From assembly GCF_031191205.1 (NCBI RefSeq), contig NZ_CP133470.1:1309501-1373500 (forward strand): 64,000 nt of DNA, written 5' to 3'. Shown here piece after piece: positions 1-64,000 of this stretch. The stretch's first letter is position 1. Every line of letters begins with the position of its first letter. The translations under genes were made by a program, and so were the position numbers. The notes below the pieces were generated by a model. That model did not search any database, was not told where the DNA came from, and saw only the letters and a program-made list of their open reading frames with translations. Origin of the DNA: Haemophilus parainfluenzae ATCC 33392 (GTDB taxonomy: Bacteria; Pseudomonadota; Gammaproteobacteria; Enterobacterales; Pasteurellaceae).

Positions 1-220
1 TTGCTGTCCCTTCTTTTGAATAGGATTTCGCCTCATCACCTTGTGTGGTGTATGTTTTACCATTCACTTCATAGCTCTGTGGCGCTTGAACGGTCGTGGT
101 AATCGACAGTGAATCTCCTTGAATACCATACATTTTTTGCGTATCGGCAAAAGCAGAAAAACTTGAGCTGCTTATCAAGGTAAAAAGTGCGGTCGTTTTT
201 AAGATGTTTTTTAATGTCAT
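1..220 (-). CDS. rlpA: Septal ring lytic transglycosylase RlpA family protein (N-terminal part only)
   Basis: Only the first 73 codons are inside the window; the gene runs off the left edge. The start is the ATG at 218-220. The N-terminus is a clear Sec signal (MTLKNILKTTALFTLI..., small residues, then AFA before an Asp), so the product is exported. There is no lipobox cysteine, unlike the E. coli lipoprotein. RlpA proteins are peptidoglycan-binding or lytic enzymes at the septum. The double-psi barrel that would confirm this lies outside the window, so the name rests on resemblance of the N-terminus to Haemophilus RlpA and on its place directly after rodA and mrdA on the same strand. An uptake signal lies inside the signal-peptide codons (185-193). 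Confidence 0.7.
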   Translation of the reverse strand, partial: MTLKNILKTTALFTLISSSSFSAFADTQKMYGIQGDSLSITTTVQAPQSYEVNGKTYTTQGDEAKSYSKEGTA

Positions 221-273
221 ACTTATTACTTTCAAGATTATCGGTGCTCTTCATAAGAAAGCCAAAAGGGAAA

Positions 274-1389
274 TTAGTTCCCTTTCATAAAGCGAGGTTT
301 GTGAGTATGAATGGACATCACTAAACCAAAGCTTGCCATGATGGCGACATATGAGGTACCGCCGTAGCTAAAGAGTGGTAAAGGCACCCCTACAACAGGC
401 AAAATGCCACTCACCATACCAATATTCACGAAGACATAAACGAAGAATATCAGTGTGGTTGCGCCCGCAAGAATACGCCCGAAAGAGGTTTCTGCATTTA
501 CCGCAATTATTAAGCCACGGATAATAATAAACAAATAAATTGCCATCAGAATAAGAAAACCGACCATTCCATGTTCTTCACTCATCACGGCAAAAATAAA
601 ATCAGTGTGTGGTTCAGGCAAAAATTCTAATTGGGATTGTGTCCCTTGCATCCATCCCTTGCCAGATATACCGCCTGAACCGATGGCAATTTTGGATTGC
701 AAAATGTGATAACCTGCCCCCAAAGGATCTTTTTCGGGGTCAAGCAAGGTTAATACACGCATGCGTTGGTAATCATGCATTAAATACATCCACATGATAG
801 GAATAAATGCCGCTAAACCAACTACTGCAGCAAGAATTAGCCACCAACTCATCCCAGCTAAGAATACCACGAATAGGCCTGATGCACTAACCAGAATTGA
901 CGTGCCTAAGTCTGGTTGAATAGCCACAAGTAAAGTTGGCACAATAATCATGGCAATAGCAATAAAGGTTTCGCTCATTTTCGGTGGTAATGGACGGTTA
1001 CCTAAATATACCGCAACCATTAATGGTACCGCGAGTTTGACAATTTCAGAAGGCTGAAAGCGAATAAACCCAAGATCTAACCAACGTTGTGCTCCTTTAC
1101 TGGTTGTTCCGATAGCATCAACCAAGATCAGCATGATAAAACCCACCAAATATAAGTAAGGGGCGAGTCGCTGATAAAATTTAGGGGGAAGTTGTGCCAT
1201 AATCATCATGACAGTAAAACCTAATATGACCTGAATGATACGATTTTGGAACATCACTTCACTGGCACCAGATGCACTATAAAGCACAAGCATGCCATAG
1301 GCTGTAATAGCGGCTAATCCAATAAATAATAAAAAATCAATATGTAAGCGTTGCCATAATCGCAAGCATAGAGGCACTTTTTCTTCCAT
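274..1389 (-). CDS. rodA: Rod-shape SEDS peptidoglycan polymerase RodA (MrdB)
   Basis: The product is a 371-residue multi-pass inner-membrane protein of the SEDS family, which polymerises glycan strands during lateral wall growth together with PBP2. About ten hydrophobic segments are visible, with the family loop around [20 protein letters not shown] and the acidic PEPHTDF stretch, then a C-terminal [13 protein letters not shown] motif. Length is normal for RodA. RodA rather than FtsW is favoured because the gene directly follows mrdA (PBP2): the mrdA stop and the rodA ATG share one base (TAATG), implying translational coupling. rlpA follows 53 bp downstream on the same strand. Confidence 0.95.
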
Positions 1390-3365
1390 TATTCATTCTC
1401 ACTTGGTTGAGATTCTAGTGCTGGCGCATCTAAATCAGTTTGGTTCGTCTTTTTCTCTTTTTCAGCATTTTCTAGACGTTCAATTTGCGGCAAGCGTTTA
1501 TTCAAGTAGAAATCCATAATTTGCCGTGCAATTGGCGCCGCATTACTTGAACCACCGCCCGCGTTTTCTAAAATAATGGTGACAACTAATTTTGGATCTT
1601 CATAAGGCGCATAAGCCGTGAACCAAGCATGGTCATGTAATTCTTTTTTCAATCCCGCGGCATTATATTTTTGGTTTTCTTTTAAGCTGAACACTTGTGC
1701 GGTACCGGATTTCCCTGCTACATGATAATTCGTGCCGATAAAGGCTTTTCGCCCTGTTCCTGCACCTGAATTCACCACATTGAACATACCGCGCTTAGCC
1801 GCATCCCAATAAGCTTGTTTCGGGTCGGTAATATCTTCATATAAAAGCGGGTCTTGATACGGTTCAATGGTGGCACCCTCAACTGATTTCATTAAATGTG
1901 GCGTATGAATTTTACCGTTATTGACTACAATAGAAGTCGCTTTTGCCACTTGTAATGGTGTCGCTGTCCAATACCCCTGCCCAATACCCACTGAGATTGT
2001 ATCGCCCTGTACCCAAGGTTTTTTATAACGTTTTTGTTTCCATTCTTTACTCGGCATATTGGCCGTGGCTTCTTCTTGAATTTCAATACCTGTCGGCATA
2101 CCAAACCCAAAACGTTTCATCCACATTGAGAAACGATCAATACCTAAATTAAAGGCGGTTTGATAGAAGAAAGTGTCCGATGATTCAGTAATGGCTTTGT
2201 TTAAATCTGTATAACCATGCCCTGTTTTTTTCCAATCTCGGAAACGTTTTGTTGAGTTTGGTAATGTCCAGTAGCCTGGGTCAAAAATCGTGGTATTAGG
2301 TGTAATCACCCCTTCAGTTAATGCCGCAACAGCAACGAATGGTTTTACCGTAGAGGCTGGTGGATACACCCCTTGTGTTGCACGACTGTAAAGTGGTCGA
2401 GTTGGATCTTCGAGTAAACGTTTGTAATCACTGGAAGAAATGCCATCGACGAATAAATTATTATCGTAGCTTGGTGTTGAAACCATCGCTAATACACTAT
2501 TATCTTTCGGATCAAGCACAACAACAGCGCCTTTTTGACCTGAAAGGAGCGACATAATGTAGCGTTGAAGAGTAAAATCGATAGTCAGATGAATACTTTT
2601 CCCCGCGGTGGCGGGTTGTTCACGTAGTTTACGAATAACTTTACCACGGTTATTAATTTCAACCTCTTCGAAACCAGTTGTACCATGGAGTTGTTCTTCG
2701 TAATAACGTTCAATACCCAGTTTCCCCATGTCCGTAGAACCGGAATAGTTAGCAAATTTTTCTTCTTTTTTTAGGCGCTCAACATCTCGGTCATTAATGC
2801 GTCCAACATAACCCAAAATATGAGTCATGGCTTCGCCATACAGGTAATTTCGTTTGAAATAAGGACGTACATCAAGGCTTGGATATTTATACTGGTTTAC
2901 TGCAAAACGGGCAATTTGTTCTTCCGTTAAGCTTGGTTTGAGTAAAATCGGCGTATAGCGTGTACCACGACGACGCTCTTTTTTGAAATGCTCAATGTCT
3001 TCATCAGTGAGTCCTACAACATAGCGCAATTCTTCAAAAGTGCGGTCTAAATTTTCTGTTTTTTCCGGCACGATATATAAACCGAAAAAAGTGAGGTTTT
3101 CTGCCAGTAACTCGCCGTAACGGTCGTAAATTAATCCGCGAGTAGGAGGAAGCGGAAGTAATTTAATACGGTTACCATTTGAGCGAGTTTGGTACATGTC
3201 GTAATTCACCACTTGGAGATGGTAAATATTAGCAAATAGCACACCACTTAGGGCTAAAATACCGATGAATGCGACCAATGTTCGACGCGCAAACAAGTTC
3301 CGCTCCGCTTTTTTATCGCGGATCGGTTCATTGGTTGGTGCAGAAAAGAATTTTTTTAAATTCAT
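1389..3365 (-). CDS. mrdA: Penicillin-binding protein 2, elongasome transpeptidase
   Basis: The product is a 658-residue class B PBP that cross-links new peptidoglycan in the cylindrical wall as the partner of RodA. There is a short cytoplasmic tail, one membrane anchor (about residues 29-49), a dimerisation/pedestal domain, then the transpeptidase domain. The catalytic serine lies in [10 protein letters not shown] (around residue 335), the second motif is SSD in [10 protein letters not shown], and the third is KSGTAQ. The C-terminus is a charged Lys/Glu-rich tail. The gene sits between rlmH (15 bp upstream) and rodA (1-base overlap), the usual rlmH-mrdA-rodA order of gamma-proteobacteria. 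It is a beta-lactam (mecillinam-type) target by family. Confidence 0.96.
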
Positions 3366-3380
3366 CGGTAATGTAATACG

Positions 3381-3848
3381 TTATTCTCTATGATAAGGGT
3401 GGTTTGTTGTCAGTGACCACGCGCGGTATAAACTTTCTGCCACGACAACTCGCACTAATGGATGGGGCAGTGTGAGTGGTGACAGTGACCAACTTTGTTC
3501 TGCTGCCGCTTTGCATTCGGGGGATAAACCTTCAGGCCCGCCAATGAGTAAGCACACATCACGACCATCATTTTTCCAACCCTCTAATTGCTCAGCAAGT
3601 TGTGGTGTTGTCCAAGGTTTGCCAGGGATATCTAATGTGACTACTTTGCCTTTTCCGCAAGCTGCGAGCATCGCTTTGCCTTCTTGCTCTAAGATACGTT
3701 TAATATCCGCATTTTTTCCACGCTTGCCTGCAGGGATTTCAATGAGTTCAAAAGGCATGTCTTTAGGAAAACGACGTTGGTATTCTTCAAATCCGGTGGT
3801 AACCCAAGCCGGCATTTTGGTGCCCACTGCAATTAATGTGATTTTCAT
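3381..3848 (-). CDS. rlmH: 23S rRNA (pseudouridine1915-N3)-methyltransferase RlmH
   Basis: The product is a 155-residue SPOUT-type methyltransferase that modifies pseudouridine 1915 in helix 69 of 23S rRNA using S-adenosylmethionine. Visible family features are the N-terminal [15 protein letters not shown], the central [12 protein letters not shown] glycine loop that forms part of the knotted SAM site, and the C-terminal [18 protein letters not shown] followed by HPYHRE. Length matches E. coli RlmH. It is preceded by rsfS on the same strand (39-bp gap carrying an uptake signal at 3881-3889) and followed by mrdA, a conserved arrangement that couples ribosome maturation to wall-growth genes. 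Confidence 0.97.
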
Positions 3849-3887
3849 CCTTTTCCCTTTTAAAACACCATCAAAATTGACCGCACT

Positions 3888-4196
3888 TTATGCCCAAAGT
3901 TTTTCTAATTGATACATTTCACGTGCATCGCGCTGCATGATGTGTACGATGGTTTGACCGAGATCGACCACGATCCAATCTGCGGTATTACGACCTTCTT
4001 CACCAAAGGTTTCATAACCGGCTTTTTTACATTCCGCAATAAGGTTATCGGCCATCGCAGAGACTTGGCGGCTAGATGTACCGGTACAAATAATCATATT
4101 TTCAGTAATCGATGATTTGCCTTTTACATCAAAATGCACAATTTCAGTGCCTTTTAAATCATCGAGTTTATCAATTACAAATTCAACTAATGACAT
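3888..4196 (-). CDS. rsfS: Ribosomal silencing factor RsfS
   Basis: The product is a 102-residue RsfS/Iojap protein, which binds ribosomal protein L14 on the 50S subunit and blocks joining with 30S under poor nutrition. Family marks are the central [16 protein letters not shown] segment and the C-terminal [29 protein letters not shown] (positions about 72-100; the Asp-rich turn and the MY.LE.LW end are diagnostic). It is the first gene of the minus-strand rsfS-rlmH-mrdA-rodA-rlpA series. Confidence 0.95.
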
Positions 4197-4312
4197 TTCT
4201 TTTCCTATCTAAATAAAGCGATGAATTCTATCATTGAATGAGGGAAAGGGATAGGCTTAGGGCAGATTTTATTTGAATTGTTTCATGGTTTTCATGGTGC
4301 TTAACGTAAATA

Positions 4313-4335
4313 TTGGGGCAGTTATTCTGCCCCAA
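4313..4335 (-). terminator. Hairpin downstream of the YidE-type gene
   Basis: There are perfect 8-bp arms, TTGGGGCA (4313-4320) and TGCCCCAA (4328-4335), with a 7-nt loop, 13 bp past the stop of the transporter gene. On the minus strand no strong U-run follows (ATATTT), so it may be a weak terminator or an RNA 3'-end stabiliser. Confidence 0.5.
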
Positions 4336-4347
4336 GTCTGAAGGATG

Positions 4348-6000
4348 TTAAACCCATAAAAGAATGGCTAATAATTGTGGTGAAATGATCCGTAAGAACA
4401 TGGTGAGCGGATAGACTGTCGCATAGGAGAGTGCTGCGGCACCGCTTCCTTCTTTCAGTTCATTGGCGAAAGCAAGCGCAGGAGGATCCGTCATTGACCC
4501 CGCTAACAGGCCACAAAGAGAAAGATAATTTAATTTTACATATAAACGTGCAATGATACCTACAATCATTAATGGTACAAGAGTGATGAAAATACCGTAG
4601 CCCATCCATTCAAGACCGGAACCATTGGTGAGTGTGTCCACAAAGCTACCGCCAGATTTTAAACCGACTACAGCAAGGAAGAGCACAATACCAATTTCGC
4701 GCAATGCCAAGTTCGCACTCGGTGGCATAAACCAGTAGAGTTTTCCGATAGAGCCAATTCGAGCCAAGATCAATGCGACGACTAACGGTCCGCCTGCTAG
4801 CCCTAATTTTAATGCCACAGGGAAACCTGGAATATAGAAAGGAATGGAGCCGAGTAATACCCCTAAGCCAATCCCAATAAACACTGGCAACATTTGTACT
4901 TGTAACAGTTTCTGTTTGGCGTTCCCGATCACTGAAATTGCTTGGTTGAGAATATCAGTTTTACCCACCATGTGTAATACATCACCAAATTGAAGTGTTG
5001 TATGTGCAGTTGGTACTAATTCGACACCTGCTCGGTTTAAACGTGAAATGACTACACCGTATTTTTGATGAATGCCGAGATGACGAATTTGTTTTCCGAG
5101 CACTTTTTCATTTGTCACGACCACTCGCTCAGAACGAATTTCTCCACTTAAGCTTGCGACTGGAACATCAACTTCTTCCCCGATAATCAGATGCATTTTT
5201 TTCAAGCCTTCAGGGTTACCAACTAAATGTAAAATATCATCAAGCTGAACATTGGTATCTGCTTTCGGCACAATAACAAGCTCACCCCGTTTCAAGCGAG
5301 AGCAGACGACATCTTCATCATCAAAACCTGGAATTTCAATCAAATGGATACCATTGAGATTAGTATTGGTGACTTTCAGAGACATGCTTTTGAGTGCTTC
5401 TTTGTCATGACCACTTTCTTTTTCAAAATTTGCTGCTTCTTTATCCACTTTAATTTTAAAGAAAAGACGAATAAGCCACATAGAAAGTAAAATGCCACAA
5501 ATTCCAAAAGGATAAGCCATTGCATAGGCCATCCCCATGTTAGACGTCGTCTGCGACATGCCTAATTCAGAAAGAATTTGCTGACCCGCACCGAGAGATG
5601 GGGTATTGGTGACTGCACCGGAGTAAATACCAAGCGCGACATCAAGAGGAATATCCGCCAGCTTATAAATGAGAATTGTCACCACTGCACCAAGTGCAAC
5701 GATTAAAATGCCTAACCCATTTAAGGTTAAGCCTGATTTTCGTAAGGAAGCAAAAAAGCCCGGCCCCACTTGAATACCAATCGTATAAACAAACAGAATT
5801 AAGCCGAACTCTTGCACGAAATGTAATGTATGGCTATCTAATTTAATGCCATATTGGGTGGTAAAATGGGCAACTAAAATCCCACCAAATAGCACGCCCC
5901 CAATACCCAGACCTACACCTTTAATTTTAAAATGCCCGATCCATAGGCCAATCACGGCAACGAGGGCAAGCAAACTAATGGTAATCGCAGTTTCACTCAT
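4348..6000 (-). CDS. Putative transporter, AAE family (YidE/YbjL type) with two TrkA-C domains
   Basis: The product is a 550-residue inner-membrane protein with two halves of about five membrane helices each (residues about 5-175 and 370-550). Between them lie two soluble TrkA-C-like modules (about 200-285 and 290-370) containing repeated [19 protein letters not shown] / [19 protein letters not shown] motifs. This is the YidE/YbjL aspartate:alanine-exchanger-like architecture, with family motifs [14 protein letters not shown] and [15 protein letters not shown] at matching places in the two halves. The substrate is unknown in most members. A similar gene follows rsfS in H. influenzae. It is transcribed alone, away from the ABC transporter gene on the other strand. 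Confidence 0.88.
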
Positions 6001-6165
6001 ACCGACCTCTAATTTATTAAAAATTTAACTATTTTGGATTATATCAATTAGATTTCTTACCCGCTTGTGACAAAGTCAAAAAATGTTATCTCCATCACAT
6101 TTTTTCTTGCTTAAAAATAAACACCGCCTAAAATGACCGCACTTTTTTGATTTTATAGGTTGATT

Positions 6166-7956
6166 ATGGATTACGCTCAAGAGGCCATTAATTCGCTTTT
6201 ATGGATAGCAAAAACATTAGCGATGACGGCTGTCGTGTTTAGCTTTGGTATTTTCTTATTAGTCCGTTTTACCCACTGGGGGAAACAATTTTGGCAATTT
6301 GCTGGTGGTTATCTTTCACCACGCCGAAGTATTAAACCTTTGCTATTTTTCTTGTTAATTGTAGCGATGACATTGGTCAGTGTGCGTATTAGCTTGGTGC
6401 ATTCCGAATGGTATAACAATATGTACACATCCTTGCAGGAATTTAATGAACCTGTGTTTTGGGATCAAATGGTGCTGTTTTGTGTGATAGCGACAAGTTC
6501 AGTGATTGCTGCATTGCTGAGCTATTATTTAGAGCAACGTTTTTCTATTGATTGGATCGAATGGTTGAATGGTCAGCTAGTGGATAAATGGATGAATAAT
6601 CGCGCGTACTATAAAACGCAGTATGTTTCCGCTAACTTAGATAACCCCGATCAACGTATTCAACAAGATGTGCAATCCTATGTGCGAACCACGCTCTCTT
6701 TAAGTACCGGGGTGATTGATGCTGTCACCTCTATGATTTCTTACACGATCTTATTGTGGGGATTAGCGGGACCAATGATGGTATTTGGTACTGAAATTCC
6801 ACGCATGATGGTATTCTTGGTATTTGCTTATGTGATTATCACTACCGCGATTGCATTCCGTTTAGGGCGTCCGTTAATTATGCTGAATTTCGTCAACGAA
6901 CGCTTAAACGCTAACTATCGTTATTCTTTAATTCGCATCAAAGAATATGCGGAAAGTGTGGCATTTTATGCGGGGGAGAAAGTTGAGAGCAGCCAACTTT
7001 ATAAACAATTCGGTACGGTGATCAATAACATGTGGGATATTGTTTATCGAACCTTAAAATTCTCTGGTTTTAACCTAGTAGTAAGCCAAGTTTCCGTTGT
7101 GTTCCCTTTGTTAATTCAAGTGGGGCGTTATTTTGAGAAACAAATTAAACTCGGCGATCTGATGCAAACGCTACAAGTATTTGGTAAGTTGCATTCAAAT
7201 CTTTCCTTCTTCCGTAATTCTTACGATGGTTTTGCTGGATACAAAGCCACATTGGATCGTTTAACTGGCTTTAGTTATGCGATTGATATGGCGAATCGTC
7301 AATCTACTTCGCATTTACACGAACATGAAACTGACGTGATCTTTAAGGATTTAAGCATCAGTAATCCATTTGGAAAAACCTTAATTGAGAATTTAAATTT
7401 AACACTGCCACAAGGTTCAACCCTATTAATTCAAGGTCATTCAGGCGTGGGTAAAACCACGTTATTGCGAACAGTAGCAGGGCTTTGGGTGTATTCAGAA
7501 GGGGATGTGTATTGTCCACCCCATCAGCTTTTCTTATCGCAAAAACCTTATTTACCACAAGGCAGCTTATTGACTGCGCTGGCTTATCCGAATGAAGAAA
7601 AGGCCTTTAATCGTGATGAGATGATTGAGGTATTAAAACAAGTGTCCTTAGGCCATTTACAAGATCGTTTAGATCAAGAACAAGATTGGACACGAATTCT
7701 TTCTCTCGGTGAGCAACAACGTTTGGCTTTTGCTCGTTTGTTATTACATAAACCGAAAGTAGCATTCCTGGACGAAGCCACGGCGAGTATGGATGAAGGC
7801 TTAGAAGATAATATGTATCGTCTATTAAAAGAATGTTTACCTCATACAACGGTTATTAGTGTGGGGCATCGTTCAACCTTGCAAGCTTTCCATAAGCAAC
7901 AATTGATGATTTTAGGTAATGGCGAGTGGCAATTCACTGACCGAAATCTCGTATAA
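6166..7956 (+). CDS. ABC transporter, fused permease/ATPase of the YddA/SbmA-BacA type
   Basis: The product is a 596-residue half-transporter with an N-terminal SbmA/BacA-like membrane domain (about 1-330, with the RFSIDWIEWLNGQLVDKWM element typical of that family). The ATPase domain carries Walker A GHSGVGKTTLL, the signature LSLGEQQRLAFARLL, Walker B KVAFLDEATASMD and a switch His in SVGHRS. The ATG at 6166 is chosen; an upstream TTG two codons earlier is possible. The substrate is not deducible; SbmA relatives import peptides, while YddA-type fused proteins have no settled role. The upstream region carries an uptake signal at 6136-6144. It is the gene before mreB, as in H. influenzae. Confidence 0.85.
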   Translation: MDYAQEAINSLLWIAKTLAMTAVVFSFGIFLLVRFTHWGKQFWQFAGGYLSPRRSIKPLLFFLLIVAMTLVSVRISLVHSEWYNNMYTSLQEFNEPVFWDQMVLFCVIATSSVIAALLSYYLEQRFSIDWIEWLNGQLVDKWMNNRAYYKTQYVSANLDNPDQRIQQDVQSYVRTTLSLSTGVIDAVTSMISYTILLWGLAGPMMVFGTEIPRMMVFLVFAYVIITTAIAFRLGRPLIMLNFVNERLNANYRYSLIRIKEYAESVAFYAGEKVESSQLYKQFGTVINNMWDIVYRTLKFSGFNLVVSQVSVVFPLLIQVGRYFEKQIKLGDLMQTLQVFGKLHSNLSFFRNSYDGFAGYKATLDRLTGFSYAIDMANRQSTSHLHEHETDVIFKDLSISNPFGKTLIENLNLTLPQGSTLLIQGHSGVGKTTLLRTVAGLWVYSEGDVYCPPHQLFLSQKPYLPQGSLLTALAYPNEEKAFNRDEMIEVLKQVSLGHLQDRLDQEQDWTRILSLGEQQRLAFARLLLHKPKVAFLDEATASMDEGLEDNMYRLLKECLPHTTVISVGHRSTLQAFHKQQLMILGNGEWQFTDRNLV

Positions 7957-7973
7957 AACACCATTAAAATTGA

Positions 7974-8014
7974 CCGCACTTACCTTGTTAGAAAAAATAG
8001 TGAGGTAAGTGTGG
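7974..8014 (+). terminator. Stem-loop derived from a degenerate uptake-signal pair
   Basis: The arms CCGCACTTACCT (7974-7985) and AGGTAAGTGTGG (8003-8014) pair over 12 bp with one G-U, enclosing 17 nt. The left arm contains an intact uptake signal (7973-7981); the right arm carries a C-to-T change in what would be its partner. It lies 18 bp past the ABC transporter stop and upstream of mreB, so it probably marks the 3' end of that transcript, although no strong T-run follows. Confidence 0.5.
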
Positions 8015-8094
8015 ATGAACAAAGCAAAAAATCCTGTTATCAAACTCGATTTTTTGATACATTTAGCACAATTTTTTTCTATGCTCAGAAATGA

Positions 8095-9183
<1,089 letters not shown>

Positions 9184-9188
9184 TTTCT

Positions 9189-9247
9189 AAAAGTGCGGTC
9201 AGAAAAATCGACGTTTTTAATTCGTCTGATTTTTTGACCGCACTTTT
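9189..9247 (+). terminator. Paired uptake signals forming a long stem-loop between mreB and mreC
   Basis: Inverted arms AAAAGTGCGGTCA (9189-9201) and TGACCGCACTTTT (9235-9247) continue inward (GAAAAATC against GATTTTTT), giving a stem of roughly 20 bp that ends in a T-run. Each arm is a full uptake signal (9191-9199 and 9237-9245). It starts 6 bp after the mreB stop, so it is best read as an intrinsic terminator or attenuator allowing partial read-through to mreC. Uptake-signal pairs used this way are well known in Haemophilus. Confidence 0.8.
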
Positions 9248-9269
9248 CCTTTCAACCCTAGGACAGTGA

Positions 9270-10334
9270 ATGAAACCCATTTTTGGTAAAGCACCACCAT
9301 TAGGTATCCGACTCACATTAGCGGTGATTGCTTCGATGACACTCATTTTAGTTGATGGGCAAACCTCATCAATGACAAAGGCGCGTAGTGTCATGGAAAC
9401 GGCTGTCGGAGGCTTATATTACCTTGCGAATGGGCCAAGAACAGTTCTAGATAGTGTATCAAGCAACTTGGTGGATACCAATAAACTGCTTATTGAAAAT
9501 AAAGTATTGCGTGAGCAGTTGCGTGAGAAAAATGCCGATCTTTTATTATTGGATCAACTCAAGGTAGAAAACCAACGTCTTCGTTTACTTCTTAATTCGC
9601 CTTTACGCACGGATGAATATAAAAAGATTGCAGAAGTGCTTACCGCTGAAACTGACGTTTATCGTCAGCAAGTGGTGATCAATCAAGGGGAACGTGATGG
9701 CGCTTATGTCGGTCAGCCCGTGATTGATGAAAAAGGGATGATTGGACAGATTATATCTGTGGGCGAAAATACGAGCCGAGTATTGCTTTTAACTGATGTG
9801 ACTCATTCAATTCCAGTACAAGTTTTACGTAATGATGTTCGTGTGATTGCGAGTGGTACAGGACACTCTGATGAGCTTACCTTAGATAATGTGCCTCGTT
9901 CCGTGGATATTGAAAAAGGCGATTTATTAGTAACTTCGGGTTTGGGCGGACGTTTTGTAGAAGGCTATCCTGTGGCAGTCGTACAAAGTGTGTCTCGTGA
10001 TGGCTCAAATTACTTTGCAACGGTGAAAGCGAAACCTTTGGCTGAGTTAGATCGTTTACGTTATCTGCTTTTACTTTGGCCGAGCAATCTTGATATGTCG
10101 AAAGTCAAATCTATGTCACCGGAAGAAGTGCGTCGTCTTGTACAGCTGCGTTTGGAAAGCCAAGCTCATGAAGCAAAACATTCTGTGAGAAAAACCAAAA
10201 TTATGGATGAGCAATCGGATAGCTCTCAACCACATACAGGAAAAGAAATCGTGGATCCTGAAATTCCGACCACAATGCCTCAACAAGAGGAACCGGTTTC
10301 TCCAGATCAACAAGAACATAGGGATGAAGACTAA
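9270..10334 (+). CDS. mreC: Rod-shape-determining protein MreC
   Basis: The product is a 354-residue bitopic inner-membrane protein whose periplasmic part scaffolds PBP2 and links it to MreB. It has a short cytoplasmic start, a membrane helix at about residues 13-31, a coiled coil (about 62-110, heptad-rich LLIENKVLREQLREKNADL), then the beta-barrel domain with GQIISVGENTSRVLLLTD and VTSGLGGRFVEGYPVA. The last ~70 residues are a polar, Gln/Glu/Pro-rich tail, longer than the core family requires. The stop overlaps the mreD ATG by one base (TAATG). Confidence 0.95.
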   Translation: MKPIFGKAPPLGIRLTLAVIASMTLILVDGQTSSMTKARSVMETAVGGLYYLANGPRTVLDSVSSNLVDTNKLLIENKVLREQLREKNADLLLLDQLKVENQRLRLLLNSPLRTDEYKKIAEVLTAETDVYRQQVVINQGERDGAYVGQPVIDEKGMIGQIISVGENTSRVLLLTDVTHSIPVQVLRNDVRVIASGTGHSDELTLDNVPRSVDIEKGDLLVTSGLGGRFVEGYPVAVVQSVSRDGSNYFATVKAKPLAELDRLRYLLLLWPSNLDMSKVKSMSPEEVRRLVQLRLESQAHEAKHSVRKTKIMDEQSDSSQPHTGKEIVDPEIPTTMPQQEEPVSPDQQEHRDED

Positions 10335-10822
10335 TGCAAGGGCGTTTTATTTTTCAATGGGCGACCATTTTATGCTTTTTTGTTGTGGCATTAGTGATGG
10401 AGTTAGCGCCATGGCCAGCAGGCTTTCAAGCCTTTAAACCTTCTTGGTTGATTTTAGTCTTGCTTTACTGGACCCTTGCTTTACCTGATAGAGTAAGCAT
10501 TGGTTTGGCATTTTTACTCGGAGTTTTATGGGATATTGTGCTAGGCTCTATTTTAGGCGTGCATGCGCTGGTACTTTCTATTACCTTCTATTTTGTTTCT
10601 AAATATTACTTAATGTTGCGTAACCTTTCCTTGTGGTTTCAAAGCTTATTAGTACTTCTTTTCGTTTTTGTCATTCGAGTGGCTATTTTCTTGGTTGAAT
10701 TTTCTTTGCATGGTGCATTTTTTAATTGGCAGGAAATCTTTGGTGCTGTTGCATCTGGCGTCTTATGGCCTTGGGTATTCTTATTGATGCGTACTGCGCG
10801 TCGAAGAGTTGGATTGAATTAA
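10334..10822 (+). CDS. mreD: Rod-shape-determining membrane protein MreD
   Basis: The product is a 162-residue integral membrane protein with about five hydrophobic helices, the third member of the MreBCD complex. Family marks are KPSWLILVLLYWTLALP near residue 36 and LLGVLWDIVLGSILGVHAL. It is translationally coupled to mreC by a shared base, and transcription ends at the bidirectional hairpin just beyond. Confidence 0.93.
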   Translation: MQGRFIFQWATILCFFVVALVMELAPWPAGFQAFKPSWLILVLLYWTLALPDRVSIGLAFLLGVLWDIVLGSILGVHALVLSITFYFVSKYYLMLRNLSLWFQSLLVLLFVFVIRVAIFLVEFSLHGAFFNWQEIFGAVASGVLWPWVFLLMRTARRRVGLN

Positions 10823-10828
10823 TCATAA

Positions 10829-10858
10829 AAAAGCTGATGAAGAAGTTCATCAGCTTTT
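10829..10858. terminator. Bidirectional intrinsic terminator between mreD and rhlB
   Basis: There is a perfect 13-bp stem, AAAAGCTGATGAA (10829-10841) and TTCATCAGCTTTT (10846-10858), with a 4-nt GAAG loop. A U-rich tail exists in both directions, so it serves mreBCD on the plus strand and the convergent rhlB on the minus strand. Confidence 0.9.
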
Positions 10859-10862
10859 CTTT

Positions 10863-12122
10863 TTAGTTTTTACGACGATAGTTTGTTTTTCTCGTCGAAG
10901 TATTTCTCGTTTGGGGCGTAGAATGGTGCTTTAAACGATAAGGTTTTGGAATATCACTAATCAATGAATTCGGGTCATATTGACTGACGGGAATAGAATG
11001 ACCAATGTATTCTTCAATTGCCGGTAAATTCATCGCATATTCTTCACAAGCAAAGCTGATAGACACACCACTTTCACCTGCTCGACCAGTACGACCAATA
11101 CGGTGAACGTAATCTTCTCGATCATCGGGTAAATCAAAGTTGAAGACATGAGTCACGTCTGAAATATGCAATCCACGCGCCGCAACATCAGTTGCCACGA
11201 GAATATCGAGCTCACCATCTGCAAATTGTTTGAGCAATGAAAGACGTTTTTTCTGTGCCACATCACCCGTGAGTAATCCAACACGATGGCCATCTGCTGC
11301 TAAATAGCCCCAAATTTCTTCACATTTATGTTTAGTGTTCGCAAAAACAATACAACGCTCCGGCCATTCCTCTTCCATTAATGTCAGTAAGAGAGGGATT
11401 TTGTCTTCATTTGACGGATAGAAAAGTTCCTCTTTAATTCGATGTCCCGTTTTTTGTTCTGGTTCAATTTCAATGTATTCTGGGGAATTCATATCTTCAA
11501 AGGCAAGTTCGCGCACTTTGTAAGAGAGTGTAGCAGAAAAGAGCATGGTGAGGCGTTCTTGCGGAGAAGGACACTTGCGTAATAAATAACGAATATCACG
11601 AATGAATCCTAAATCAAACATACGATCCGCTTCGTCCAATACCACGACTTGAATGTCATCTAAACGAATAATGCCTTGTTTAACATAATCAATCACACGA
11701 CCAGTAGTGCCAATTAAAATATCTACACCGGCTTCGATAGCTTTGAGCTGTTTATCATAGCCATCTCCACCATAAGCAAGTGCGGTTCGTAATCCACTTG
11801 TTTTAGCTAATAATTCTGCATCATTATTAATTTGCACAGCCAGTTCACGGGTTGGTGCAAGAATTAATGCGCGAGGTTGAGAGGTGGCAAAATCAGGTTG
11901 ATGTGTTAATAAGTGATGAAAGGTTGCCGTTAAAAATGCCATGGTTTTACCCGTGCCGGTTTGCGCTTGGCCGGCAACATCTTTTCCTTGTAACGTGATA
12001 GGTAATGATAATGCTTGAATCGGGGTACAATATTCAAACCCCTTGTCTTGTAGGGCTTTTTGTACGATAGGATGTAATGGAAGATCAGCAAATCGCTGCT
12101 GGCTTAAATAATTTTCTTGCAT
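10863..12122 (-). CDS. rhlB: ATP-dependent RNA helicase RhlB
   Basis: The product is a 419-residue DEAD-box helicase, the RNA degradosome helicase that unwinds structured RNA for RNase E and PNPase. Motifs in order are Q-motif [12 protein letters not shown], Walker [19 protein letters not shown] in [16 protein letters not shown] in FSATLS, and [10 protein letters not shown]. The family-specific block [20 protein letters not shown] and the tail [20 protein letters not shown] match RhlB rather than SrmB, DeaD or RhlE. The C-terminus is short and basic ([10 protein letters not shown]). It is transcribed alone, ending at the shared terminator with mreD. Confidence 0.95.
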
Positions 12123-12211
12123 GATAAATAATGGTTCTCAGAAATAAATAGGGCTAAGGATAGCACGAAGTCGGAAAAATATCCTTAAAAATTACGAGCT
12201 TATTAATAAGA

Positions 12212-12489
12212 TTAAGCTTGTGATTGAGCTGATTGGGTTCGTTCCCATTTTCTTGCGATATAGCTACAAGTTGGGTGCAATGTCAGCTTTTTAGCTTGGA
12301 TAAAATGAATTAAGGCTTGATAGAGTTTGTCCGCCACACCTTGTCCTCGAAGAGAATCATCAACAAACGTGTGATTAGCATTAATGGTATCGGGTGTTTC
12401 ATAAAAATAGGTGAGTTTTGCGATTTTCTTGCCTTGTTCATCGAGTAAGAAAAACTCGCCCTGTTTACCATTATCATGATGCTGAAGAC

Positions 12490-12493
<4 letters not shown>
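12212..12493 (-). CDS. Small GNAT-family N-acetyltransferase (YjdJ-like)
   Basis: The product is a 93-residue single-domain acetyltransferase fold of the minimal YjdJ/Gtn5-like type. The acetyl-CoA loop is visible in [21 protein letters not shown] (the RGQGVA core) and the C-terminal [11 protein letters not shown] is typical of the subgroup. The acceptor is unknown. The start at 12493 is chosen because its ATG overlaps the yacG stop in an ATGA junction; an ATG four codons upstream also exists. Confidence 0.8.
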
Positions 12494-14069
<1,576 letters not shown>

Positions 14070-14073
<4 letters not shown>

Positions 14074-15293
14074 TGGATTACCGAACCCATATTAAAAATT
14101 GGCAGATACATCCCCATCATTATGATACCAATTAAACTACCAATAATGAGCATCATTAATGGCTCTAAAAGTTGGGAAAGTAAATCAATTTGATGATTAA
14201 GCTTTTCTTGATAGTTGTCAGCAATATGGCGCAACATCAACGCAAGTTTTCCACTTTTTTCGCCAATTTGTAGCATTTGCTGCGCTTCCATTGGGAAAAG
14301 ATGGCTACTGACGCTTTCTGAAAATGGATAACCTTGAGAAACCCACTGTAAAATTGACCGCACTTCTTGTTGTAGCAGGATATCGCCTTTTAAAGTACGT
14401 TGTGTTTGCCAGGTTTGCTGTTTGGGAAGAAAACTATTTAACGCAGGCGTTAAGGCTACACCGGATTGAAGCATTAATTGCAGATTATGGCTAAAACTGA
14501 TTAAACGAGAAAGGCAAATGATATTGCCCCAAATTGGCATGCGACTAATCAGTGCATTCTTTTTTTGATTTAGCCAAAGAGAATGTTTTAATGCCATCTT
14601 TAGCATAAAAATAGCGAAAATACAGACAATCATCAAGGCGATAAAATGATGTTGTAGGAATTGAGACATGGCTAATAACACAGCAGTTAATGTAGGCAGT
14701 TCAGCGGAGTTTTCACCATACATTTCAGCAAATTGTGGTACAACGAAGAGTAATAAAATCAACGTAAGTGAAAGCGAAATACCTAATACCATGGCGGGAT
14801 AAAGCATAATTTTTTGTAATTTTCGTTGAAGCGTTAATGATTGCGTTCGACGTTCTGCAATTTTAGTGCATACCTCCGCCAGTTTTCCTGTCATTTCCCC
14901 CACTTGAATGAGCTGAATTTCTTGAAAATTTAAATACTTTCCTTGTATTTCCAAGCTTTGTGAAAACGAAATGCCACTTTCAATTAATTCAATTAAGGCG
15001 CCAAGCCATTGATGCAATCCCAATTGCGTGCAGTTATCTTGCAAAATGTGCAATGCATTTTTTAATGGAATGGCAGAGCTGAGCAGAGTAGCTAGCTGAT
15101 TTAATAAAGCACTGATTTCAGCATTTTTAGGTTTCTGATTAAGTTGCCAATCTTGTTGCAAGCGAATTCTACTAAAACCTTTTGCAATTAACAGAAATTG
15201 TGCGGCTTGTTTAGATTGAGCAACAAGACTGCCTTTTTGCCATTGTTGTCGCTGGTCATAGGCTTGAAAATAAAAGAGTTTTTGCTTTGCCAT
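14070..15293 (-). CDS. pilC: Type IV pilus inner-membrane platform protein PilC
   Basis: The product is a 407-residue GspF/PilC family protein with two repeated cytoplasmic domains (about 55-175 and 255-380) and three membrane helices. It forms the platform on which the assembly ATPase acts. Family marks are the two matched motifs LIQVGEMTGKLAEVCTKIAE and MLQIGEKSGKLALMLRHIAD and the C-terminal LEPLMMLIIGSLIGIIMMGMYLPIF helix region (around residues 375-400). It belongs to the competence pilus operon used for DNA uptake. Confidence 0.95.
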
Positions 15294-15301
15294 AGTGATA
15301 C

Positions 15302-16681
15302 CTATTTTTTGCCTAACACGCGTTGAATCTCATCGAGATCGGTGATGTGATCTTTTACTTTTTCTAACGCGCTTTGATAAAGTGAATCGAAATCAGTTTG
15401 GTAGCGATTGTTTTTGCATTGTAAAAATTGATATACCCCAATTCGACCTCGGTATCCCTGATGGCAATCGCAAGAATCACTGAAATGTTGACCGCACTTT
15501 AAGCAACGTTTACGCACCAATCGTTGTGCGATAACTAATAAGAGACTGTTTTCAATTTCGTGAGATTGAATGCCTAGTTGTTGCAAGCGTGAAATCGCTG
15601 AGATGGCATCGTTGGTATGTAAGGTAGAAAGCACTAAATGGCCGGTTTGAGCGGCTCTTAATGCCATCAATGCACTTTCTTCATCTCGAATTTCACCAAG
15701 CATAATAATGTCGGGATCTTGTCGTAAAAATGTACGAAGTAATCGGCTAAAATCTAAACCGATTTGCGGATTCACTTGAGTTTGAATAATACCTTCTAAT
15801 TCAATTTCAACGGGATCTTCTGCTGTCATAATATGTTTATCTGGCGTATTGAGCCATTGAAGTGCGGTATAAAGCGAGATACTTTTTCCGCTTCCTGTTG
15901 GTCCAGTTACAAGAATTAAACCTTGAGGTTGGCTGAGCGCGTGTTGAAATTGGATTTGTTGCTTTTGTGTCATGCCAAGTTCAGCAAAACTTAACTGAAC
16001 TGGTTTATTTTGTTGTAATCGTAATACCGCTTTTTCTCCCCAATGTGTGGGCAAGGTAGAAAGGCGGAAATCTAAAATATCGGAGAACGTGGTTTTGAAT
16101 TGAAAGCGGCCATCTTGTGGTAGCCGAGTTTCACTGATATCCAGTTTAGCTAAGAGTTTTAAACGAGAAATCACACGATTGGCGAACGCTTTACTGATTA
16201 CCGGCTGTGGCTGTAGTACGCCATCAATACGTAAACGAATTAAGAGTCCACTTGGCTGAGTTTCTAAATGAATATCGGAGGCATTTTTTTGTAGGGCTGT
16301 TTCAAAAATACTATTTAATAATTGAATAACGGGTTCATCTTCATTAGATAAATTAGCAGCGTTTTCGTCTTCAGAATGATGATAAAACGTTGTTTGGTCT
16401 TCTATTTGATTGGCTTTAGGGGCAAGGGATTGTAAAAGTTGTTTGAGTTGAGTCGTTTCAAATAAAATCGGTTCAACTAATTTTCCACTTAAAAAAGCAA
16501 AGGTTTCACAAGCTGCAAGATTATTTAGCGAATCCACCGCAAGCCATAAATGGTGTTCGTCTTCTTTAAGAGGGAGCGCAAAGTAACGCAACAGTAAAGC
16601 TTGTTGCTGTTGGTTTTGTTGCCAATATTGTGGCGAGATATGATAAATCTCGCCATTTTTTGCGATTGCTTGATAGGCCAT
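15302..16681 (-). CDS. pilB: Type IV pilus assembly ATPase PilB
   Basis: The product is a 459-residue hexameric secretion ATPase (GspE/PilB) that powers pilus extension. It carries Walker A GPTGSGKSISLY, an Asp box around TAEDPVEIELEGIIQTQVN, Walker B DPDIIMLGEIRDEESA and a His box in TGHLVLSTLHTND. A zinc-binding cysteine cluster follows (CLKCGQ, then CDCH). It is shorter than typical PilB because the N-terminal domain is reduced, as in the Haemophilus competence homologue. Uptake signals lie at 15491-15499 and 15860-15868 inside the gene. Confidence 0.95.
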   Translation of the reverse strand: MAYQAIAKNGEIYHISPQYWQQNQQQQALLLRYFALPLKEDEHHLWLAVDSLNNLAACETFAFLSGKLVEPILFETTQLKQLLQSLAPKANQIEDQTTFYHHSEDENAANLSNEDEPVIQLLNSIFETALQKNASDIHLETQPSGLLIRLRIDGVLQPQPVISKAFANRVISRLKLLAKLDISETRLPQDGRFQFKTTFSDILDFRLSTLPTHWGEKAVLRLQQNKPVQLSFAELGMTQKQQIQFQHALSQPQGLILVTGPTGSGKSISLYTALQWLNTPDKHIMTAEDPVEIELEGIIQTQVNPQIGLDFSRLLRTFLRQDPDIIMLGEIRDEESALMALRAAQTGHLVLSTLHTNDAISAISRLQQLGIQSHEIENSLLLVIAQRLVRKRCLKCGQHFSDSCDCHQGYRGRIGVYQFLQCKNNRYQTDFDSLYQSALEKVKDHITDLDEIQRVLGKK

Positions 16682-16687
16682 GTTTCG

Positions 16688-17131
16688 CTATTTGGTAGGA
16701 GAGCAGAAACCCGCAGGGAATAAATCCGCATTGCTTGGGCAAGCGGTTGTCCAGGTAACACCTGATGAGGTTGAGCCTGTCGCCGTTAAAGAATAACTGA
16801 TCCCATCTAATGCACCATTTCCTGTTACCGTAATCACACCCGATTTCGTGGTAATGGATTTAACATAACCTTTTGCAGTAGTGATGTCTGCTGCAATGCC
16901 ATTTGAACCACCAGAACAGTTTGTCGGGGCATTGGTGCTATAGACACATAACTCCACATCAGATTTATAAGGTGCCGAAGCTTGTAACAATTCGGAGATA
17001 GCCGCTTTTTTGGTATAATTTTGATAAGACGGAATGGCGATCGTCGCGAGAATAGCAATAATCGCAATCACGATCATCAATTCAATTAACGTAAAACCTT
17101 TATGTAAAGGTTTAGAAAAAGTCAGTTTCAT
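16688..17131 (-). CDS. pilA: Type IV pilin PilA
   Basis: The product is a 147-residue major pilin of the competence pilus. The start is the ATG at 17129-17131, giving a short basic leader ([12 protein letters not shown]) cut by PilD before [20 protein letters not shown], the classic methylated-Phe N-terminal helix with Glu5. Two cysteine pairs follow in the globular part (C...NCSG and TTAC...GFC), the last pair forming the usual C-terminal disulfide loop. It is first in pilABCD, 96 bp downstream of a CRP-S site. Confidence 0.95.
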
Positions 17132-17226
17132 TAAATTAAATTTCCTTTTGGTTGAATAAAAAAATGCCAGGATTGGCTGCAACATTGTGTAAAAGGGAAA
17201 AATGAAAGTGAAACTGACCGCACTTC

Positions 17227-17248
17227 TTTTGCGATCTCGATCGCAAAA
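17227..17248. promoter_or_regulatory. CRP-S site (Sxy/TfoX-dependent competence operator)
   Basis: The symmetrical core TGCGA-N6-TCGCA is flanked by TTT and AAA, that is TTTTGCGA (17227-17234), TCTCGA, then TCGCAAAA (17241-17248). Established knowledge: H. influenzae competence genes use CRP-S sites, with T-GCGA instead of TGTGA, that need both cAMP-CRP and Sxy. Its centre is about 106 bp upstream of the pilA start and only 36 bp from the ampD start, so pilA is the likely target. An uptake signal (17217-17225) lies right beside it. Confidence 0.88.
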
Positions 17249-17273
17249 ATAAAATTTAATCGCAGAAAAACAG

Positions 17274-17837
17274 ATGAATAAGATAAAAAATGGCTGGTTA
17301 AGCCAGGCAAGAAAAGTGATTTCACCACATTTTGATGAACGTCCTGATGTAGAGGATATTTCATTACTCGTCATTCATTACATCAGTTTGCCGCCAGAAC
17401 AATTTGGTGGGGGATATGTAGATGATTTTTTCCAAGGTAAACTCGATCCAACCATCCATCCCTATTTTGAGGAAATTTATCAATTTCGCGTGTCTGCCCA
17501 TTGTTTAATTGAACGGGATGGTAAGGTGACACAATATGTCAGTTTCGATGACAGAGCATGGCATGCAGGGCTTTCTTGCTTTGAAGGACGCGATAAATGT
17601 AATGATTTTGCGATTGGGATTGAGCTAGAGGGCAGTAATGAACAACCTTTTACAGCGGAGCAATATCAAGCACTTGCTGAATTAACACGAGATATCATGC
17701 AGGCGTACCCGAAAATAACGCTCGATCGTATCGTTGGGCATTGCGATATTTCGCCTGGTCGTAAGATCGATCCTGGTCAATATTTTGAATGGGAACGCTA
17801 TTTAGCGTTAGTCAAAAAAGGCTTGGATGAAAAATAA
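17274..17837 (+). CDS. ampD: 1,6-anhydro-N-acetylmuramyl-L-alanine amidase AmpD
   Basis: The product is a 187-residue cytoplasmic zinc amidase that splits anhydroMurNAc from the peptide during wall recycling. Zinc ligands are the His in [10 protein letters not shown] (near residue 37), the His in [11 protein letters not shown] and the Asp in [12 protein letters not shown]. There is no signal peptide, which fits the cytoplasmic AmpD rather than periplasmic AmiD-type enzymes. By family knowledge its loss can induce AmpC-type beta-lactamase where an ampC/ampR system exists; none is seen here. It is divergent from pilA. Confidence 0.95.
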
Positions 17838-17858
17838 CCACTAAAATTTTTACTTTAA

Positions 17859-18230
17859 TGTGAATAAGATGATTTCTGTGAATAAGCGTTATCTTCATGA
17901 AATTAAAGATAAAATTTCTTCTCAAAAATCGATGGTAAAATGCTAAGAAGAGTTATGCAACAGTCACCATTTGCTCAATCACAATTTTATCCACAGAAAT
18001 ATTGAATAACTCACAGCTGTTATTTTTTCATCAGACAAGATATGTTTAAATTAAAAAATGGCTGAATTTTTGACCGCACTTTGATGAGAAAAAGTGCGGT
18101 CATTTTTTTCGAGAAATTTTTGAGCAAATATTATTTAAAAATGAAAAAAGTGAAGTGAGAAAAGCTGTTTTTGATCTTTATACACAGTTAAATTTAGGCT
18201 ATCCAAGTGTTACCCACAGAGTTATCCACA
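17859..18230. other. Cluster of DnaA boxes in the 484-bp ampD-rppH intergenic region (possible replication origin or DnaA-binding locus)
   Basis: Five sites match TTATNCACA exactly: two on the minus strand reading TGTGAATAA on the plus strand (17859-17867, 17877-17885), and three on the plus strand: TTATCCACA (17987-17995), TTATACACA (18178-18186) and TTATCCACA (18222-18230). A sixth, TTACCCACA (18210-18218), has one mismatch. The 14-mer CAGAGTTATCCACA is, from memory, the same as the R4 region of E. coli oriC. The rest of 17838-18321 is AT-rich and non-coding apart from an uptake-signal stem-loop. Only one GATC lies inside the cluster, fewer than in an enterobacterial oriC. The boxes are seen; origin function is inference. 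Confidence 0.6.
18071..18109 (+). terminator. Uptake-signal pair forming an intrinsic terminator
   Basis: The arms TGACCGCACTTT (18071-18082) and AAAGTGCGGTCA (18091-18102) form a perfect 12-bp stem with an 8-nt loop and a run of seven T (18103-18109). It lies about 230 bp beyond the ampD stop, inside the DnaA-box region, and would stop ampD transcription before the right-hand boxes. Confidence 0.85.
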
Positions 18231-18321
18231 ATAGGGTAAATATGCCCATTCGGTTGATAAAAAAGCGAATTTATGAAACAATCTGCAAATTATTTTTGTA
18301 CAAAATTTAAGGTGAACGATA

Positions 18322-18915
18322 GTGATCGATTTTGATGGCTACCGTCCAAATGTAGGCATTGTCATTTGTAATCGCAAAGGGCAGGTGCTTTGGGCTAAAC
18401 GATACGGGCAGAATTCGTGGCAATTCCCGCAAGGGGGAATTAATGATAATGAAAGTGCCGAACAAGCCATGTATCGTGAATTACATGAAGAGGTTGGCTT
18501 GCAACCTAAAGATGTGAAGGTGCTTTACGCGTCTAAACATTGGTTGCGTTATAAGCTGCCGAAAAGATTGCTGCGTTATGACAGCAAACCCGTGTGTATT
18601 GGGCAAAAACAACGTTGGTTTTTGTTGCAATTAGTGGGTGATGAAAAAAATATCAATATGAACACGACAAAATCACCCGAATTTGATGGTTGGCGTTGGG
18701 TGAGTTTTTGGTATCCCGTACGTCAGGTTGTGTCCTTTAAGAAAGATGTTTATCGCAAAGCGATGAAAGAGTTTGCTCAAGTGATGTTTGGCAACGAAAA
18801 AACATTGCTTGAAAATACGCAAGAGCATGAGACAAATAAACCTTATCATGCGCCGCGTAAAAATGGTTTTTCTAAATATCAAAAACGTTCATCTTATAAA
18901 TCAAGGGGGCAATAA
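18322..18915 (+). CDS. rppH: RNA pyrophosphohydrolase RppH
   Basis: The product is a 197-residue Nudix enzyme that removes pyrophosphate from 5'-triphosphate mRNA, triggering RNase E decay. The start is a GTG at 18322 ([19 protein letters not shown] follows the start residue, matching the family N-terminus), with AAGGTGA upstream. The Nudix box [20 protein letters not shown] ending in VGL is complete, and [21 protein letters not shown] is the RppH-specific segment. The C-terminal 40 residues are basic and polar. The stop overlaps the next gene's ATG by one base. Confidence 0.95.
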
Positions 18916-19709
18916 TGCTCACTTTTATTCTACTTTGTTTACTTGTCGGGTCTGTTGTTGGTTTTCTTGCGGGATTATTTGGCATTGGTGGTGGGTTAAT
19001 TATCGTCCCTACCTTGGTTTATTTATTGCCGATGGTAGGCGTACCTGAACCCTTGCTGATGTCCACCGCATTAGGGACTTCATTTGCAACTATTGTGATT
19101 ACCGGATTTTCTTCTGCACAGCGTCATCATAAACTAGGCAATATAGTTTGGAGTGCAGTTAAAGTATTGGCACCGATGATCATGATTTCGGTCTTTATCT
19201 CTGGTTTGTTTATTGGCAAGCTTGATCGTGATGTATCCGCTAAAATCTTTGCCTGTTTAGTTGTGTATTTAGCGGCAAAAATGGTGATTTCTATTAAGAA
19301 AAGCACAGGGAAAACCAAACCTTTAACAACGCAAGCTTCTGTTATTGGGGGTATTTTAATTGGGATGGCATCTAGTGCAGCGGGCGTAGGTGGTGGTGGT
19401 TTTATCGTGCCATTTTTAAATTCCCGCGGTATTGATATGAAAAAATCCATTGGTTCTTCTGCATTCTGTGGCGCACTTCTTGGTTTATCTGGCATGTTGA
19501 GTTTTATGGTGAGTGGTTGGGGTAATCCTTCTATGCCAGATTATTCCCTAGGTTATGTTTATTTGCCTGCCGTGCTTGGTATTACGGGCACTTCATTCTT
19601 CACTTCTAAACTAGGGGCAACAGCAACCTCCAAACTCCCTGTCCCAACCTTGAAAAAAGGCTTTGCCTTGCTATTAGTTGCGATCGCAGTTGATATGTTT
19701 ATTAAATAA
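18915..19709 (+). CDS. TauE/SafE family sulfite/anion exporter-like permease
   Basis: The product is a 264-residue polytopic membrane protein of about eight helices. The two family repeats begin with [19 protein letters not shown] and [19 protein letters not shown], the paired glycine-rich motifs of TauE/SafE (DUF81). Members move sulfite, sulfoacetate or related anions, but the substrate here cannot be told. It is coupled to rppH by a 1-base overlap and followed by lgt after 8 bp, so it is cotranscribed with housekeeping genes. Confidence 0.85.
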
Positions 19710-19717
19710 GGAATGTT

Positions 19718-20527
19718 ATGAATTCAGAATTTTTGATGCTTCCGCATTTTGATCCGACTATTTTCACTTTCGGTGATAGCAATATTGGGCTGCGTTGGTA
19801 TGGCTTAATGTATCTATTAGGTTTCATTTTTGCTCGTTGGTTAGCTGTTCGTCGAGCAAATCAACCGAATAGTGGTTGGACCGTCGAACAAGTGGATACG
19901 TTACTTTTTAATGGCTTTATGGGCGTATTTTTAGGTGGTCGCATTGGCGATGTCTTTTTCTATAACTTCGATCATTTTGTTCAAGATCCGCTGTATTTAT
20001 TCCGTGTTTGGGAAGGGGGAATGTCATTCCATGGTGGATTAATTGGGGTGATTATCTCAATGATTTGGACCTCTTATTCTCAAAAAAGAAGTTTCTGGCA
20101 GACAGCAGATTTTGTTGCGCCTTTGATTCCATTTGGTTTAGGGATGGGACGAATTGGTAACTTCATCAATTTAGAACTTTGGGGACGAGAAACGGATGTG
20201 TCTTGGGCTATGATTTTCCCAAATGATCCATTGTTATTACCTCGCCATCCTTCACAGCTTTATGAGGCCTTCTTAGAAGGTTTCATTTTGTTTATTATTC
20301 TGAATGTCTTCATTAAAAAGCCTCGTCCTGTAGGTTCGGTAGCTGGATTATTCCTGGTTGGTTACGGGATTTTCCGTTTTATCGTTGAATATGTTCGTGA
20401 GCCTGAAGTGGAATCTTTCTTAGGCATCATGACACGTGGCCAGGCTCTTTGCTTACCTATGATTATTGGCGGTGGATTAATTATAGCATGGGCATACAAT
20501 CGCGCGAAAAGTGCGGTTTATCAGTAA
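19718..20527 (+). CDS. lgt: Phosphatidylglycerol-prolipoprotein diacylglyceryl transferase Lgt
   Basis: The product is a 269-residue inner-membrane enzyme that adds diacylglycerol from phosphatidylglycerol to the lipobox cysteine of prolipoproteins. Seven hydrophobic segments are seen. The Lgt signature [17 protein letters not shown] is intact, as is the conserved His-Gly-Gly (SFHGGLIG) around residue 108. It is followed 10 bp later by thyA, as in many gamma-proteobacteria; an uptake signal (20509-20517) covers its last codons. Confidence 0.97.
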
Positions 20528-20537
20528 GGAGTTTTTT

Positions 20538-21389
20538 ATGAAACAATACTTAGATCTTTGTCGACGCATTGTAAATGAAGGTGAGTGGGTTGCTAACGAG
20601 CGTACTGGTAAGCGTTGTCTTACAGTAATTAATGCGGATTTAGAATATGATGTTGCTAATAATCAATTCCCCTTAATTACCACGCGTAAAAGTTACTGGA
20701 AAGCAGCAATTGCGGAGTTTTTAGGTTATATCCGTGGTTATGATAATGCGGCAGATTTCCGTAAACTTGGCACCAAAACATGGGATGCCAATGCCAATGA
20801 AAATGCCGCTTGGCTTGCTAATCCACATCGTAAAGGCACCGATGACATGGGCCGCGTTTATGGTGTACAAGGAAGAGCATGGCGTAAACCGAATGGCGAA
20901 ACCATCGATCAACTTCGTAAAATTGTGAATAATTTAAGCCGAGGTATCGATGACCGTGGTGAAATCCTGACTTTCTTCAATCCAGGCGAATTTGACCTAG
21001 GCTGTTTGCGTCCTTGCATGCACACACATACTTTCTCTTTAGTAGGCGATACATTGCACTTAACGAGCTATCAACGCTCTTGTGATGTGCCACTTGGCTT
21101 AAACTTCAATCAAATTCAGGTCTTTACTTTCCTTGCTCTAATGGCGCAAATTACTGGTAATAAATCGGGTAAGGCATATCATAAAATTGTAAATGCGCAT
21201 ATTTATGAAGACCAACTAGAGTTAATGCGTGATGTGCAATTAAAACGTGAACCATTCCCTTCACCGCAATTAGAAATTAATCCTGATATTAAAACCCTTG
21301 AAGATCTTGAAACTTGGGTGACGATGGATGATTTCAAGGTGGTGGGCTATCAATCTCACGAACCAATCAAATATCCTTTCTCTGTTTAG
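20538..21389 (+). CDS. thyA: Thymidylate synthase ThyA
   Basis: The product is a 283-residue enzyme that methylates dUMP to dTMP with methylenetetrahydrofolate. The ATG at 20538 follows AAGGAG at good spacing; an upstream in-frame ATG at 20511 lies inside lgt and is rejected. The active-site cysteine is in [14 protein letters not shown] and the dUMP-binding block in [19 protein letters not shown]. It is about 20 residues longer than E. coli ThyA, with a distinct N-terminal region seen also in Haemophilus. Confidence 0.95.
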
Positions 21390-21398
21390 GCATTCAAC

Positions 21399-21917
21399 GT
21401 GTGGTCAGATTTAGACGAGAAATTTATGCAACACGCCCTGATGCTTGCCGATCGTGCAGAAGCGCTCGGTGAGATTCCTGTCGGGGCGGTGTTGGTGGGT
21501 GATGAAGGAAATATTCTCGGTGAAGGCTGGAATTTATCTATCATTGAAAATGATCCGACCGCTCATGCTGAAATTGTCGCATTGCGTAACGCAGCGCAAA
21601 ATATTCAAAATTATCGCCTTCTCAATACCACACTCTATGTCACCCTTGAGCCTTGTACTATGTGTGCGGGCGCGATTTTGCATAGTCGAATTAAACGTTT
21701 AGTCTTCGGTGCATCAGATTATAAAACGGGGGCTGTAGGTTCTCGCTTTCACTTCTTTGATGATTATAAAATGAATCACGCGTTAGAAATTACGTCTGGC
21801 GTGTTGGCAGAAAAGTGCGGTCAGAAATTGAGTGATTTTTTCAAGAAAAGACGAGAGCAAAAAAAAGAAGAAAAGCGGGAAAAGAATCTCCCGCTTGATG
21901 TAGAGCCACAATCTTAA
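21399..21917 (+). CDS. tadA: tRNA-specific adenosine deaminase TadA
   Basis: The product is a 172-residue zinc deaminase that makes inosine 34 in tRNA-Arg(ACG). The zinc and proton-shuttle motifs are HAEIVAL and [13 protein letters not shown]. The GTG at 21399 is taken as the start ([13 protein letters not shown] follows); a later ATG (MQHALML) is possible but would cut the first helix. The C-terminus is a lysine-rich helix. Its stop codon overlaps that of the convergent ung in a shared TTAA. Confidence 0.93.
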
Positions 21918-22573
21918 ACTTGCCAATCAATTTCAGTTAAACCATTTTGTTTTAAATATTCGTTAGTTTTAGAAAAATGATGACATCCTAGAAAACCACG
22001 ATGTGCCGAAAGTGGAGAAGGGTGGGGGGCAGTTAAAACATAATGACGATTGCGATCAATAAATTGCCCTTTTTTCTGAGCATGACTTCCCCAAAGTAAA
22101 AAGACTACTTTTTCACGATGTTCATTAAGTGCTGCAATCACTTGATCTGTAAAAACTTCCCAACCAAACTTAGCATGTGAATGAGCTATGCCACGTTCTA
22201 CGGTCAGCACAGTGTTAAGCAGCAGCACACCTTGCTCCGCCCATTTCACCAAGTAACCATGATTTGGCATGTGAAAACCAGGAATGTCGTTAGCCAATTC
22301 TTTATACATATTCAGTAGAGAAGGGGGAATTGCAACCTCAGGTTTCACCGAAAAAGCTAAACCGTGCGCTTGATTTGGGCCATGATAGGGATCCTGTCCT
22401 AAAATGACGACTTTCACCTCATCAAATGCCGTATACTTAAAGGCATTAAACACTTCGTCTTGCGGTGGGTAAATGGTTTTCCCCGCGAGTCGCTCTTGAT
22501 GAACTTGTTGTAGAATGTGTTTAAAGTAAGGTTTTTCTTTCTCTTGACCGATAACATCTGTCCAGGTTTTCAT
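21914..22573 (-). CDS. ung: Uracil-DNA glycosylase Ung
   Basis: The product is a 219-residue family-1 enzyme that removes uracil from DNA to start base-excision repair. The catalytic water-activating motif is [18 protein letters not shown], and the DNA-intercalation/His motif is [14 protein letters not shown]. Length and both motifs are typical. It is one of only two minus-strand genes in an otherwise plus-strand stretch from 18 to 37 kb, and overlaps the tadA stop by 4 bp. Confidence 0.97.
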
Positions 22574-22700
22574 TCTGTATTTCCTTATTGGATAAGCTTG
22601 AGCACATTATAAATGAAATTGCTTAGAAAGGCTTCATCCGAGTTATGTTAATACTTTGTTAAAAGTTAGAGTGTGTTGAGGCCTTGCTGTGGCTGAAACT

Positions 22701-22714
22701 TTAATCTAGATCAA
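22701..22714. promoter_or_regulatory. FNR-type box upstream of grcA
   Basis: TTAAT-CTAG-ATCAA matches the FNR consensus TTGAT-N4-ATCAA at nine of ten half-site positions. A TAAAAT hexamer (22785-22790) downstream could be the -10, which would put the box near -90. E. coli yfiD has a distal FNR site at about this place plus a proximal one; a proximal match here is weak. The grcA ATG is at 22837. Confidence 0.6.
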
Positions 22715-22836
22715 TTTTTAAAAATTAGTCAGAAAAAAGAACCTGTTTTAGGTCAAAATTAATTGAATTCTTCAAATAGTTTGATAAAATTTGCACAGTT
22801 TAATAAATATACAACCGCCAAATTAGGAGGCACTTT

Positions 22837-23220
22837 ATGATCAAAGGTATTCAAATTACTCAAGCAGCAAATGACAATCTTTTAAACTCATTCTGGTTAT
22901 TAGACAGCGAAAAAAATGAAGCTCGTTGTTTATGTGCAAAAGCTGAATTCGTAGAAGACCAAGTAGTAGCAGTAAGCGAATTAGGCCAAATCGAATACCG
23001 TGAATTACCGGTAAACGTAGCACCAACTGTTAAAGTTGAAGGTGGTCAACACTTAAACGTGAACGTATTACGTCGTGAAACGTTAGAAGATGCAGTAAAC
23101 AACCCGGATAAATACCCACAATTAACTATCCGTGTTTCTGGTTACGCAGTACGTTTCAACTCTTTAACGCCAGAACAACAACGCGACGTTATTACTCGTA
23201 CTTTCACTGAAAGTCTATAA
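22837..23220 (+). CDS. grcA: Autonomous glycyl radical cofactor GrcA (YfiD)
   Basis: The product is a 127-residue spare glycyl-radical domain that can restore pyruvate formate-lyase after oxygen damage. The C-terminal radical loop [12 protein letters not shown] carries the radical glycine at about residue 102, followed by [11 protein letters not shown] as in PflB. The ribosome site AGGAGG is strong (22824-22831 region). It is monocistronic, with an FNR-like box upstream and a strong terminator downstream, so anaerobic and acid-stress expression is expected. Confidence 0.96.
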
Positions 23221-23241
23221 TTTCAGTTTGAATGAAAAAAG

Positions 23242-23270
23242 AAACCCCGAAGTAATTCGGGGTTTTGTTT
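23242..23270 (+). terminator. Intrinsic terminator of grcA
   Basis: A 10-bp stem, AAACCCCGAA (23242-23251) and TTCGGGGTTT (23256-23265), has a GTAA loop followed by TGTTT. It lies 22 bp after the grcA stop. Confidence 0.9.
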
Positions 23271-23388
23271 TATCTAAAAGGTTTGAAAATTTGACCGCAC
23301 TTTTCCCTTTCATCCCTAGCGATTTCCGCGCTTTTCAGGTACAATCCGCCAGTTAAATTTAATGATTTTTGAGAAAACTAATCTATTT

Positions 23389-25185
23389 ATGAAGAATATT
23401 CGCAACTTTTCTATTATTGCCCATATTGACCACGGTAAATCGACCCTTTCTGACCGATTAATTCAGACCTGTGGGGGACTTTCGGATCGTGAAATGGAAG
23501 CGCAAGTGTTGGATTCCATGGATCTTGAGCGCGAGCGTGGCATTACCATTAAAGCGCAAAGTGTAACCTTAAATTATCAAGCGAAAGACGGTGAAACTTA
23601 CCAATTAAACTTTATCGATACACCAGGACACGTGGACTTCTCTTATGAAGTATCGCGTTCTCTTGCGGCTTGTGAAGGGGCATTGTTAGTTGTGGATGCA
23701 GGACAGGGCGTAGAAGCCCAAACCTTGGCAAACTGCTATACGGCCATTGAAATGGATTTAGAAGTCGTGCCGATTTTGAATAAAATCGACTTACCGGCAG
23801 CGGATCCTGAACGTGTTGCAGAAGAAATTGAAGACATCGTGGGTATTGATGCGATGGAAGCGGTACGTTGTTCGGCGAAAACCGGTGTGGGTATTGAAGA
23901 TGTATTAGAAGAAATTGTTGCGAAAATTCCTGCGCCAGAAGGTGATCCTGAAGCACCGTTACAAGCCTTGATTATTGACTCCTGGTTCGATAACTATTTA
24001 GGCGTGGTGTCATTAGTTCGTATTAAAAATGGCGTATTGCGTAAAGGCGATAAAATCAAAGTAATGTCTACTGGACAGGCTTACAACGTTGATCGTTTAG
24101 GGATTTTCACGCCAAAACAAGTGGATACGACGGTATTAAATACTGGAGAAGTAGGTTGGGTTGTTTGTGCGATTAAAGATATTTTAGGTGCACCAGTAGG
24201 GGATACCTTAACCCATCAACACAATCCAGCAAGCCATGTATTGCCAGGTTTTAAGAAAGTAAAACCGCAGGTTTATGCTGGTTTATTCCCAGTTAGCTCT
24301 GACGATTATGAGGCTTTCCGTGATGCATTAGGTAAATTAAGCTTAAACGATGCGTCGCTTTTCTATGAGCCAGAAAATTCGACGGCTTTAGGTTTTGGTT
24401 TCCGTTGTGGTTTCTTGGGGCTTTTACACATGGAGATCATTCAAGAGCGTTTAGAGCGTGAATACGATCTTGATTTGATTACCACAGCACCAACTGTAAT
24501 TTATGAAGTTGAAATGACCAATGGTGAAGTGGTTTATGTGGATAGTCCATCAAAACTGCCACCATTAAATAATATTGCGGAAATTCGTGAGCCAATTGCA
24601 GAGTGTAATATGCTCGTGCCACAGGAATTCTTAGGTAACGTGATTACTCTTTGTGTGGAAAAACGCGGTGTGCAAACTCATATGGTATATCACGGTAACC
24701 AAATTGCGTTAACTTATGAAATCCCAATGGGCGAAGTGGTATTAGATTTCTTCGACCGCTTGAAATCGACTTCTCGCGGTTATGCCTCTTTGGATTATGG
24801 TTTCAAACGTTTCCAAGCAGCGGACATGGTGCGCGTGGATATTATGATCAACGGTGATCGTGTTGATGCGTTAGCATTAATTGTTCATAAAGATAATGCA
24901 CCTTACCGTGGTCGTGAATTAGTTGAAAAAATGCGTGAACTGATTCCACGTCAACAATTTGATATCGCGATCCAAGCCGCGATTGGCAACCATATTATTG
25001 CGCGTTCAACTGTAAAACAATTGCGTAAAAACGTATTGGCGAAATGTTATGGTGGTGACGTGAGCCGTAAGAAAAAACTCTTACAGAAACAGAAAGAAGG
25101 TAAAAAACGAATGAAATCTTTAGGTAACGTGGAAGTACCGCAAGAAGCGTTTTTAGCGATCTTACATGTAGGTAAAGATAAATAG
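23389..25185 (+). CDS. lepA: Elongation factor 4 (LepA), ribosome back-translocase GTPase
   Basis: The product is a 598-residue translational GTPase. The start is the ATG at 23389 ([19 protein letters not shown]); the open frame upstream adds nine non-family residues. GTPase motifs are [17 protein letters not shown] and NKIDLP. The C-terminal LepA-specific domain has [20 protein letters not shown] and ends VGKDK. It is followed after 12 bp by lepB, as in E. coli and Haemophilus. Confidence 0.97.
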
Positions 25186-25197
25186 GAAAGTAGAGCA

Positions 25198-26247
25198 ATG
25201 TCGAATGTATTTTTTATTCTGTTGTTAGCCGTAGGCTTTGCCGGTTGGAAAGCGTTAGATTATTTCCAACTACCTAACACATTCAGTATTTTGTTGCTGA
25301 TTTTGACCGCACTTTCCGGCATTTTATGGTGTTATCACCGCTTTGCTGTGATGCCGAGACGTCGTCGTCAAATCGCACGCGCAGAACAACGCTCAGGCAA
25401 AGCGTTAACGGATGAAGAAAAAGCGAAAATTGAGCCAATTTCAGAAGGTTCAGAATTTATTTCTTCGCTTTTCCCTGTGTTATCCGTGGTATTCCTTGTA
25501 CGTTCATTTATTTTTGAACCGTTTCAAATTCCATCAGGATCAATGCAAGCCACATTATATGTAGGGGATTTTATTGTCGTGAATAAATACACTTATGGCA
25601 TCAAAGATCCGATTTTCCAAAATACGATTATTGAAGGCAATAAGCCCGAACGTGGTGATGTGATCGTGTTTAAAGCACCGGAGCAAGCGTTGCTTCATAC
25701 TAGCTTAGGGGCAACGCGAGCAGCATATGCTGAAAACCTTGCGTTAACATCTAAAAACAATATGTCTGGAGCAGATTACATTAAACGTATTGTGGGTAAA
25801 GGTGGCGATCGCATTATCCTTGATGTTGAAAAAAGCGCTTTAACAATTGTTCACGGTAAAGATGGCAAACCTTGTGAAATAGACTGCCAAGCGAAAGTAT
25901 TTGAATATAAACAAGAACCAACTAATCCAGCATTCCCAACTCAAGTGGAATATTTGGAAATCGGTGATGTGACACATAAGATTTTAGTCGAGCCAATGCG
26001 CCGTTATTCGGGGATTGAGTTCTATCCACAAGAAGGCTTACCTGCTGCAGAATGGATTGTGCCTGAGGGGCAATATTTTGTGATGGGAGATAACCGTGAT
26101 CATAGTGATGACAGCCGTTTTTGGGGATTTGTACCAGAAAAAAATATCGTGGGTAAAGCCACTTATATTTGGATGAGTTTAGAAAAAGAACCAAATGAGT
26201 GGCCAACAGGCTTCCGTTTAGACCGTTTCTTTACAAAAATTAATTAA
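25198..26247 (+). CDS. lepB: Signal peptidase I LepB
   Basis: The product is a 349-residue membrane serine protease that cleaves Sec and Tat signal peptides. Two N-terminal membrane segments (about 3-20 and 28-45) are separated from a third near residue 90. The nucleophile is Ser in [11 protein letters not shown], the general base Lys is in [14 protein letters not shown], and box E is [16 protein letters not shown]. Operon lepA-lepB-rnc-era. An uptake signal (25306-25314) encodes part of the second hydrophobic segment. Confidence 0.96.
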
Positions 26248-26248
26248 T

Positions 26249-26932
26249 ATGAATCATTTAGATCGACTAGAACGAAAAATTGGTTATCAATTTTCCGATC
26301 TAAAAAACTTAAAATTGGCACTGACACACCGCAGTGCCTCCACTCAACATAATGAACGCCTAGAATTTCTAGGTGATTCTATTCTCAATTATGTCATTGC
26401 GGATGCGCTTTATCATCAATTCCCTCGTTGTAATGAAGGTGAACTAAGCAGAATGCGTGCAACATTAGTTAGAGAGCCAACTCTGGCAATGCTCGCCCGC
26501 AATTTTGAGCTTGGAGATTATATGTCCTTAGGTTCAGGGGAATTGAAAAGTGGAGGCTTTCGTCGAGAATCTATTTTGGCAGATTGTGTGGAAGCGGTAA
26601 TTGGCGCAATGGCATTGGATTCAAGCTTTGATAAAGCGGCAGATATTGTGCGTAGCTGGTATAAAACGTTACTCGCTGAAATTAAGCCGGGTGATAACCA
26701 AAAAGATGCCAAAACACGTTTGCAAGAATATTTACAAGGTAAGCATTTCGCTTTACCAACCTATGAAGTAATAAAAATTGAGGGGGAAGCACATTGCCAA
26801 ACCTTCACCGTAGAATGTACGGTAAAAAACGTACCAAATATTGACCGCACTTTTATTGCGAAAGGTTCTAGCCGCCGTAAAGCAGAACAAGCGGCCGCAG
26901 AACAAATTTTAAAAATATTGGAAATAAAATGA
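26249..26932 (+). CDS. rnc: Ribonuclease III
   Basis: The product is a 227-residue endonuclease for double-stranded RNA (rRNA and mRNA processing). The catalytic signature is [19 protein letters not shown] with downstream acidic DCVEAVIGA. The C-terminal double-stranded-RNA-binding domain (about 155-225) ends in [16 protein letters not shown]. It starts one base after lepB and overlaps era by 4 bp (ATGA). An uptake signal lies at 26844-26852. Confidence 0.97.
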
Positions 26933-27843
26933 CCGAATTAAATCAAGAACAAGAGACCTATTGTGGCTTTATCGCTATCGTAGGTCGCCCAAATGTAGGG
27001 AAATCTACCCTGTTAAATAAAATTTTGGGACAAAAAATCTCGATTACGTCTCGCAAGGCGCAAACTACGCGTCACCGTATTGTGGGAATTAAAACGGAAG
27101 GTATCTACCAGGAAATTTACGTCGATACGCCGGGACTTCATATTGAAGAAAAACGCGCAATTAACCGTTTAATGAACCGTGCAGCAAGCTCAGCAATAGG
27201 GGATGTGGATCTCATTATTTTTGTTGTAGATGGTACACATTGGAATGCCGATGATGAAATGGTGTTAAATAAATTACGTAATGCCAAAGCGCCTGTCGTA
27301 CTCGCCATCAACAAAGTTGATAACATCAAGAATAAAGATGATTTATTGCCATTTATTACCGATTTAGGCAGTAAGTTTAACTTTGCTCACATTGTGCCAA
27401 TATCCGCGCAACGTGGTAATAATGTCCATCAATTAGAGAAAATTGTTCGTCAATCATTACGTAAAGGCGTTCATCACTTCCCTGAAGATTATGTAACGGA
27501 TCGTTCACAGCGTTTTATGGCGTCAGAAATTATTCGTGAAAAATTAATGCGTTTCACAGGGGAAGAGCTACCTTATTCGGTAACAGTTGAAATTGAACAA
27601 TTTAAAGTAAATGAACGTGGTACTTATGAAATCAATGGCTTGATTTTAGTTGAACGCGAAGGCCAAAAGAAAATGGTGATCGGTGCTCAAGGACAAAAAA
27701 TTAAAACCATTGGTATGGAAGCGCGCGCTGACATGGAACGCTTATTTGATAATAAAGTACACCTTGAACTTTGGGTAAAAGTGAAGTCCGGTTGGGCGGA
27801 TGATGAACGTGCCTTAAGAAGTTTAGGTTATATGGATGAATAA
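26929..27843 (+). CDS. era: GTPase Era
   Basis: The product is a 304-residue GTPase that binds the 3' end of 16S rRNA in 30S assembly. Motifs are [23 protein letters not shown] and a SAQRG G5. The C-terminal KH domain contains [19 protein letters not shown]. It is the last gene of lepA-lepB-rnc-era; no clear terminator follows before the ynbA-like gene 78 bp on. Confidence 0.97.
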
Positions 27844-27921
27844 AAAACTTGAGTAATACTCTATACCGTCCTATTATTAGAAACATATTTATGTTTTTTA
27901 ATAAAAACAAGGAGATGGTAG

Positions 27922-28527
27922 ATGAGTATCTATGCCTTAAAACCCAAATTTCAGAATTTACTTCGGCCTTTAGTTAGGCAATTAGCGGCAAAAGGCGTAA
28001 CGGCAAATCAAGTTACGCTAATTGCCTGCTTACTTTCTATTTTACTCGGTGTGGTTCTCGCACTATTTCCGACATTTTCTTCTCTTTTCTTCCTTATCCC
28101 TATTTGGTTGTTTTTGCGTATGGCGTTGAATGCCATTGATGGCATGCTCGCACGTGAATTTAATCAAAAAAGTCGATTAGGGGGCTATCTTAATGAGATT
28201 ACTGATGTCGTTTCAGATGCGGCTCTTTATTTTCCTTTTGCTTTTGTCGCACCTTTTGATGGTATTCAAATCTCAAGTATTATTTGGCTTGCCGCGTTGA
28301 GTGAGTTATGTGGCATTTTAGGGCAAGTTCAAGGCAAAACGCGTCGTTATGATGGCCCAATGGGTAAAAGTGATCGTGCATTCGTATTTGGTGTGTTCGG
28401 TTTACTCTATGCGGTGAATGGTAGCTTGCATTCACTTTTCTGGTGGGTAGCCAATATCGTCATTATTTTGCTCATTGTGACTTGTATTAAGCGAGTAAAA
28501 AATGGTTTAGCCGAAGTGACGGAATAA
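27922..28527 (+). CDS. YnbA-like CDP-alcohol phosphatidyltransferase
   Basis: The product is a 201-residue membrane enzyme with the CDP-alcohol transferase motif DGMLAREFNQKSRLGGYLNE followed by ITDVVSD. The acidic residues bind metal and the CDP moiety. It resembles E. coli YnbA most (RRYDGPMGKSDRA is shared) rather than PgsA or PssA. The alcohol acceptor is unknown. It starts after AAGGAG and is followed at 11 bp by an acyltransferase and then a CdsA-like synthase, so all three act on phosphatidate/CDP-diacylglycerol and form one unit. Confidence 0.82.
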   Translation: MSIYALKPKFQNLLRPLVRQLAAKGVTANQVTLIACLLSILLGVVLALFPTFSSLFFLIPIWLFLRMALNAIDGMLAREFNQKSRLGGYLNEITDVVSDAALYFPFAFVAPFDGIQISSIIWLAALSELCGILGQVQGKTRRYDGPMGKSDRAFVFGVFGLLYAVNGSLHSLFWWVANIVIILLIVTCIKRVKNGLAEVTE

Positions 28528-28538
28528 TAGGAGCAAAT

Positions 28539-29171
28539 ATGTTTGCGAGATTAATCGATTTTTTATTGTGTCGTTTTGCTTCTTTTATTACAGGCGTTCG
28601 ACCACAACCCGCAATTGCGGAACAATCTTCAGAAGGGCATCGAGTCTATTTTGCCAATCATAATAGCCATGGGGATTTTATCTTACTTTGGATTTCATTA
28701 CCTTATGAAGTAAGAAAACAAACTCGCCCTGTTGCAGGCAAAGATTATTGGACGAAAGGCGCAATTCGTCGCTTTTTAGCCTATAAAGTGTTTAATATGT
28801 TACTGATTGAACGTAATAGCCAAGATCCAAAAGCTGCCATACGACAAATGAGTGAAGCATTAGTCAATGACTCCCTGATTATTTTTCCTGAAGGAACTCG
28901 TAAGATGGATGATGATTTACCACTTCAGCCGTTTAAAAGTGGATTGTTTTATTTAGCCAAAGAAAACCCCGATTGTGAATTTGTGCCCGTTTGGATTAGC
29001 AATATGAATAATGTTTTACCAAAAGGCTTTATTTTACCGATCCCATTGTTATGTGATCTTTATGTAGGTGAGCCATTAAAGATTGGGACAGAAGAAACTA
29101 AAGAGGTGTTTCTGACACGCGCTCAATCGGCATTATTAAATTTAAACGTCAGTGAAAAAGGCAAATCTTAG
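28539..29171 (+). CDS. PlsC-family 1-acylglycerol-3-phosphate acyltransferase-like protein
   Basis: The product is a 210-residue lysophospholipid acyltransferase fold. The catalytic HX4D motif is in FANHNSHGDFILLW, and the acceptor motif FPEGTRKMDDDLPLQPFKSG lies at about residues 124-143. It is the central gene of the YnbA-like/PlsC-like/YnbB-like trio, with an AGGAGC ribosome site. It is a paralogue, not necessarily the essential PlsC, and its acyl donor and acceptor cannot be told from sequence. Confidence 0.82.
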   Translation: MFARLIDFLLCRFASFITGVRPQPAIAEQSSEGHRVYFANHNSHGDFILLWISLPYEVRKQTRPVAGKDYWTKGAIRRFLAYKVFNMLLIERNSQDPKAAIRQMSEALVNDSLIIFPEGTRKMDDDLPLQPFKSGLFYLAKENPDCEFVPVWISNMNNVLPKGFILPIPLLCDLYVGEPLKIGTEETKEVFLTRAQSALLNLNVSEKGKS

Positions 29172-29177
29172 GAGCAA

Positions 29178-30113
29178 ATGATGACAGAAATATGGCAACT
29201 CTTCGGTGGTTTATTTATCGCCTTAATTTTTGCTTCCTCAGTGGGATATATTTTAAAACGCAGATCGGGTGTGGATACACCGAATAGCGTTATTGATAAC
29301 CTGAATGCACGCATCAATGCTTGGTGGGTGATGATTGGGATTATCTTTATTGCGAGTTTATTGGGCTTTTATGGCGTAATTGGGCTCTTTTTGATTATTT
29401 CATTTATGGGATTGCGTGAGTTTCTTTCTCTATTGAATATTCGTCGAGGCGATCATCTTGCGCTAGCCGCTTGTTTTTATGTGATCTTGCCATTGCAATA
29501 TTTTTTAGTCGCCATTGATTGGTTTAGCATGTTCACGATTTTTATTCCCGTGTATGGTTTCTTATTTTTACCGATTCTGTCGGCATTACTCGGCGATCCG
29601 GCACATTTCTTAGACCGTTCAACGAAAATTCAGTGGGCATTGATGATTAGTGTATTCTGTATTTCACATATTCCCGCTTTATTGACCCTTGATATCTCTG
29701 GTTATGAAGGAAAAAATCTTTTATTAATGATCTTCTTAATCTTGGTAGTACAGTCAAGTGATGTGTTGCAATACGTTTGGGGTAAACTCTTCGGTAAGCA
29801 TAAAATTGCGCCAACCTTATCGCCATCTAAAACGGTAGAAGGTTTTGTTGGCGGGGTATTAAGCGCAAGTTTATTAGGTATGCTGCTTCATTGGATGACA
29901 CCATTTAACGCATGGCAAGCTTTTTTAATGAGTCTGTTAATTTGCTTAATGGGATTCTTAGGGGGGCTCGTGATGTCAGCAATGAAACGCAGTATGGGCG
30001 TGAAAGACTGGGGGAATATGATCAGTGGACATGGTGGTATTTTAGATCGTATGGATTCGCTTTGTTTCTCTGCACCAATTTTTTTCCATGTGGTGCGCTA
30101 TTTTTGGGCTTAG
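29178..30113 (+). CDS. YnbB/CdsA-like phosphatidate cytidylyltransferase
   Basis: The product is a 311-residue polytopic membrane protein (about eight helices) that would make CDP-diacylglycerol from phosphatidate and CTP. The CdsA signature is complete: SPSKTVEGFVGG, then AMKRSMGVKDWGNMISGHGG with ILDRMDS. Two adjacent ATG codons (29178, 29181) are possible; AGGAG at 29170-29174 suits the second better. It is likely a second CDP-diacylglycerol synthase next to the YnbA-like transferase, as E. coli ynbB is to ynbA. Transcription ends at the palindrome just beyond. Confidence 0.82.
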   Translation: MMTEIWQLFGGLFIALIFASSVGYILKRRSGVDTPNSVIDNLNARINAWWVMIGIIFIASLLGFYGVIGLFLIISFMGLREFLSLLNIRRGDHLALAACFYVILPLQYFLVAIDWFSMFTIFIPVYGFLFLPILSALLGDPAHFLDRSTKIQWALMISVFCISHIPALLTLDISGYEGKNLLLMIFLILVVQSSDVLQYVWGKLFGKHKIAPTLSPSKTVEGFVGGVLSASLLGMLLHWMTPFNAWQAFLMSLLICLMGFLGGLVMSAMKRSMGVKDWGNMISGHGGILDRMDSLCFSAPIFFHVVRYFWA

Positions 30114-30130
30114 TTATGAATCATGAAATA

Positions 30131-30160
30131 AAAAAGAGCGGTTAATTAACCGCTCTTTTT
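30131..30160. terminator. Perfect 30-bp palindromic bidirectional terminator
   Basis: The sequence 30131-30160 is a perfect palindrome whose arms read AAAAAGAGCGGTTAA and TTAACCGCTCTTTTT. It sits between the convergent CdsA-like gene and alaA and gives a U-tail in both directions. Confidence 0.92.
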
Positions 30161-30163
30161 CTA

Positions 30164-31378
30164 TTATTGACGATAGGTTTCTAAGAAACGTGCCAATTTG
30201 CCAATTGCCTCTTCTAATTGACCGGTATAAGGAAGTGTCACTACACGGAAGTGATCCGGTGAGTGCCAGTTAAAGCCTTTACCATGTACTAAAAGCACTT
30301 TCTCTTTGCGTAGTAAATCGAGTACAAATTTTTCATCACTGTGAATGTTGAATTTTTTGATGTCGAGTTTCGGGAACATATACATTGCCCCCATTGGTTT
30401 TACGCAGCTAACACCAGGGATTTGAGTGAGCAACTCGTAGGCTTTATTACGTTGCTCAAGTAAACGACCGCCAGGTTGAATAAATTCATTAATGCTTTGA
30501 TAGCCACCTAATGCGGTTTGAATCGCATGCTGCATTGGTACGTTTGCGCATAAACGCATAGACGCCAGCATATCTAAGCCTTCAATATAGCCTTTTGCAT
30601 GTTGTTTTGGCCCATTTAAAATCATCCAACCTTGACGGAAACCTGCAACACGATACGCTTTTGATAAACCATTGAATGTAATCGTTAGTACATCTGGTGC
30701 AAGGGCGGCGATATGGTGGTGGACAGCACCATCGTAGAGAATTTTGTCATAAATTTCATCCGCAAAAATAATCAGATTATTTTCACGTGCAACCTCGATA
30801 ATTTCTTCGAGTAATGCTTTGCTATATACCGCACCAGTCGGGTTATTTGGATTGATTACCACGATAGCTTTAGTTTTGGCATTGACTTTCGCGCGAATAT
30901 CATCAATAGCAGGGAACCAACCCGCTTCTTCATCACATAAATAATGTACCGCTTTTCCGCCAGAAAGCGTCACCGCAGCCGTCCATAACGGATAATCTGG
31001 CATTGGGACTAATACTTCATCACCATCATTAAGAAGGGCTTGCATTGACATGGTAATCAATTCAGACACACCATTCCCGATGTACACATCGTTTACCGTT
31101 GAATCATGAATACCTTTGGATTGGTAGTATTGCACGATAGCTTTACGTGCAGAATACAAGCCTTTAGAGTCACAATAACCTTGTGCAGAAGGTAAGTTGC
31201 GGATGACATCCACTAAAATTTCATCTGGCGCTTCGAAGCCAAATGGGGCAGGGTTACCGATATTCAGTTTTAAGATTTTGTTGCCTTCTTCTTCTAGGCG
31301 TAAAGCTTCTTTGTGAACCGGTCCGCGAATATCGTAGCAAACGTGTTCTAATTTGTCTGATTTTGGAAATGAGCGCAT
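30164..31378 (-). CDS. alaA: Alanine aminotransferase AlaA (pyridoxal phosphate)
   Basis: The product is a 404-residue class I/II aminotransferase that makes alanine from pyruvate and glutamate. It carries the family N-terminus KLEHVCYDIRGPVHKEALRL, INPNNPTGAVYSK, ADEIYDKILYDG, and the PLP lysine in TFNGLSKAYRVAGFRQGW. ATG at 31378 is chosen because AGGA lies at suitable distance; an ATG at 31387 is too close to it. It is a near match in layout to E. coli YfbQ/AlaA, and is divergent from menF as in H. influenzae. Confidence 0.94.
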   Translation of the reverse strand: MRSFPKSDKLEHVCYDIRGPVHKEALRLEEEGNKILKLNIGNPAPFGFEAPDEILVDVIRNLPSAQGYCDSKGLYSARKAIVQYYQSKGIHDSTVNDVYIGNGVSELITMSMQALLNDGDEVLVPMPDYPLWTAAVTLSGGKAVHYLCDEEAGWFPAIDDIRAKVNAKTKAIVVINPNNPTGAVYSKALLEEIIEVARENNLIIFADEIYDKILYDGAVHHHIAALAPDVLTITFNGLSKAYRVAGFRQGWMILNGPKQHAKGYIEGLDMLASMRLCANVPMQHAIQTALGGYQSINEFIQPGGRLLEQRNKAYELLTQIPGVSCVKPMGAMYMFPKLDIKKFNIHSDEKFVLDLLRKEKVLLVHGKGFNWHSPDHFRVVTLPYTGQLEEAIGKLARFLETYRQ

Positions 31379-31532
31379 TAATAACATCCTATGATAATTA
31401 GATTTTCATTCAAAAATTACGTCTAATTTACGCTTAAATTCTTATCTTGAAAAGATTTAATAAAAAAATTTTTTGAAAGTATTAAAGTGCGGTAGAATAT
31501 GGGCTAATTTTTTGTGTATTTTATTATTTTTC

Positions 31533-32813
31533 ATGGGCCCTTTAGAACAAGCCAAATCTGCGCTAATTCGCCAATTTGAAACTTTGGCGACAACGGATCA
31601 ACAAGCATCTATTGTACATCTTCAAACGAAGGTGGAATCGGGTGTTGATCTTTTGGCGTGGATGAAAGGGCAGCCAGTTTATCCGCAATTTTATTTGCGT
31701 TTTCGTGATGAAGCTAAAACCGTCGCCGCCGTGGGTAAAGTGCGGTCATTTTCAGATGTGAATTTGGCACAGCAATTTATTCAAGAGCATGATTTCCCTT
31801 TAGTGGGCGGTTTACAGTTCGAAGGTGAAAGTCAGTTTATTTTGCCGCAAGTTTTAATTAAACAGCAAAATGGTGAGACCGAGGTTTCAGTTTTTGTTGA
31901 ACCAAATGAGCTTGATTCGGCAAAAATGATTTTGAATTCATTTGAAAAAACGACCGCACTTTCACCACTTAATCAATTAACCATCGAAAACGTAGAGCCA
32001 AAAGCGAATCAAGGCACGTGGTGTAATTGGGTTAATCAAGCACTCACTCGAATTCGACAAGGGGAATTAACCAAGCTTGTCTTAGCAAATGAAACAGTGT
32101 TTCGCATTCATGGCGAATTAAACGGAAAAGATTTTCTTGCTGCAAGCCAAGCCAAAAATAGCGGTTGTTACCATTTTCTATGGGCAGATAACGCCCAAAA
32201 CTGTTTTGTGGGTTCGACGCCAGAACGCCTATTTGCGCGAGATGAACGTCAGTTATTTACGGAAGCCCTTGCTGGCACTGCTCCTGTTAGTGATAATCCG
32301 AGTGAAAATAATGAACGTGCGAATTGGTTACTAAATGATGAAAAAAACCTCAATGAAAACTGGTTGGTTGTTGAGGATATTTCACAAAATATCAGTCACT
32401 TAGTGGAACAAATTACCGTTGATGATGTCGCATTAAAGCCATTACGCAAAGTGCAGCATTTGATTCGAAAAATGCAAGCAAACTTGACCGCACTTTGTAC
32501 GGATGCCGATTTGCTGAAAGCGATTCATCCAACGGCCGCAGTGTCAGGCTTACCGCAACAACAAGCGAAGAAAGCGCTGGCTGAAATTGAAACTTTTGAT
32601 CGTCGTTGGTATGCCGGTACATTAGGCGTAATGAGTCAACATCTCTCAGAATTTTGTGTCACCATTCGTTCGGCTTTTATTGAAGAAAACCAAGTGCGGG
32701 TATTTGCTGGAGCCGGTATTGTGGAAGGCTCACAACCTGTAGAAGAGTGGTTGGAAATTGAACGTAAAGCGGCAGGGCTAATTTCCCTGTTTGCAGAGAA
32801 TAACGGAGAATAA
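31533..32813 (+). CDS. menF: Isochorismate synthase MenF
   Basis: The product is a 426-residue enzyme that converts chorismate to isochorismate, the first step of menaquinone synthesis. The C-terminal chorismate-binding domain shows LFTEALAGTAPVS, HPTAAVSGLPQ, RRWYAGTLGV and GAGIVEGSQPVEEWLEIERKAAG (residues about 395-418). The ATG at 31533 is the likely start; an in-frame TTG at 31473 would translate an uptake signal (31485-31493) and lacks family sequence. Three more uptake signals lie inside. It is followed by menD after 5 bp. Confidence 0.93.
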   Translation: MGPLEQAKSALIRQFETLATTDQQASIVHLQTKVESGVDLLAWMKGQPVYPQFYLRFRDEAKTVAAVGKVRSFSDVNLAQQFIQEHDFPLVGGLQFEGESQFILPQVLIKQQNGETEVSVFVEPNELDSAKMILNSFEKTTALSPLNQLTIENVEPKANQGTWCNWVNQALTRIRQGELTKLVLANETVFRIHGELNGKDFLAASQAKNSGCYHFLWADNAQNCFVGSTPERLFARDERQLFTEALAGTAPVSDNPSENNERANWLLNDEKNLNENWLVVEDISQNISHLVEQITVDDVALKPLRKVQHLIRKMQANLTALCTDADLLKAIHPTAAVSGLPQQQAKKALAEIETFDRRWYAGTLGVMSQHLSEFCVTIRSAFIEENQVRVFAGAGIVEGSQPVEEWLEIERKAAGLISLFAENNGE

Positions 32814-32818
32814 GAAGA

Positions 32819-34525
32819 ATGTCTGTAAGCGTATTTAATCGTTGTTGGTCAAAGGTGATCTTAGAAACCCTGGTTCGCCAAGGGGTCAGTCACTTTTGTA
32901 TTGCGCCAGGTTCACGCTCAACACCTTTAACGCTAGAAGCTGTGCGTTTACAAAATGCTTCTCGAGCAACGTGCCATAGTCACTTTGATGAACGTGGCTT
33001 AGGCTTTTTTGCCTTGGGTATTGCAAAATCTACGCAAGCGCCTGTTGCTGTGATTGTGACCTCAGGGACTGCGGCAGCAAATTTATATCCAGCGATTATT
33101 GAAGCTCGCCAAACAGGCGTGAATTTAATTATTCTTACCGCTGATCGTCCACCTGAATTATGGGAATGTGGTGCGAATCAAGCGATCGTACAACAAAATA
33201 TGTTTGCAGATTATCCAGTAGCAAGCGTGAATTTACCTAAACCTCAAGCAGATTATGCGGCGAAATGGTTAATTTCTACGTTAGAGCAAGCTTGCTATAA
33301 ACAAAAACAACAAGCCGGCGTGGTGCATATCAATGTGCCTTTTGCTGAGCCACTTTATAATGCGCAAGAGCAAGAAATTGACAACCATCCATGGCTCATG
33401 CCAATTCAACGTTGGTTAAGTCAGCCTAAAAATTGGGTTGATCATCAACCATTACAACAAGAAGTGTTGATGCACGAGAATTGGGATACCTGGCGTACGA
33501 AACGTGGTGTCATTGTGGTAGGACAATTAACGCCTGAACAAGCAATGGGTATTAACTCATGGGCAAATACCATGGGGTGGATTTTGCTTACGGATATTCA
33601 ATCAGGTGTAGAACCTCTCATGCCTTATGCGGATATTTGGCTGGCAAACCAAACCGTGAAGCAAAAATTACTTCAAGCTGATATCGTGATTCAATTTGGT
33701 TCTCGTTTTATCAGTAAACGGATTAACCAATTCTTAGCGGAATTCCAAGGCGAATTTTGGGTGGTGGAGCACAGTCAAAATGCAGTTGATCCAAACCACC
33801 ATACGCAAACTCGCTTTAACGCCAAAGCTCATCATTGGTTGCGTGCACACCCGCCATTGCGTCAAAAGCCTTGGTTGCTCGAACCTCTGGCACTTTCAAA
33901 ATTCTGTGCAACCTTTATCGAGCAACAAGTCGGCGGCAATCTTAATGAAGCCTCACTAGCACATCATATTGAGCGGGTGTTGCCTTACAACGGTATTTTG
34001 TTCTTAGGGAATAGCCTTTTTGTGCGCTTGGTTGATGCGTTAACGAAACTACCAGAAGGATACCCAATTTTCACCAATCGTGGTGCAAGTGGGATTGATG
34101 GCTTATTAGCAACGGCCGCAGGTATCGGTATCGGTGCTGATCAACCTGTGGTCGCCATGATTGGTGATACGTCTACGCTTTATGATTTAAACTCTTTAGC
34201 CTTATTTAAGAATGTGACTCAACCAACTATTATTTTTGTGATTAACAATAATGGTGGCGCAATCTTTGATATGTTGCCAGTGGATGAAGAGGTGAAAGAG
34301 CAGTTCTATCGCTTGCCACATAATGGTGAGTTCTCTCAAGTCGCGGCAATGTTTGGCTTAAAATATGCCTTGCCTTACACCTGGGCGGATTTAAGTGCGG
34401 TATTAAAACAGGCTTACACGCGTCGCCGTGCAACCTTAATTGAAATCAAAACGAACCCTAGCGATGGCAGTGCAACTTACAAACGTTTGATTGATCAAAT
34501 TAGTCATGCGGTGATAGGGGAGTAG
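32819..34525 (+). CDS. menD: SEPHCHC synthase MenD (thiamine diphosphate enzyme)
   Basis: The product is a 568-residue enzyme that joins 2-oxoglutarate and isochorismate in menaquinone synthesis. N-terminal FCIAPGSRSTPLTLEA and DERGLGFFALGIAKST form the pyrimidine-binding half with its Glu. The pyrophosphate-binding motif starts at MIGDTSTLYDLNSL and runs to NNNGGAIFDMLP. Length and motifs are standard. It belongs to the menF-menD-(lipoprotein)-menH group. Confidence 0.96.
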   Translation: MSVSVFNRCWSKVILETLVRQGVSHFCIAPGSRSTPLTLEAVRLQNASRATCHSHFDERGLGFFALGIAKSTQAPVAVIVTSGTAAANLYPAIIEARQTGVNLIILTADRPPELWECGANQAIVQQNMFADYPVASVNLPKPQADYAAKWLISTLEQACYKQKQQAGVVHINVPFAEPLYNAQEQEIDNHPWLMPIQRWLSQPKNWVDHQPLQQEVLMHENWDTWRTKRGVIVVGQLTPEQAMGINSWANTMGWILLTDIQSGVEPLMPYADIWLANQTVKQKLLQADIVIQFGSRFISKRINQFLAEFQGEFWVVEHSQNAVDPNHHTQTRFNAKAHHWLRAHPPLRQKPWLLEPLALSKFCATFIEQQVGGNLNEASLAHHIERVLPYNGILFLGNSLFVRLVDALTKLPEGYPIFTNRGASGIDGLLATAAGIGIGADQPVVAMIGDTSTLYDLNSLALFKNVTQPTIIFVINNNGGAIFDMLPVDEEVKEQFYRLPHNGEFSQVAAMFGLKYALPYTWADLSAVLKQAYTRRRATLIEIKTNPSDGSATYKRLIDQISHAVIGE

Positions 34526-34579
34526 TTAGCACCTTTATGCTAACTAAAATTCATTCATTTATAAATAAAGGAGATGAGT

Positions 34580-35077
34580 ATGCTTAAGAAACATGCTTAC
34601 AAAGCCATTTTTACTGCATTAGTAACGAGCCTATTAACGGGTTGTATCGCTTATGAGGAAAACACCAAAATCACCATGAATGATGTGCGTAATATGGATT
34701 ATGGTAGCTATCCGAAAAATTACGAAAAAGCCATTCGCCAGCATTTAGCTCGTACTTTAATTGATCCTAATTCTTTAATGCTTGATGGCTTTAGTAAACC
34801 GAAAAAATTCTTACGAATTACAAGCAGACGCTATAACGCAGAAACAGATACTTATAATCCAGCTGTTTTCTTAAAATACTACATTGTTTGTGCCAGAGTA
34901 AATGCGAAAAATAGCTATGGTGGCTATACAGGCTGGCAAGAACACATTTTTTATTTCCGTGATGGAAAAATTGTGAATTCAAGTGAATATGGTTTGATTG
35001 AGGGTTGCAGTAATCCAAATGATATCGTTATATATAACGAGACCTTCTCCGACGTGGATATTATTGATAAGCCATAG
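34580..35077 (+). CDS. Putative lipoprotein of unknown function
   Basis: The 165-residue product has a lipoprotein signal (MLKKHAYKAIFTALVTSLLTGC; lipobox LLTGC, Cys22), so it should be anchored in a membrane by Lgt and Lsp. AAGGAG at 34568-34573 is 6 nt from the ATG at 34580; a closer ATG at 34574 is rejected. The mature part is polar, with a YPKNYEKAIRQHLARTLIDP helix and later two cysteines (IVCARV, IEGCSN). No family is recognised with confidence. It interrupts menD-menH and is followed by a hairpin, so it may be independently controlled. Confidence 0.8.
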   Translation: MLKKHAYKAIFTALVTSLLTGCIAYEENTKITMNDVRNMDYGSYPKNYEKAIRQHLARTLIDPNSLMLDGFSKPKKFLRITSRRYNAETDTYNPAVFLKYYIVCARVNAKNSYGGYTGWQEHIFYFRDGKIVNSSEYGLIEGCSNPNDIVIYNETFSDVDIIDKP

Positions 35078-35098
35078 GGTTAATGCATTTTACTATAT

Positions 35099-35117
35099 GG
35101 TCGGGCTCAACCCGACC
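35099..35117 (+). terminator. GC-rich hairpin between the lipoprotein gene and menH
   Basis: A perfect 7-bp stem, GGTCGGG (35099-35105) and CCCGACC (35111-35117), has a CTCAA loop followed by TAAATTTTA. It lies 21 bp past the lipoprotein stop and 26 bp before the menH start, so it is a terminator or attenuator rather than a strong stop. Confidence 0.65.
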
Positions 35118-35143
35118 TAAATTTTATGTATTCCGTACAAATC

Positions 35144-35887
35144 ATGACCAATCTTATCTTCCTCCACGGCTTACTTGGTACAAAATCAGACTGGCAAAAA
35201 GTCATCGAAAATCTACCGCACTTTCGTTGTCTCTCTCTCGATTTACCGTTTCATGGAGAGAATAAAGCTGTAGCGGTTGAAGATTTTGAGCAAACGGCTC
35301 AATTTCTTGAAAGCCAAATACAAAGCCTCATAAAAGATGAACCTTATATCCTTATCGGTTACTCACTTGGTGGGCGAATTGCACAATATTATGCATTGCA
35401 GGCTCAAGTGCAAAGAGGCAATTTACAAGCAGTGATTTTAGAAGGGGCGAATTTAGGTTTTCAGTCTGAGCAAGAAAAAAAAAGCCGTTTAGTTAATGAT
35501 AAAATGTGGGCGGAGCGTTTTTCCCATGAAAAGCCTGAAACCGTGCTTGAAGATTGGTATCAACAGCCTGTGTTTTCTCATTTAAATGAACAGCAGCGTA
35601 AGGCGTTAATTGAAAAGCGAAAAGCTAATTGCGGGGCAAATATTGGTAAGATGTTATTAGCAACTAGTCTTGCCAAGCAGCCTGATTTTCGAGAGAAAGT
35701 GCGGTCAAGTTTGCTGCCATTTTTTTATTTTTGTGGTGAACGAGATCAAAAGTTTCGTCAAATGGCAGAGGCTAATCAACTCAATTTAACGGTTATTCCT
35801 GATGCAGGCCATAATGCCCATTTAGAAAATCCAATATATTTTGCTAAAAAAATCGAAAATATCGTATTAAAAATTGCTCAACCTTAA
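35144..35887 (+). CDS. menH: 2-succinyl-6-hydroxy-2,4-cyclohexadiene-1-carboxylate synthase MenH
   Basis: The product is a 247-residue alpha/beta hydrolase that removes pyruvate from SEPHCHC in menaquinone synthesis. Motifs are the LHGLLGTKSDW oxyanion region, nucleophile elbow GYSLGGRIA and catalytic His in PDAGHNAHLENP. The ATG at 35144 (MTNLIFLHG) is preferred to the one at 35126 because families start there. Downstream of menD, with one gene between. An uptake signal is at 35697-35705. Confidence 0.9.
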   Translation: MTNLIFLHGLLGTKSDWQKVIENLPHFRCLSLDLPFHGENKAVAVEDFEQTAQFLESQIQSLIKDEPYILIGYSLGGRIAQYYALQAQVQRGNLQAVILEGANLGFQSEQEKKSRLVNDKMWAERFSHEKPETVLEDWYQQPVFSHLNEQQRKALIEKRKANCGANIGKMLLATSLAKQPDFREKVRSSLLPFFYFCGERDQKFRQMAEANQLNLTVIPDAGHNAHLENPIYFAKKIENIVLKIAQP

Positions 35888-35940
35888 AGGAAATGCTAGG
35901 ATTTAGCCCTTTTATTTCATTTAACTTTTAAGGAAGCAAA

Positions 35941-37257
35941 ATGTCCTCACAACTTCGTAATGATCCACTTAAGGTTGCTTTAGCATCCATGGTGGGTACC
36001 GCAATTGAATTCTTCGATTATTATATCTATGCCGCTGCGGCAGTATTAGTTTTTAACACGCAATTCTTCCATAGCGGCGATCCGCTTTCAGATGATTTAC
36101 TTTCTCTTTCTACGTTAGCTTTAGCGTTCTTTGCTCGTCCAATTGGCTCAGCTTTATTTGGGCACTTTGGTGATAAGATTGGTCGTAAGAAAACCTTGGT
36201 CGCCTCTTTGGTTTTAATGGGCGGCTCTACGGTCGTTATCGGTTTATTGCCGACTTATTCTCAAATTGGTATTTGGGCACCGATTTTGTTATGTATTTGC
36301 CGAGTCGGTCAGGGTATCGGCCTTGGTGGTGAATGGGGTGGCGCAGCGCTAGTCGCAACAGAAAATGCGCCAGAAGGAAAACGTGCTTGGTATGGCACAT
36401 TCCCTCAATTAGGTGCGCCAATTGGTTTATTTGTGGCTAATGCGACCTTCTTCTTAGTGAGCTATTTCTGGGGGCAACAAGCCCTTGTTGAGTGGGCATG
36501 GCGTATTCCGTTTATCTCTTCTTTAGCCTTAGTTTTAGTTGGGTTATATGTTCGTTTAACCCTACATGAAAGCCATGTTTTCATTGAAGCAGAAGAAAAA
36601 GGGAAAAAATTAAAAGCACCGGTGAGTGTGGTTTTCACTAAACACTTTAAACCAATGGTGATTGGTACATTTATCATGGTGGCAACCTATTCCTTGTTCT
36701 ATATTATGACCGCCTTTGCTCAAGCGTATTCTCGTACACCGGCAACCCTTTCAGAAGCGGGTTATCCAATGGGGTTAGGCATTCCTGCTAATACCTTCAC
36801 GGGATTACTTTTAATGAGTGCGATTGTTTTTGCGATTTGTATCAGTATTTCAGGTCTTTATGCAGATAAAATCGGTCGCCGTAAATGGTTGATTTGGACA
36901 ACAGTCAGCATTTTAATTTTTGCATTATGTATGCCATTATTCCTTGGAAATGGCACACCAACTTCTGTATTTGCTTTCTTGGTAATTGGTATGGCATTAA
37001 TGGGCATGACATTTGGCCCAATGGCAGCGTTATTACCTGAATTATTCCCAACGGAAGTACGTTATTCTGGTGCTTCTTTAGCCTACAATATTGCATCGAT
37101 TATCGGGGCCACTATTGCGGCAATGATTTCATTAAAAATCAATGCACTTTATGGCTTAATGGGTGTAGGGATTTATTTAGCCATTAATGCATTCTTAACC
37201 TTGTTAGCATTATTAGCCTCAAAAGAAACGAAAAACGTCGATTTAACGCAAATCTAG
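35941..37257 (+). CDS. MFS transporter, metabolite:H+ symporter (MHS) family
   Basis: The product is a 438-residue permease with twelve hydrophobic segments. MHS-family marks are GTAIEFFDYYIYAAAA at the start, GHFGDKIGRKKTLV in the 2-3 loop and GQGIGLGGEWGGAALVATE in helix 4; the second half has YADKIGRRKWL. Relatives (ShiA, ProP, KgtP, YhjE) move shikimate, osmolytes or dicarboxylates; the substrate is not predictable here. A homologue follows menH in H. influenzae. Confidence 0.88.
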   Translation: MSSQLRNDPLKVALASMVGTAIEFFDYYIYAAAAVLVFNTQFFHSGDPLSDDLLSLSTLALAFFARPIGSALFGHFGDKIGRKKTLVASLVLMGGSTVVIGLLPTYSQIGIWAPILLCICRVGQGIGLGGEWGGAALVATENAPEGKRAWYGTFPQLGAPIGLFVANATFFLVSYFWGQQALVEWAWRIPFISSLALVLVGLYVRLTLHESHVFIEAEEKGKKLKAPVSVVFTKHFKPMVIGTFIMVATYSLFYIMTAFAQAYSRTPATLSEAGYPMGLGIPANTFTGLLLMSAIVFAICISISGLYADKIGRRKWLIWTTVSILIFALCMPLFLGNGTPTSVFAFLVIGMALMGMTFGPMAALLPELFPTEVRYSGASLAYNIASIIGATIAAMISLKINALYGLMGVGIYLAINAFLTLLALLASKETKNVDLTQI

Positions 37258-37273
37258 TGATAAATTGATAATG

Positions 37274-37305
37274 AAAAAGCTGATGTAAATTACATCAGCT
37301 TTTTT
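37274..37305 (+). terminator. Intrinsic terminator of the MHS transporter gene
   Basis: The stem AAAAAGCTGATGTA pairs with TACATCAGCTTTTT over about 14 bp with a 3-nt loop, followed by further T residues. It lies 16 bp past the stop codon. An uptake signal (37361-37369) lies in the remaining gap. Confidence 0.88.
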
Positions 37306-37408
37306 ATTTGTTGAAAGGACGCAGTAAAAAAGAGCGTATTGCTACGCACTCAGATTATAAAAGTGCGGTTAAAAAACAGTGTGTTTTTAACATCAGATAT
37401 GAAAAGAA

Positions 37409-38503
37409 TTAATCTTCACCCCATACTTCTTTGGCAATTTCTTCAACATAACGGACTTTTGCCCATTGCTGTGCTTCCGTCATGATATTTCCTTCTTCAG
37501 TTGACGCAAAACCACATTGTGGGCTTAAGCAAAGCTGCTCAAGTGGAACATATTTAGTTGCTTCTTCAATGCGAGCTTTAATAGCCGCTTTATCTTCTAA
37601 TTCAGGGAATTTTGAACTGATTAAGCCTAATACAATACGACCTTTGTGTGGATTATTAGCAAAGTGTTTTAATGGTTCAAACCCACCAGAACGCTCATCA
37701 TCATATTCAAGGAAATAGCCATCGTATTGAGTTTGGCCGAATAACGCATCCGCAATAGGATCGTATGCGCCAGTTAATAAATAGGTTGAACGGAAATTGC
37801 CACGACAAACATGCGTTGTGATAACCATATCTGCTGGTTTAGCCGCTAATACAACTTGAATATTTTCAAGCGCCTGTGCTTTATCTGCTTCAAATTCTGG
37901 TTTTAAGTGATTGTTACAGAGTGAACCCCAATACACATCATCAAATTGTAAATAACGGCAACCCGCATCATAGAAGGCTTTGATCGCATCTTTATAAGCT
38001 TGTTGAACATCTTTGGCAAATTCTGCACGTGTCGCATAAACGCCCGTATCCCATTGAATTGGATACATTAATTGATTCGGACTTGGAATGGTATATTTTA
38101 CGACGCCACGATCCCCAACAATGTCTTTTAATTTTTTGAAATGTTCGATAAATGGGTGGTTTGGATTCCAAGATACTTTACCGCAGCAGCGAGTATTGTA
38201 AGGTTTGGTTTCCACGCCATTAAATTTATAACCGTGTTCAGGGTGATAACCTTCAATACCATTTAAGTGTTCTAAGAAATCGATATGCCAAAATGCACGG
38301 CGATATTCCCCATCTGTGATGACTTGAATACCTGCATCTAACTGAGCTTGTACCAATTTAGCAATTTCTTGATCTTCAACTTCCGTTAATTGTTCACGAG
38401 AAAGTTCGCCAGCTGCAAATTTTGCACGAGCTTCTTTTAAAGGTTGAGAACGTAAATATGAGCCTACAGTATCAGCGTGAAAGGGAAGTGTTTTTGATGT
38501 CAT
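37409..38503 (-). CDS. MetE C-terminal-like cobalamin-independent methyltransferase (YxjG/YxjH type)
   Basis: The product is a 364-residue protein equal to the catalytic half of MetE. Zinc ligands expected in the family are visible as His and Cys in ITTHVCRGNFRS and the final Cys in CLSPQCGFAST. The N-terminal ADTVGSYLR and DGEYRRAFWHIDFLEHL segments are typical. It lacks the N-terminal half that binds folate polyglutamate in MetE, so the methyl donor may differ; YxjG/YxjH-like members are thought to use other methyl donors for homocysteine. It is transcribed alone, with a promoter and inverted repeat upstream. Confidence 0.82.
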   Translation of the reverse strand: MTSKTLPFHADTVGSYLRSQPLKEARAKFAAGELSREQLTEVEDQEIAKLVQAQLDAGIQVITDGEYRRAFWHIDFLEHLNGIEGYHPEHGYKFNGVETKPYNTRCCGKVSWNPNHPFIEHFKKLKDIVGDRGVVKYTIPSPNQLMYPIQWDTGVYATRAEFAKDVQQAYKDAIKAFYDAGCRYLQFDDVYWGSLCNNHLKPEFEADKAQALENIQVVLAAKPADMVITTHVCRGNFRSTYLLTGAYDPIADALFGQTQYDGYFLEYDDERSGGFEPLKHFANNPHKGRIVLGLISSKFPELEDKAAIKARIEEATKYVPLEQLCLSPQCGFASTEEGNIMTEAQQWAKVRYVEEIAKEVWGED

Positions 38504-38536
38504 GTTTATATCCTTCTTTTTTATTTTCGTATGCTG

Positions 38537-38594
38537 ATTTTAACGTAAGGATATTTCATGATCAAAGTAATGATTTTTTCATTCATAATGAAAA
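38537..38594 (-). promoter_or_regulatory. Promoter and upstream inverted repeat of the MetE-like gene
   Basis: On the minus strand, TTGATC (38560-38565) and TAAAAT (38537-38542) are 17 bp apart, a good sigma-70 pair, 34 bp before the ATG. Just upstream is a perfect inverted repeat, TTTTCATT-CAT-AATGAAAA on the plus strand (38576-38594). Its position beside the -35 suits an activator of LysR or similar type. No T-run follows it, so it is unlikely to be a terminator for the gene before it. Confidence 0.55.
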
Positions 38595-38613
38595 TAATTA
38601 ATGCAGAGAAAGA

Positions 38614-39816
38614 TTAGCCTTCAGCAATTCCCATCGCACAAACGGCAGCCGAACTCCATGCCCATTGGAAATTGTAGCCACCTAACCAGCCGACAACATC
38701 TAACACTTCACCGATAAAATAGAGGCCTTTAATCTTTGTGGCTTCCATGGTTTTTGATGAAATCTCATGGGTATCAACACCACCCATCGTGACTTCAGCC
38801 GTGCGGTAGCCCTCAGTGCCATTAGGTATAAATTGCCAATTGTGGATTAAATTCTCTAGATTTTCTAACCGCACTTTACTTAAATTTGCAATCACTTCGT
38901 CTTGAATCAAGCCTTGTTCTAACCAAAGTTCGACTAATTTTTTTGGTAATAATCGACTTAATACGGTCTTTAATTGTAATTTAGGTGAAGATTGATGCAT
39001 TTCATCCAGGTGATGACGAATATCGTTATAAGGTAATAAATCTAAATGAATGCTCTCACCCGGTTGCCAATAATTTGAAATTTGCAAAATGGCAGGACCA
39101 GATAAACCGCGATGGGTGAATAACATTTGATGAGTAAAGGTTTTGTGCTGATTCGTCGCCGCCACATCTAATGAAATACCGGATAGTGCCGTGTAGAATT
39201 TTTCACTTTCTCTCCATGTGAACGGTACAAGGCTTGCACGCGGAGGAATCACATTTAATCCAAATTGTTCTGCTATTTGATAGCCAAAAGGCGAAGCGCC
39301 TAAGCCAGGCATGGAGAGTCCACCTGTGGCGATAATTAAATTCTGGCATTGCCATTCAACCGCATTTACCTTTAATTTAAACCGCACTTTAGGATTGTTT
39401 TCAACCGCTTCAACATCACTCACTTCGCTGCGTAGTTGAATGTGAACACCGTATTTGCCACATTCCGTTCCGAGCATCTTCACGATATCTTCTGCACCGT
39501 TATCACAAAATAACTGACCTAATTCTTTTTCGTGGTAAGGAATGCCATACTCAGCAACTAAAGCAATAAAATCCCAGTGTGTATAACGTGTTAAGGCCGA
39601 TTTGACAAAGTGCTTGTTTTGACTGATATAACGGTCTGGACTGATTTCCATATTGGTGAAATTACAAAATCCGCCGCCAGACATTAAAATTTTTCGGCCA
39701 ATTTTCTTACCGTTATCAAAAATTGTGGCTTGTTTGCCCAGCTTTCCTAACTGTGCGGCACAAAATAAGCCGGCAGCACCGGCTCCAATGATGATATTTT
39801 CTGAATAATGAGACAT
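38614..39816 (-). CDS. HI0933-family flavoprotein (YhiN-like NAD(P)/FAD oxidoreductase)
   Basis: The 400-residue product has an N-terminal FAD Rossmann motif, IIGAGAAGLFCAAQLGKLG, then GRKILMSGGGFCNFTN, the family hallmark. A second dinucleotide stretch is LIIATGGLSMPGLGASPFGY, and the C-terminus ends GLYFIGEVLDVVGWLGGYNFQ...AWSSA. The family is widespread (YhiN in E. coli, HI0933) but its reaction is unknown. Its stop is 110 bp from the MetE-like gene; its start lies 3 bp past the ccmH stop, so it may be cotranscribed with the cytochrome assembly genes. Confidence 0.88.
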   Translation of the reverse strand: MSHYSENIIIGAGAAGLFCAAQLGKLGKQATIFDNGKKIGRKILMSGGGFCNFTNMEISPDRYISQNKHFVKSALTRYTHWDFIALVAEYGIPYHEKELGQLFCDNGAEDIVKMLGTECGKYGVHIQLRSEVSDVEAVENNPKVRFKLKVNAVEWQCQNLIIATGGLSMPGLGASPFGYQIAEQFGLNVIPPRASLVPFTWRESEKFYTALSGISLDVAATNQHKTFTHQMLFTHRGLSGPAILQISNYWQPGESIHLDLLPYNDIRHHLDEMHQSSPKLQLKTVLSRLLPKKLVELWLEQGLIQDEVIANLSKVRLENLENLIHNWQFIPNGTEGYRTAEVTMGGVDTHEISSKTMEATKIKGLYFIGEVLDVVGWLGGYNFQWAWSSAAVCAMGIAEG

Positions 39817-39819
39817 AGC

Positions 39820-40875
39820 TTATTGTGAGGTTTGTCCTTTTTCAAAATAGTCTATCATTTTGATTCGTTGGATGACAGTACGACGATCCACGGCAACATT
39901 ACCTGAATCTAATAATTGCTGCCAATAAGCTTTGGCTTTTTCAGCTTCATGATTTTTAAACGCCTCAGTCGCTAATAACGTGAGGACTGAAATTTCATTT
40001 TTATCCTGTTTTAAGGCTTCATCCATTACTTGTTGGATTTCAGGTGTGATAGTTTGGCCTGCTTGATAATAAAGTGCGGTCGCTTTTAAGCCTAAAATAG
40101 CGGGAGTTGTACCTGAAATTTTTTCTGCATTGCTATAGGCGATGAGCGCATGATCAAATTCATCATTTTGCATATAAGCATCACCTAGCTGAGCCCAAAG
40201 CTCAGGGTTATTCACATCTTCTCGAATTTTATTTTGAATTTTGAGCACCATATCTTCTTTTTGGTGCACCATTGATGTATCGGCTTTTTTATTGGCAAGC
40301 TCAACCATCTCTTTTTCGCCTTTTTGAACACGCTCAAAACGATCAAGGGAGAAGTAATAACCTAAAGGAAGAACTAATAAAATAGCAAAGACCCAAATGG
40401 TGGATTTGGTTTCAAATTTGACCGCACTTTTTTCTTCTTTAGGCGCTGTATGAGGATGATTTTCAAGTTGTTTAGGTTCGCCTTCTGATTTTTTGGTGGA
40501 AAACAAAATCAACGCAAAAGCACCAATTAATAGCAAAATAGGCAATAGCCAAAGTAGTGCGGTATTCCATTGGAAAGGTGGCTTATAGTTCACGAAATTA
40601 CCAAAACGTGCTGTCATTGTGTCGATAATTTGCTGATTCGTTTTTCCTTCATCTACCATTTTATAGACTTCAATACGTAAGTCATAAGCAATCGGCGAAT
40701 TGGACTCAACTAAGTTTTGATTCTGACATTGTGGGCAACGTAAGGATTTTGCCAGTTCAACAGCACGAGTACGATCGGCTTGGTTTTTAAACGCATAGGT
40801 GTCGACCATTTCTGCGTGAGCAAAAAGGGTGAAAGTCAGTAAAAGTGCGGTCAAAAATCGGGTTAATTTTTTCAT
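39820..40875 (-). CDS. ccmH: Cytochrome c assembly protein CcmH (NrfF-NrfG-like fusion)
   Basis: The product is a 351-residue membrane protein with two parts. The N-terminus has a cleavable signal and the thiol motif LRCPQCQNQNLVES, which reduces apocytochrome cysteines, ending in a membrane helix near residue 108. A second helix near 165 leads to a TPR-like periplasmic domain (LWAQLGDAYMQNDEFDHALIAYSNAEK). It thus combines NrfF/CcmH and NrfG/CycH roles. It is last in ccmF-dsbE-ccmH and could serve all c-type cytochromes or be specialised for NrfA. Confidence 0.88.
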   Translation of the reverse strand: MKKLTRFLTALLLTFTLFAHAEMVDTYAFKNQADRTRAVELAKSLRCPQCQNQNLVESNSPIAYDLRIEVYKMVDEGKTNQQIIDTMTARFGNFVNYKPPFQWNTALLWLLPILLLIGAFALILFSTKKSEGEPKQLENHPHTAPKEEKSAVKFETKSTIWVFAILLVLPLGYYFSLDRFERVQKGEKEMVELANKKADTSMVHQKEDMVLKIQNKIREDVNNPELWAQLGDAYMQNDEFDHALIAYSNAEKISGTTPAILGLKATALYYQAGQTITPEIQQVMDEALKQDKNEISVLTLLATEAFKNHEAEKAKAYWQQLLDSGNVAVDRRTVIQRIKMIDYFEKGQTSQ

Positions 40876-40876
40876 T

Positions 40877-41407
40877 TTACTTTTTTGTTAATTCATCAAG
40901 TTTTGGTTTGATCTCAGTGAGCCACGTTTCACGATCCATATAGCCAGAATGACGATAACGGATCATGCCGTGTTCATCGACAATATAGGTCTCTGGTGCA
41001 CCATCTACGCCTAATTGAATCGCAAATTCACCACGGCTATCGTCAATAGTGAGTATAAATGGATTGCCCATGCGTTCGAGCATCGCAATACCGTTTTGTG
41101 GTTTGTCACGATAATCGATGCCAACAATGGGTACGTCTTTTGAAATTTCCATCAAGAGAGGGTGTTCTTGTTGGCAATAGCCACACCAACTTCCCCAAAC
41201 ATTAAGCAGGAAAGGTTTCTTTGGGAAATCTCTTGGGCTGACGATTTGACTGGGTTCAAGCAAATTTGCTTGATAGAATTCCGGCACGGGCTTATTAATG
41301 AGCGCAGAGGCAATTTGTTTTGGATCTTTATGTAAACCAACAAAAAGTAGTAAGCAAACGCTCAATAATAAAATCAGTGGTAAAAACAAAATAAACTTTT
41401 TATTCAT
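40877..41407 (-). CDS. dsbE: Thiol:disulfide interchange protein DsbE (CcmG)
   Basis: The product is a 176-residue membrane-anchored thioredoxin-fold protein that keeps apocytochrome haem-binding cysteines reduced. It has one N-terminal helix (about 5-25), active site [13 protein letters not shown], cis-Pro region [15 protein letters not shown] and HSGYMDRE. It overlaps ccmF by 8 bp and lies 1 bp before ccmH, so the three are tightly coupled. Confidence 0.93.
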
Positions 41408-43304
41408 CGCGTTTTCTCTTCAAATTGATGACTGAACATAATGCGCCAAGTGCCATTAAAATACCCCCGAGCCATAACCAGCGAATAAGCGGTTTGTAAT
41501 GTAAACGGAATGTGAATTCGCCTTTGCCCAAGTTATCACCCATCACAATATATAAATCGCCCCAAAAGCTAGCATCTAACCCTACTTCACTCATGGTCAT
41601 GGTACGAACGTCATAATAGCGGCGTTCCGGTACAATTTCAGCGTAAGGTTTGCCTTGTTTTGATACGCTAAAGAAAGCGACTTCGGCGGTAAAGTTTGGT
41701 CCAATTTCATTGGAAAAACGATCGTAGTGGAATTCAAATTGACCTAATTGTTGGCTTTGTTGTGGCGCGAGTCTAACACCTAATTCACTGCCAAAGTAAC
41801 TACTCATTACAGCGCCCATTGTGGCAATAGCCACACCGCAGTGTGCGAGAATCATCCCGAAATAGGCCAGTCTTACTTTTGCCCAATTTTGCCATAAGGT
41901 GACGAATAATACCCAAATAGCGAGGGTAAGTAATATATAAGCGAAGAAATAGAAACGTAACGCACTGTCATTCTGCAGCGCATTCCAAATCATGCCATAA
42001 GTAATTACTGCAGCTGGAATAAGTAATAACAAGCGTTTGAAAAAGCGTTTTTTATCTGATTGAAACCAGTTTAAGCAAAGTGTGCCTGCCATGGCAAAAA
42101 GCACTAGTGTGAGCAAGGGCAAGAAAATGCTATTAAAGTAAGGCGCGCCCACAGAAATACTTCCCCAATTCATGGCTTGGAATAGCATTGGATAGAAAGT
42201 GCCTAAGAATGTGCTGACGGTTGCCACGGTCAATACGATGTTTAAGCCTAAAATCGCTCCGGTTTTAGAAATAAGCGGAAATTTGACCGCACTTTCGTTG
42301 GTATTTGTGCGTAGCGCAAATAAACTGAGCGAGCCGACAGTCAGTAAGAAGAAAATGAGTAATAGCACATAACCACGGGAGCTATCTAAAGCAAAGGCGT
42401 GAACGGAGGTTAATGCACCTGAACGAACAATAAATGTGCCTAATACACTGAATGCAAAAGCGAGTAGGGAAAAGAGTATTGTCCAGTAGCTAAACATCCC
42501 TTGTTTTTCAGTCACCATCAAGCTGTGTAAAAGTGCAAGTCCCAATAACCATGGCATAAGCGAGGCATTTTCTACAGGGTCCCAGAACCACCAACCACCC
42601 CAGCCTAATTCGTAATATGCCCACCATGCACCGAGCACGATCCCTAACGTTAAGAATAACCAAGAAACGAGCACCCAAGCTCGCATAGCACGTGCGATCG
42701 CTTGTGCAGAACGATTAAAGATTAAGGCTGAAATGGACATAGCGAAGTTAACGGCAAAGCCCACATAACCCACATATAAAAGCGGTGGATGGAAAATTAA
42801 GCCAATATCTTGCAGCATAGGGTTGAGATCTCGCCCTTCTACAGGGGCTGGGAATGCACGTCCAAATGGATTGGAGTAGAACAAAATGAAAATAGCAAAC
42901 CCAAGGCAAATTAAGCCGAGTAAAGACAGAGTTTGCGCAGAAAAAGTGCGGTCATTTTTGCGAGAGAAAAAGGCAAAAGCCACCAACCAAAGACTTAATG
43001 TGAAAAGCCAAAATAAAATGGATCCTTCATGTCCGCCCCAAGTAGCGGCCACTTTGAAAAATGTCGGTAGTTGAGAATTGGAATGTGCTGCCACGTATTC
43101 TAATGTGAAATCATCTGTCGCAAAAGAGTAGGCGAGAATACCGATGGAAACGCTTGTAAAAATACCGAAGCAATAACTTAATCCCCAAGCTGTATTGGTT
43201 AGAGTGGGTTTATTTCGCCAAATACCAATTTGCGGCACGATGGAAAGTAAGAGCGCCGCGGTAGTGGCAAAGAGCAATGAGAGAAATCCGAGTTCGGGAA
43301 GCAT
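41400..43304 (-). CDS. ccmF: Cytochrome c haem lyase CcmF (NrfE-like)
   Basis: The product is a 634-residue polytopic membrane protein that attaches haem to apocytochromes with CcmH. It contains the WWD haem-handling domain [21 protein letters not shown] followed by NASLMPWL, and conserved periplasmic His regions ([13 protein letters not shown]). At 634 residues it is nearer CcmF (about 650) than E. coli NrfE (about 550). It sits next to nrfABCD without ccmABCDE, which must lie elsewhere if present. Uptake signals at 42286-42294 and 42944-42952. Confidence 0.92.
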
Positions 43305-43405
43305 AGTATTCTTCAGTATTAAAGGTTGTATTTTACAAAATAAGGTTGATTTTAAGCATGAAAAACATGCGTAAAATTAACCGCACTTTAGCCTTCTAAA
43401 TAAAC

Positions 43406-43430
43406 AAAAGGCGTATTGTATACGCCTTTT
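43406..43430. terminator. Hairpin separating nrfABCD from ccmF
   Basis: An 11-bp stem, AAAAGGCGTAT (43406-43416) and ATACGCCTTTT (43420-43430), has a 3-nt loop, 22 bp past the nrfD stop. T-rich sequence follows on both strands. It implies that ccmF-dsbE-ccmH has its own promoter or depends on read-through. Confidence 0.82.
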
Positions 43431-43451
43431 TATTAAATAAGAAATTTATCC

Positions 43452-44417
43452 TTACGCAACGGTAAGTTGTCCTGCATACAAGATAAAGTAACGTAAGCAG
43501 AGAACCCCGATTAAGTCGAAAATTGACACAAGGATAATAAAGTTCTTGTTGTATTTTAAGCTGTCTTTTGCTGCAAGGTTTGCAAGTAGAGGAATGATGA
43601 TACCAATTAAGAATACCCCAATCCAGAACACGGCCCCCCAGAAGCCGGAAAGTGCATTGTGTAATGCAACTACTTTCTGACCGCCACCAAAGTGTAGACC
43701 AACAAAGAAGCAGATTAATAAACCAAGTTCAGTTACCATAATTGGCACTTCGAATTTGTGAATGAACTGTGATTCATGGCTATCACCTTTTAATTTACCT
43801 GCGATAAGGATAAATAAGAAGGTTGCAGCGATACCGGAAGAGGTACCTGAAGCCAAGAATAACGCTGGTAGAACAGGGTTATTTAACATTGGGTAACTGA
43901 TCAATGCTGATAGTAAGAAACCGGTATAAGCCCCTAGCACAGCGGCTAAGATGAAGAGAATGATTTCTACAGGACCAGTTAAACGTTCTAATACATTGAT
44001 AATTTTACCGACAAAACCAAGTTTTGGCATAAAACGTTGGATAAGTGCCATGATATCTTCTTTGAAGATAACGGCACACCAACATACCAAGAACAGCATA
44101 TAAACTTGGAATAACATTACCCCCATAGACATTACAGAGTTGAATTGATAGTTAAACATCAATTTCCAGAATGTCCAAGGACGTGCCAAGTGGAAAATTA
44201 ATAGGGTTAAACCAATTAATGTTGGCACAGAACCTAAAACGGCGGCTGCTCGGATAATCCAGTTTTTGCTTGGATTTTCTAATTTGTTACTACGTTTATA
44301 AGCAATCGCTAATTGTACCGCACCGGAAGAAATACCAAGTAAGAACAAATAGATAGCGATTGTTGAATCCCACACCAAATTAGGTGTGTGAAACGGAACA
44401 GGATAATCTAATGTCAT
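43452..44417 (-). CDS. nrfD: Nitrite reductase complex membrane subunit NrfD (quinol oxidation)
   Basis: The product is a 321-residue NrfD/PsrC-type membrane protein with about eight to nine helices. It oxidises menaquinol and passes electrons to NrfC. N-terminal PVPFHTPNLVWDSTIAIYLF and GISSGAVQLAIAYKRSN are typical. It overlaps nrfC by 4 bp. The menaquinone genes in the same window would supply its substrate. Confidence 0.94.
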   Translation of the reverse strand: MTLDYPVPFHTPNLVWDSTIAIYLFLLGISSGAVQLAIAYKRSNKLENPSKNWIIRAAAVLGSVPTLIGLTLLIFHLARPWTFWKLMFNYQFNSVMSMGVMLFQVYMLFLVCWCAVIFKEDIMALIQRFMPKLGFVGKIINVLERLTGPVEIILFILAAVLGAYTGFLLSALISYPMLNNPVLPALFLASGTSSGIAATFLFILIAGKLKGDSHESQFIHKFEVPIMVTELGLLICFFVGLHFGGGQKVVALHNALSGFWGAVFWIGVFLIGIIIPLLANLAAKDSLKYNKNFIILVSIFDLIGVLCLRYFILYAGQLTVA

Positions 44418-45091
44418 CTTCTTGGCTCCCCGTGTTGGAATGGAATATGGTAAAGATTTGGTTGAGTACCTAATTCCACTTTAGTGCGATAAACCGGATT
44501 TTCTTTCACTTTGCGGGAAACTGCACTGCTTGGATCATTCATATCACCAAAGGTTAATGCTTTGGTTGGACAAGCTTCTACGCAAGCAGGTTGTTTGCCA
44601 GCTGCTAAGTTTGTATCGCGACAGAAGTTACATTTATCCGCAGTACGGTGTACTGGATGAATGAAACGTACGCGGTAAGGACAAACTGCAACACAGTACT
44701 GGCAACCTACACAAAGATCTTTATGCACATCTACGATACCTGTTTCAGGATCAATAAATGATGCACCGGTTGGACAAACTGCCACGCAAGGGGCGTTTGT
44801 ACAGTGTTGGCAAGATTGACGGAAAAACTCGTATTCTTGATTTGGGAATTCGCCGTAAGGTTCACTACGGAGAATTTCCAAACGTGAAACGCCTTCAGGA
44901 ACGTGGTTTGTTTCACGACAAGCATCCATACAAGCGGTACAGCCGATACAAGCTGTTTCGTCGTGTACCATTGCATAGCGTTTCGGTTTATCCGCCTTTT
45001 CCTCTTTCGCTAAAGAGGTAACTGATGTCCCCGTCATAAGGATTAATGCCCCCATGCCGGAAACAAAGTTTCGGCGTGAACAAGCTGTCAT
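44414..45091 (-). CDS. nrfC: Periplasmic ferredoxin-like subunit NrfC
   Basis: The product is a 225-residue iron-sulfur protein that carries electrons from NrfD to NrfB. A Tat signal is present (SRRNFVSGMGALILM). Four cysteine groups for 4Fe-4S clusters follow: CIGCTACMDAC, CQHCTNAPCVAVCP, CVGCQYCVAVCP and CNFCRDTNL...CVEACP. The stop and start positions overlap nrfB by one base and nrfD by four, giving tight coupling. Confidence 0.96.
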   Translation of the reverse strand: MTACSRRNFVSGMGALILMTGTSVTSLAKEEKADKPKRYAMVHDETACIGCTACMDACRETNHVPEGVSRLEILRSEPYGEFPNQEYEFFRQSCQHCTNAPCVAVCPTGASFIDPETGIVDVHKDLCVGCQYCVAVCPYRVRFIHPVHRTADKCNFCRDTNLAAGKQPACVEACPTKALTFGDMNDPSSAVSRKVKENPVYRTKVELGTQPNLYHIPFQHGEPRR

Positions 45092-45756
45092 TATTTATCC
45101 TTTTGTTCGGTTGATTGCGTTTGTGATTGTGCGTCTTTTGCCGCTTTGCGTTTTTGTTGTTCGCCGTGGCAATCTACACAAAGTTTCACACGATTTTTCG
45201 GTTGAATACCTTTCATCGCATCATCTTTCGGGTGTAATGTGTGGCAGCTTGCACAAGGCAATTTCATTGCGTGAACATCGTGCGCCCAAAGTTTTTCACG
45301 AAGTTTTGCAGGTTGGTGACAAGCAAAACAAACTTGGTTTTGTTCTTGCGCGGTATACATTGGTTTTTTATCACCAAAGATATCGCCATCAAAACGCATC
45401 ACATCTTTTGCACCACGACGGTGATCTTCCGAAATATTACCGTGACAGTTTACACAGTTAATTGGTTTACCTGTGTTAGGGCTTTTTTGATTTAAGTGTG
45501 CGCCGTGGAATTTACCAAAGTGTAATTCACCACCAGATTGATCTAAAGTTTGGTTTTTATCAACTTGGTCAAATTTGTGACATTTTGCACAATATTGGTT
45601 TGGATCACGTTGGTTATCCAATTGTGGCTCATAAGTGAGTTGAGAGGCAGGTGTTTTTGCCATCTCTTCCGCACTAGCAGCCATTGGCATTGCCACAAGC
45701 ATTGCAAGCAATGCAAGGGATTTTGCCGATTTGCTGATTAAAGAAGTTAAATTCAT
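45091..45756 (-). CDS. nrfB: Pentahaem cytochrome c NrfB
   Basis: The product is a 221-residue periplasmic electron carrier to NrfA. A Sec signal (cleavage near AASAEEMA) is followed by five CXXCH sites: CAKCH, CVNCH, CFACH, CASCH and CVDCH. The C-terminal 25 residues are Lys/Gln rich. It is separated from nrfA by 72 bp that contain an uptake-signal stem-loop, so expression may step down after nrfA. Confidence 0.96.
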   Translation of the reverse strand: MNLTSLISKSAKSLALLAMLVAMPMAASAEEMAKTPASQLTYEPQLDNQRDPNQYCAKCHKFDQVDKNQTLDQSGGELHFGKFHGAHLNQKSPNTGKPINCVNCHGNISEDHRRGAKDVMRFDGDIFGDKKPMYTAQEQNQVCFACHQPAKLREKLWAHDVHAMKLPCASCHTLHPKDDAMKGIQPKNRVKLCVDCHGEQQKRKAAKDAQSQTQSTEQKDK

Positions 45757-45785
45757 TCTGATTACCTCAAATATATGGTTAAAAA

Positions 45786-45823
45786 TGACCGCACTTCGAC
45801 ACTTTAGTTACAAAGTGCGGTTC
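45786..45823 (-). terminator. Uptake-signal stem-loop between nrfA and nrfB
   Basis: The arms GACCGCACTT (45787-45796) and AAGTGCGGTT (45813-45822) pair with a ~16-nt loop. On the minus strand the second arm reads AAGTGCGGTCATTTTT, a terminator-like end 33 bp after the nrfA stop. It would reduce, not abolish, transcription into nrfBCD. Confidence 0.75.
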
Positions 45824-45828
45824 TTTTT

Positions 45829-47352
45829 TTATTGTTTTGTTGCGGTATCTTCAGCTAATTTGCCATTGGCTTTCGCTTCTTTTACCCATTGAGGTACAAC
45901 AGTTTCTAAGAATTCTTTTTTCGCTTTACGTTCTTTCTCGATATCAATACCCATTACTTTCCATGCTTTATCAGCTGTAGAAATATCTGGTACTTCAACC
46001 GGAGTTTTCACGCCATGTTTAGTTAAGATTGCTGCAAGTTTAGCACGCGCATCCGCTGCTTTATCTAAACCAGAACCTAATACGCGAAGCATTACATCAG
46101 GTGCGTGCATGTGACCACCGTGGCTTGCTGCAGAGTAGTCCCAACGCCATTGTGCGTGACGGATATCCATTAAAGCAGGTTCCATTTCTTCTTTAGTTGC
46201 ACCTGCATCCCATGCCGCTTTCGCTTCAAAGTGAGCACGAACAACTTGATCTTCCAAACGACCCATTACATCTTTCACTTCTTTTTTACGTGAAGCGACG
46301 ATGTCTTTAAGTTTTTCTTTGCTTTGATCGTGACAGTTTGCACAAGTGCTATCAAATGCATCGAATGGGTTTTGGATTTGGTGGTCAGTGTAAACTTTAC
46401 CGTCTTTACCTTGTACTTTAGGCATGTGACAGTCGATACAAGTTACGCCGTTTTTACCGTGCATACCTAAAGACCAAATTTCAAAGTCAGGGTGTTGCGC
46501 TTTTAACATTGGTGCTTTAGAAAGAGAGTGAGTCCAGTCACTGAAACCGATATCATCGTAGTATTTTTCGATGTCATCAACAGTTTGGCCGTTGTTCCAA
46601 GGGAAGGTTACTTGTTTTAAGTCGCCTGCGAAGTAGTATTCAACGTGGCAGTTTGCACAGATTTCAGCGCGTTTTTCAGTGCGAGCTGCTGTGTTAAAGC
46701 TTAAATTCGGTTGCTCTTTACCTTCAGCTTTCGCTTTTGCTTGAAGTGCAGTGTTTAAGTGATCCAATGCACGAAGAACGTGTGGACGAGCAATACGTAA
46801 TGCAGGTTTGCCTTCTGCAAAGTCTTTTGAAGTGGTGTCGTGACAGTCAGCACAACCGATTGAGTTTACAATTTCTGCGCCACCTTTAGCCCATTTAGCA
46901 CCAAAGTAACCATCTTCACCCCATTCCGCGATTAAACGTGGAACGTCTGGCCCTTTACAAGTCCAACACGCCATTGGTTGTGGGCCATCAGTTGCTGTTT
47001 TTGGTGCCCCAGTACGTAAAATATCACGTACGTCTTTTACCGCATAAACATGGCCACGAGGTGCGTTATATTCTTTCGCAAAGGCATAACCGCCCCATAA
47101 CACGATTAAACGTGGATCTTGTTCATCTGCATAGATGATTTTGTCGCCTTTTTCAGTCGCTTTCCACGAATTGAATTGGCTAGGATATTTCTCAGCGAAT
47201 TTTTCATTCACTGCTTCGATTTTTAAGTTAGGATTTGGTGCTTCCACAGGTTGTTCAACAGGCTTATATACCATTTCAGCCATCGCTGAATTATATACAC
47301 CTAAAGCTGCGAAAGAAGTCGCCAAAACGAGGCTTTTTCTCAATGCGTTCAC
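45829..47352 (-). CDS. nrfA: Ammonia-forming cytochrome c nitrite reductase NrfA
   Basis: The product is a 507-residue pentahaem enzyme that reduces nitrite to ammonium in the periplasm with six electrons. The catalytic haem motif is CWTCK (near residue 130), unique to NrfA; the other four are CADCH, CANCH, CIDCH and CANCH. A Sec signal ends near [11 protein letters not shown] at 47352 is chosen because GGAG lies 8 nt upstream; an in-frame GTG three codons earlier overlaps that GGAG. It is first in nrfABCD, behind an FNR-like box. Confidence 0.97.
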
Positions 47353-47499
47353 GATAATCACTCCATTAGGAAAGAATAAAAAAACAATTTAAAATGCGAA
47401 CAATTCCTATTAAGCTTTTGAATTCACTCATAAAAATGGCTCAACGCAAGCATAAGATACCAAAAAGTAGTAGTTTTTATACGGTTTTTTTTCAAAAAT

Positions 47500-47513
47500 T
47501 TGAGGTTGATCAA
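47500..47513. promoter_or_regulatory. FNR-type box upstream of nrfA
   Basis: TTGAG-GTTG-ATCAA differs from TTGAT-N4-ATCAA at one position. On the minus strand a TATAAA hexamer (47476-47481) lies about 20 bp downstream toward nrfA, roughly the spacing of an FNR-activated promoter. Anaerobic activation of nrf by FNR is established in E. coli and Haemophilus. Confidence 0.7.
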
Positions 47514-47518
47514 CATTT

Positions 47519-47554
47519 CCAAATAAAATACCTCTAAAGGGGTATTTTATTTGG
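47519..47554. repeat. 36-bp inverted repeat between nrfA and the adhesin gene
   Basis: CCAAATAAAATACC (47519-47532) and GGTATTTTATTTGG (47541-47554) are perfect 14-bp arms; two more pairs (one wobble) leave a TAAA loop. It lies 6 bp from the FNR box and 42 bp before the adhesin -35. The 47353-47698 region is otherwise AT-rich with the two divergent promoters. Function is unknown: operator, or hairpin at the 5' end of a leader. Confidence 0.85.
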
Positions 47555-47595
47555 TGTGGGGAGAATTTTTTGTTTAATTATTACCTAACGATGTC

Positions 47596-47623
47596 TTGCT
47601 CTTAAGTTTAATTACCTTATAAT
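47596..47623 (+). promoter_or_regulatory. Candidate sigma-70 promoter of the trimeric autotransporter gene
   Basis: TTGCTC (47596-47601) and TATAAT (47618-47623) are 16 bp apart, followed by about 70 bp of leader to the ATG at 47699. The ribosome site is weak (GGTGAT). No simple-sequence repeat tract for phase variation is seen in the promoter or leader. Confidence 0.6.
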
Positions 47624-47698
47624 ACGAACGTTTATTTTTTGTTGAAAATTTATACATGTATTCAATTTCCTTCTTTAACTTTATATTGGTGATTTTTT

Positions 47699-50600
47699 AT
47701 GAACAAAGTTTTTAAAATTATTTGGAATAATGTGACTCAATCTTTTGTAGTAGTTTCTGAACTCGCAAGAAATAGAGGAAAGCTCAGCTCAGAAATGAAA
47801 AAGTCAAACGTGGTAAACCTTTTTAAATTATCTATTTTTACCATGTGTATGATGGGGGGCGCTTCCCAAGTACAAGCTAAATTTGCTCAGGGAGGCATTC
47901 CTGATTCAAATGTTAGCGCTACCTCTATTGCTATAGCTGACGCTAATTCTACAGCAACTGCTGCTAACTCAATTACCATGGGCAATTCAGCTAAAAACCC
48001 TTATCAAGCGGGTATTGTGCTTGGGAACTGGGCTGGCGCAAAAGGTTCTACTTCCGGTGGTTATAATGTGATTATTGGAGGAAATGCTCAGGTTGGCACT
48101 AAAGCTCAAGCCGTGAATCAATCAATTGCAATTGGTGCTGGTGGTGGTGAGGACAATGCAAATCTCATTAATGGTGCTTGGGCAAAAGGTGACCAATCTA
48201 TTGCAATAGGGGGAAATACTCGTTCAGATGGTAACTCTTCAATTGCAATTGGTGGAGATGATCTTGATCGTGCGGGTAGTAAAAATTATACGGGAGCAGA
48301 TAAATTTATTGATTATGATAAGAATGGAAATAAAACTGGTGAATATGCTTTAACAAATAAGGCTCTCCGTGATATTTATAATAAGATGACGGGTGATACC
48401 ATGAAAAATGCGGTGTATGCTAACACCGTATCTGGAGACGCCTCAGTTGCAATTGGTGCTCAAGCTGTAGCTGATGCTGATTTATCTACTGCTTTAGGAA
48501 CTAAATCAAAAGCTAGCGCATTTGGTTCAGTAGCGCTTGGCGTAGGAGCTAAAGCGAATAAGCTCAATTCCGTTGCTATCGGTACGGCCTCTGTCACTGA
48601 CGAAGTAGGAAGAGCCTATGCGACTCGTACTATTTTAGGTGAAACTTATACCTGGGCTGGTGGATCAACCGTTGATGCCGGTGATGTCGTTTCTTTTGGT
48701 GCAAAAGGCTATGAGCGTCAGTTAATTAACGTTGCGCCAGGTGACATATCTTCAAATTCTACTGATGCAATTAATGGTTCTCAATTGTATGGAGTTCTCA
48801 GTTCATTAGAAAAAATTCGTTATTTTTCTGTGAAGTCTAGTGTAGCACAAAACCGCAATAATGATGGGGCGAGTGCAACAGATGCGATTGCAATTGGACC
48901 TAATGCAAGTTCAACAGCTGATCGTGGCATTGCTGTGGGTTTAAATTCACAAGCCAGCCAACCTAATGCTATTTCATTAGGGTGGAATGCTAAAACCTCA
49001 GCAGTAAACTCAATAGCTTTAGGTACTAATGCTAATTCTTCGGGGATAAACGCATTAGCTTTTGGTACTAACGCGATTGGTAGCAGAGACAATACTATTG
49101 CGATGGGTGGTGCAAGTAGTGCTAGTGGTGATTCCTCTATGGCATTTGGTTTAAGTTCAAATGCATCAGGCGGACATTCTATTGCAATAGGGGAACAGTC
49201 TAATGCTGCTGTAGAACATTCTGTTGCTTTAGGTTCTCATTCTCAAGCAGGAGCAAATGCATTTGATGCAACATCTTCAACTGCGACATTTAAAGATGCT
49301 GCCGGTGCGGATACAACGATTAGATTTGCGGCAAACTCATCTACGTTAAAGGGAGCTTTTTCTGTTGGTAAGACTGGAGAAGAGCGCCAAATCCATAATG
49401 TAGCAGCAGGGCGTCTTTCACCTACGTCAACGGATGCTGTAAACGGTTCTCAACTTTACACGGTACTAAACAACAGTGGTTTTAATGTATTAGAAAATAA
49501 TGCTTCTAAAGCGAGAATTAACAATAATAATGTAGTTAATTTTAAAAATGGCGCACAAACAACCGCAGTTGTAACGAAAACAGCAAATGGAACTGATGTG
49601 ACGTTTAATGTAAATACTACGACGATTTCTTCTGATGCACAAAGTAATGCGTCTACTCCAAATAGAAATGCGATTGCAAATGCTGGTGATGTTGTAGATG
49701 CAATTAATAGTGTACGTAATAAACCAATTACATTTACTGGTAATACTGGAAGTACTACGAAAAAATTAGGTGATTCACTCGCTATCAAAGGTGATGGTGC
49801 AGATATCACGAGTGCTGCAGATACAAATAATATTGTATTTAGATTAAATAAATCTAATAGTGTGGCTGCTGGCGATAATAAAGTTGTTACGGGTGATGCA
49901 GTAAATACAGCAATTAATGCGATTAACTTAAATACTGCAGGCAATTCTGGTACTGGCTCAGTGAATCTAGCTACCCAAAGTTTAAATATTACTGGTACAA
50001 ATGGTTTGCAAACAGAAGCTAAAGCAAATGGCATTGAAGTAAAAATTGATACTGCAACGAAAAATAAAATTGATAATGCCGCAAATCAAAGCCTAGATAA
50101 TATTAACCCTGATGGCAAAAATGTGATTAAAGGCTTAGTTGATATTGAAAATGGCAAAAATACGACCGCAAGTAGCCGAGATGTGAATGGCGTCAAAACC
50201 TTCAAAGTGGATGTGAATACAACCACGATTTCTGCTGGTAACGATGGACAAGTTAATACACCAGCTAACGGGGATGCTCCAGTGACTGCAACTTCTGTTG
50301 CAGATGCAATCAACAATACTTATTGGAATGTTGTTGCAAATGACAATACTAAAGAAGCAGTCAAGGCTGGCAATACTGTTAAATTTATTGATGGTAAAAA
50401 TATATCTATTTCTCAAAATGGTAAGGAATTTACTATTGCAACCAGTAATAATGTAAGTTTTGACCATGTTGGTGTTGGTCCTATTTCAATCGATAAAGAT
50501 GCAGGGGTTAATGCAGGTGATAAGAAAATCACCAATGTAGCAAATGGAACAGCTCCAAGTGATGCAGTCAATGTTTCTCAGTTAAATGCAGCTAAAACAG

Positions 50601-53600
50601 AAGTTAAGGCGGGTAAAAATACAAGTGTTACGCCAGAAAAAGGTGCAAATGGGCAAACTATTTATAAAGTAGATAGTGTAGATACCTCTGCAAATGTAAC
50701 GACAACCGATGCGTTAACTGTAGAAAATAAAGGTGCCCAAAATGTTGGGGATGCTTCTGTAACTAACTATCATCTTGATTTATCTCAAAAAACAAAAGAT
50801 GAGATTAAACAAGGTGTAGATGCAAATACAACGGTTACAACAAAAGGTTTAACATTCACTGGTGATAGCAGCAAATCAAATGTGAAAAAATTGGGCGATG
50901 AAGTTGAAATTACAGGTGATGATAATATTACGACTGAAGCGAAACCTAATGGTGTTCAAGTTAAGTTAAACAAAGTGCTTAACGTTACTAGCGTCAAAGC
51001 AGGCGATACGACTATCAATAACGATGGTTTAACTGTTAATGGTGGTCCAAGTGTAACTAAATCAGGCATTAATGCAGGCAACAAAAAAATCACTGGTGTT
51101 GAAGCAGGTACCGCTGATAAAGATGCAGTGAATGTTTCGCAATTGAATGATGTGAAAAAGGTGGCTACTAAAGGCTGGAATTTAACTGCTAATGGTTCCA
51201 ATAGTAGTAATGTTGCACCAGGTGAAACAGTTGATTTGAATAACACCGATGGCAATATTCAAATTACCAAAAATGCAACAGACGATAATGTAACATTTAA
51301 TTTAAATAAAACAATTAATGTGACCAATGTTAATGCTGCAGGTAATGTGACAGCTGGTGATACTGTTTTAAATACAGATGGTTTGACTATTACTGGTGGT
51401 CCAAGTGTAACTAAATCAGGTGTTAATGCTGGTAATAAGAAAATTAGCAATGTCGCAGATGGTGAAGTTAATGCCAATAGCAAAGATGCAGTAAACGGTA
51501 GTCAGCTATACTCATTGGGCGATACTATCAATAAGAAAATTGATGGTATGGGCTTTAATTTAACCACTAATGGTACGGAAACACCGGCGCTATCTGATGC
51601 TGATAAACGCATTGTAAGTAATGAAACATTTGCAATAAACCAAGGTAAAAATATCAAGGTAACTCAAATAGCAAATGGTTATGAAATTGCTACAGCGGAT
51701 AACATGACACTAGGAGAAAAAGCTGAGAATGGTCAACCGGGTAGTGATGGTTCATTAGCGGTTAAAGGTAAAGATGGTTCTGCAGTATCAATTAACGGAA
51801 AGGATGGTTCAATTGGTTTATCGGGTAAAGATGGTGCAAACGCACTAACTCTTAAGACGGTTGAGGGTCCGGCAGGTGTTGATGGAGAGGATGCAGATAA
51901 GAAACCGCGTTTAGATGTAAATGGTGAAAGTGTTGCTACTTTAAATGATGGCTTGAAGTTTACAGGAAATAATGAAAGTACAGTAAACAAACATAAGCTA
52001 AACACTCTAGTGAAAATCAAGGGTGAAGGTGTAAGTGAAGCTGAGTCAAACACATTTAAATCTGCAACAGGTAATATCAATGTTAAAGCAGACGGTGCAA
52101 GTACATTAGAAGTTCAGTTAGCGAAGGACTTGAAGGGTTTAAATAGTGCTGAATTTAAAGATGCTACAGGTGATGTAACCAAAATCACTCCGGCAGGTGT
52201 GACAGTTAATAAAGCGGATAACTTGAACCAGGATGGTTCAGCTAAAGATCCAAAGAAAACTGTATCAATATCTAATACTGGTGTGAATGCAGGTAGTAAC
52301 AAAGTTACTAATGTCGCAGATGGTGAAGTTAATGCCAATAGCAAAGATGCAGTAAACGGTAGTCAGCTATACTCATTGGGTGATACTATCAATAAGAAAA
52401 TTGATGGTATGGGCTTTAATTTAACCACTAATGGTACGGAAACACCGGCGCTATCTGATGCTGATAAACGCATTGTAAGTAATGAAACATTTGCAATAAA
52501 CCAAGGTAAAAATATCAAGGTAACTCAAATAGCAAATGGTTATGAAATTGCTACAGCGGATAACATGACACTAGGAGAAAAAGCTGAGAATGGTCAACCG
52601 GGTAGTGATGGTTCATTAGCGGTTAAAGGTAAAGATGGTTCTGCAGTATCAATTAACGGAAAGGATGGTTCAATTGGTTTATCGGGTAAAGATGGTGCAA
52701 ACGCACTAACTCTTAAGACGGTTGAGGGTCCGGCAGGTGTTGATGGAGAGGATGCAGATAAGAAACCGCGTTTAGATGTAAATGGTGAAAGTGTTGCTAC
52801 TTTAAATGATGGCTTGAAGTTTACAGGAAATAATGAAAGTACAGTAAACAAACATAAGCTAAACACTCTAGTGAAAATCAAGGGTGAAGGTGTAAGTGAA
52901 GCTGAGTCAAACACATTTAAATCTGCAACAGGTAATATCAATGTTAAAGCAGACGGTGCAAGTACATTAGAAGTTCAGTTAGCGAAGGACTTGAAGGGTT
53001 TAAATAGTGCTGAATTTAAAGATGCTACAGGTGATGTAACCAAAATCACTCCGGCAGGTGTGACAGTTAATAAAGCGGATAACTTGAACCAGGATGGTTC
53101 AGCTAAAGATCCAAAGAAAACTGTATCAATATCTAATACTGGTGTGAATGCAGGTAGTAACAAAGTTACTAATGTCGCAGATGGTGAAGTTAATGCCAAT
53201 AGCAAAGATGCAGTAAACGGTAGTCAGCTATACTCATTGGGCGATACTATCAATAAGAAAATTGATGGTATGGGCTTTAATTTAACCACTAATGGTACGG
53301 AAACACCGGCGCTATCTGATGCTGATAAACGCATTGTAAGTAATGAAACATTTGCAATAAACCAAGGTAAAAATATCAAGGTAACTCAAATAGCAAATGG
53401 TTATGAAATTGCTACAGCGGATAACATGACACTAGGAGAAAAAGCTGAGAATGGTCAACCGGGTAGTGATGGTTCATTAGCGGTTAAAGGTAAAGATGGT
53501 TCTGCAGTATCAATTAACGGAAAGGATGGTTCAATTGGTTTATCGGGTAAAGATGGTGCAAACGCACTAACTCTTAAGACGGTTGAGGGTCCGGCAGGTG

Positions 53601-55201
53601 TTGATGGAGAGGATGCAGATAAGAAACCGCGTTTAGATGTAAATGGTGAAAGTGTTGCTACTTTAAATGATGGCTTGAAGTTTACAGGAAATAATGAAAG
53701 TACAGTAAACAAACATAAGCTAAACACTCTAGTGAAAATCAAGGGTGAAGGTGTAAGTGAAGCTGAGTCAAACACATTTAAATCTGCAACAGGTAATATC
53801 AATGTTAAAGCAGACGGTGCAAGTACATTAGAAGTTCAGTTAGCGAAGGACTTGAAGGGTTTAAATAGTGCTGAATTTAAAGATGCTACAGGTGATGTAA
53901 CCAAAATCACTCCGGCAGGTGTGACAGTTAATAAAGCGGATAACTTGAACCAGGATGGTTCAGCTAAAGATCCAAAGAAAACTGTATCAATATCTAATAC
54001 TGGTGTGAATGCAGGTAGTAACAAAGTTACTAATGTCGCAGATGGTGAAGTTAATGCCAATAGCAAAGATGCAGTAAATGGTAGTCAACTTTATAATGCC
54101 GTTGCGACCACTAATTTAACGCCTAATGCTACAGGAAAAATTGATGTTCCAGTAGAGGGAGCAAAATTAGTGAATGCAACAACTGTCGCGAATGCAATTA
54201 ATAATTCTGGTTGGAATGTTACTGTGAATAAAGATGGCGGCGAAGCTGAGGGTGAACAAGTTCAAAAAGTAAGCCCAGGTAATACTGTGACTTATATCGC
54301 AGGACAAAATATCAAAATTAAGCAAGCTGGTATGAATTTTACCATTTCAACCACAAAAGATTTGAAAGCTGAAAATGTCACCGCGAAAACAGTTAATACC
54401 ACCACTATCAACCTTGGCGAAGGTGATAACTCAACGCCAATTACAGTAGTAAGTGGTAAAGATGCAGCACCAAATCTTGAGGGTAAAACACCAAATCGTA
54501 TGAACTTTGGTGGTGAAACTATCGCAACATTAAGCGATGGCTTAAAATTTGGCGCAAACGTAGGCGATGTTTACGGTGCGAAATTAAATAGCCAAATCAA
54601 TGTGAAAGGCGCAGATAGCAATACAAACTGGAGTGAGTTTGATGGTGGCGATAATGTGATGACAAACATTGATAAGAGTGGTAATGTTCGTGTAGCTATT
54701 AAGAAAAACCTTAAAGTGGAAAGCGTAACAGCGAATAAATTCACCGCGGGTGATACTGTGATTGATAGCAATGGTGTAACCATTAAAAACGGTCCAAGCA
54801 TGACTAAAAATGGTATTGATGCAGGTAATAAACAAATTACCAATGTTGCACCAGGACGTATTGCGGCAGACAGTACTGATGCGGTAAACGGTAGCCAATT
54901 ACACGAAGTAAAAGCTGACGTGAATAACAAGATCAATCACTTAAATGGTCAAGTGAACAAGTTAGGTAAACGTGTAAATGCAGGTACAGCAAGCGCGTTA
55001 GCGGCGTCTCAATTACCACAAGCGTACATTCCTGGTAAGAGCATGGTTTCTGTGGCAGCGGGTAATTACCAAGGTCAAAATGCTGTGGCATTAGGTATGT
55101 CACGTATTTCAGATAATGGTAAGATCATTATTCGTTTAGCAGGTACGAGCGATACTCAAGGTAAAGTGGGTGTAGCAGTTGGTGCAGGTTACCACTGGTA
55201 A
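47699..55201 (+). CDS. Trimeric autotransporter adhesin (Hia/Hsf/YadA-like), 2500 residues
   Basis: This is a surface adhesin that trimerises through a C-terminal beta-barrel. Order: extended signal region ESPR (MNKVFKIIWNNVTQSFVVV...), signal core ending near SQVQAKFA (about residue 61), and YadA-like head repeats of the SIAIG/A type (about 80-320 and 395-530). Multiple DAVNGSQLY or DAVNVSQL necks and a long Asn/Thr/Lys/Gly-rich stalk follow, including three 287-residue repeats (about 1251-2111) with GKDGS-type glycine-rich runs. The anchor (about 2410-2500) contains SALAASQLPQAYIPGKSMVS and ends in VGAGYHW. The last residue is aromatic, as outer-membrane proteins require. The gene has no uptake signal over 7.5 kb. 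The ligand is unknown. Confidence 0.95.
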   Translation: MNKVFKIIWNNVTQSFVVVSELARNRGKLSSEMKKSNVVNLFKLSIFTMCMMGGASQVQAKFAQGGIPDSNVSATSIAIADANSTATAANSITMGNSAKNPYQAGIVLGNWAGAKGSTSGGYNVIIGGNAQVGTKAQAVNQSIAIGAGGGEDNANLINGAWAKGDQSIAIGGNTRSDGNSSIAIGGDDLDRAGSKNYTGADKFIDYDKNGNKTGEYALTNKALRDIYNKMTGDTMKNAVYANTVSGDASVAIGAQAVADADLSTALGTKSKASAFGSVALGVGAKANKLNSVAIGTASVTDEVGRAYATRTILGETYTWAGGSTVDAGDVVSFGAKGYERQLINVAPGDISSNSTDAINGSQLYGVLSSLEKIRYFSVKSSVAQNRNNDGASATDAIAIGPNASSTADRGIAVGLNSQASQPNAISLGWNAKTSAVNSIALGTNANSSGINALAFGTNAIGSRDNTIAMGGASSASGDSSMAFGLSSNASGGHSIAIGEQSNAAVEHSVALGSHSQAGANAFDATSSTATFKDAAGADTTIRFAANSSTLKGAFSVGKTGEERQIHNVAAGRLSPTSTDAVNGSQLYTVLNNSGFNVLENNASKARINNNNVVNFKNGAQTTAVVTKTANGTDVTFNVNTTTISSDAQSNASTPNRNAIANAGDVVDAINSVRNKPITFTGNTGSTTKKLGDSLAIKGDGADITSAADTNNIVFRLNKSNSVAAGDNKVVTGDAVNTAINAINLNTAGNSGTGSVNLATQSLNITGTNGLQTEAKANGIEVKIDTATKNKIDNAANQSLDNINPDGKNVIKGLVDIENGKNTTASSRDVNGVKTFKVDVNTTTISAGNDGQVNTPANGDAPVTATSVADAINNTYWNVVANDNTKEAVKAGNTVKFIDGKNISISQNGKEFTIATSNNVSFDHVGVGPISIDKDAGVNAGDKKITNVANGTAPSDAVNVSQLNAAKTEVKAGKNTSVTPEKGANGQTIYKVDSVDTSANVTTTDALTVENKGAQNVGDASVTNYHLDLSQKTKDEIKQGVDANTTVTTKGLTFTGDSSKSNVKKLGDEVEITGDDNITTEAKPNGVQVKLNKVLNVTSVKAGDTTINNDGLTVNGGPSVTKSGINAGNKKITGVEAGTADKDAVNVSQLNDVKKVATKGWNLTANGSNSSNVAPGETVDLNNTDGNIQITKNATDDNVTFNLNKTINVTNVNAAGNVTAGDTVLNTDGLTITGGPSVTKSGVNAGNKKISNVADGEVNANSKDAVNGSQLYSLGDTINKKIDGMGFNLTTNGTETPALSDADKRIVSNETFAINQGKNIKVTQIANGYEIATADNMTLGEKAENGQPGSDGSLAVKGKDGSAVSINGKDGSIGLSGKDGANALTLKTVEGPAGVDGEDADKKPRLDVNGESVATLNDGLKFTGNNESTVNKHKLNTLVKIKGEGVSEAESNTFKSATGNINVKADGASTLEVQLAKDLKGLNSAEFKDATGDVTKITPAGVTVNKADNLNQDGSAKDPKKTVSISNTGVNAGSNKVTNVADGEVNANSKDAVNGSQLYSLGDTINKKIDGMGFNLTTNGTETPALSDADKRIVSNETFAINQGKNIKVTQIANGYEIATADNMTLGEKAENGQPGSDGSLAVKGKDGSAVSINGKDGSIGLSGKDGANALTLKTVEGPAGVDGEDADKKPRLDVNGESVATLNDGLKFTGNNESTVNKHKLNTLVKIKGEGVSEAESNTFKSATGNINVKADGASTLEVQLAKDLKGLNSAEFKDATGDVTKITPAGVTVNKADNLNQDGSAKDPKKTVSISNTGVNAGSNKVTNVADGEVNANSKDAVNGSQLYSLGDTINKKIDGMGFNLTTNGTETPALSDADKRIVSNETFAINQGKNIKVTQIANGYEIATADNMTLGEKAENGQPGSDGSLAVKGKDGSAVSINGKDGSIGLSGKDGANALTLKTVEGPAGVDGEDADKKPRLDVNGESVATLNDGLKFTGNNESTVNKHKLNTLVKIKGEGVSEAESNTFKSATGNINVKADGASTLEVQLAKDLKGLNSAEFKDATGDVTKITPAGVTVNKADNLNQDGSAKDPKKTVSISNTGVNAGSNKVTNVADGEVNANSKDAVNGSQLYNAVATTNLTPNATGKIDVPVEGAKLVNATTVANAINNSGWNVTVNKDGGEAEGEQVQKVSPGNTVTYIAGQNIKIKQAGMNFTISTTKDLKAENVTAKTVNTTTINLGEGDNSTPITVVSGKDAAPNLEGKTPNRMNFGGETIATLSDGLKFGANVGDVYGAKLNSQINVKGADSNTNWSEFDGGDNVMTNIDKSGNVRVAIKKNLKVESVTANKFTAGDTVIDSNGVTIKNGPSMTKNGIDAGNKQITNVAPGRIAADSTDAVNGSQLHEVKADVNNKINHLNGQVNKLGKRVNAGTASALAASQLPQAYIPGKSMVSVAAGNYQGQNAVALGMSRISDNGKIIIRLAGTSDTQGKVGVAVGAGYHW
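51449..54078 (+). repeat. Three 861-bp in-frame tandem repeats plus a 47-bp partial copy
   Basis: Units 51449-52309, 52310-53170 and 53171-54031 match in encoded protein and, where I compared them, in DNA; the one difference I found is T at 52381 in unit 2 where units 1 and 3 have C. A fourth copy stops after 54078. Each unit is 287 codons, begins in a neck (NVADGEVNANSKDAVNGSQL), and contains the KDG-rich segment. Copy number change would keep the frame and alter stalk length. Confidence 0.95.
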
Positions 55202-55217
55202 TTCATCGTAAATAAAC

Positions 55218-55246
55218 AAAAGGCATGGGAAACTATGCCTTTTTTA
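55218..55246 (+). terminator. Intrinsic terminator of the adhesin gene
   Basis: AAAAGGCAT (55218-55226) and ATGCCTTTT (55235-55243) form a 9-bp stem with an 8-nt loop and trailing T residues, 17 bp after the stop. Confidence 0.85.
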
Positions 55247-55315
55247 TTGCCAAAAGTGCGGTCGATTTTCGATCTATTTTTCGTATAATAGAAAGAACTT
55301 AATTCGGAGAAGAAT

Positions 55316-56035
55316 ATGATTATCGGACCTTATATCAATGCATTAGCAATTATTAGTGGGGCAGTCATTGGCTCGATGCTCGGTGGACGCATTCCAGAAC
55401 GTTTGCGCACTAATCTCACTTTAATCTTTGGCTTGTGTTCTATGGGGATGGGCATTGTGATGGTAGCGAAAACCACTAATATGCCAGTAATGATTTTATC
55501 GGTGTTATTAGGGACGATAATTGGAGAATTACTTTTATTAGAGCATGGGATCAATAAGCTCGCCTCATCAGCTAAAGGTCTTCTGGAAAAGATGTTCCCT
55601 GATACACCAAGTAGCATGCATAGCCAAGAAGAGTTCTTATCTAAATTTGTTGCGATTGTGATTTTGTTTTCATTTAGTGGAACAGGTATTTTTGGGGCGA
55701 TGAATGAAGGGATGACAGGTGATTTTGATATCCTTATTGTAAAATCCTTTCTCGATTTCTTCACCGCGATGATCTTTGCTACATCACTCGGTATTTCTGT
55801 AGCGAGTATTTTTGTGCCACAAACATTGGTTCAAGTGATTTTAGCTTATTCTGCGGTGTTTATTATTCCTTTCGTGACACCTGAAATGCGGGCTGATTTT
55901 GCGGCAGTAGGCGGTATGCTAATGATAGCGGCAGGTTTTCGCATTTGTAATATCCAAATGTTCCATGTGGCGAATATGCTACCGGCTCTTTTTCTCGCCA
56001 TGCCGATTTCTCATTTCTGGAGTACCTTTTTCTAA
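55316..56035 (+). CDS. DUF554 family membrane protein (YqgA-like)
   Basis: The product is a 239-residue integral membrane protein with about six to seven helices. DUF554 marks are IGPYINALAIISGAVIGSMLG at the N-terminus (first 20 or so residues), GTIIGELLLLEHGINKL, and FSGTGIFGAMNEGMTGD. E. coli YqgA is the nearest named relative; the function is unknown, possibly transport. Free-standing between the adhesin and mutM; an uptake signal lies just upstream (55254-55262). Confidence 0.85.
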   Translation: MIIGPYINALAIISGAVIGSMLGGRIPERLRTNLTLIFGLCSMGMGIVMVAKTTNMPVMILSVLLGTIIGELLLLEHGINKLASSAKGLLEKMFPDTPSSMHSQEEFLSKFVAIVILFSFSGTGIFGAMNEGMTGDFDILIVKSFLDFFTAMIFATSLGISVASIFVPQTLVQVILAYSAVFIIPFVTPEMRADFAAVGGMLMIAAGFRICNIQMFHVANMLPALFLAMPISHFWSTFF

Positions 56036-56058
56036 AAAAAACTAGGTGTGTATCACGC

Positions 56059-56874
56059 CTATTTCTTTTTCTGACAATGAGGGCAATAAAAGCTATTGCG
56101 TTGCCCAATAATCATGCTTTCAATTTTAGTGCCACATTTGGGACAAGGTTTATCTTTGTTTCCGTAAACTAATAATTCTTGTGCAAAATAACCAGGGCGA
56201 CCATCAGGTTGTAAGAAATCTTTTAATGTTGTCCCACCTTGCGTAATGGCTTTTGCTAAGACGTCTTTAATTGTTTTAACGAGCAATGCACATTGTTTTC
56301 GTGTGAGGTTTTCGGCTAATTTCATGGGGTGTAAACCACATAAAAAAAGCGTTTCATTGGCATAAATATTTCCTACGCCCACAACGACAGCATTATCCAT
56401 TAAAAAGGTTTTAAGTGCGGTCGATTTTTTGCGTGATTTTTTAAAAAGGTATTCGGCATTAAATTCATCCGAAAGCGGTTCAGGACCAAGTTTTAGGAAA
56501 AGATGAAAGTCATCTAAGCTTTCAGTCCATAACCACGCACCGAAGCGTCTAGGGTCGTTATAACGCAGTAATTTGCCATTATTCATCACAATATCAAGGT
56601 GATCGTGTTTATCAATAGGACTATCGTGTGGCACAATTCGAACAGAGCCGGACATCCCTAAATGACCAATGATGTAACCTTTTTCTGTGTGAATAATTAA
56701 ATATTTTGCACGACGAGAGGTATCCAAAATTTTGACGTTTTTGAGCGTGGTTAATTCAGGAGAGACAACCCAACGTAATTGTGGTTGGCGAACTACAATT
56801 TTTTCAATGGTAAAACCTTTTAAATAGGGGCTTACACCACGTAGGGCTGTTTCGACTTCAGGAAGTTCAGGCAT
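56059..56874 (-). CDS. mutM: Formamidopyrimidine-DNA glycosylase MutM (Fpg)
   Basis: The product is a 271-residue bifunctional glycosylase/lyase that removes 8-oxoguanine. The ATG at 56874 gives the obligate N-terminal PELPEVE, with catalytic Pro after Met removal; the open frame upstream adds 15 residues that would block the active site. The conserved GVGNIYANE (helix-two-turn-helix) is present, as is the zinc finger [11 protein letters not shown]...FYCPHCQ. It is convergent with the DUF554 gene, 23 bp apart. Confidence 0.96.
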
Positions 56875-56907
56875 AGATAATCTCGGTAATGAATTTGTGG
56901 TATAAAA

Positions 56908-56932
56908 AAACCCGAACAATGTCGGGCTTTTG
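56908..56932 (-). terminator. Intrinsic terminator of rpmB-rpmG
   Basis: On the minus strand, AAGCCCGA and TCGGG-type arms (GCCCGAC...GTTCGGG) are followed by a run of seven T (plus-strand A-run 56904-56910). It lies 15 bp past the rpmG stop and before mutM. Confidence 0.85.
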
Positions 56933-56946
56933 TCAAATCAGCAAAA

Positions 56947-57117
56947 TTATTTGATTTTTGCTTCTTTATAGATAACGTGTTTACGCACTACTGGATCAAA
57001 TTTTTTGATTTCCATTTTTTCAGGCATATTACGTTTGTTTTTATCAGTTGTGTAGAAGTGACCAGTCTCTGCTGTAGAAACTAAACGGATTTTCTCACGA
57101 GCGCCTTTAGCTGCCAT
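56947..57117 (-). CDS. rpmG: 50S ribosomal protein L33
   Basis: This is a small gene of 56 codons plus stop. The protein begins [19 protein letters not shown] and continues [20 protein letters not shown], ending in the basic tail VIYKEAKIK; this is the L33 family over its full length. The form lacks the zinc cysteines of some paralogues. It follows rpmB by 11 bp, the standard rpmBG pair. Confidence 0.96.
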
Positions 57118-57128
57118 GTTTTAGCTCC

Positions 57129-57365
57129 TTAGATTTTTTCGCCACGAGCACGGATTTCAGCTAACACTGCATCAATGCCTTTTTTATCAATAATACGCAT
57201 ACCTTTCGCAGTTAAACGTAAGGTCACGAAACGGTTTTCACTTTCAACCCAGAAACGGTGAGTGTGAAGGTTTGGAAGAAAACGACGACGTGTCGCATTC
57301 AACGCGTGTGAGCGGTTGTTACCCACAGCTGGACGCTTGCCTGTTACTTGACAAACTCTAGACAT
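57129..57365 (-). CDS. rpmB: 50S ribosomal protein L28
   Basis: The product is a 78-residue L28 starting [20 protein letters not shown] at 57365 (an ATG four codons upstream is in frame but GGAG placement favours the inner start). [18 protein letters not shown] is the conserved rRNA-binding core. It is first of rpmBG, with a strong promoter and a structured leader of about 115 nt. Confidence 0.96.
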
Positions 57366-57481
57366 AATAATCTCCAATAATTTAAATATAAGCTCGAGCT
57401 TATGGTTCGGATAATGAAGCTTAAAACTAAGCTTGCTTCCTCGTCAGGTCGCAGTATCCGACCCACTTACTATATTAAAGG
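57366..57481 (-). promoter_or_regulatory. Structured mRNA leader of rpmB (possible autoregulatory element)
   Basis: In RNA sense (minus strand) the leader has GGTCG-N7-CGACC (plus 57447-57463). The first GGTCGGATA can instead pair with TATCCGAACC (plus 57404-57413), so two structures compete. A 16-bp perfect palindrome, ATAAGCTCGAGCTTAT (57388-57403), lies close to the ribosome site. An AAGCTT...AAGCTT hairpin is in between. Binding by L28 or another ribosomal protein is only a hypothesis. Confidence 0.5.
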
Positions 57482-57487
57482 TCGCAA

Positions 57488-57516
57488 ATTATACTGACTT
57501 TATTTTAATTTCTCAA
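57488..57516 (-). promoter_or_regulatory. Strong sigma-70 promoter of rpmB-rpmG
   Basis: Read on the minus strand, TTGAGA (57511-57516) and TATAAT (57488-57493) are separated by exactly 17 bp, placing the transcript start near 57481. Confidence 0.8.
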
Positions 57517-57583
57517 GTCCAAAAGCGATTTTTCCGTCTTTAAATGGAAATGAACGATAAAAAAATCATCAAATTCCCTAACA

Positions 57584-58249
57584 CTATAGCAAATTATGTT
57601 CTGCAAAAGAATAACAAGTGCCTTTGCCGACAATAAAATGGTCCAAAATGCGGATATCCATTAACTCAGCAGCTTCAATAATTTTTTGTGTGATCATTTT
57701 GTCGGAATAGCTCGGTTCAGCCAGACCAGAAGGGTGGTTGTGAGCCAAAATTAAAGCGGCCGCATTACAGGAAAGGCTTTCTTTAATAATTTCTCGTGGA
57801 TAAACATTCGTCACATTAATTGTGCCTAAAAATAACCGCTCTTTTTTTATCAAACGATGTTGATTATCTAAAAATAACACCATAAAAATTTCACGTTCTT
57901 CGTGGTGAAGTTCTGCTTGAAGATAAAGTTTTACCGTGGATGTGTCGCTAAATACGTGCTCTATCAGCAATTCTTGTTTCAGATAACGCTTTGTCATTTC
58001 TGTGGTGGCTTGCAGTTGAATAAACTGCGTAATGCCTAATCCTTTTACTTTACAAAAGGCTTCTTTATCTGCACTTAATAAGGCTCGAAGGGAGCCAAAA
58101 TGTTGCAGCACGCTATGTGATAATTCCATGACAGGGCAGCCTTTAATCCCTGTACGTAAGAAAATAGCGAGTAATTCGTGATCTTCTAGGGCTTCAACGC
58201 CATATTTCAACAGTTTTTCACGAGGCATTAAAGGAGTGTTTGTTTGCAT
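57584..58249 (-). CDS. radC: RadC family JAMM/MPN protein
   Basis: The 221-residue product has an N-terminal helix-hairpin-helix region (FCKVKGLGITQFIQLQ) and a C-terminal JAB1/MPN metalloprotease-like domain with the zinc motif AHNHPSGLAEPSYSDKMI and an upstream Glu. Despite the name, a repair role is not supported for the family, and the substrate is unknown. It is divergent from coaBC, as in E. coli and Haemophilus. An uptake signal lies just upstream (58269-58277). Confidence 0.93.
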   Translation of the reverse strand: MQTNTPLMPREKLLKYGVEALEDHELLAIFLRTGIKGCPVMELSHSVLQHFGSLRALLSADKEAFCKVKGLGITQFIQLQATTEMTKRYLKQELLIEHVFSDTSTVKLYLQAELHHEEREIFMVLFLDNQHRLIKKERLFLGTINVTNVYPREIIKESLSCNAAALILAHNHPSGLAEPSYSDKMITQKIIEAAELMDIRILDHFIVGKGTCYSFAEHNLL

Positions 58250-58450
58250 ATTAATTAATGAAAAGAAAAAGTGCGGTCAATTTTCATGATGTTTTTAAGC
58301 ATTGCGAATTGTCTGTTTTATTTTTGGAACGGCGATCACAAAAATAAAATTTTTTATTGGTGAAATTTGAAGTAAAATAGGTAACCTTAAGTTGTTAAGT
58401 ACTAACACACAAAAACATATCCATTCTATTAAGTCGTAGCGGAGTAGCAA

Positions 58451-59653
58451 ATGAGCTTGAGCGGAAAGCGTATTGTTGTCGGGATTACAGGGGGCATTGC
58501 CGCCTATAAAACCATTGAGTTTATTCGTTTGTTACGCAAATCTAACGCAGAAGTTCGAGTGGCTTTAACGCCTTCCGCCGTTGAATTTGTCACGCCTTTA
58601 ACGCTGCAAGCCATTTCTGGCAATGCGGTTTCTCAATCTTTACTTGATCCTCAAGCGGAATTAGCTATGGGGCATATTGAGCTCGCAAAATGGGCCGATG
58701 CGATAGTGATTGCACCAGCCAGTGCCGATTTTATTGCGCGTTTAACCGTTGGAATGGCAAATGATTTACTTAGCACGATTTGTCTTGCGACAAGTGCGCC
58801 TATTTTGCTCGCACCAGCAATGAATCAACAGATGTACCGCCAGGCAATTACACAACAAAATTTGACCGCTCTTTCTGCGCGAGGCATTCATTTTGTTGGG
58901 CCAAATAGTGGCTTTCAGGCTTGCGGTGATGTGGGTGCAGGGAGAATGTCTGAACCCGCTGAAATTTTTGAATCGCTTCAATCACTTTTTGCTGTTCAGC
59001 AGGATTTAGCTGATTTAAGTGTCACTATTACTGCAGGTCCAACGCGTGAAGCTATCGATCCTGTTCGTTATATTTCTAACCACAGCTCAGGCAAAATGGG
59101 TTTTGCAATTGCTGAGGCCTTTGCCAAACGTGGGGCTAATGTTACTTTAATTGCTGGTCCAGTTAATCTTGCTACACCGAAAAATGTTCATCGTATTGAT
59201 GTGACAACTGCCGATGAAATGTGGCAAGCCTCTCTCGAAAGTGCGGTCAAAAATCGTATCTTTATTGGCTGTGCCGCGGTGGCAGATTATCGGGTTGCGG
59301 AAGTTGCTGATCAAAAAATTAAGAAAACCAATGATAACGATGAGCTTTCTCTTAAATTGGTGAAAAATCCAGACATTATCGCAAGCGTGGCAAATTTAGA
59401 AAAAGATCGTCCATTTGTGGTGGGCTTTGCGGCTGAAACGCAAAATGTCGCTAAATATGCGAAGAGCAAACTTCAACGCAAAAATTTAGATATGATTTGT
59501 GCTAATGATGTATCAGGTGGGCAAGTATTCGGACAAGATCAAAATGCCTTGCAGATCTTTTGGAGAACGGGAGAAAAAGCCTTGCCATTAGCCGATAAAA
59601 ATAAATTGGCAGAAGTGTTAGTCACTGAAATTGTTGAGCATTATCACAAATAA
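58451..59653 (+). CDS. coaBC: Bifunctional phosphopantothenoylcysteine decarboxylase/synthetase CoaBC (Dfp)
   Basis: The product is a 400-residue enzyme for two steps of coenzyme A synthesis. The N-terminal CoaC flavoprotein (about 1-190) has [18 protein letters not shown] and the Cys loop [16 protein letters not shown]. The C-terminal CoaB starts [26 protein letters not shown] (residues about 195-220) and has [10 protein letters not shown] with the nucleotide Lys. Together with coaE at 13 kb the window holds two CoA genes at separate loci. Confidence 0.96.
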
Positions 59654-59726
59654 AATACGTTCAACATTCGTTGGATTTTATGACCGCACTTTTGTATGAC
59701 AGATTTCTTTTAAAGGATAAATAAGC

Positions 59727-60182
59727 ATGAAAAAAATTGATGTCAAAGTTTTAGATAGCCGTATTGGCAACGAATTTCCTTTACCAACCTATGCAACTGA
59801 AGGTTCAGCAGGTTTGGATTTACGTGCATTGCTTGAAGAGGGCATTGAAATTCAACCAGGCGAAACTAAACTTATCCCAACAGGCCTTTCAATTTATATT
59901 GCCGATCCAAATCTTGCAGCGGTGATTCTGCCTCGCTCTGGTTTAGGTCATAAACACGGTATCGTATTAGGTAACTTAGTGGGCTTAATTGATTCAGATT
60001 ACCAAGGTCCATTAATGGTATCGGTATGGAATCGTGGTCATGAACCATTCAAAATCGAAGTTGGTGATCGTATTGCACAATTAGTCTTTGTGCCAGTAGT
60101 ACAAGCTGAATTCAATATTGTCAGCGAATTTACTGAAACTGAGCGTGGTGAAGGCGGTTTTGGTCATTCAGGTAAAAAATAG
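59727..60182 (+). CDS. dut: Deoxyuridine 5'-triphosphate nucleotidohydrolase Dut
   Basis: The product is a 151-residue trimeric dUTPase that makes dUMP for ThyA and keeps uracil out of DNA. The five family motifs are seen, including [28 protein letters not shown] and the C-terminal [10 protein letters not shown] arm that closes the active site. coaBC-dut-slmA order is conserved; slmA starts 3 bp after the stop. Uptake signal at 59683-59691 upstream. Confidence 0.97.
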
Positions 60183-60185
60183 ACT

Positions 60186-60839
60186 ATGGTAGAACAATTA
60201 TCTCTTGTAGAAGTTGATGAGATTGCGGCGGAAATCAAACCGCCAAAAATCGAAAAACGTACGGTAAAAGAACGCCGCCAACAAGTGTTGACGGTGCTTA
60301 CCCATATGCTGCATTCTGAACGCGGAATGGAGCGTATGACAACGGCGCGTTTAGCAGAAGAAGTGGGTGTGTCAGAAGCTGCACTTTATCGTTACTTCCC
60401 AAGTAAAACCAAAATGTTTGAAGCGTTGATCGATAATATCGAAACGAATTTATTTAGTCGTATTACCACATCGATTCGCAATGAAACCAATACGATGAAT
60501 CGTGTACGTGACATTATGCAGATGATCCTCGACTTTGCGCGTAAAAACCCTGGTTTGACGCGTATTTTGACCGGACATGCATTGATGTTTGAAGAGCCGC
60601 TTTTACAGGCTCGTGTTGCCCAATTCTTCGATCGTCTTGAAATGCAATTTGTGAATATTTTACAAATGCGAAAATTACGTGAAGGACGTGGTTTTAACGT
60701 GGATGAACGTATCATTGCGGGGCACTTGGTAACCCTTTGTGAAGGGCAGTTTATGCGTTATGTCCGCACAAACTTCCGTTTAGGTGCAAATCAAAGTTTT
60801 GAACAGCAATGGCGTTTTCTTGAACCGCTTTTTGCTTAA
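60186..60839 (+). CDS. slmA: Nucleoid occlusion factor SlmA (TetR family)
   Basis: The product is a 217-residue TetR-like DNA-binding protein that blocks FtsZ ring formation over the nucleoid. The N-terminal helix-turn-helix is [20 protein letters not shown] followed by [10 protein letters not shown]; the rest is the helical FtsZ-binding domain. Length exceeds E. coli SlmA (198) by a short N-terminal extension, as in Haemophilus. Confidence 0.95.
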
Positions 60840-60860
60840 TTGACTTTAGTTGATAAATAT

Positions 60861-61079
60861 ATGATTATTCCGTGGCAGGAACTTCCAACAGAAACTTTAG
60901 AAAATATTGTGGAAAGTGTGGTACTTAGGGAAGGCACCGATTATGGTTCGCACGAATTTTCCTTAGAACAAAAAAAACAACACCTACTAAACAAGATTCA
61001 CAATGGAAGTGCAGTGATTGTTTGGTCAGAATTACATGAATCCATTGATATAAAAGATAAAATGGAATTTCTAAAATGA
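60861..61079 (+). CDS. YheU (UPF0270) family small protein
   Basis: The 72-residue product begins [20 protein letters not shown], followed by [18 protein letters not shown] and [13 protein letters not shown], a clear match to E. coli YheU. The function is unknown. The ATG at 60861 fits the family start; the frame opens earlier at a TTG overlapping the slmA stop. It lies between slmA and crp as in H. influenzae. Confidence 0.9.
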
Positions 61080-61095
61080 ATCAATAGGAGCTTAT

Positions 61096-61764
61096 ATGTC
61101 AGAAGATGTAGAATTACTAGAAGAACAAAAGCCGCAGGACGATGATCAGCAGCGCGATCCTGCTCTGGATTGGTTCCTTACTCACTGTCATTTACATAAA
61201 TATCCAGCAAAATCGACCTTAATTCATGCGGGTGAAGATGCCAATATTTTATATTTCTTAATTAAAGGAACCGTGATGGTTTCATCGAAAGATGATGAAG
61301 GCAAAGAGATGATTTTATCTTATTTAGGTGCCGGACAATTTTTTGGTGAAGCGGGTTTATTTGATGAAGGCTCGAAACGTTCTGCTTGGGTGAAAACGAA
61401 AACGCCTTGTGAAATTGCGGAAATTTCCTATAAAAAATATCGTCAGCTGATTCAAATTAATCCTGAAATTTTAATGTTCCTTACTGCTCAGTTATCAAAA
61501 CGCTTGCAAAATACATCGCGACAAGTGACTAACTTGGCCTTTTTAGATGTGGCAGGACGTATTGCTCAGGCGCTTATGCATTTAGCAAAACAACCTGAAG
61601 CGATGACGCATCCTGATGGTATGCAGATTAAAATTACACGTCAGGAAATCGGTCAAATGGTAGGGTGCTCGCGTGAAACCGTAGGGCGAATCATTAAGAT
61701 GCTGGAAGATCAAAATTTAATCCATGCGCACGGCAAAACCATTGTGGTTTACGGCACTCGATAG
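61096..61764 (+). CDS. crp: cAMP receptor protein CRP
   Basis: The product is a 222-residue global regulator. The N-terminal cAMP domain carries [19 protein letters not shown] (phosphate-binding Arg and Ser) and the C-terminal helix-turn-helix is [20 protein letters not shown]. It ends VVYGTR as in E. coli CRP but has a 13-residue acidic N-terminal extension. In this family of bacteria it acts alone on standard sites and with Sxy on CRP-S sites, such as the one before pilA. Confidence 0.98.
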
Positions 61765-61766
61765 CA

Positions 61767-61798
61767 AAAATAACCGTCTCTAATCAGACGGTTATTTT
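61767..61798 (+). terminator. Intrinsic terminator of crp
   Basis: A perfect 13-bp stem, AAAATAACCGTCT (61767-61779) and AGACGGTTATTTT (61786-61798), has a 6-nt loop and is followed by GTTTTTG. It starts 3 bp after the stop. Confidence 0.93.
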
Positions 61799-61888
61799 GT
61801 TTTTGTTACATTGATGTGATAGTTGAAATGTCTTTGTTAATTTTTATACGAAAAGCGAAAAAATACTTCTTTTAGTGCAATATCTTAA

Positions 61889-61917
61889 TTGACAAAATTG
61901 CGGAAGACTTCTATCAT
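61889..61917 (+). promoter_or_regulatory. Promoter of the 6S-like RNA
   Basis: A perfect TTGACA (61889-61894) and TATCAT (61912-61917) are 17 bp apart; the transcript would start near 61924. CATAAT three bases on is an alternative -10 with longer spacing. Confidence 0.75.
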
Positions 61918-61923
61918 AATACT

Positions 61924-62130
61924 GCCTTTCAACGTGGTTTGTTTGGAAGTCAGGATTGGTCTCCTGAATATATAAGTGGCTTTTAAAAGATTCTTAATCT
62001 TTTAATTTTATATCGCAGACTGGAACCCCAGAGATGCTTTAAATCTATGGTGGGCTAGGTAGAAATCCCGCAGGGATGCGATGCAGTAAGCCACTTGCTG
62101 TTAAGACCAATTCTGCTTAGTTCCACCACC
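61924..62130 (+). ncRNA. ssrS: 6S RNA (RNA polymerase-binding regulator)
   Basis: No open reading frame exists here, but the sequence folds into one long interrupted rod as 6S RNA does. The closing stem pairs CAGGATTGGTCT (61951-61962) with AGACCAATTCTG (62104-62115), and further out GTGG/GGAA with TTCC/CCAC. After a bubble, AGTGGCTT (61975-61982) pairs with AAGCCACT (62088-62095). Inside are a small hairpin AAAAGATT-AATCTTTT and an apical ATCCC/GGGAT hairpin. CTCCTGA after the closing stem resembles the CCCTGA of E. coli 6S. Family knowledge: it mimics open promoter DNA and sequesters sigma-70 polymerase in stationary phase. Exact ends are uncertain. Confidence 0.8.
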
Positions 62131-62194
62131 CTTCAAAACAATCTTCAATTTTCAAACTTTCATTTAACTCACTTCGAACGAAAAATTCTCAGCT

Positions 62195-62223
62195 AAAGTG
62201 CGGCCACTTTTTGCTTTTTTTTT
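62195..62223 (+). terminator. Possible terminator downstream of the 6S-like RNA
   Basis: AAAGTG-CGGC-CACTTT (62195-62210) is a 6-bp stem followed by TTGC and nine T. It looks like a decayed uptake signal (AAAGTGCGGCC). It is a weak stem, so low confidence. Confidence 0.4.
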
Positions 62224-62260
62224 GGCAAAAAAATACCGACCCATTTCGGAGTCGGTATTT
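62224..62260 (-). terminator. Intrinsic terminator of the NagE-type PTS gene
   Basis: AAATACCGAC (62231-62240) and GTCGGTATTT (62251-62260) form a 10-bp stem; on the minus strand it is followed by a run of T. It is 11 bp beyond the PTS gene stop. Confidence 0.88.
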
Positions 62261-62271
62261 CATTTGGTGTG

Positions 62272-63738
62272 TTATTTCACTTTTTGTTTCATGGCTTCTG
62301 CCACAAGTTCAGCTTCAGGGCCGAGAACCACTTGTAAGCCATCGTTACCGATTTTCACGATACCTTTTGCACCAAGAGACTTAAGCTGTTCTTCATTAAT
62401 TTTGTGTTGATCGACTAAGCTTAAACGTAAGCGAGTGATACAAGCATCAATATTTTTGAAGTTATCAACACCACCTAAAGCATCAATAAATTTGACCGCT
62501 CTTTCTTCGCGAGATTGGCTCGCAGCTGGTTGTGCTGCAGTGGTTTCTTCCGTTTCTTCAGTGCGACCTAATGTTTTTAAGTTGAACGCTTTAATTGCGA
62601 AACGGAATACTGCATAGTAAATCACGAAGAATACTAAGCCTTGTACGATGAGCATATACCATTCAATGGCTAATGGGTTGCGTGATGAAAGTACCATATC
62701 CACGAGACCCGCACTGAAACCGAAGCCGGCGATCCAATGCATTGTTGCCGCGATAAAGACAGAAATACCGGTTAATACCGCGTGGATGAAGTAAAGCACT
62801 GGTGCAACAAACATGAAAGAGAATTCTAATGGTTCAGTGATACCCGTAAAGAATGAGGCAAATGCGCCAGCAAGCATAATTGATGCAACTTTTGTTTTTT
62901 GGCTAGGTTTCGCACTGAGATAAATTGCTAGTGCTGCACCTGGTAAACCGAACATCATGACAGGGAAGAAACCTGCTTGATACATACCGGTTACACCAAC
63001 CGTTGCAGTGCCTTCAGCAAGTGATTTTGCACCACCTAAGAAGTTTGGAATATCATTGATGCCTGCTACGTCAAACCAGAATACTGAGTTCAATGCATGG
63101 TGTAAGCCAACAGGAATGAGTAAACGGTTGAAGAAACCGTAAAGACCAGCACCAACAGCGCCTAAGTCTTTAATGCTTTCACCGAATGATACTAAACCGC
63201 CGAAAATATATGGCCAGATGTAAAGCAATACGAAGCTGATGAACATCATGACAAAAGAAACGACGATTGGCACAAGGCGTTTTCCGCTAAAGAAGGAGAG
63301 TGCTTTTGGCAATTCCACTTGATAGAAGCGATTATAAAGTTCAGCCGAAATCACCCCGATCAAAATCCCAATAAATTGGTTATTGATTTTTCCGAAGGCC
63401 GCTGGCACTTCACTTACATCGATATGTTGTAGCTGAGCAACACTGCCTGGTGAAAGTAGAGTGGTTACCACATAGTAACCCACTAAACCTGAAAGTGCAG
63501 CGGAACCATGTTTGTCCTTAGATAAACCGAAAGCAACGCCAACGGCAAAAAGTAGGCCCATGTTATCGATGATAGCACCGCCTGATTTAATTAAAAATGC
63601 AGCAAGTTGACTATTCTCCCCCCAGCCATCAGGGTCAAGCCAGTAACCGATACCCATCAGTACAGCAGCTGCTGGTAAGACAGCGACAGGTACCATCAAG
63701 GCCTGCCCAATTTTTTGCGCATAACCTAGTACATTCAT
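62272..63738 (-). CDS. PTS system EIIBC component, N-acetylglucosamine/N-acetyl-amino-sugar type (NagE-like)
   Basis: The product is a 488-residue permease. The EIIC domain (about 1-375) starts MNVLGYAQKIGQALMVPVAV and has NRLLIPVGLHHALNSVFWF and GITEPLEFSFMFVAP, the glucose-superfamily signatures; details fit NagE better than PtsG. A Glu/Thr-rich linker leads to EIIB (about 410-488) with the phospho-cysteine in DACITRLRLSL. There is no EIIA domain, so a separate Crr-type EIIA is needed. It is divergent from nanE, so ManNAc or GlcNAc is a likely substrate. Confidence 0.85.
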   Translation of the reverse strand: MNVLGYAQKIGQALMVPVAVLPAAAVLMGIGYWLDPDGWGENSQLAAFLIKSGGAIIDNMGLLFAVGVAFGLSKDKHGSAALSGLVGYYVVTTLLSPGSVAQLQHIDVSEVPAAFGKINNQFIGILIGVISAELYNRFYQVELPKALSFFSGKRLVPIVVSFVMMFISFVLLYIWPYIFGGLVSFGESIKDLGAVGAGLYGFFNRLLIPVGLHHALNSVFWFDVAGINDIPNFLGGAKSLAEGTATVGVTGMYQAGFFPVMMFGLPGAALAIYLSAKPSQKTKVASIMLAGAFASFFTGITEPLEFSFMFVAPVLYFIHAVLTGISVFIAATMHWIAGFGFSAGLVDMVLSSRNPLAIEWYMLIVQGLVFFVIYYAVFRFAIKAFNLKTLGRTEETEETTAAQPAASQSREERAVKFIDALGGVDNFKNIDACITRLRLSLVDQHKINEEQLKSLGAKGIVKIGNDGLQVVLGPEAELVAEAMKQKVK

Positions 63739-63761
63739 TTTTTTCTCCTATTTATAAGTAA

Positions 63762-63776
63762 TGAAGTATTACTTCA
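63762..63776. promoter_or_regulatory. Operator-like palindrome next to the PTS gene
   Basis: TGAAGTATTACTTCA is a perfect 15-bp palindrome (17 bp with flanking A/T), 24 bp upstream of the PTS start. It matches the second palindrome (63853-63867) at 11 of 15 positions, suggesting one regulator. Confidence 0.65.
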
Positions 63777-63852
63777 TATTTTAAAGTAAAAAAAAATATT
63801 TTGTATAGATGTTGTCACTTTATCTTAAATTTGAGAAGCCGATCACAAATTT

Positions 63853-63867
63853 TGAAATTAAACTTCA
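63853..63867. promoter_or_regulatory. Second operator-like palindrome next to nanE
   Basis: TGAAATTAAACTTCA, an imperfect palindrome, is about 90 bp upstream of nanE and 31 bp before a TATAAT (63898-63903) that could be its -10. Centre-to-centre distance from the first copy is 91 bp. Confidence 0.6.
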
Positions 63868-63955
63868 AAAAATATTTTTTTATGGCGTGTGTTTTACTAT
63901 AATGACGAAAGAGCCAAAAGGACACCAAGTGTTACTGTCTAATATAGGAGTTTAT

Positions 63956-64000
63956 ATGTCGAAATTATCACATAATGAAGTCTTAGATAAAATCAAATTT
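63956..64000 (+). CDS. nanE: Start of probable N-acetylmannosamine-6-phosphate 2-epimerase NanE (partial)
   Basis: Only 15 codons are in the window (MSKLSHNEVLDKIKF), after a good AGGAG at 63946-63950. The N-terminus closely resembles Haemophilus NanE, which turns ManNAc-6-phosphate into GlcNAc-6-phosphate in sialic acid use. The divergent amino-sugar PTS gene agrees. With so little sequence the call is provisional. Confidence 0.6.
   Translation, partial: MSKLSHNEVLDKIKF

Follow-up and report, generated by a model that had tools for sequence, protein, structure and literature searches.

Long-repeat stalks are already known from several trimeric autotransporter adhesins (TAAs). In BadA of Bartonella henselae, neck/stalk modules are described as multiplied, lost and reshuffled between strains, with fibre length broadly tracking gene length; BadA differs from the locus presented here in belonging to another genus, in having many more modules and in its neighbouring pseudogene copies, which are described as a ‘toolbox’ (PMC8859334). 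The stalk of AtaA from Acinetobacter sp. Tol 5 is reported to hold extremely conserved long repeats of 58-243 residues, but these form a mosaic of six groups, unlike the one 287-residue unit in direct tandem found here (PMC3498257). BatA of the Brucellaceae is described with a TrpRing-GIN-Neck module perfectly repeated six times in tandem, the number differing between species, although module composition and host are different (PMC7688925). Within Haemophilus, the adhesive activity of Cha from the cryptic genospecies is reported to be modulated by variation of identical tandem repeats (Sheets and St Geme 2011, cited in PMC9704523 and PMC3498257), which are 28 residues long compared with 287 here, and for Hia/Hsf reshuffling has been proposed as the origin of TAA variety (PMC2597055). 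Isoforms of EmaA from Aggregatibacter actinomycetemcomitans are described as differing by a 279-aa deletion directly after a neck (PMC10892112). Finally, the Periscope Proteins share with the present locus long, near-identical tandem repeats in a stalk whose length is proposed to vary by recombination (PMC8201768, PMC9704523), but the class is defined as monomeric and single-chain, and its review expressly leaves TAAs out on the ground that they have no tandem repeat domains (PMC9704523).

Here we describe an array of three 861-bp units in an adhesin gene of Haemophilus parainfluenzae, which adds a clean and recent case to these already known long-repeat TAA stalks but is no new type, and which probably arose by a recent expansion of one stalk module to three through unequal homologous crossing-over within the gene. 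Among the matches listed in our literature search, no title dealt with this adhesin. The window, i.e. the whole stretch of 64,000 nt that was analysed, comprises bases 1309501-1373500 of genome G000, assembled as a single contig of 2,141,689 bp. The adhesin ORF is located between nrfA-type cytochrome genes on one side and a DUF554 gene on the other. The features of the gene and its array are as follows:

47699-55201, forward strand: TAA gene, 2500 aa, with signal peptide, head repeats, necks/stalk and membrane anchor
51449-52309, forward strand: unit 1, 861 bp, 287 codons
52310-53170, forward strand: unit 2, with T at 52381 in place of the C of units 1 and 3 (synonymous)
53171-54031, forward strand: unit 3, identical to unit 1
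54032-54078, forward strand: 47-bp stretch common to the upstream and downstream necks, presumed crossover stretch

The preliminary description had spoken of a giant adhesin, which agrees with the TAA domains of this 2500-aa ORF: the extended signal peptide region ESPR (PF13018) at aa 1-38, YadA_head (PF05658) and nine stretches of YadA_stalk (PF05662) all scored above their Pfam cut-offs, and the C-terminus (aa 2440-2500) matched YadA_anchor (PF03895) with 69 bits against a cut-off of 22.7. By domain content the product is thus a TAA, predicted to trimerise. The best-scoring NCBIfam model was that of EmaA (NF033477), but its 826 bits are far under the cut-off of 3000, which places the adhesin outside this family. 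Pribosyltran_N reached 30 bits (cut-off 25), with the best stretch at aa 1526-1565 within the array; we took this as chance, since no single stretch was significant and the match was absent with a single unit as query. The Collagen family remained below its cut-off (26.7 versus 27.2 bits).

The surroundings of the gene gave some further observations. An intergenic inverted repeat (47519-47554; 17 nt, 94 % complementary, 2-nt gap) lies upstream of the adhesin; its right arm is changed in the related genome G006, and the alignments of the other relatives stop inside the repeat. The 9-mer AAGTGCGGT, which we take to be the Haemophilus uptake signal, occurs 44 times in the window, counting both strands, yet is absent from the 9.4 kb containing the adhesin gene (45813-55254), where about 6.5 occurrences would be expected at window density. 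The only tandem array of score at least 50 in the window, as a candidate simple-sequence phase-variation tract, was located in a different gene (39355-39408); the Tandem Repeats Finder run had a longest period of 500 and was blind to the 861-bp array. In H. influenzae biogroup aegyptius, many TAAs are reported to carry simple-sequence tracts (PMC3309571).

The array itself (51449-54078) consists of three in-frame 861-bp units plus 47 bp. At lag 861, identity is continuous from 51449 to 53217 (1767 of 1769 bases) and broken only at 51520 and 52381, which represent one and the same base of the middle copy; units 1 and 2 as well as units 2 and 3 therefore differ at one position, units 1 and 3 at none. 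This single difference is a C/T exchange at a third codon position and synonymous (dN 0, dS 0.005), leaving the 287-residue protein of all three units identical. The units are codon-aligned (51449-47699 = 3750; 861 = 3 x 287). In 50-base blocks beyond the array and its edges, the lag match drops to between 9 and 23 of 50, i.e. the identity of the array is far beyond chance. Throughout the G000 genome, the unit protein occurs at 100 % three times, always in this array. Three in-frame 287-codon units with one base difference, as the preliminary description had put it, were thus recovered, and so was the divergence of related neck motifs elsewhere: in motif family D4, the copy at 50993 is 75 % like the one at 51347 and 68 % like the downstream one at 54740. 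The 47 bp of its ‘fourth start’ do repeat the start of the unit, but they are a stretch shared by two different necks and not a truncated copy.

An AlphaFold2 monomer model of the unit based on 22 sequences was too poor for a fold search (mean pLDDT 64, pTM 0.30). Compared by sequence with solved structures, the unit gave one match in one search (E 0.004) and ten in another (E up to 0.1), of which nine are TAA parts or TAA constructs and one is a collagen.

How the array may have originated becomes apparent from the necks bordering its units:

51408-51510, forward strand: neck N1, upstream-type, family D3, neck core at aa 1263
52269-52371, forward strand: neck N2, hybrid, left part N4-like, right part N1-like
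53130-53232, forward strand: neck N3, hybrid, left part N4-like, right part N1-like
53991-54093, forward strand: neck N4, downstream-type, neck core at aa 2124

Between N1 and N4, 71 sites are different in the 120 bases preceding the 47-bp stretch, and a further 98 in the 200 bases that begin with it. Most of these sites lie in unrelated flanks; inside the 103-nt neck there are 11 left-hand and 3 right-hand sites. The nearest neck differences bounding the 47 bp are at 51448 and 51496 (unit-1 coordinates). At the left sites, both N2 and N3 are N4-like throughout (71 of 71 each). At the right sites, N3 is N1-like at all 98 and N2 at 97, its one exception being the private base of unit 2 at 52381, which is outside the neck itself. 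Exactly this hybrid pattern, together with a total identity of exactly 2 x 861 + 47 bp, is what a crossover of N4 with N1 within the 47-bp stretch would produce.

We infer the following course of events from the sequence. An ancestral stalk, built as a chain of modules joined by necks, would have held a single 287-residue module flanked by one neck of the upstream type and one of the downstream type. Unequal homologous crossing-over inside the 47 bp common to both necks would then have duplicated the module in frame, and the two identical units would have allowed a second unequal exchange, leading to three copies. One synonymous base change in the middle copy would have followed, as it is most simply dated after the triplication. 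Three copies would make for a longer fibre from head to anchor, and any further change in copy number would shift its length in steps of 287 residues. By loose analogy with BadA, each unit might add, very roughly, 15-24 nm of fibre, assuming about 0.05-0.08 nm per residue as computed from the BadA lengths given in PMC8859334.

For comparison, a set of 11 genomes of the genus including G000 was used, the collections holding one genome per species. The two stretches flanking the gene in the window (6.3-8.4 kb) share 93.8-96.7 % DNA identity with H. parainfluenzae C2004000280 (L009) and with G006, as befits H. parainfluenzae or a sister species. A TAA gene is present at this locus in eight of the 11 genomes, with ATG frames of 1274, 1484, 1411, 1755, 2211, 1554, 1580 and 2500 aa and differing content, so that the variable stalk length anticipated in the preliminary description holds between relatives. 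Orthology was based on the neighbouring DUF554 gene in six of the eight; in G002 and G010, where this gene was not found, the locus was assigned from the upstream sequence and the C-terminal part held in common.

The unit at 80 % aa identity or more was found in two of the 11 genomes, i.e. with three copies in G000, the only genome with more than one, and with one copy in G004. Unit numbers at the locus are thus three in G000, one in G004 and none in G006, these genomes belonging to different species clusters and the latter two being drafts. In G004, the syntenic gene harbours its single unit (86 % nt and 89 % aa identity) between necks of both types. Aligned with the window, the G006 gene shows 95.6 % identity for gene positions 1-3812 and 97.0 % for 6303-7503, the breaks falling in N1 and N4; between these parts no match to the unit was found, and G006 instead holds a different module between the necks, in two in-frame tandem copies (lag 1017). 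G001 shows an in-frame tandem module duplication at the same locus (lag 750). An alignment to the window ends exactly at gene position 3812 in five of the seven other orthologs (G002, G003, G006, G009 and G010) and at 3816 in G001, whereas G004, with its unit, is the exception. Synonymous divergence between the window and G004 is 0.673 for the unit, more than in all seven flanking genes compared (0.174-0.485), the following module (0.454) and the C-terminal part (0.297); this points, without proof, to a separate and laterally mixed history of the module.

Repeats of this kind are not confined to one gene. From 53 anchor-domain matches in the 11 genomes, we took 41 loci, i.e. that of the window and 40 others, and omitted 12 with frames of 365-721 aa. 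At least seven of the 41 longest frames contained direct repeats of at least 300 bp at 90 % identity or more; at L175, the longest frame lay on the opposite strand, so that the TAA was probably not the frame tested. In a wider set of loci with unit relatives, such repeats were found in 10 of 60 TAA frames, some of these genes overlapping the 41. These rates are lower bounds, since arrays of this type would be missing from draft assemblies, which make up many of the genomes. Among the repeats listed, a whole unit at 99.9 % identity or three such copies were found in the window alone.

Several other TAAs were of note in their own right. In G000, the next match of the unit protein (61 % over residues 107-252) belongs to a second giant TAA, L145 (2956 aa, G000:C1:2114500-2126500), which carries diverged partial copies of the 287-aa unit as well as a 1.4-kb internal repeat (85 %, lag 1443). 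At L161 (G001:C1:856000-864500), a TAA contains a pair of copies (lag 1023) sharing 950 identical bases, so that the genus offers a second case of recent duplication or conversion. The TAAs at L153 (G007) and L162 (G010) hold long arrays of spaced 126-bp (42-codon) repeats, about 86-89 % alike among the matches listed. Relatives of the unit occur in Veillonella, Fusobacterium and Pasteurellaceae (L010, L012, L014 and L023 at 43-54 % aa identity), and their spread across phyla might reflect an exchange of stalk modules.

The duplicates in sibling TAAs bear on the main alternative, i.e. that the units are old repeats held identical by gene conversion (concerted evolution) and not recently duplicated. 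In these duplicates, a long identical core lies between diverged ends. The core comprises 950 bases (lag 1023) at another TAA locus of G001, 408 (lag 681) at another TAA locus of G005, and 577 inside the 1057-bp pair at the G006 locus described above. All four sibling duplicates examined were mosaic (identical cores of 577, 950, 212 and 408 bases), and this patchiness in four of four pairs ruled out the idea of older sibling duplicates merely drifting apart with no homogenisation; in this family of genes, conversion or repeated exchange is therefore at work, or has been. The identity in the window, in contrast, is not patchy but spans every whole unit and stops at the neck differences, and the only other genome of the genus with the unit, the draft G004, has one copy. 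We therefore consider the maintenance of old repeats by conversion unlikely. Of the two possibilities raised in the preliminary description, very recent duplication is retained, while ongoing conversion fits the patchy identity of the siblings, the array being explained by clean crossovers. Conversion may still have played a part at the necks, as the two necks of G004 differ within the 47-bp stretch, so that the identity of N1 and N4 in the window may stem from a later conversion.

It also has to be considered that the true copy number is not three. The count comes from a single assembly, and in the draft G004 identical copies could have collapsed to one. Mis-assembly of such repeats is documented: for badA of strain Marseille, long reads are reported to have corrected the length from 9,249 to 11,922 bp (PMC8859334). 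The single 2.14 Mb contig and the private base of the middle copy, which looks as if the copies had been resolved, are no proof but speak against an artefact, which we regard as improbable.

The least plausible alternative concerns the necks, whose DNA could be a recombination site dedicated to the switching of stalk cassettes, as the window and G006 differ by whole modules with the same two necks as borders. From 98 neck cores in 36 frames, 96 were compared after dropping N2 and N3 as copies, and neck codons were slightly more alike than codon usage predicts, by 2 to 4 points: the same codon was observed at 0.518 versus 0.495 expected within genes, 0.526 versus 0.491 between orthologs and 0.502 versus 0.487 against other loci, the pairs not being independent. 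Breakpoints clustered at necks only moderately, with 35 of 98 at -30 to +12 aa from a neck core compared with 19.1 +/- 3.9 for random positions (maximum 33 in 5000) and 63 away from necks; moreover, the breakpoints lack independence, and alignments tend to stop at conserved necks in any event. With neck codons this near to the codon-usage expectation, a dedicated site is very improbable, and the homology of neck DNA looks incidental.

The array bears on the published claim that TAAs are without tandem repeat domains and hence outside the Periscope class (PMC9704523), a claim already weakened by AtaA (PMC3498257) and BatA (PMC7688925) as described. The search rule for Periscope Proteins, i.e. 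tandem repeats of more than 50 residues at 80 % identity or more (PMC8201768), covers the 287 residues found here as identical protein in three copies, whereas by domain content the adhesin is a TAA and thus presumably trimeric, not monomeric. Since the review excludes TAAs, it is by definition no Periscope Protein, yet it may work like one. It is tempting, if speculative, to picture this locus in H. parainfluenzae-like species as continually gaining, losing and swapping modules between necks, with an active array that would alter fibre length within a population in a Periscope-like manner. Hybrid necks around a shared 47-bp stretch would in any case represent a sequence-level footprint of the multiplication of TAA stalk modules. 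H. parainfluenzae is a common oral and airway commensal, and its adhesin locus is simple enough for copy-number change to be measured directly.
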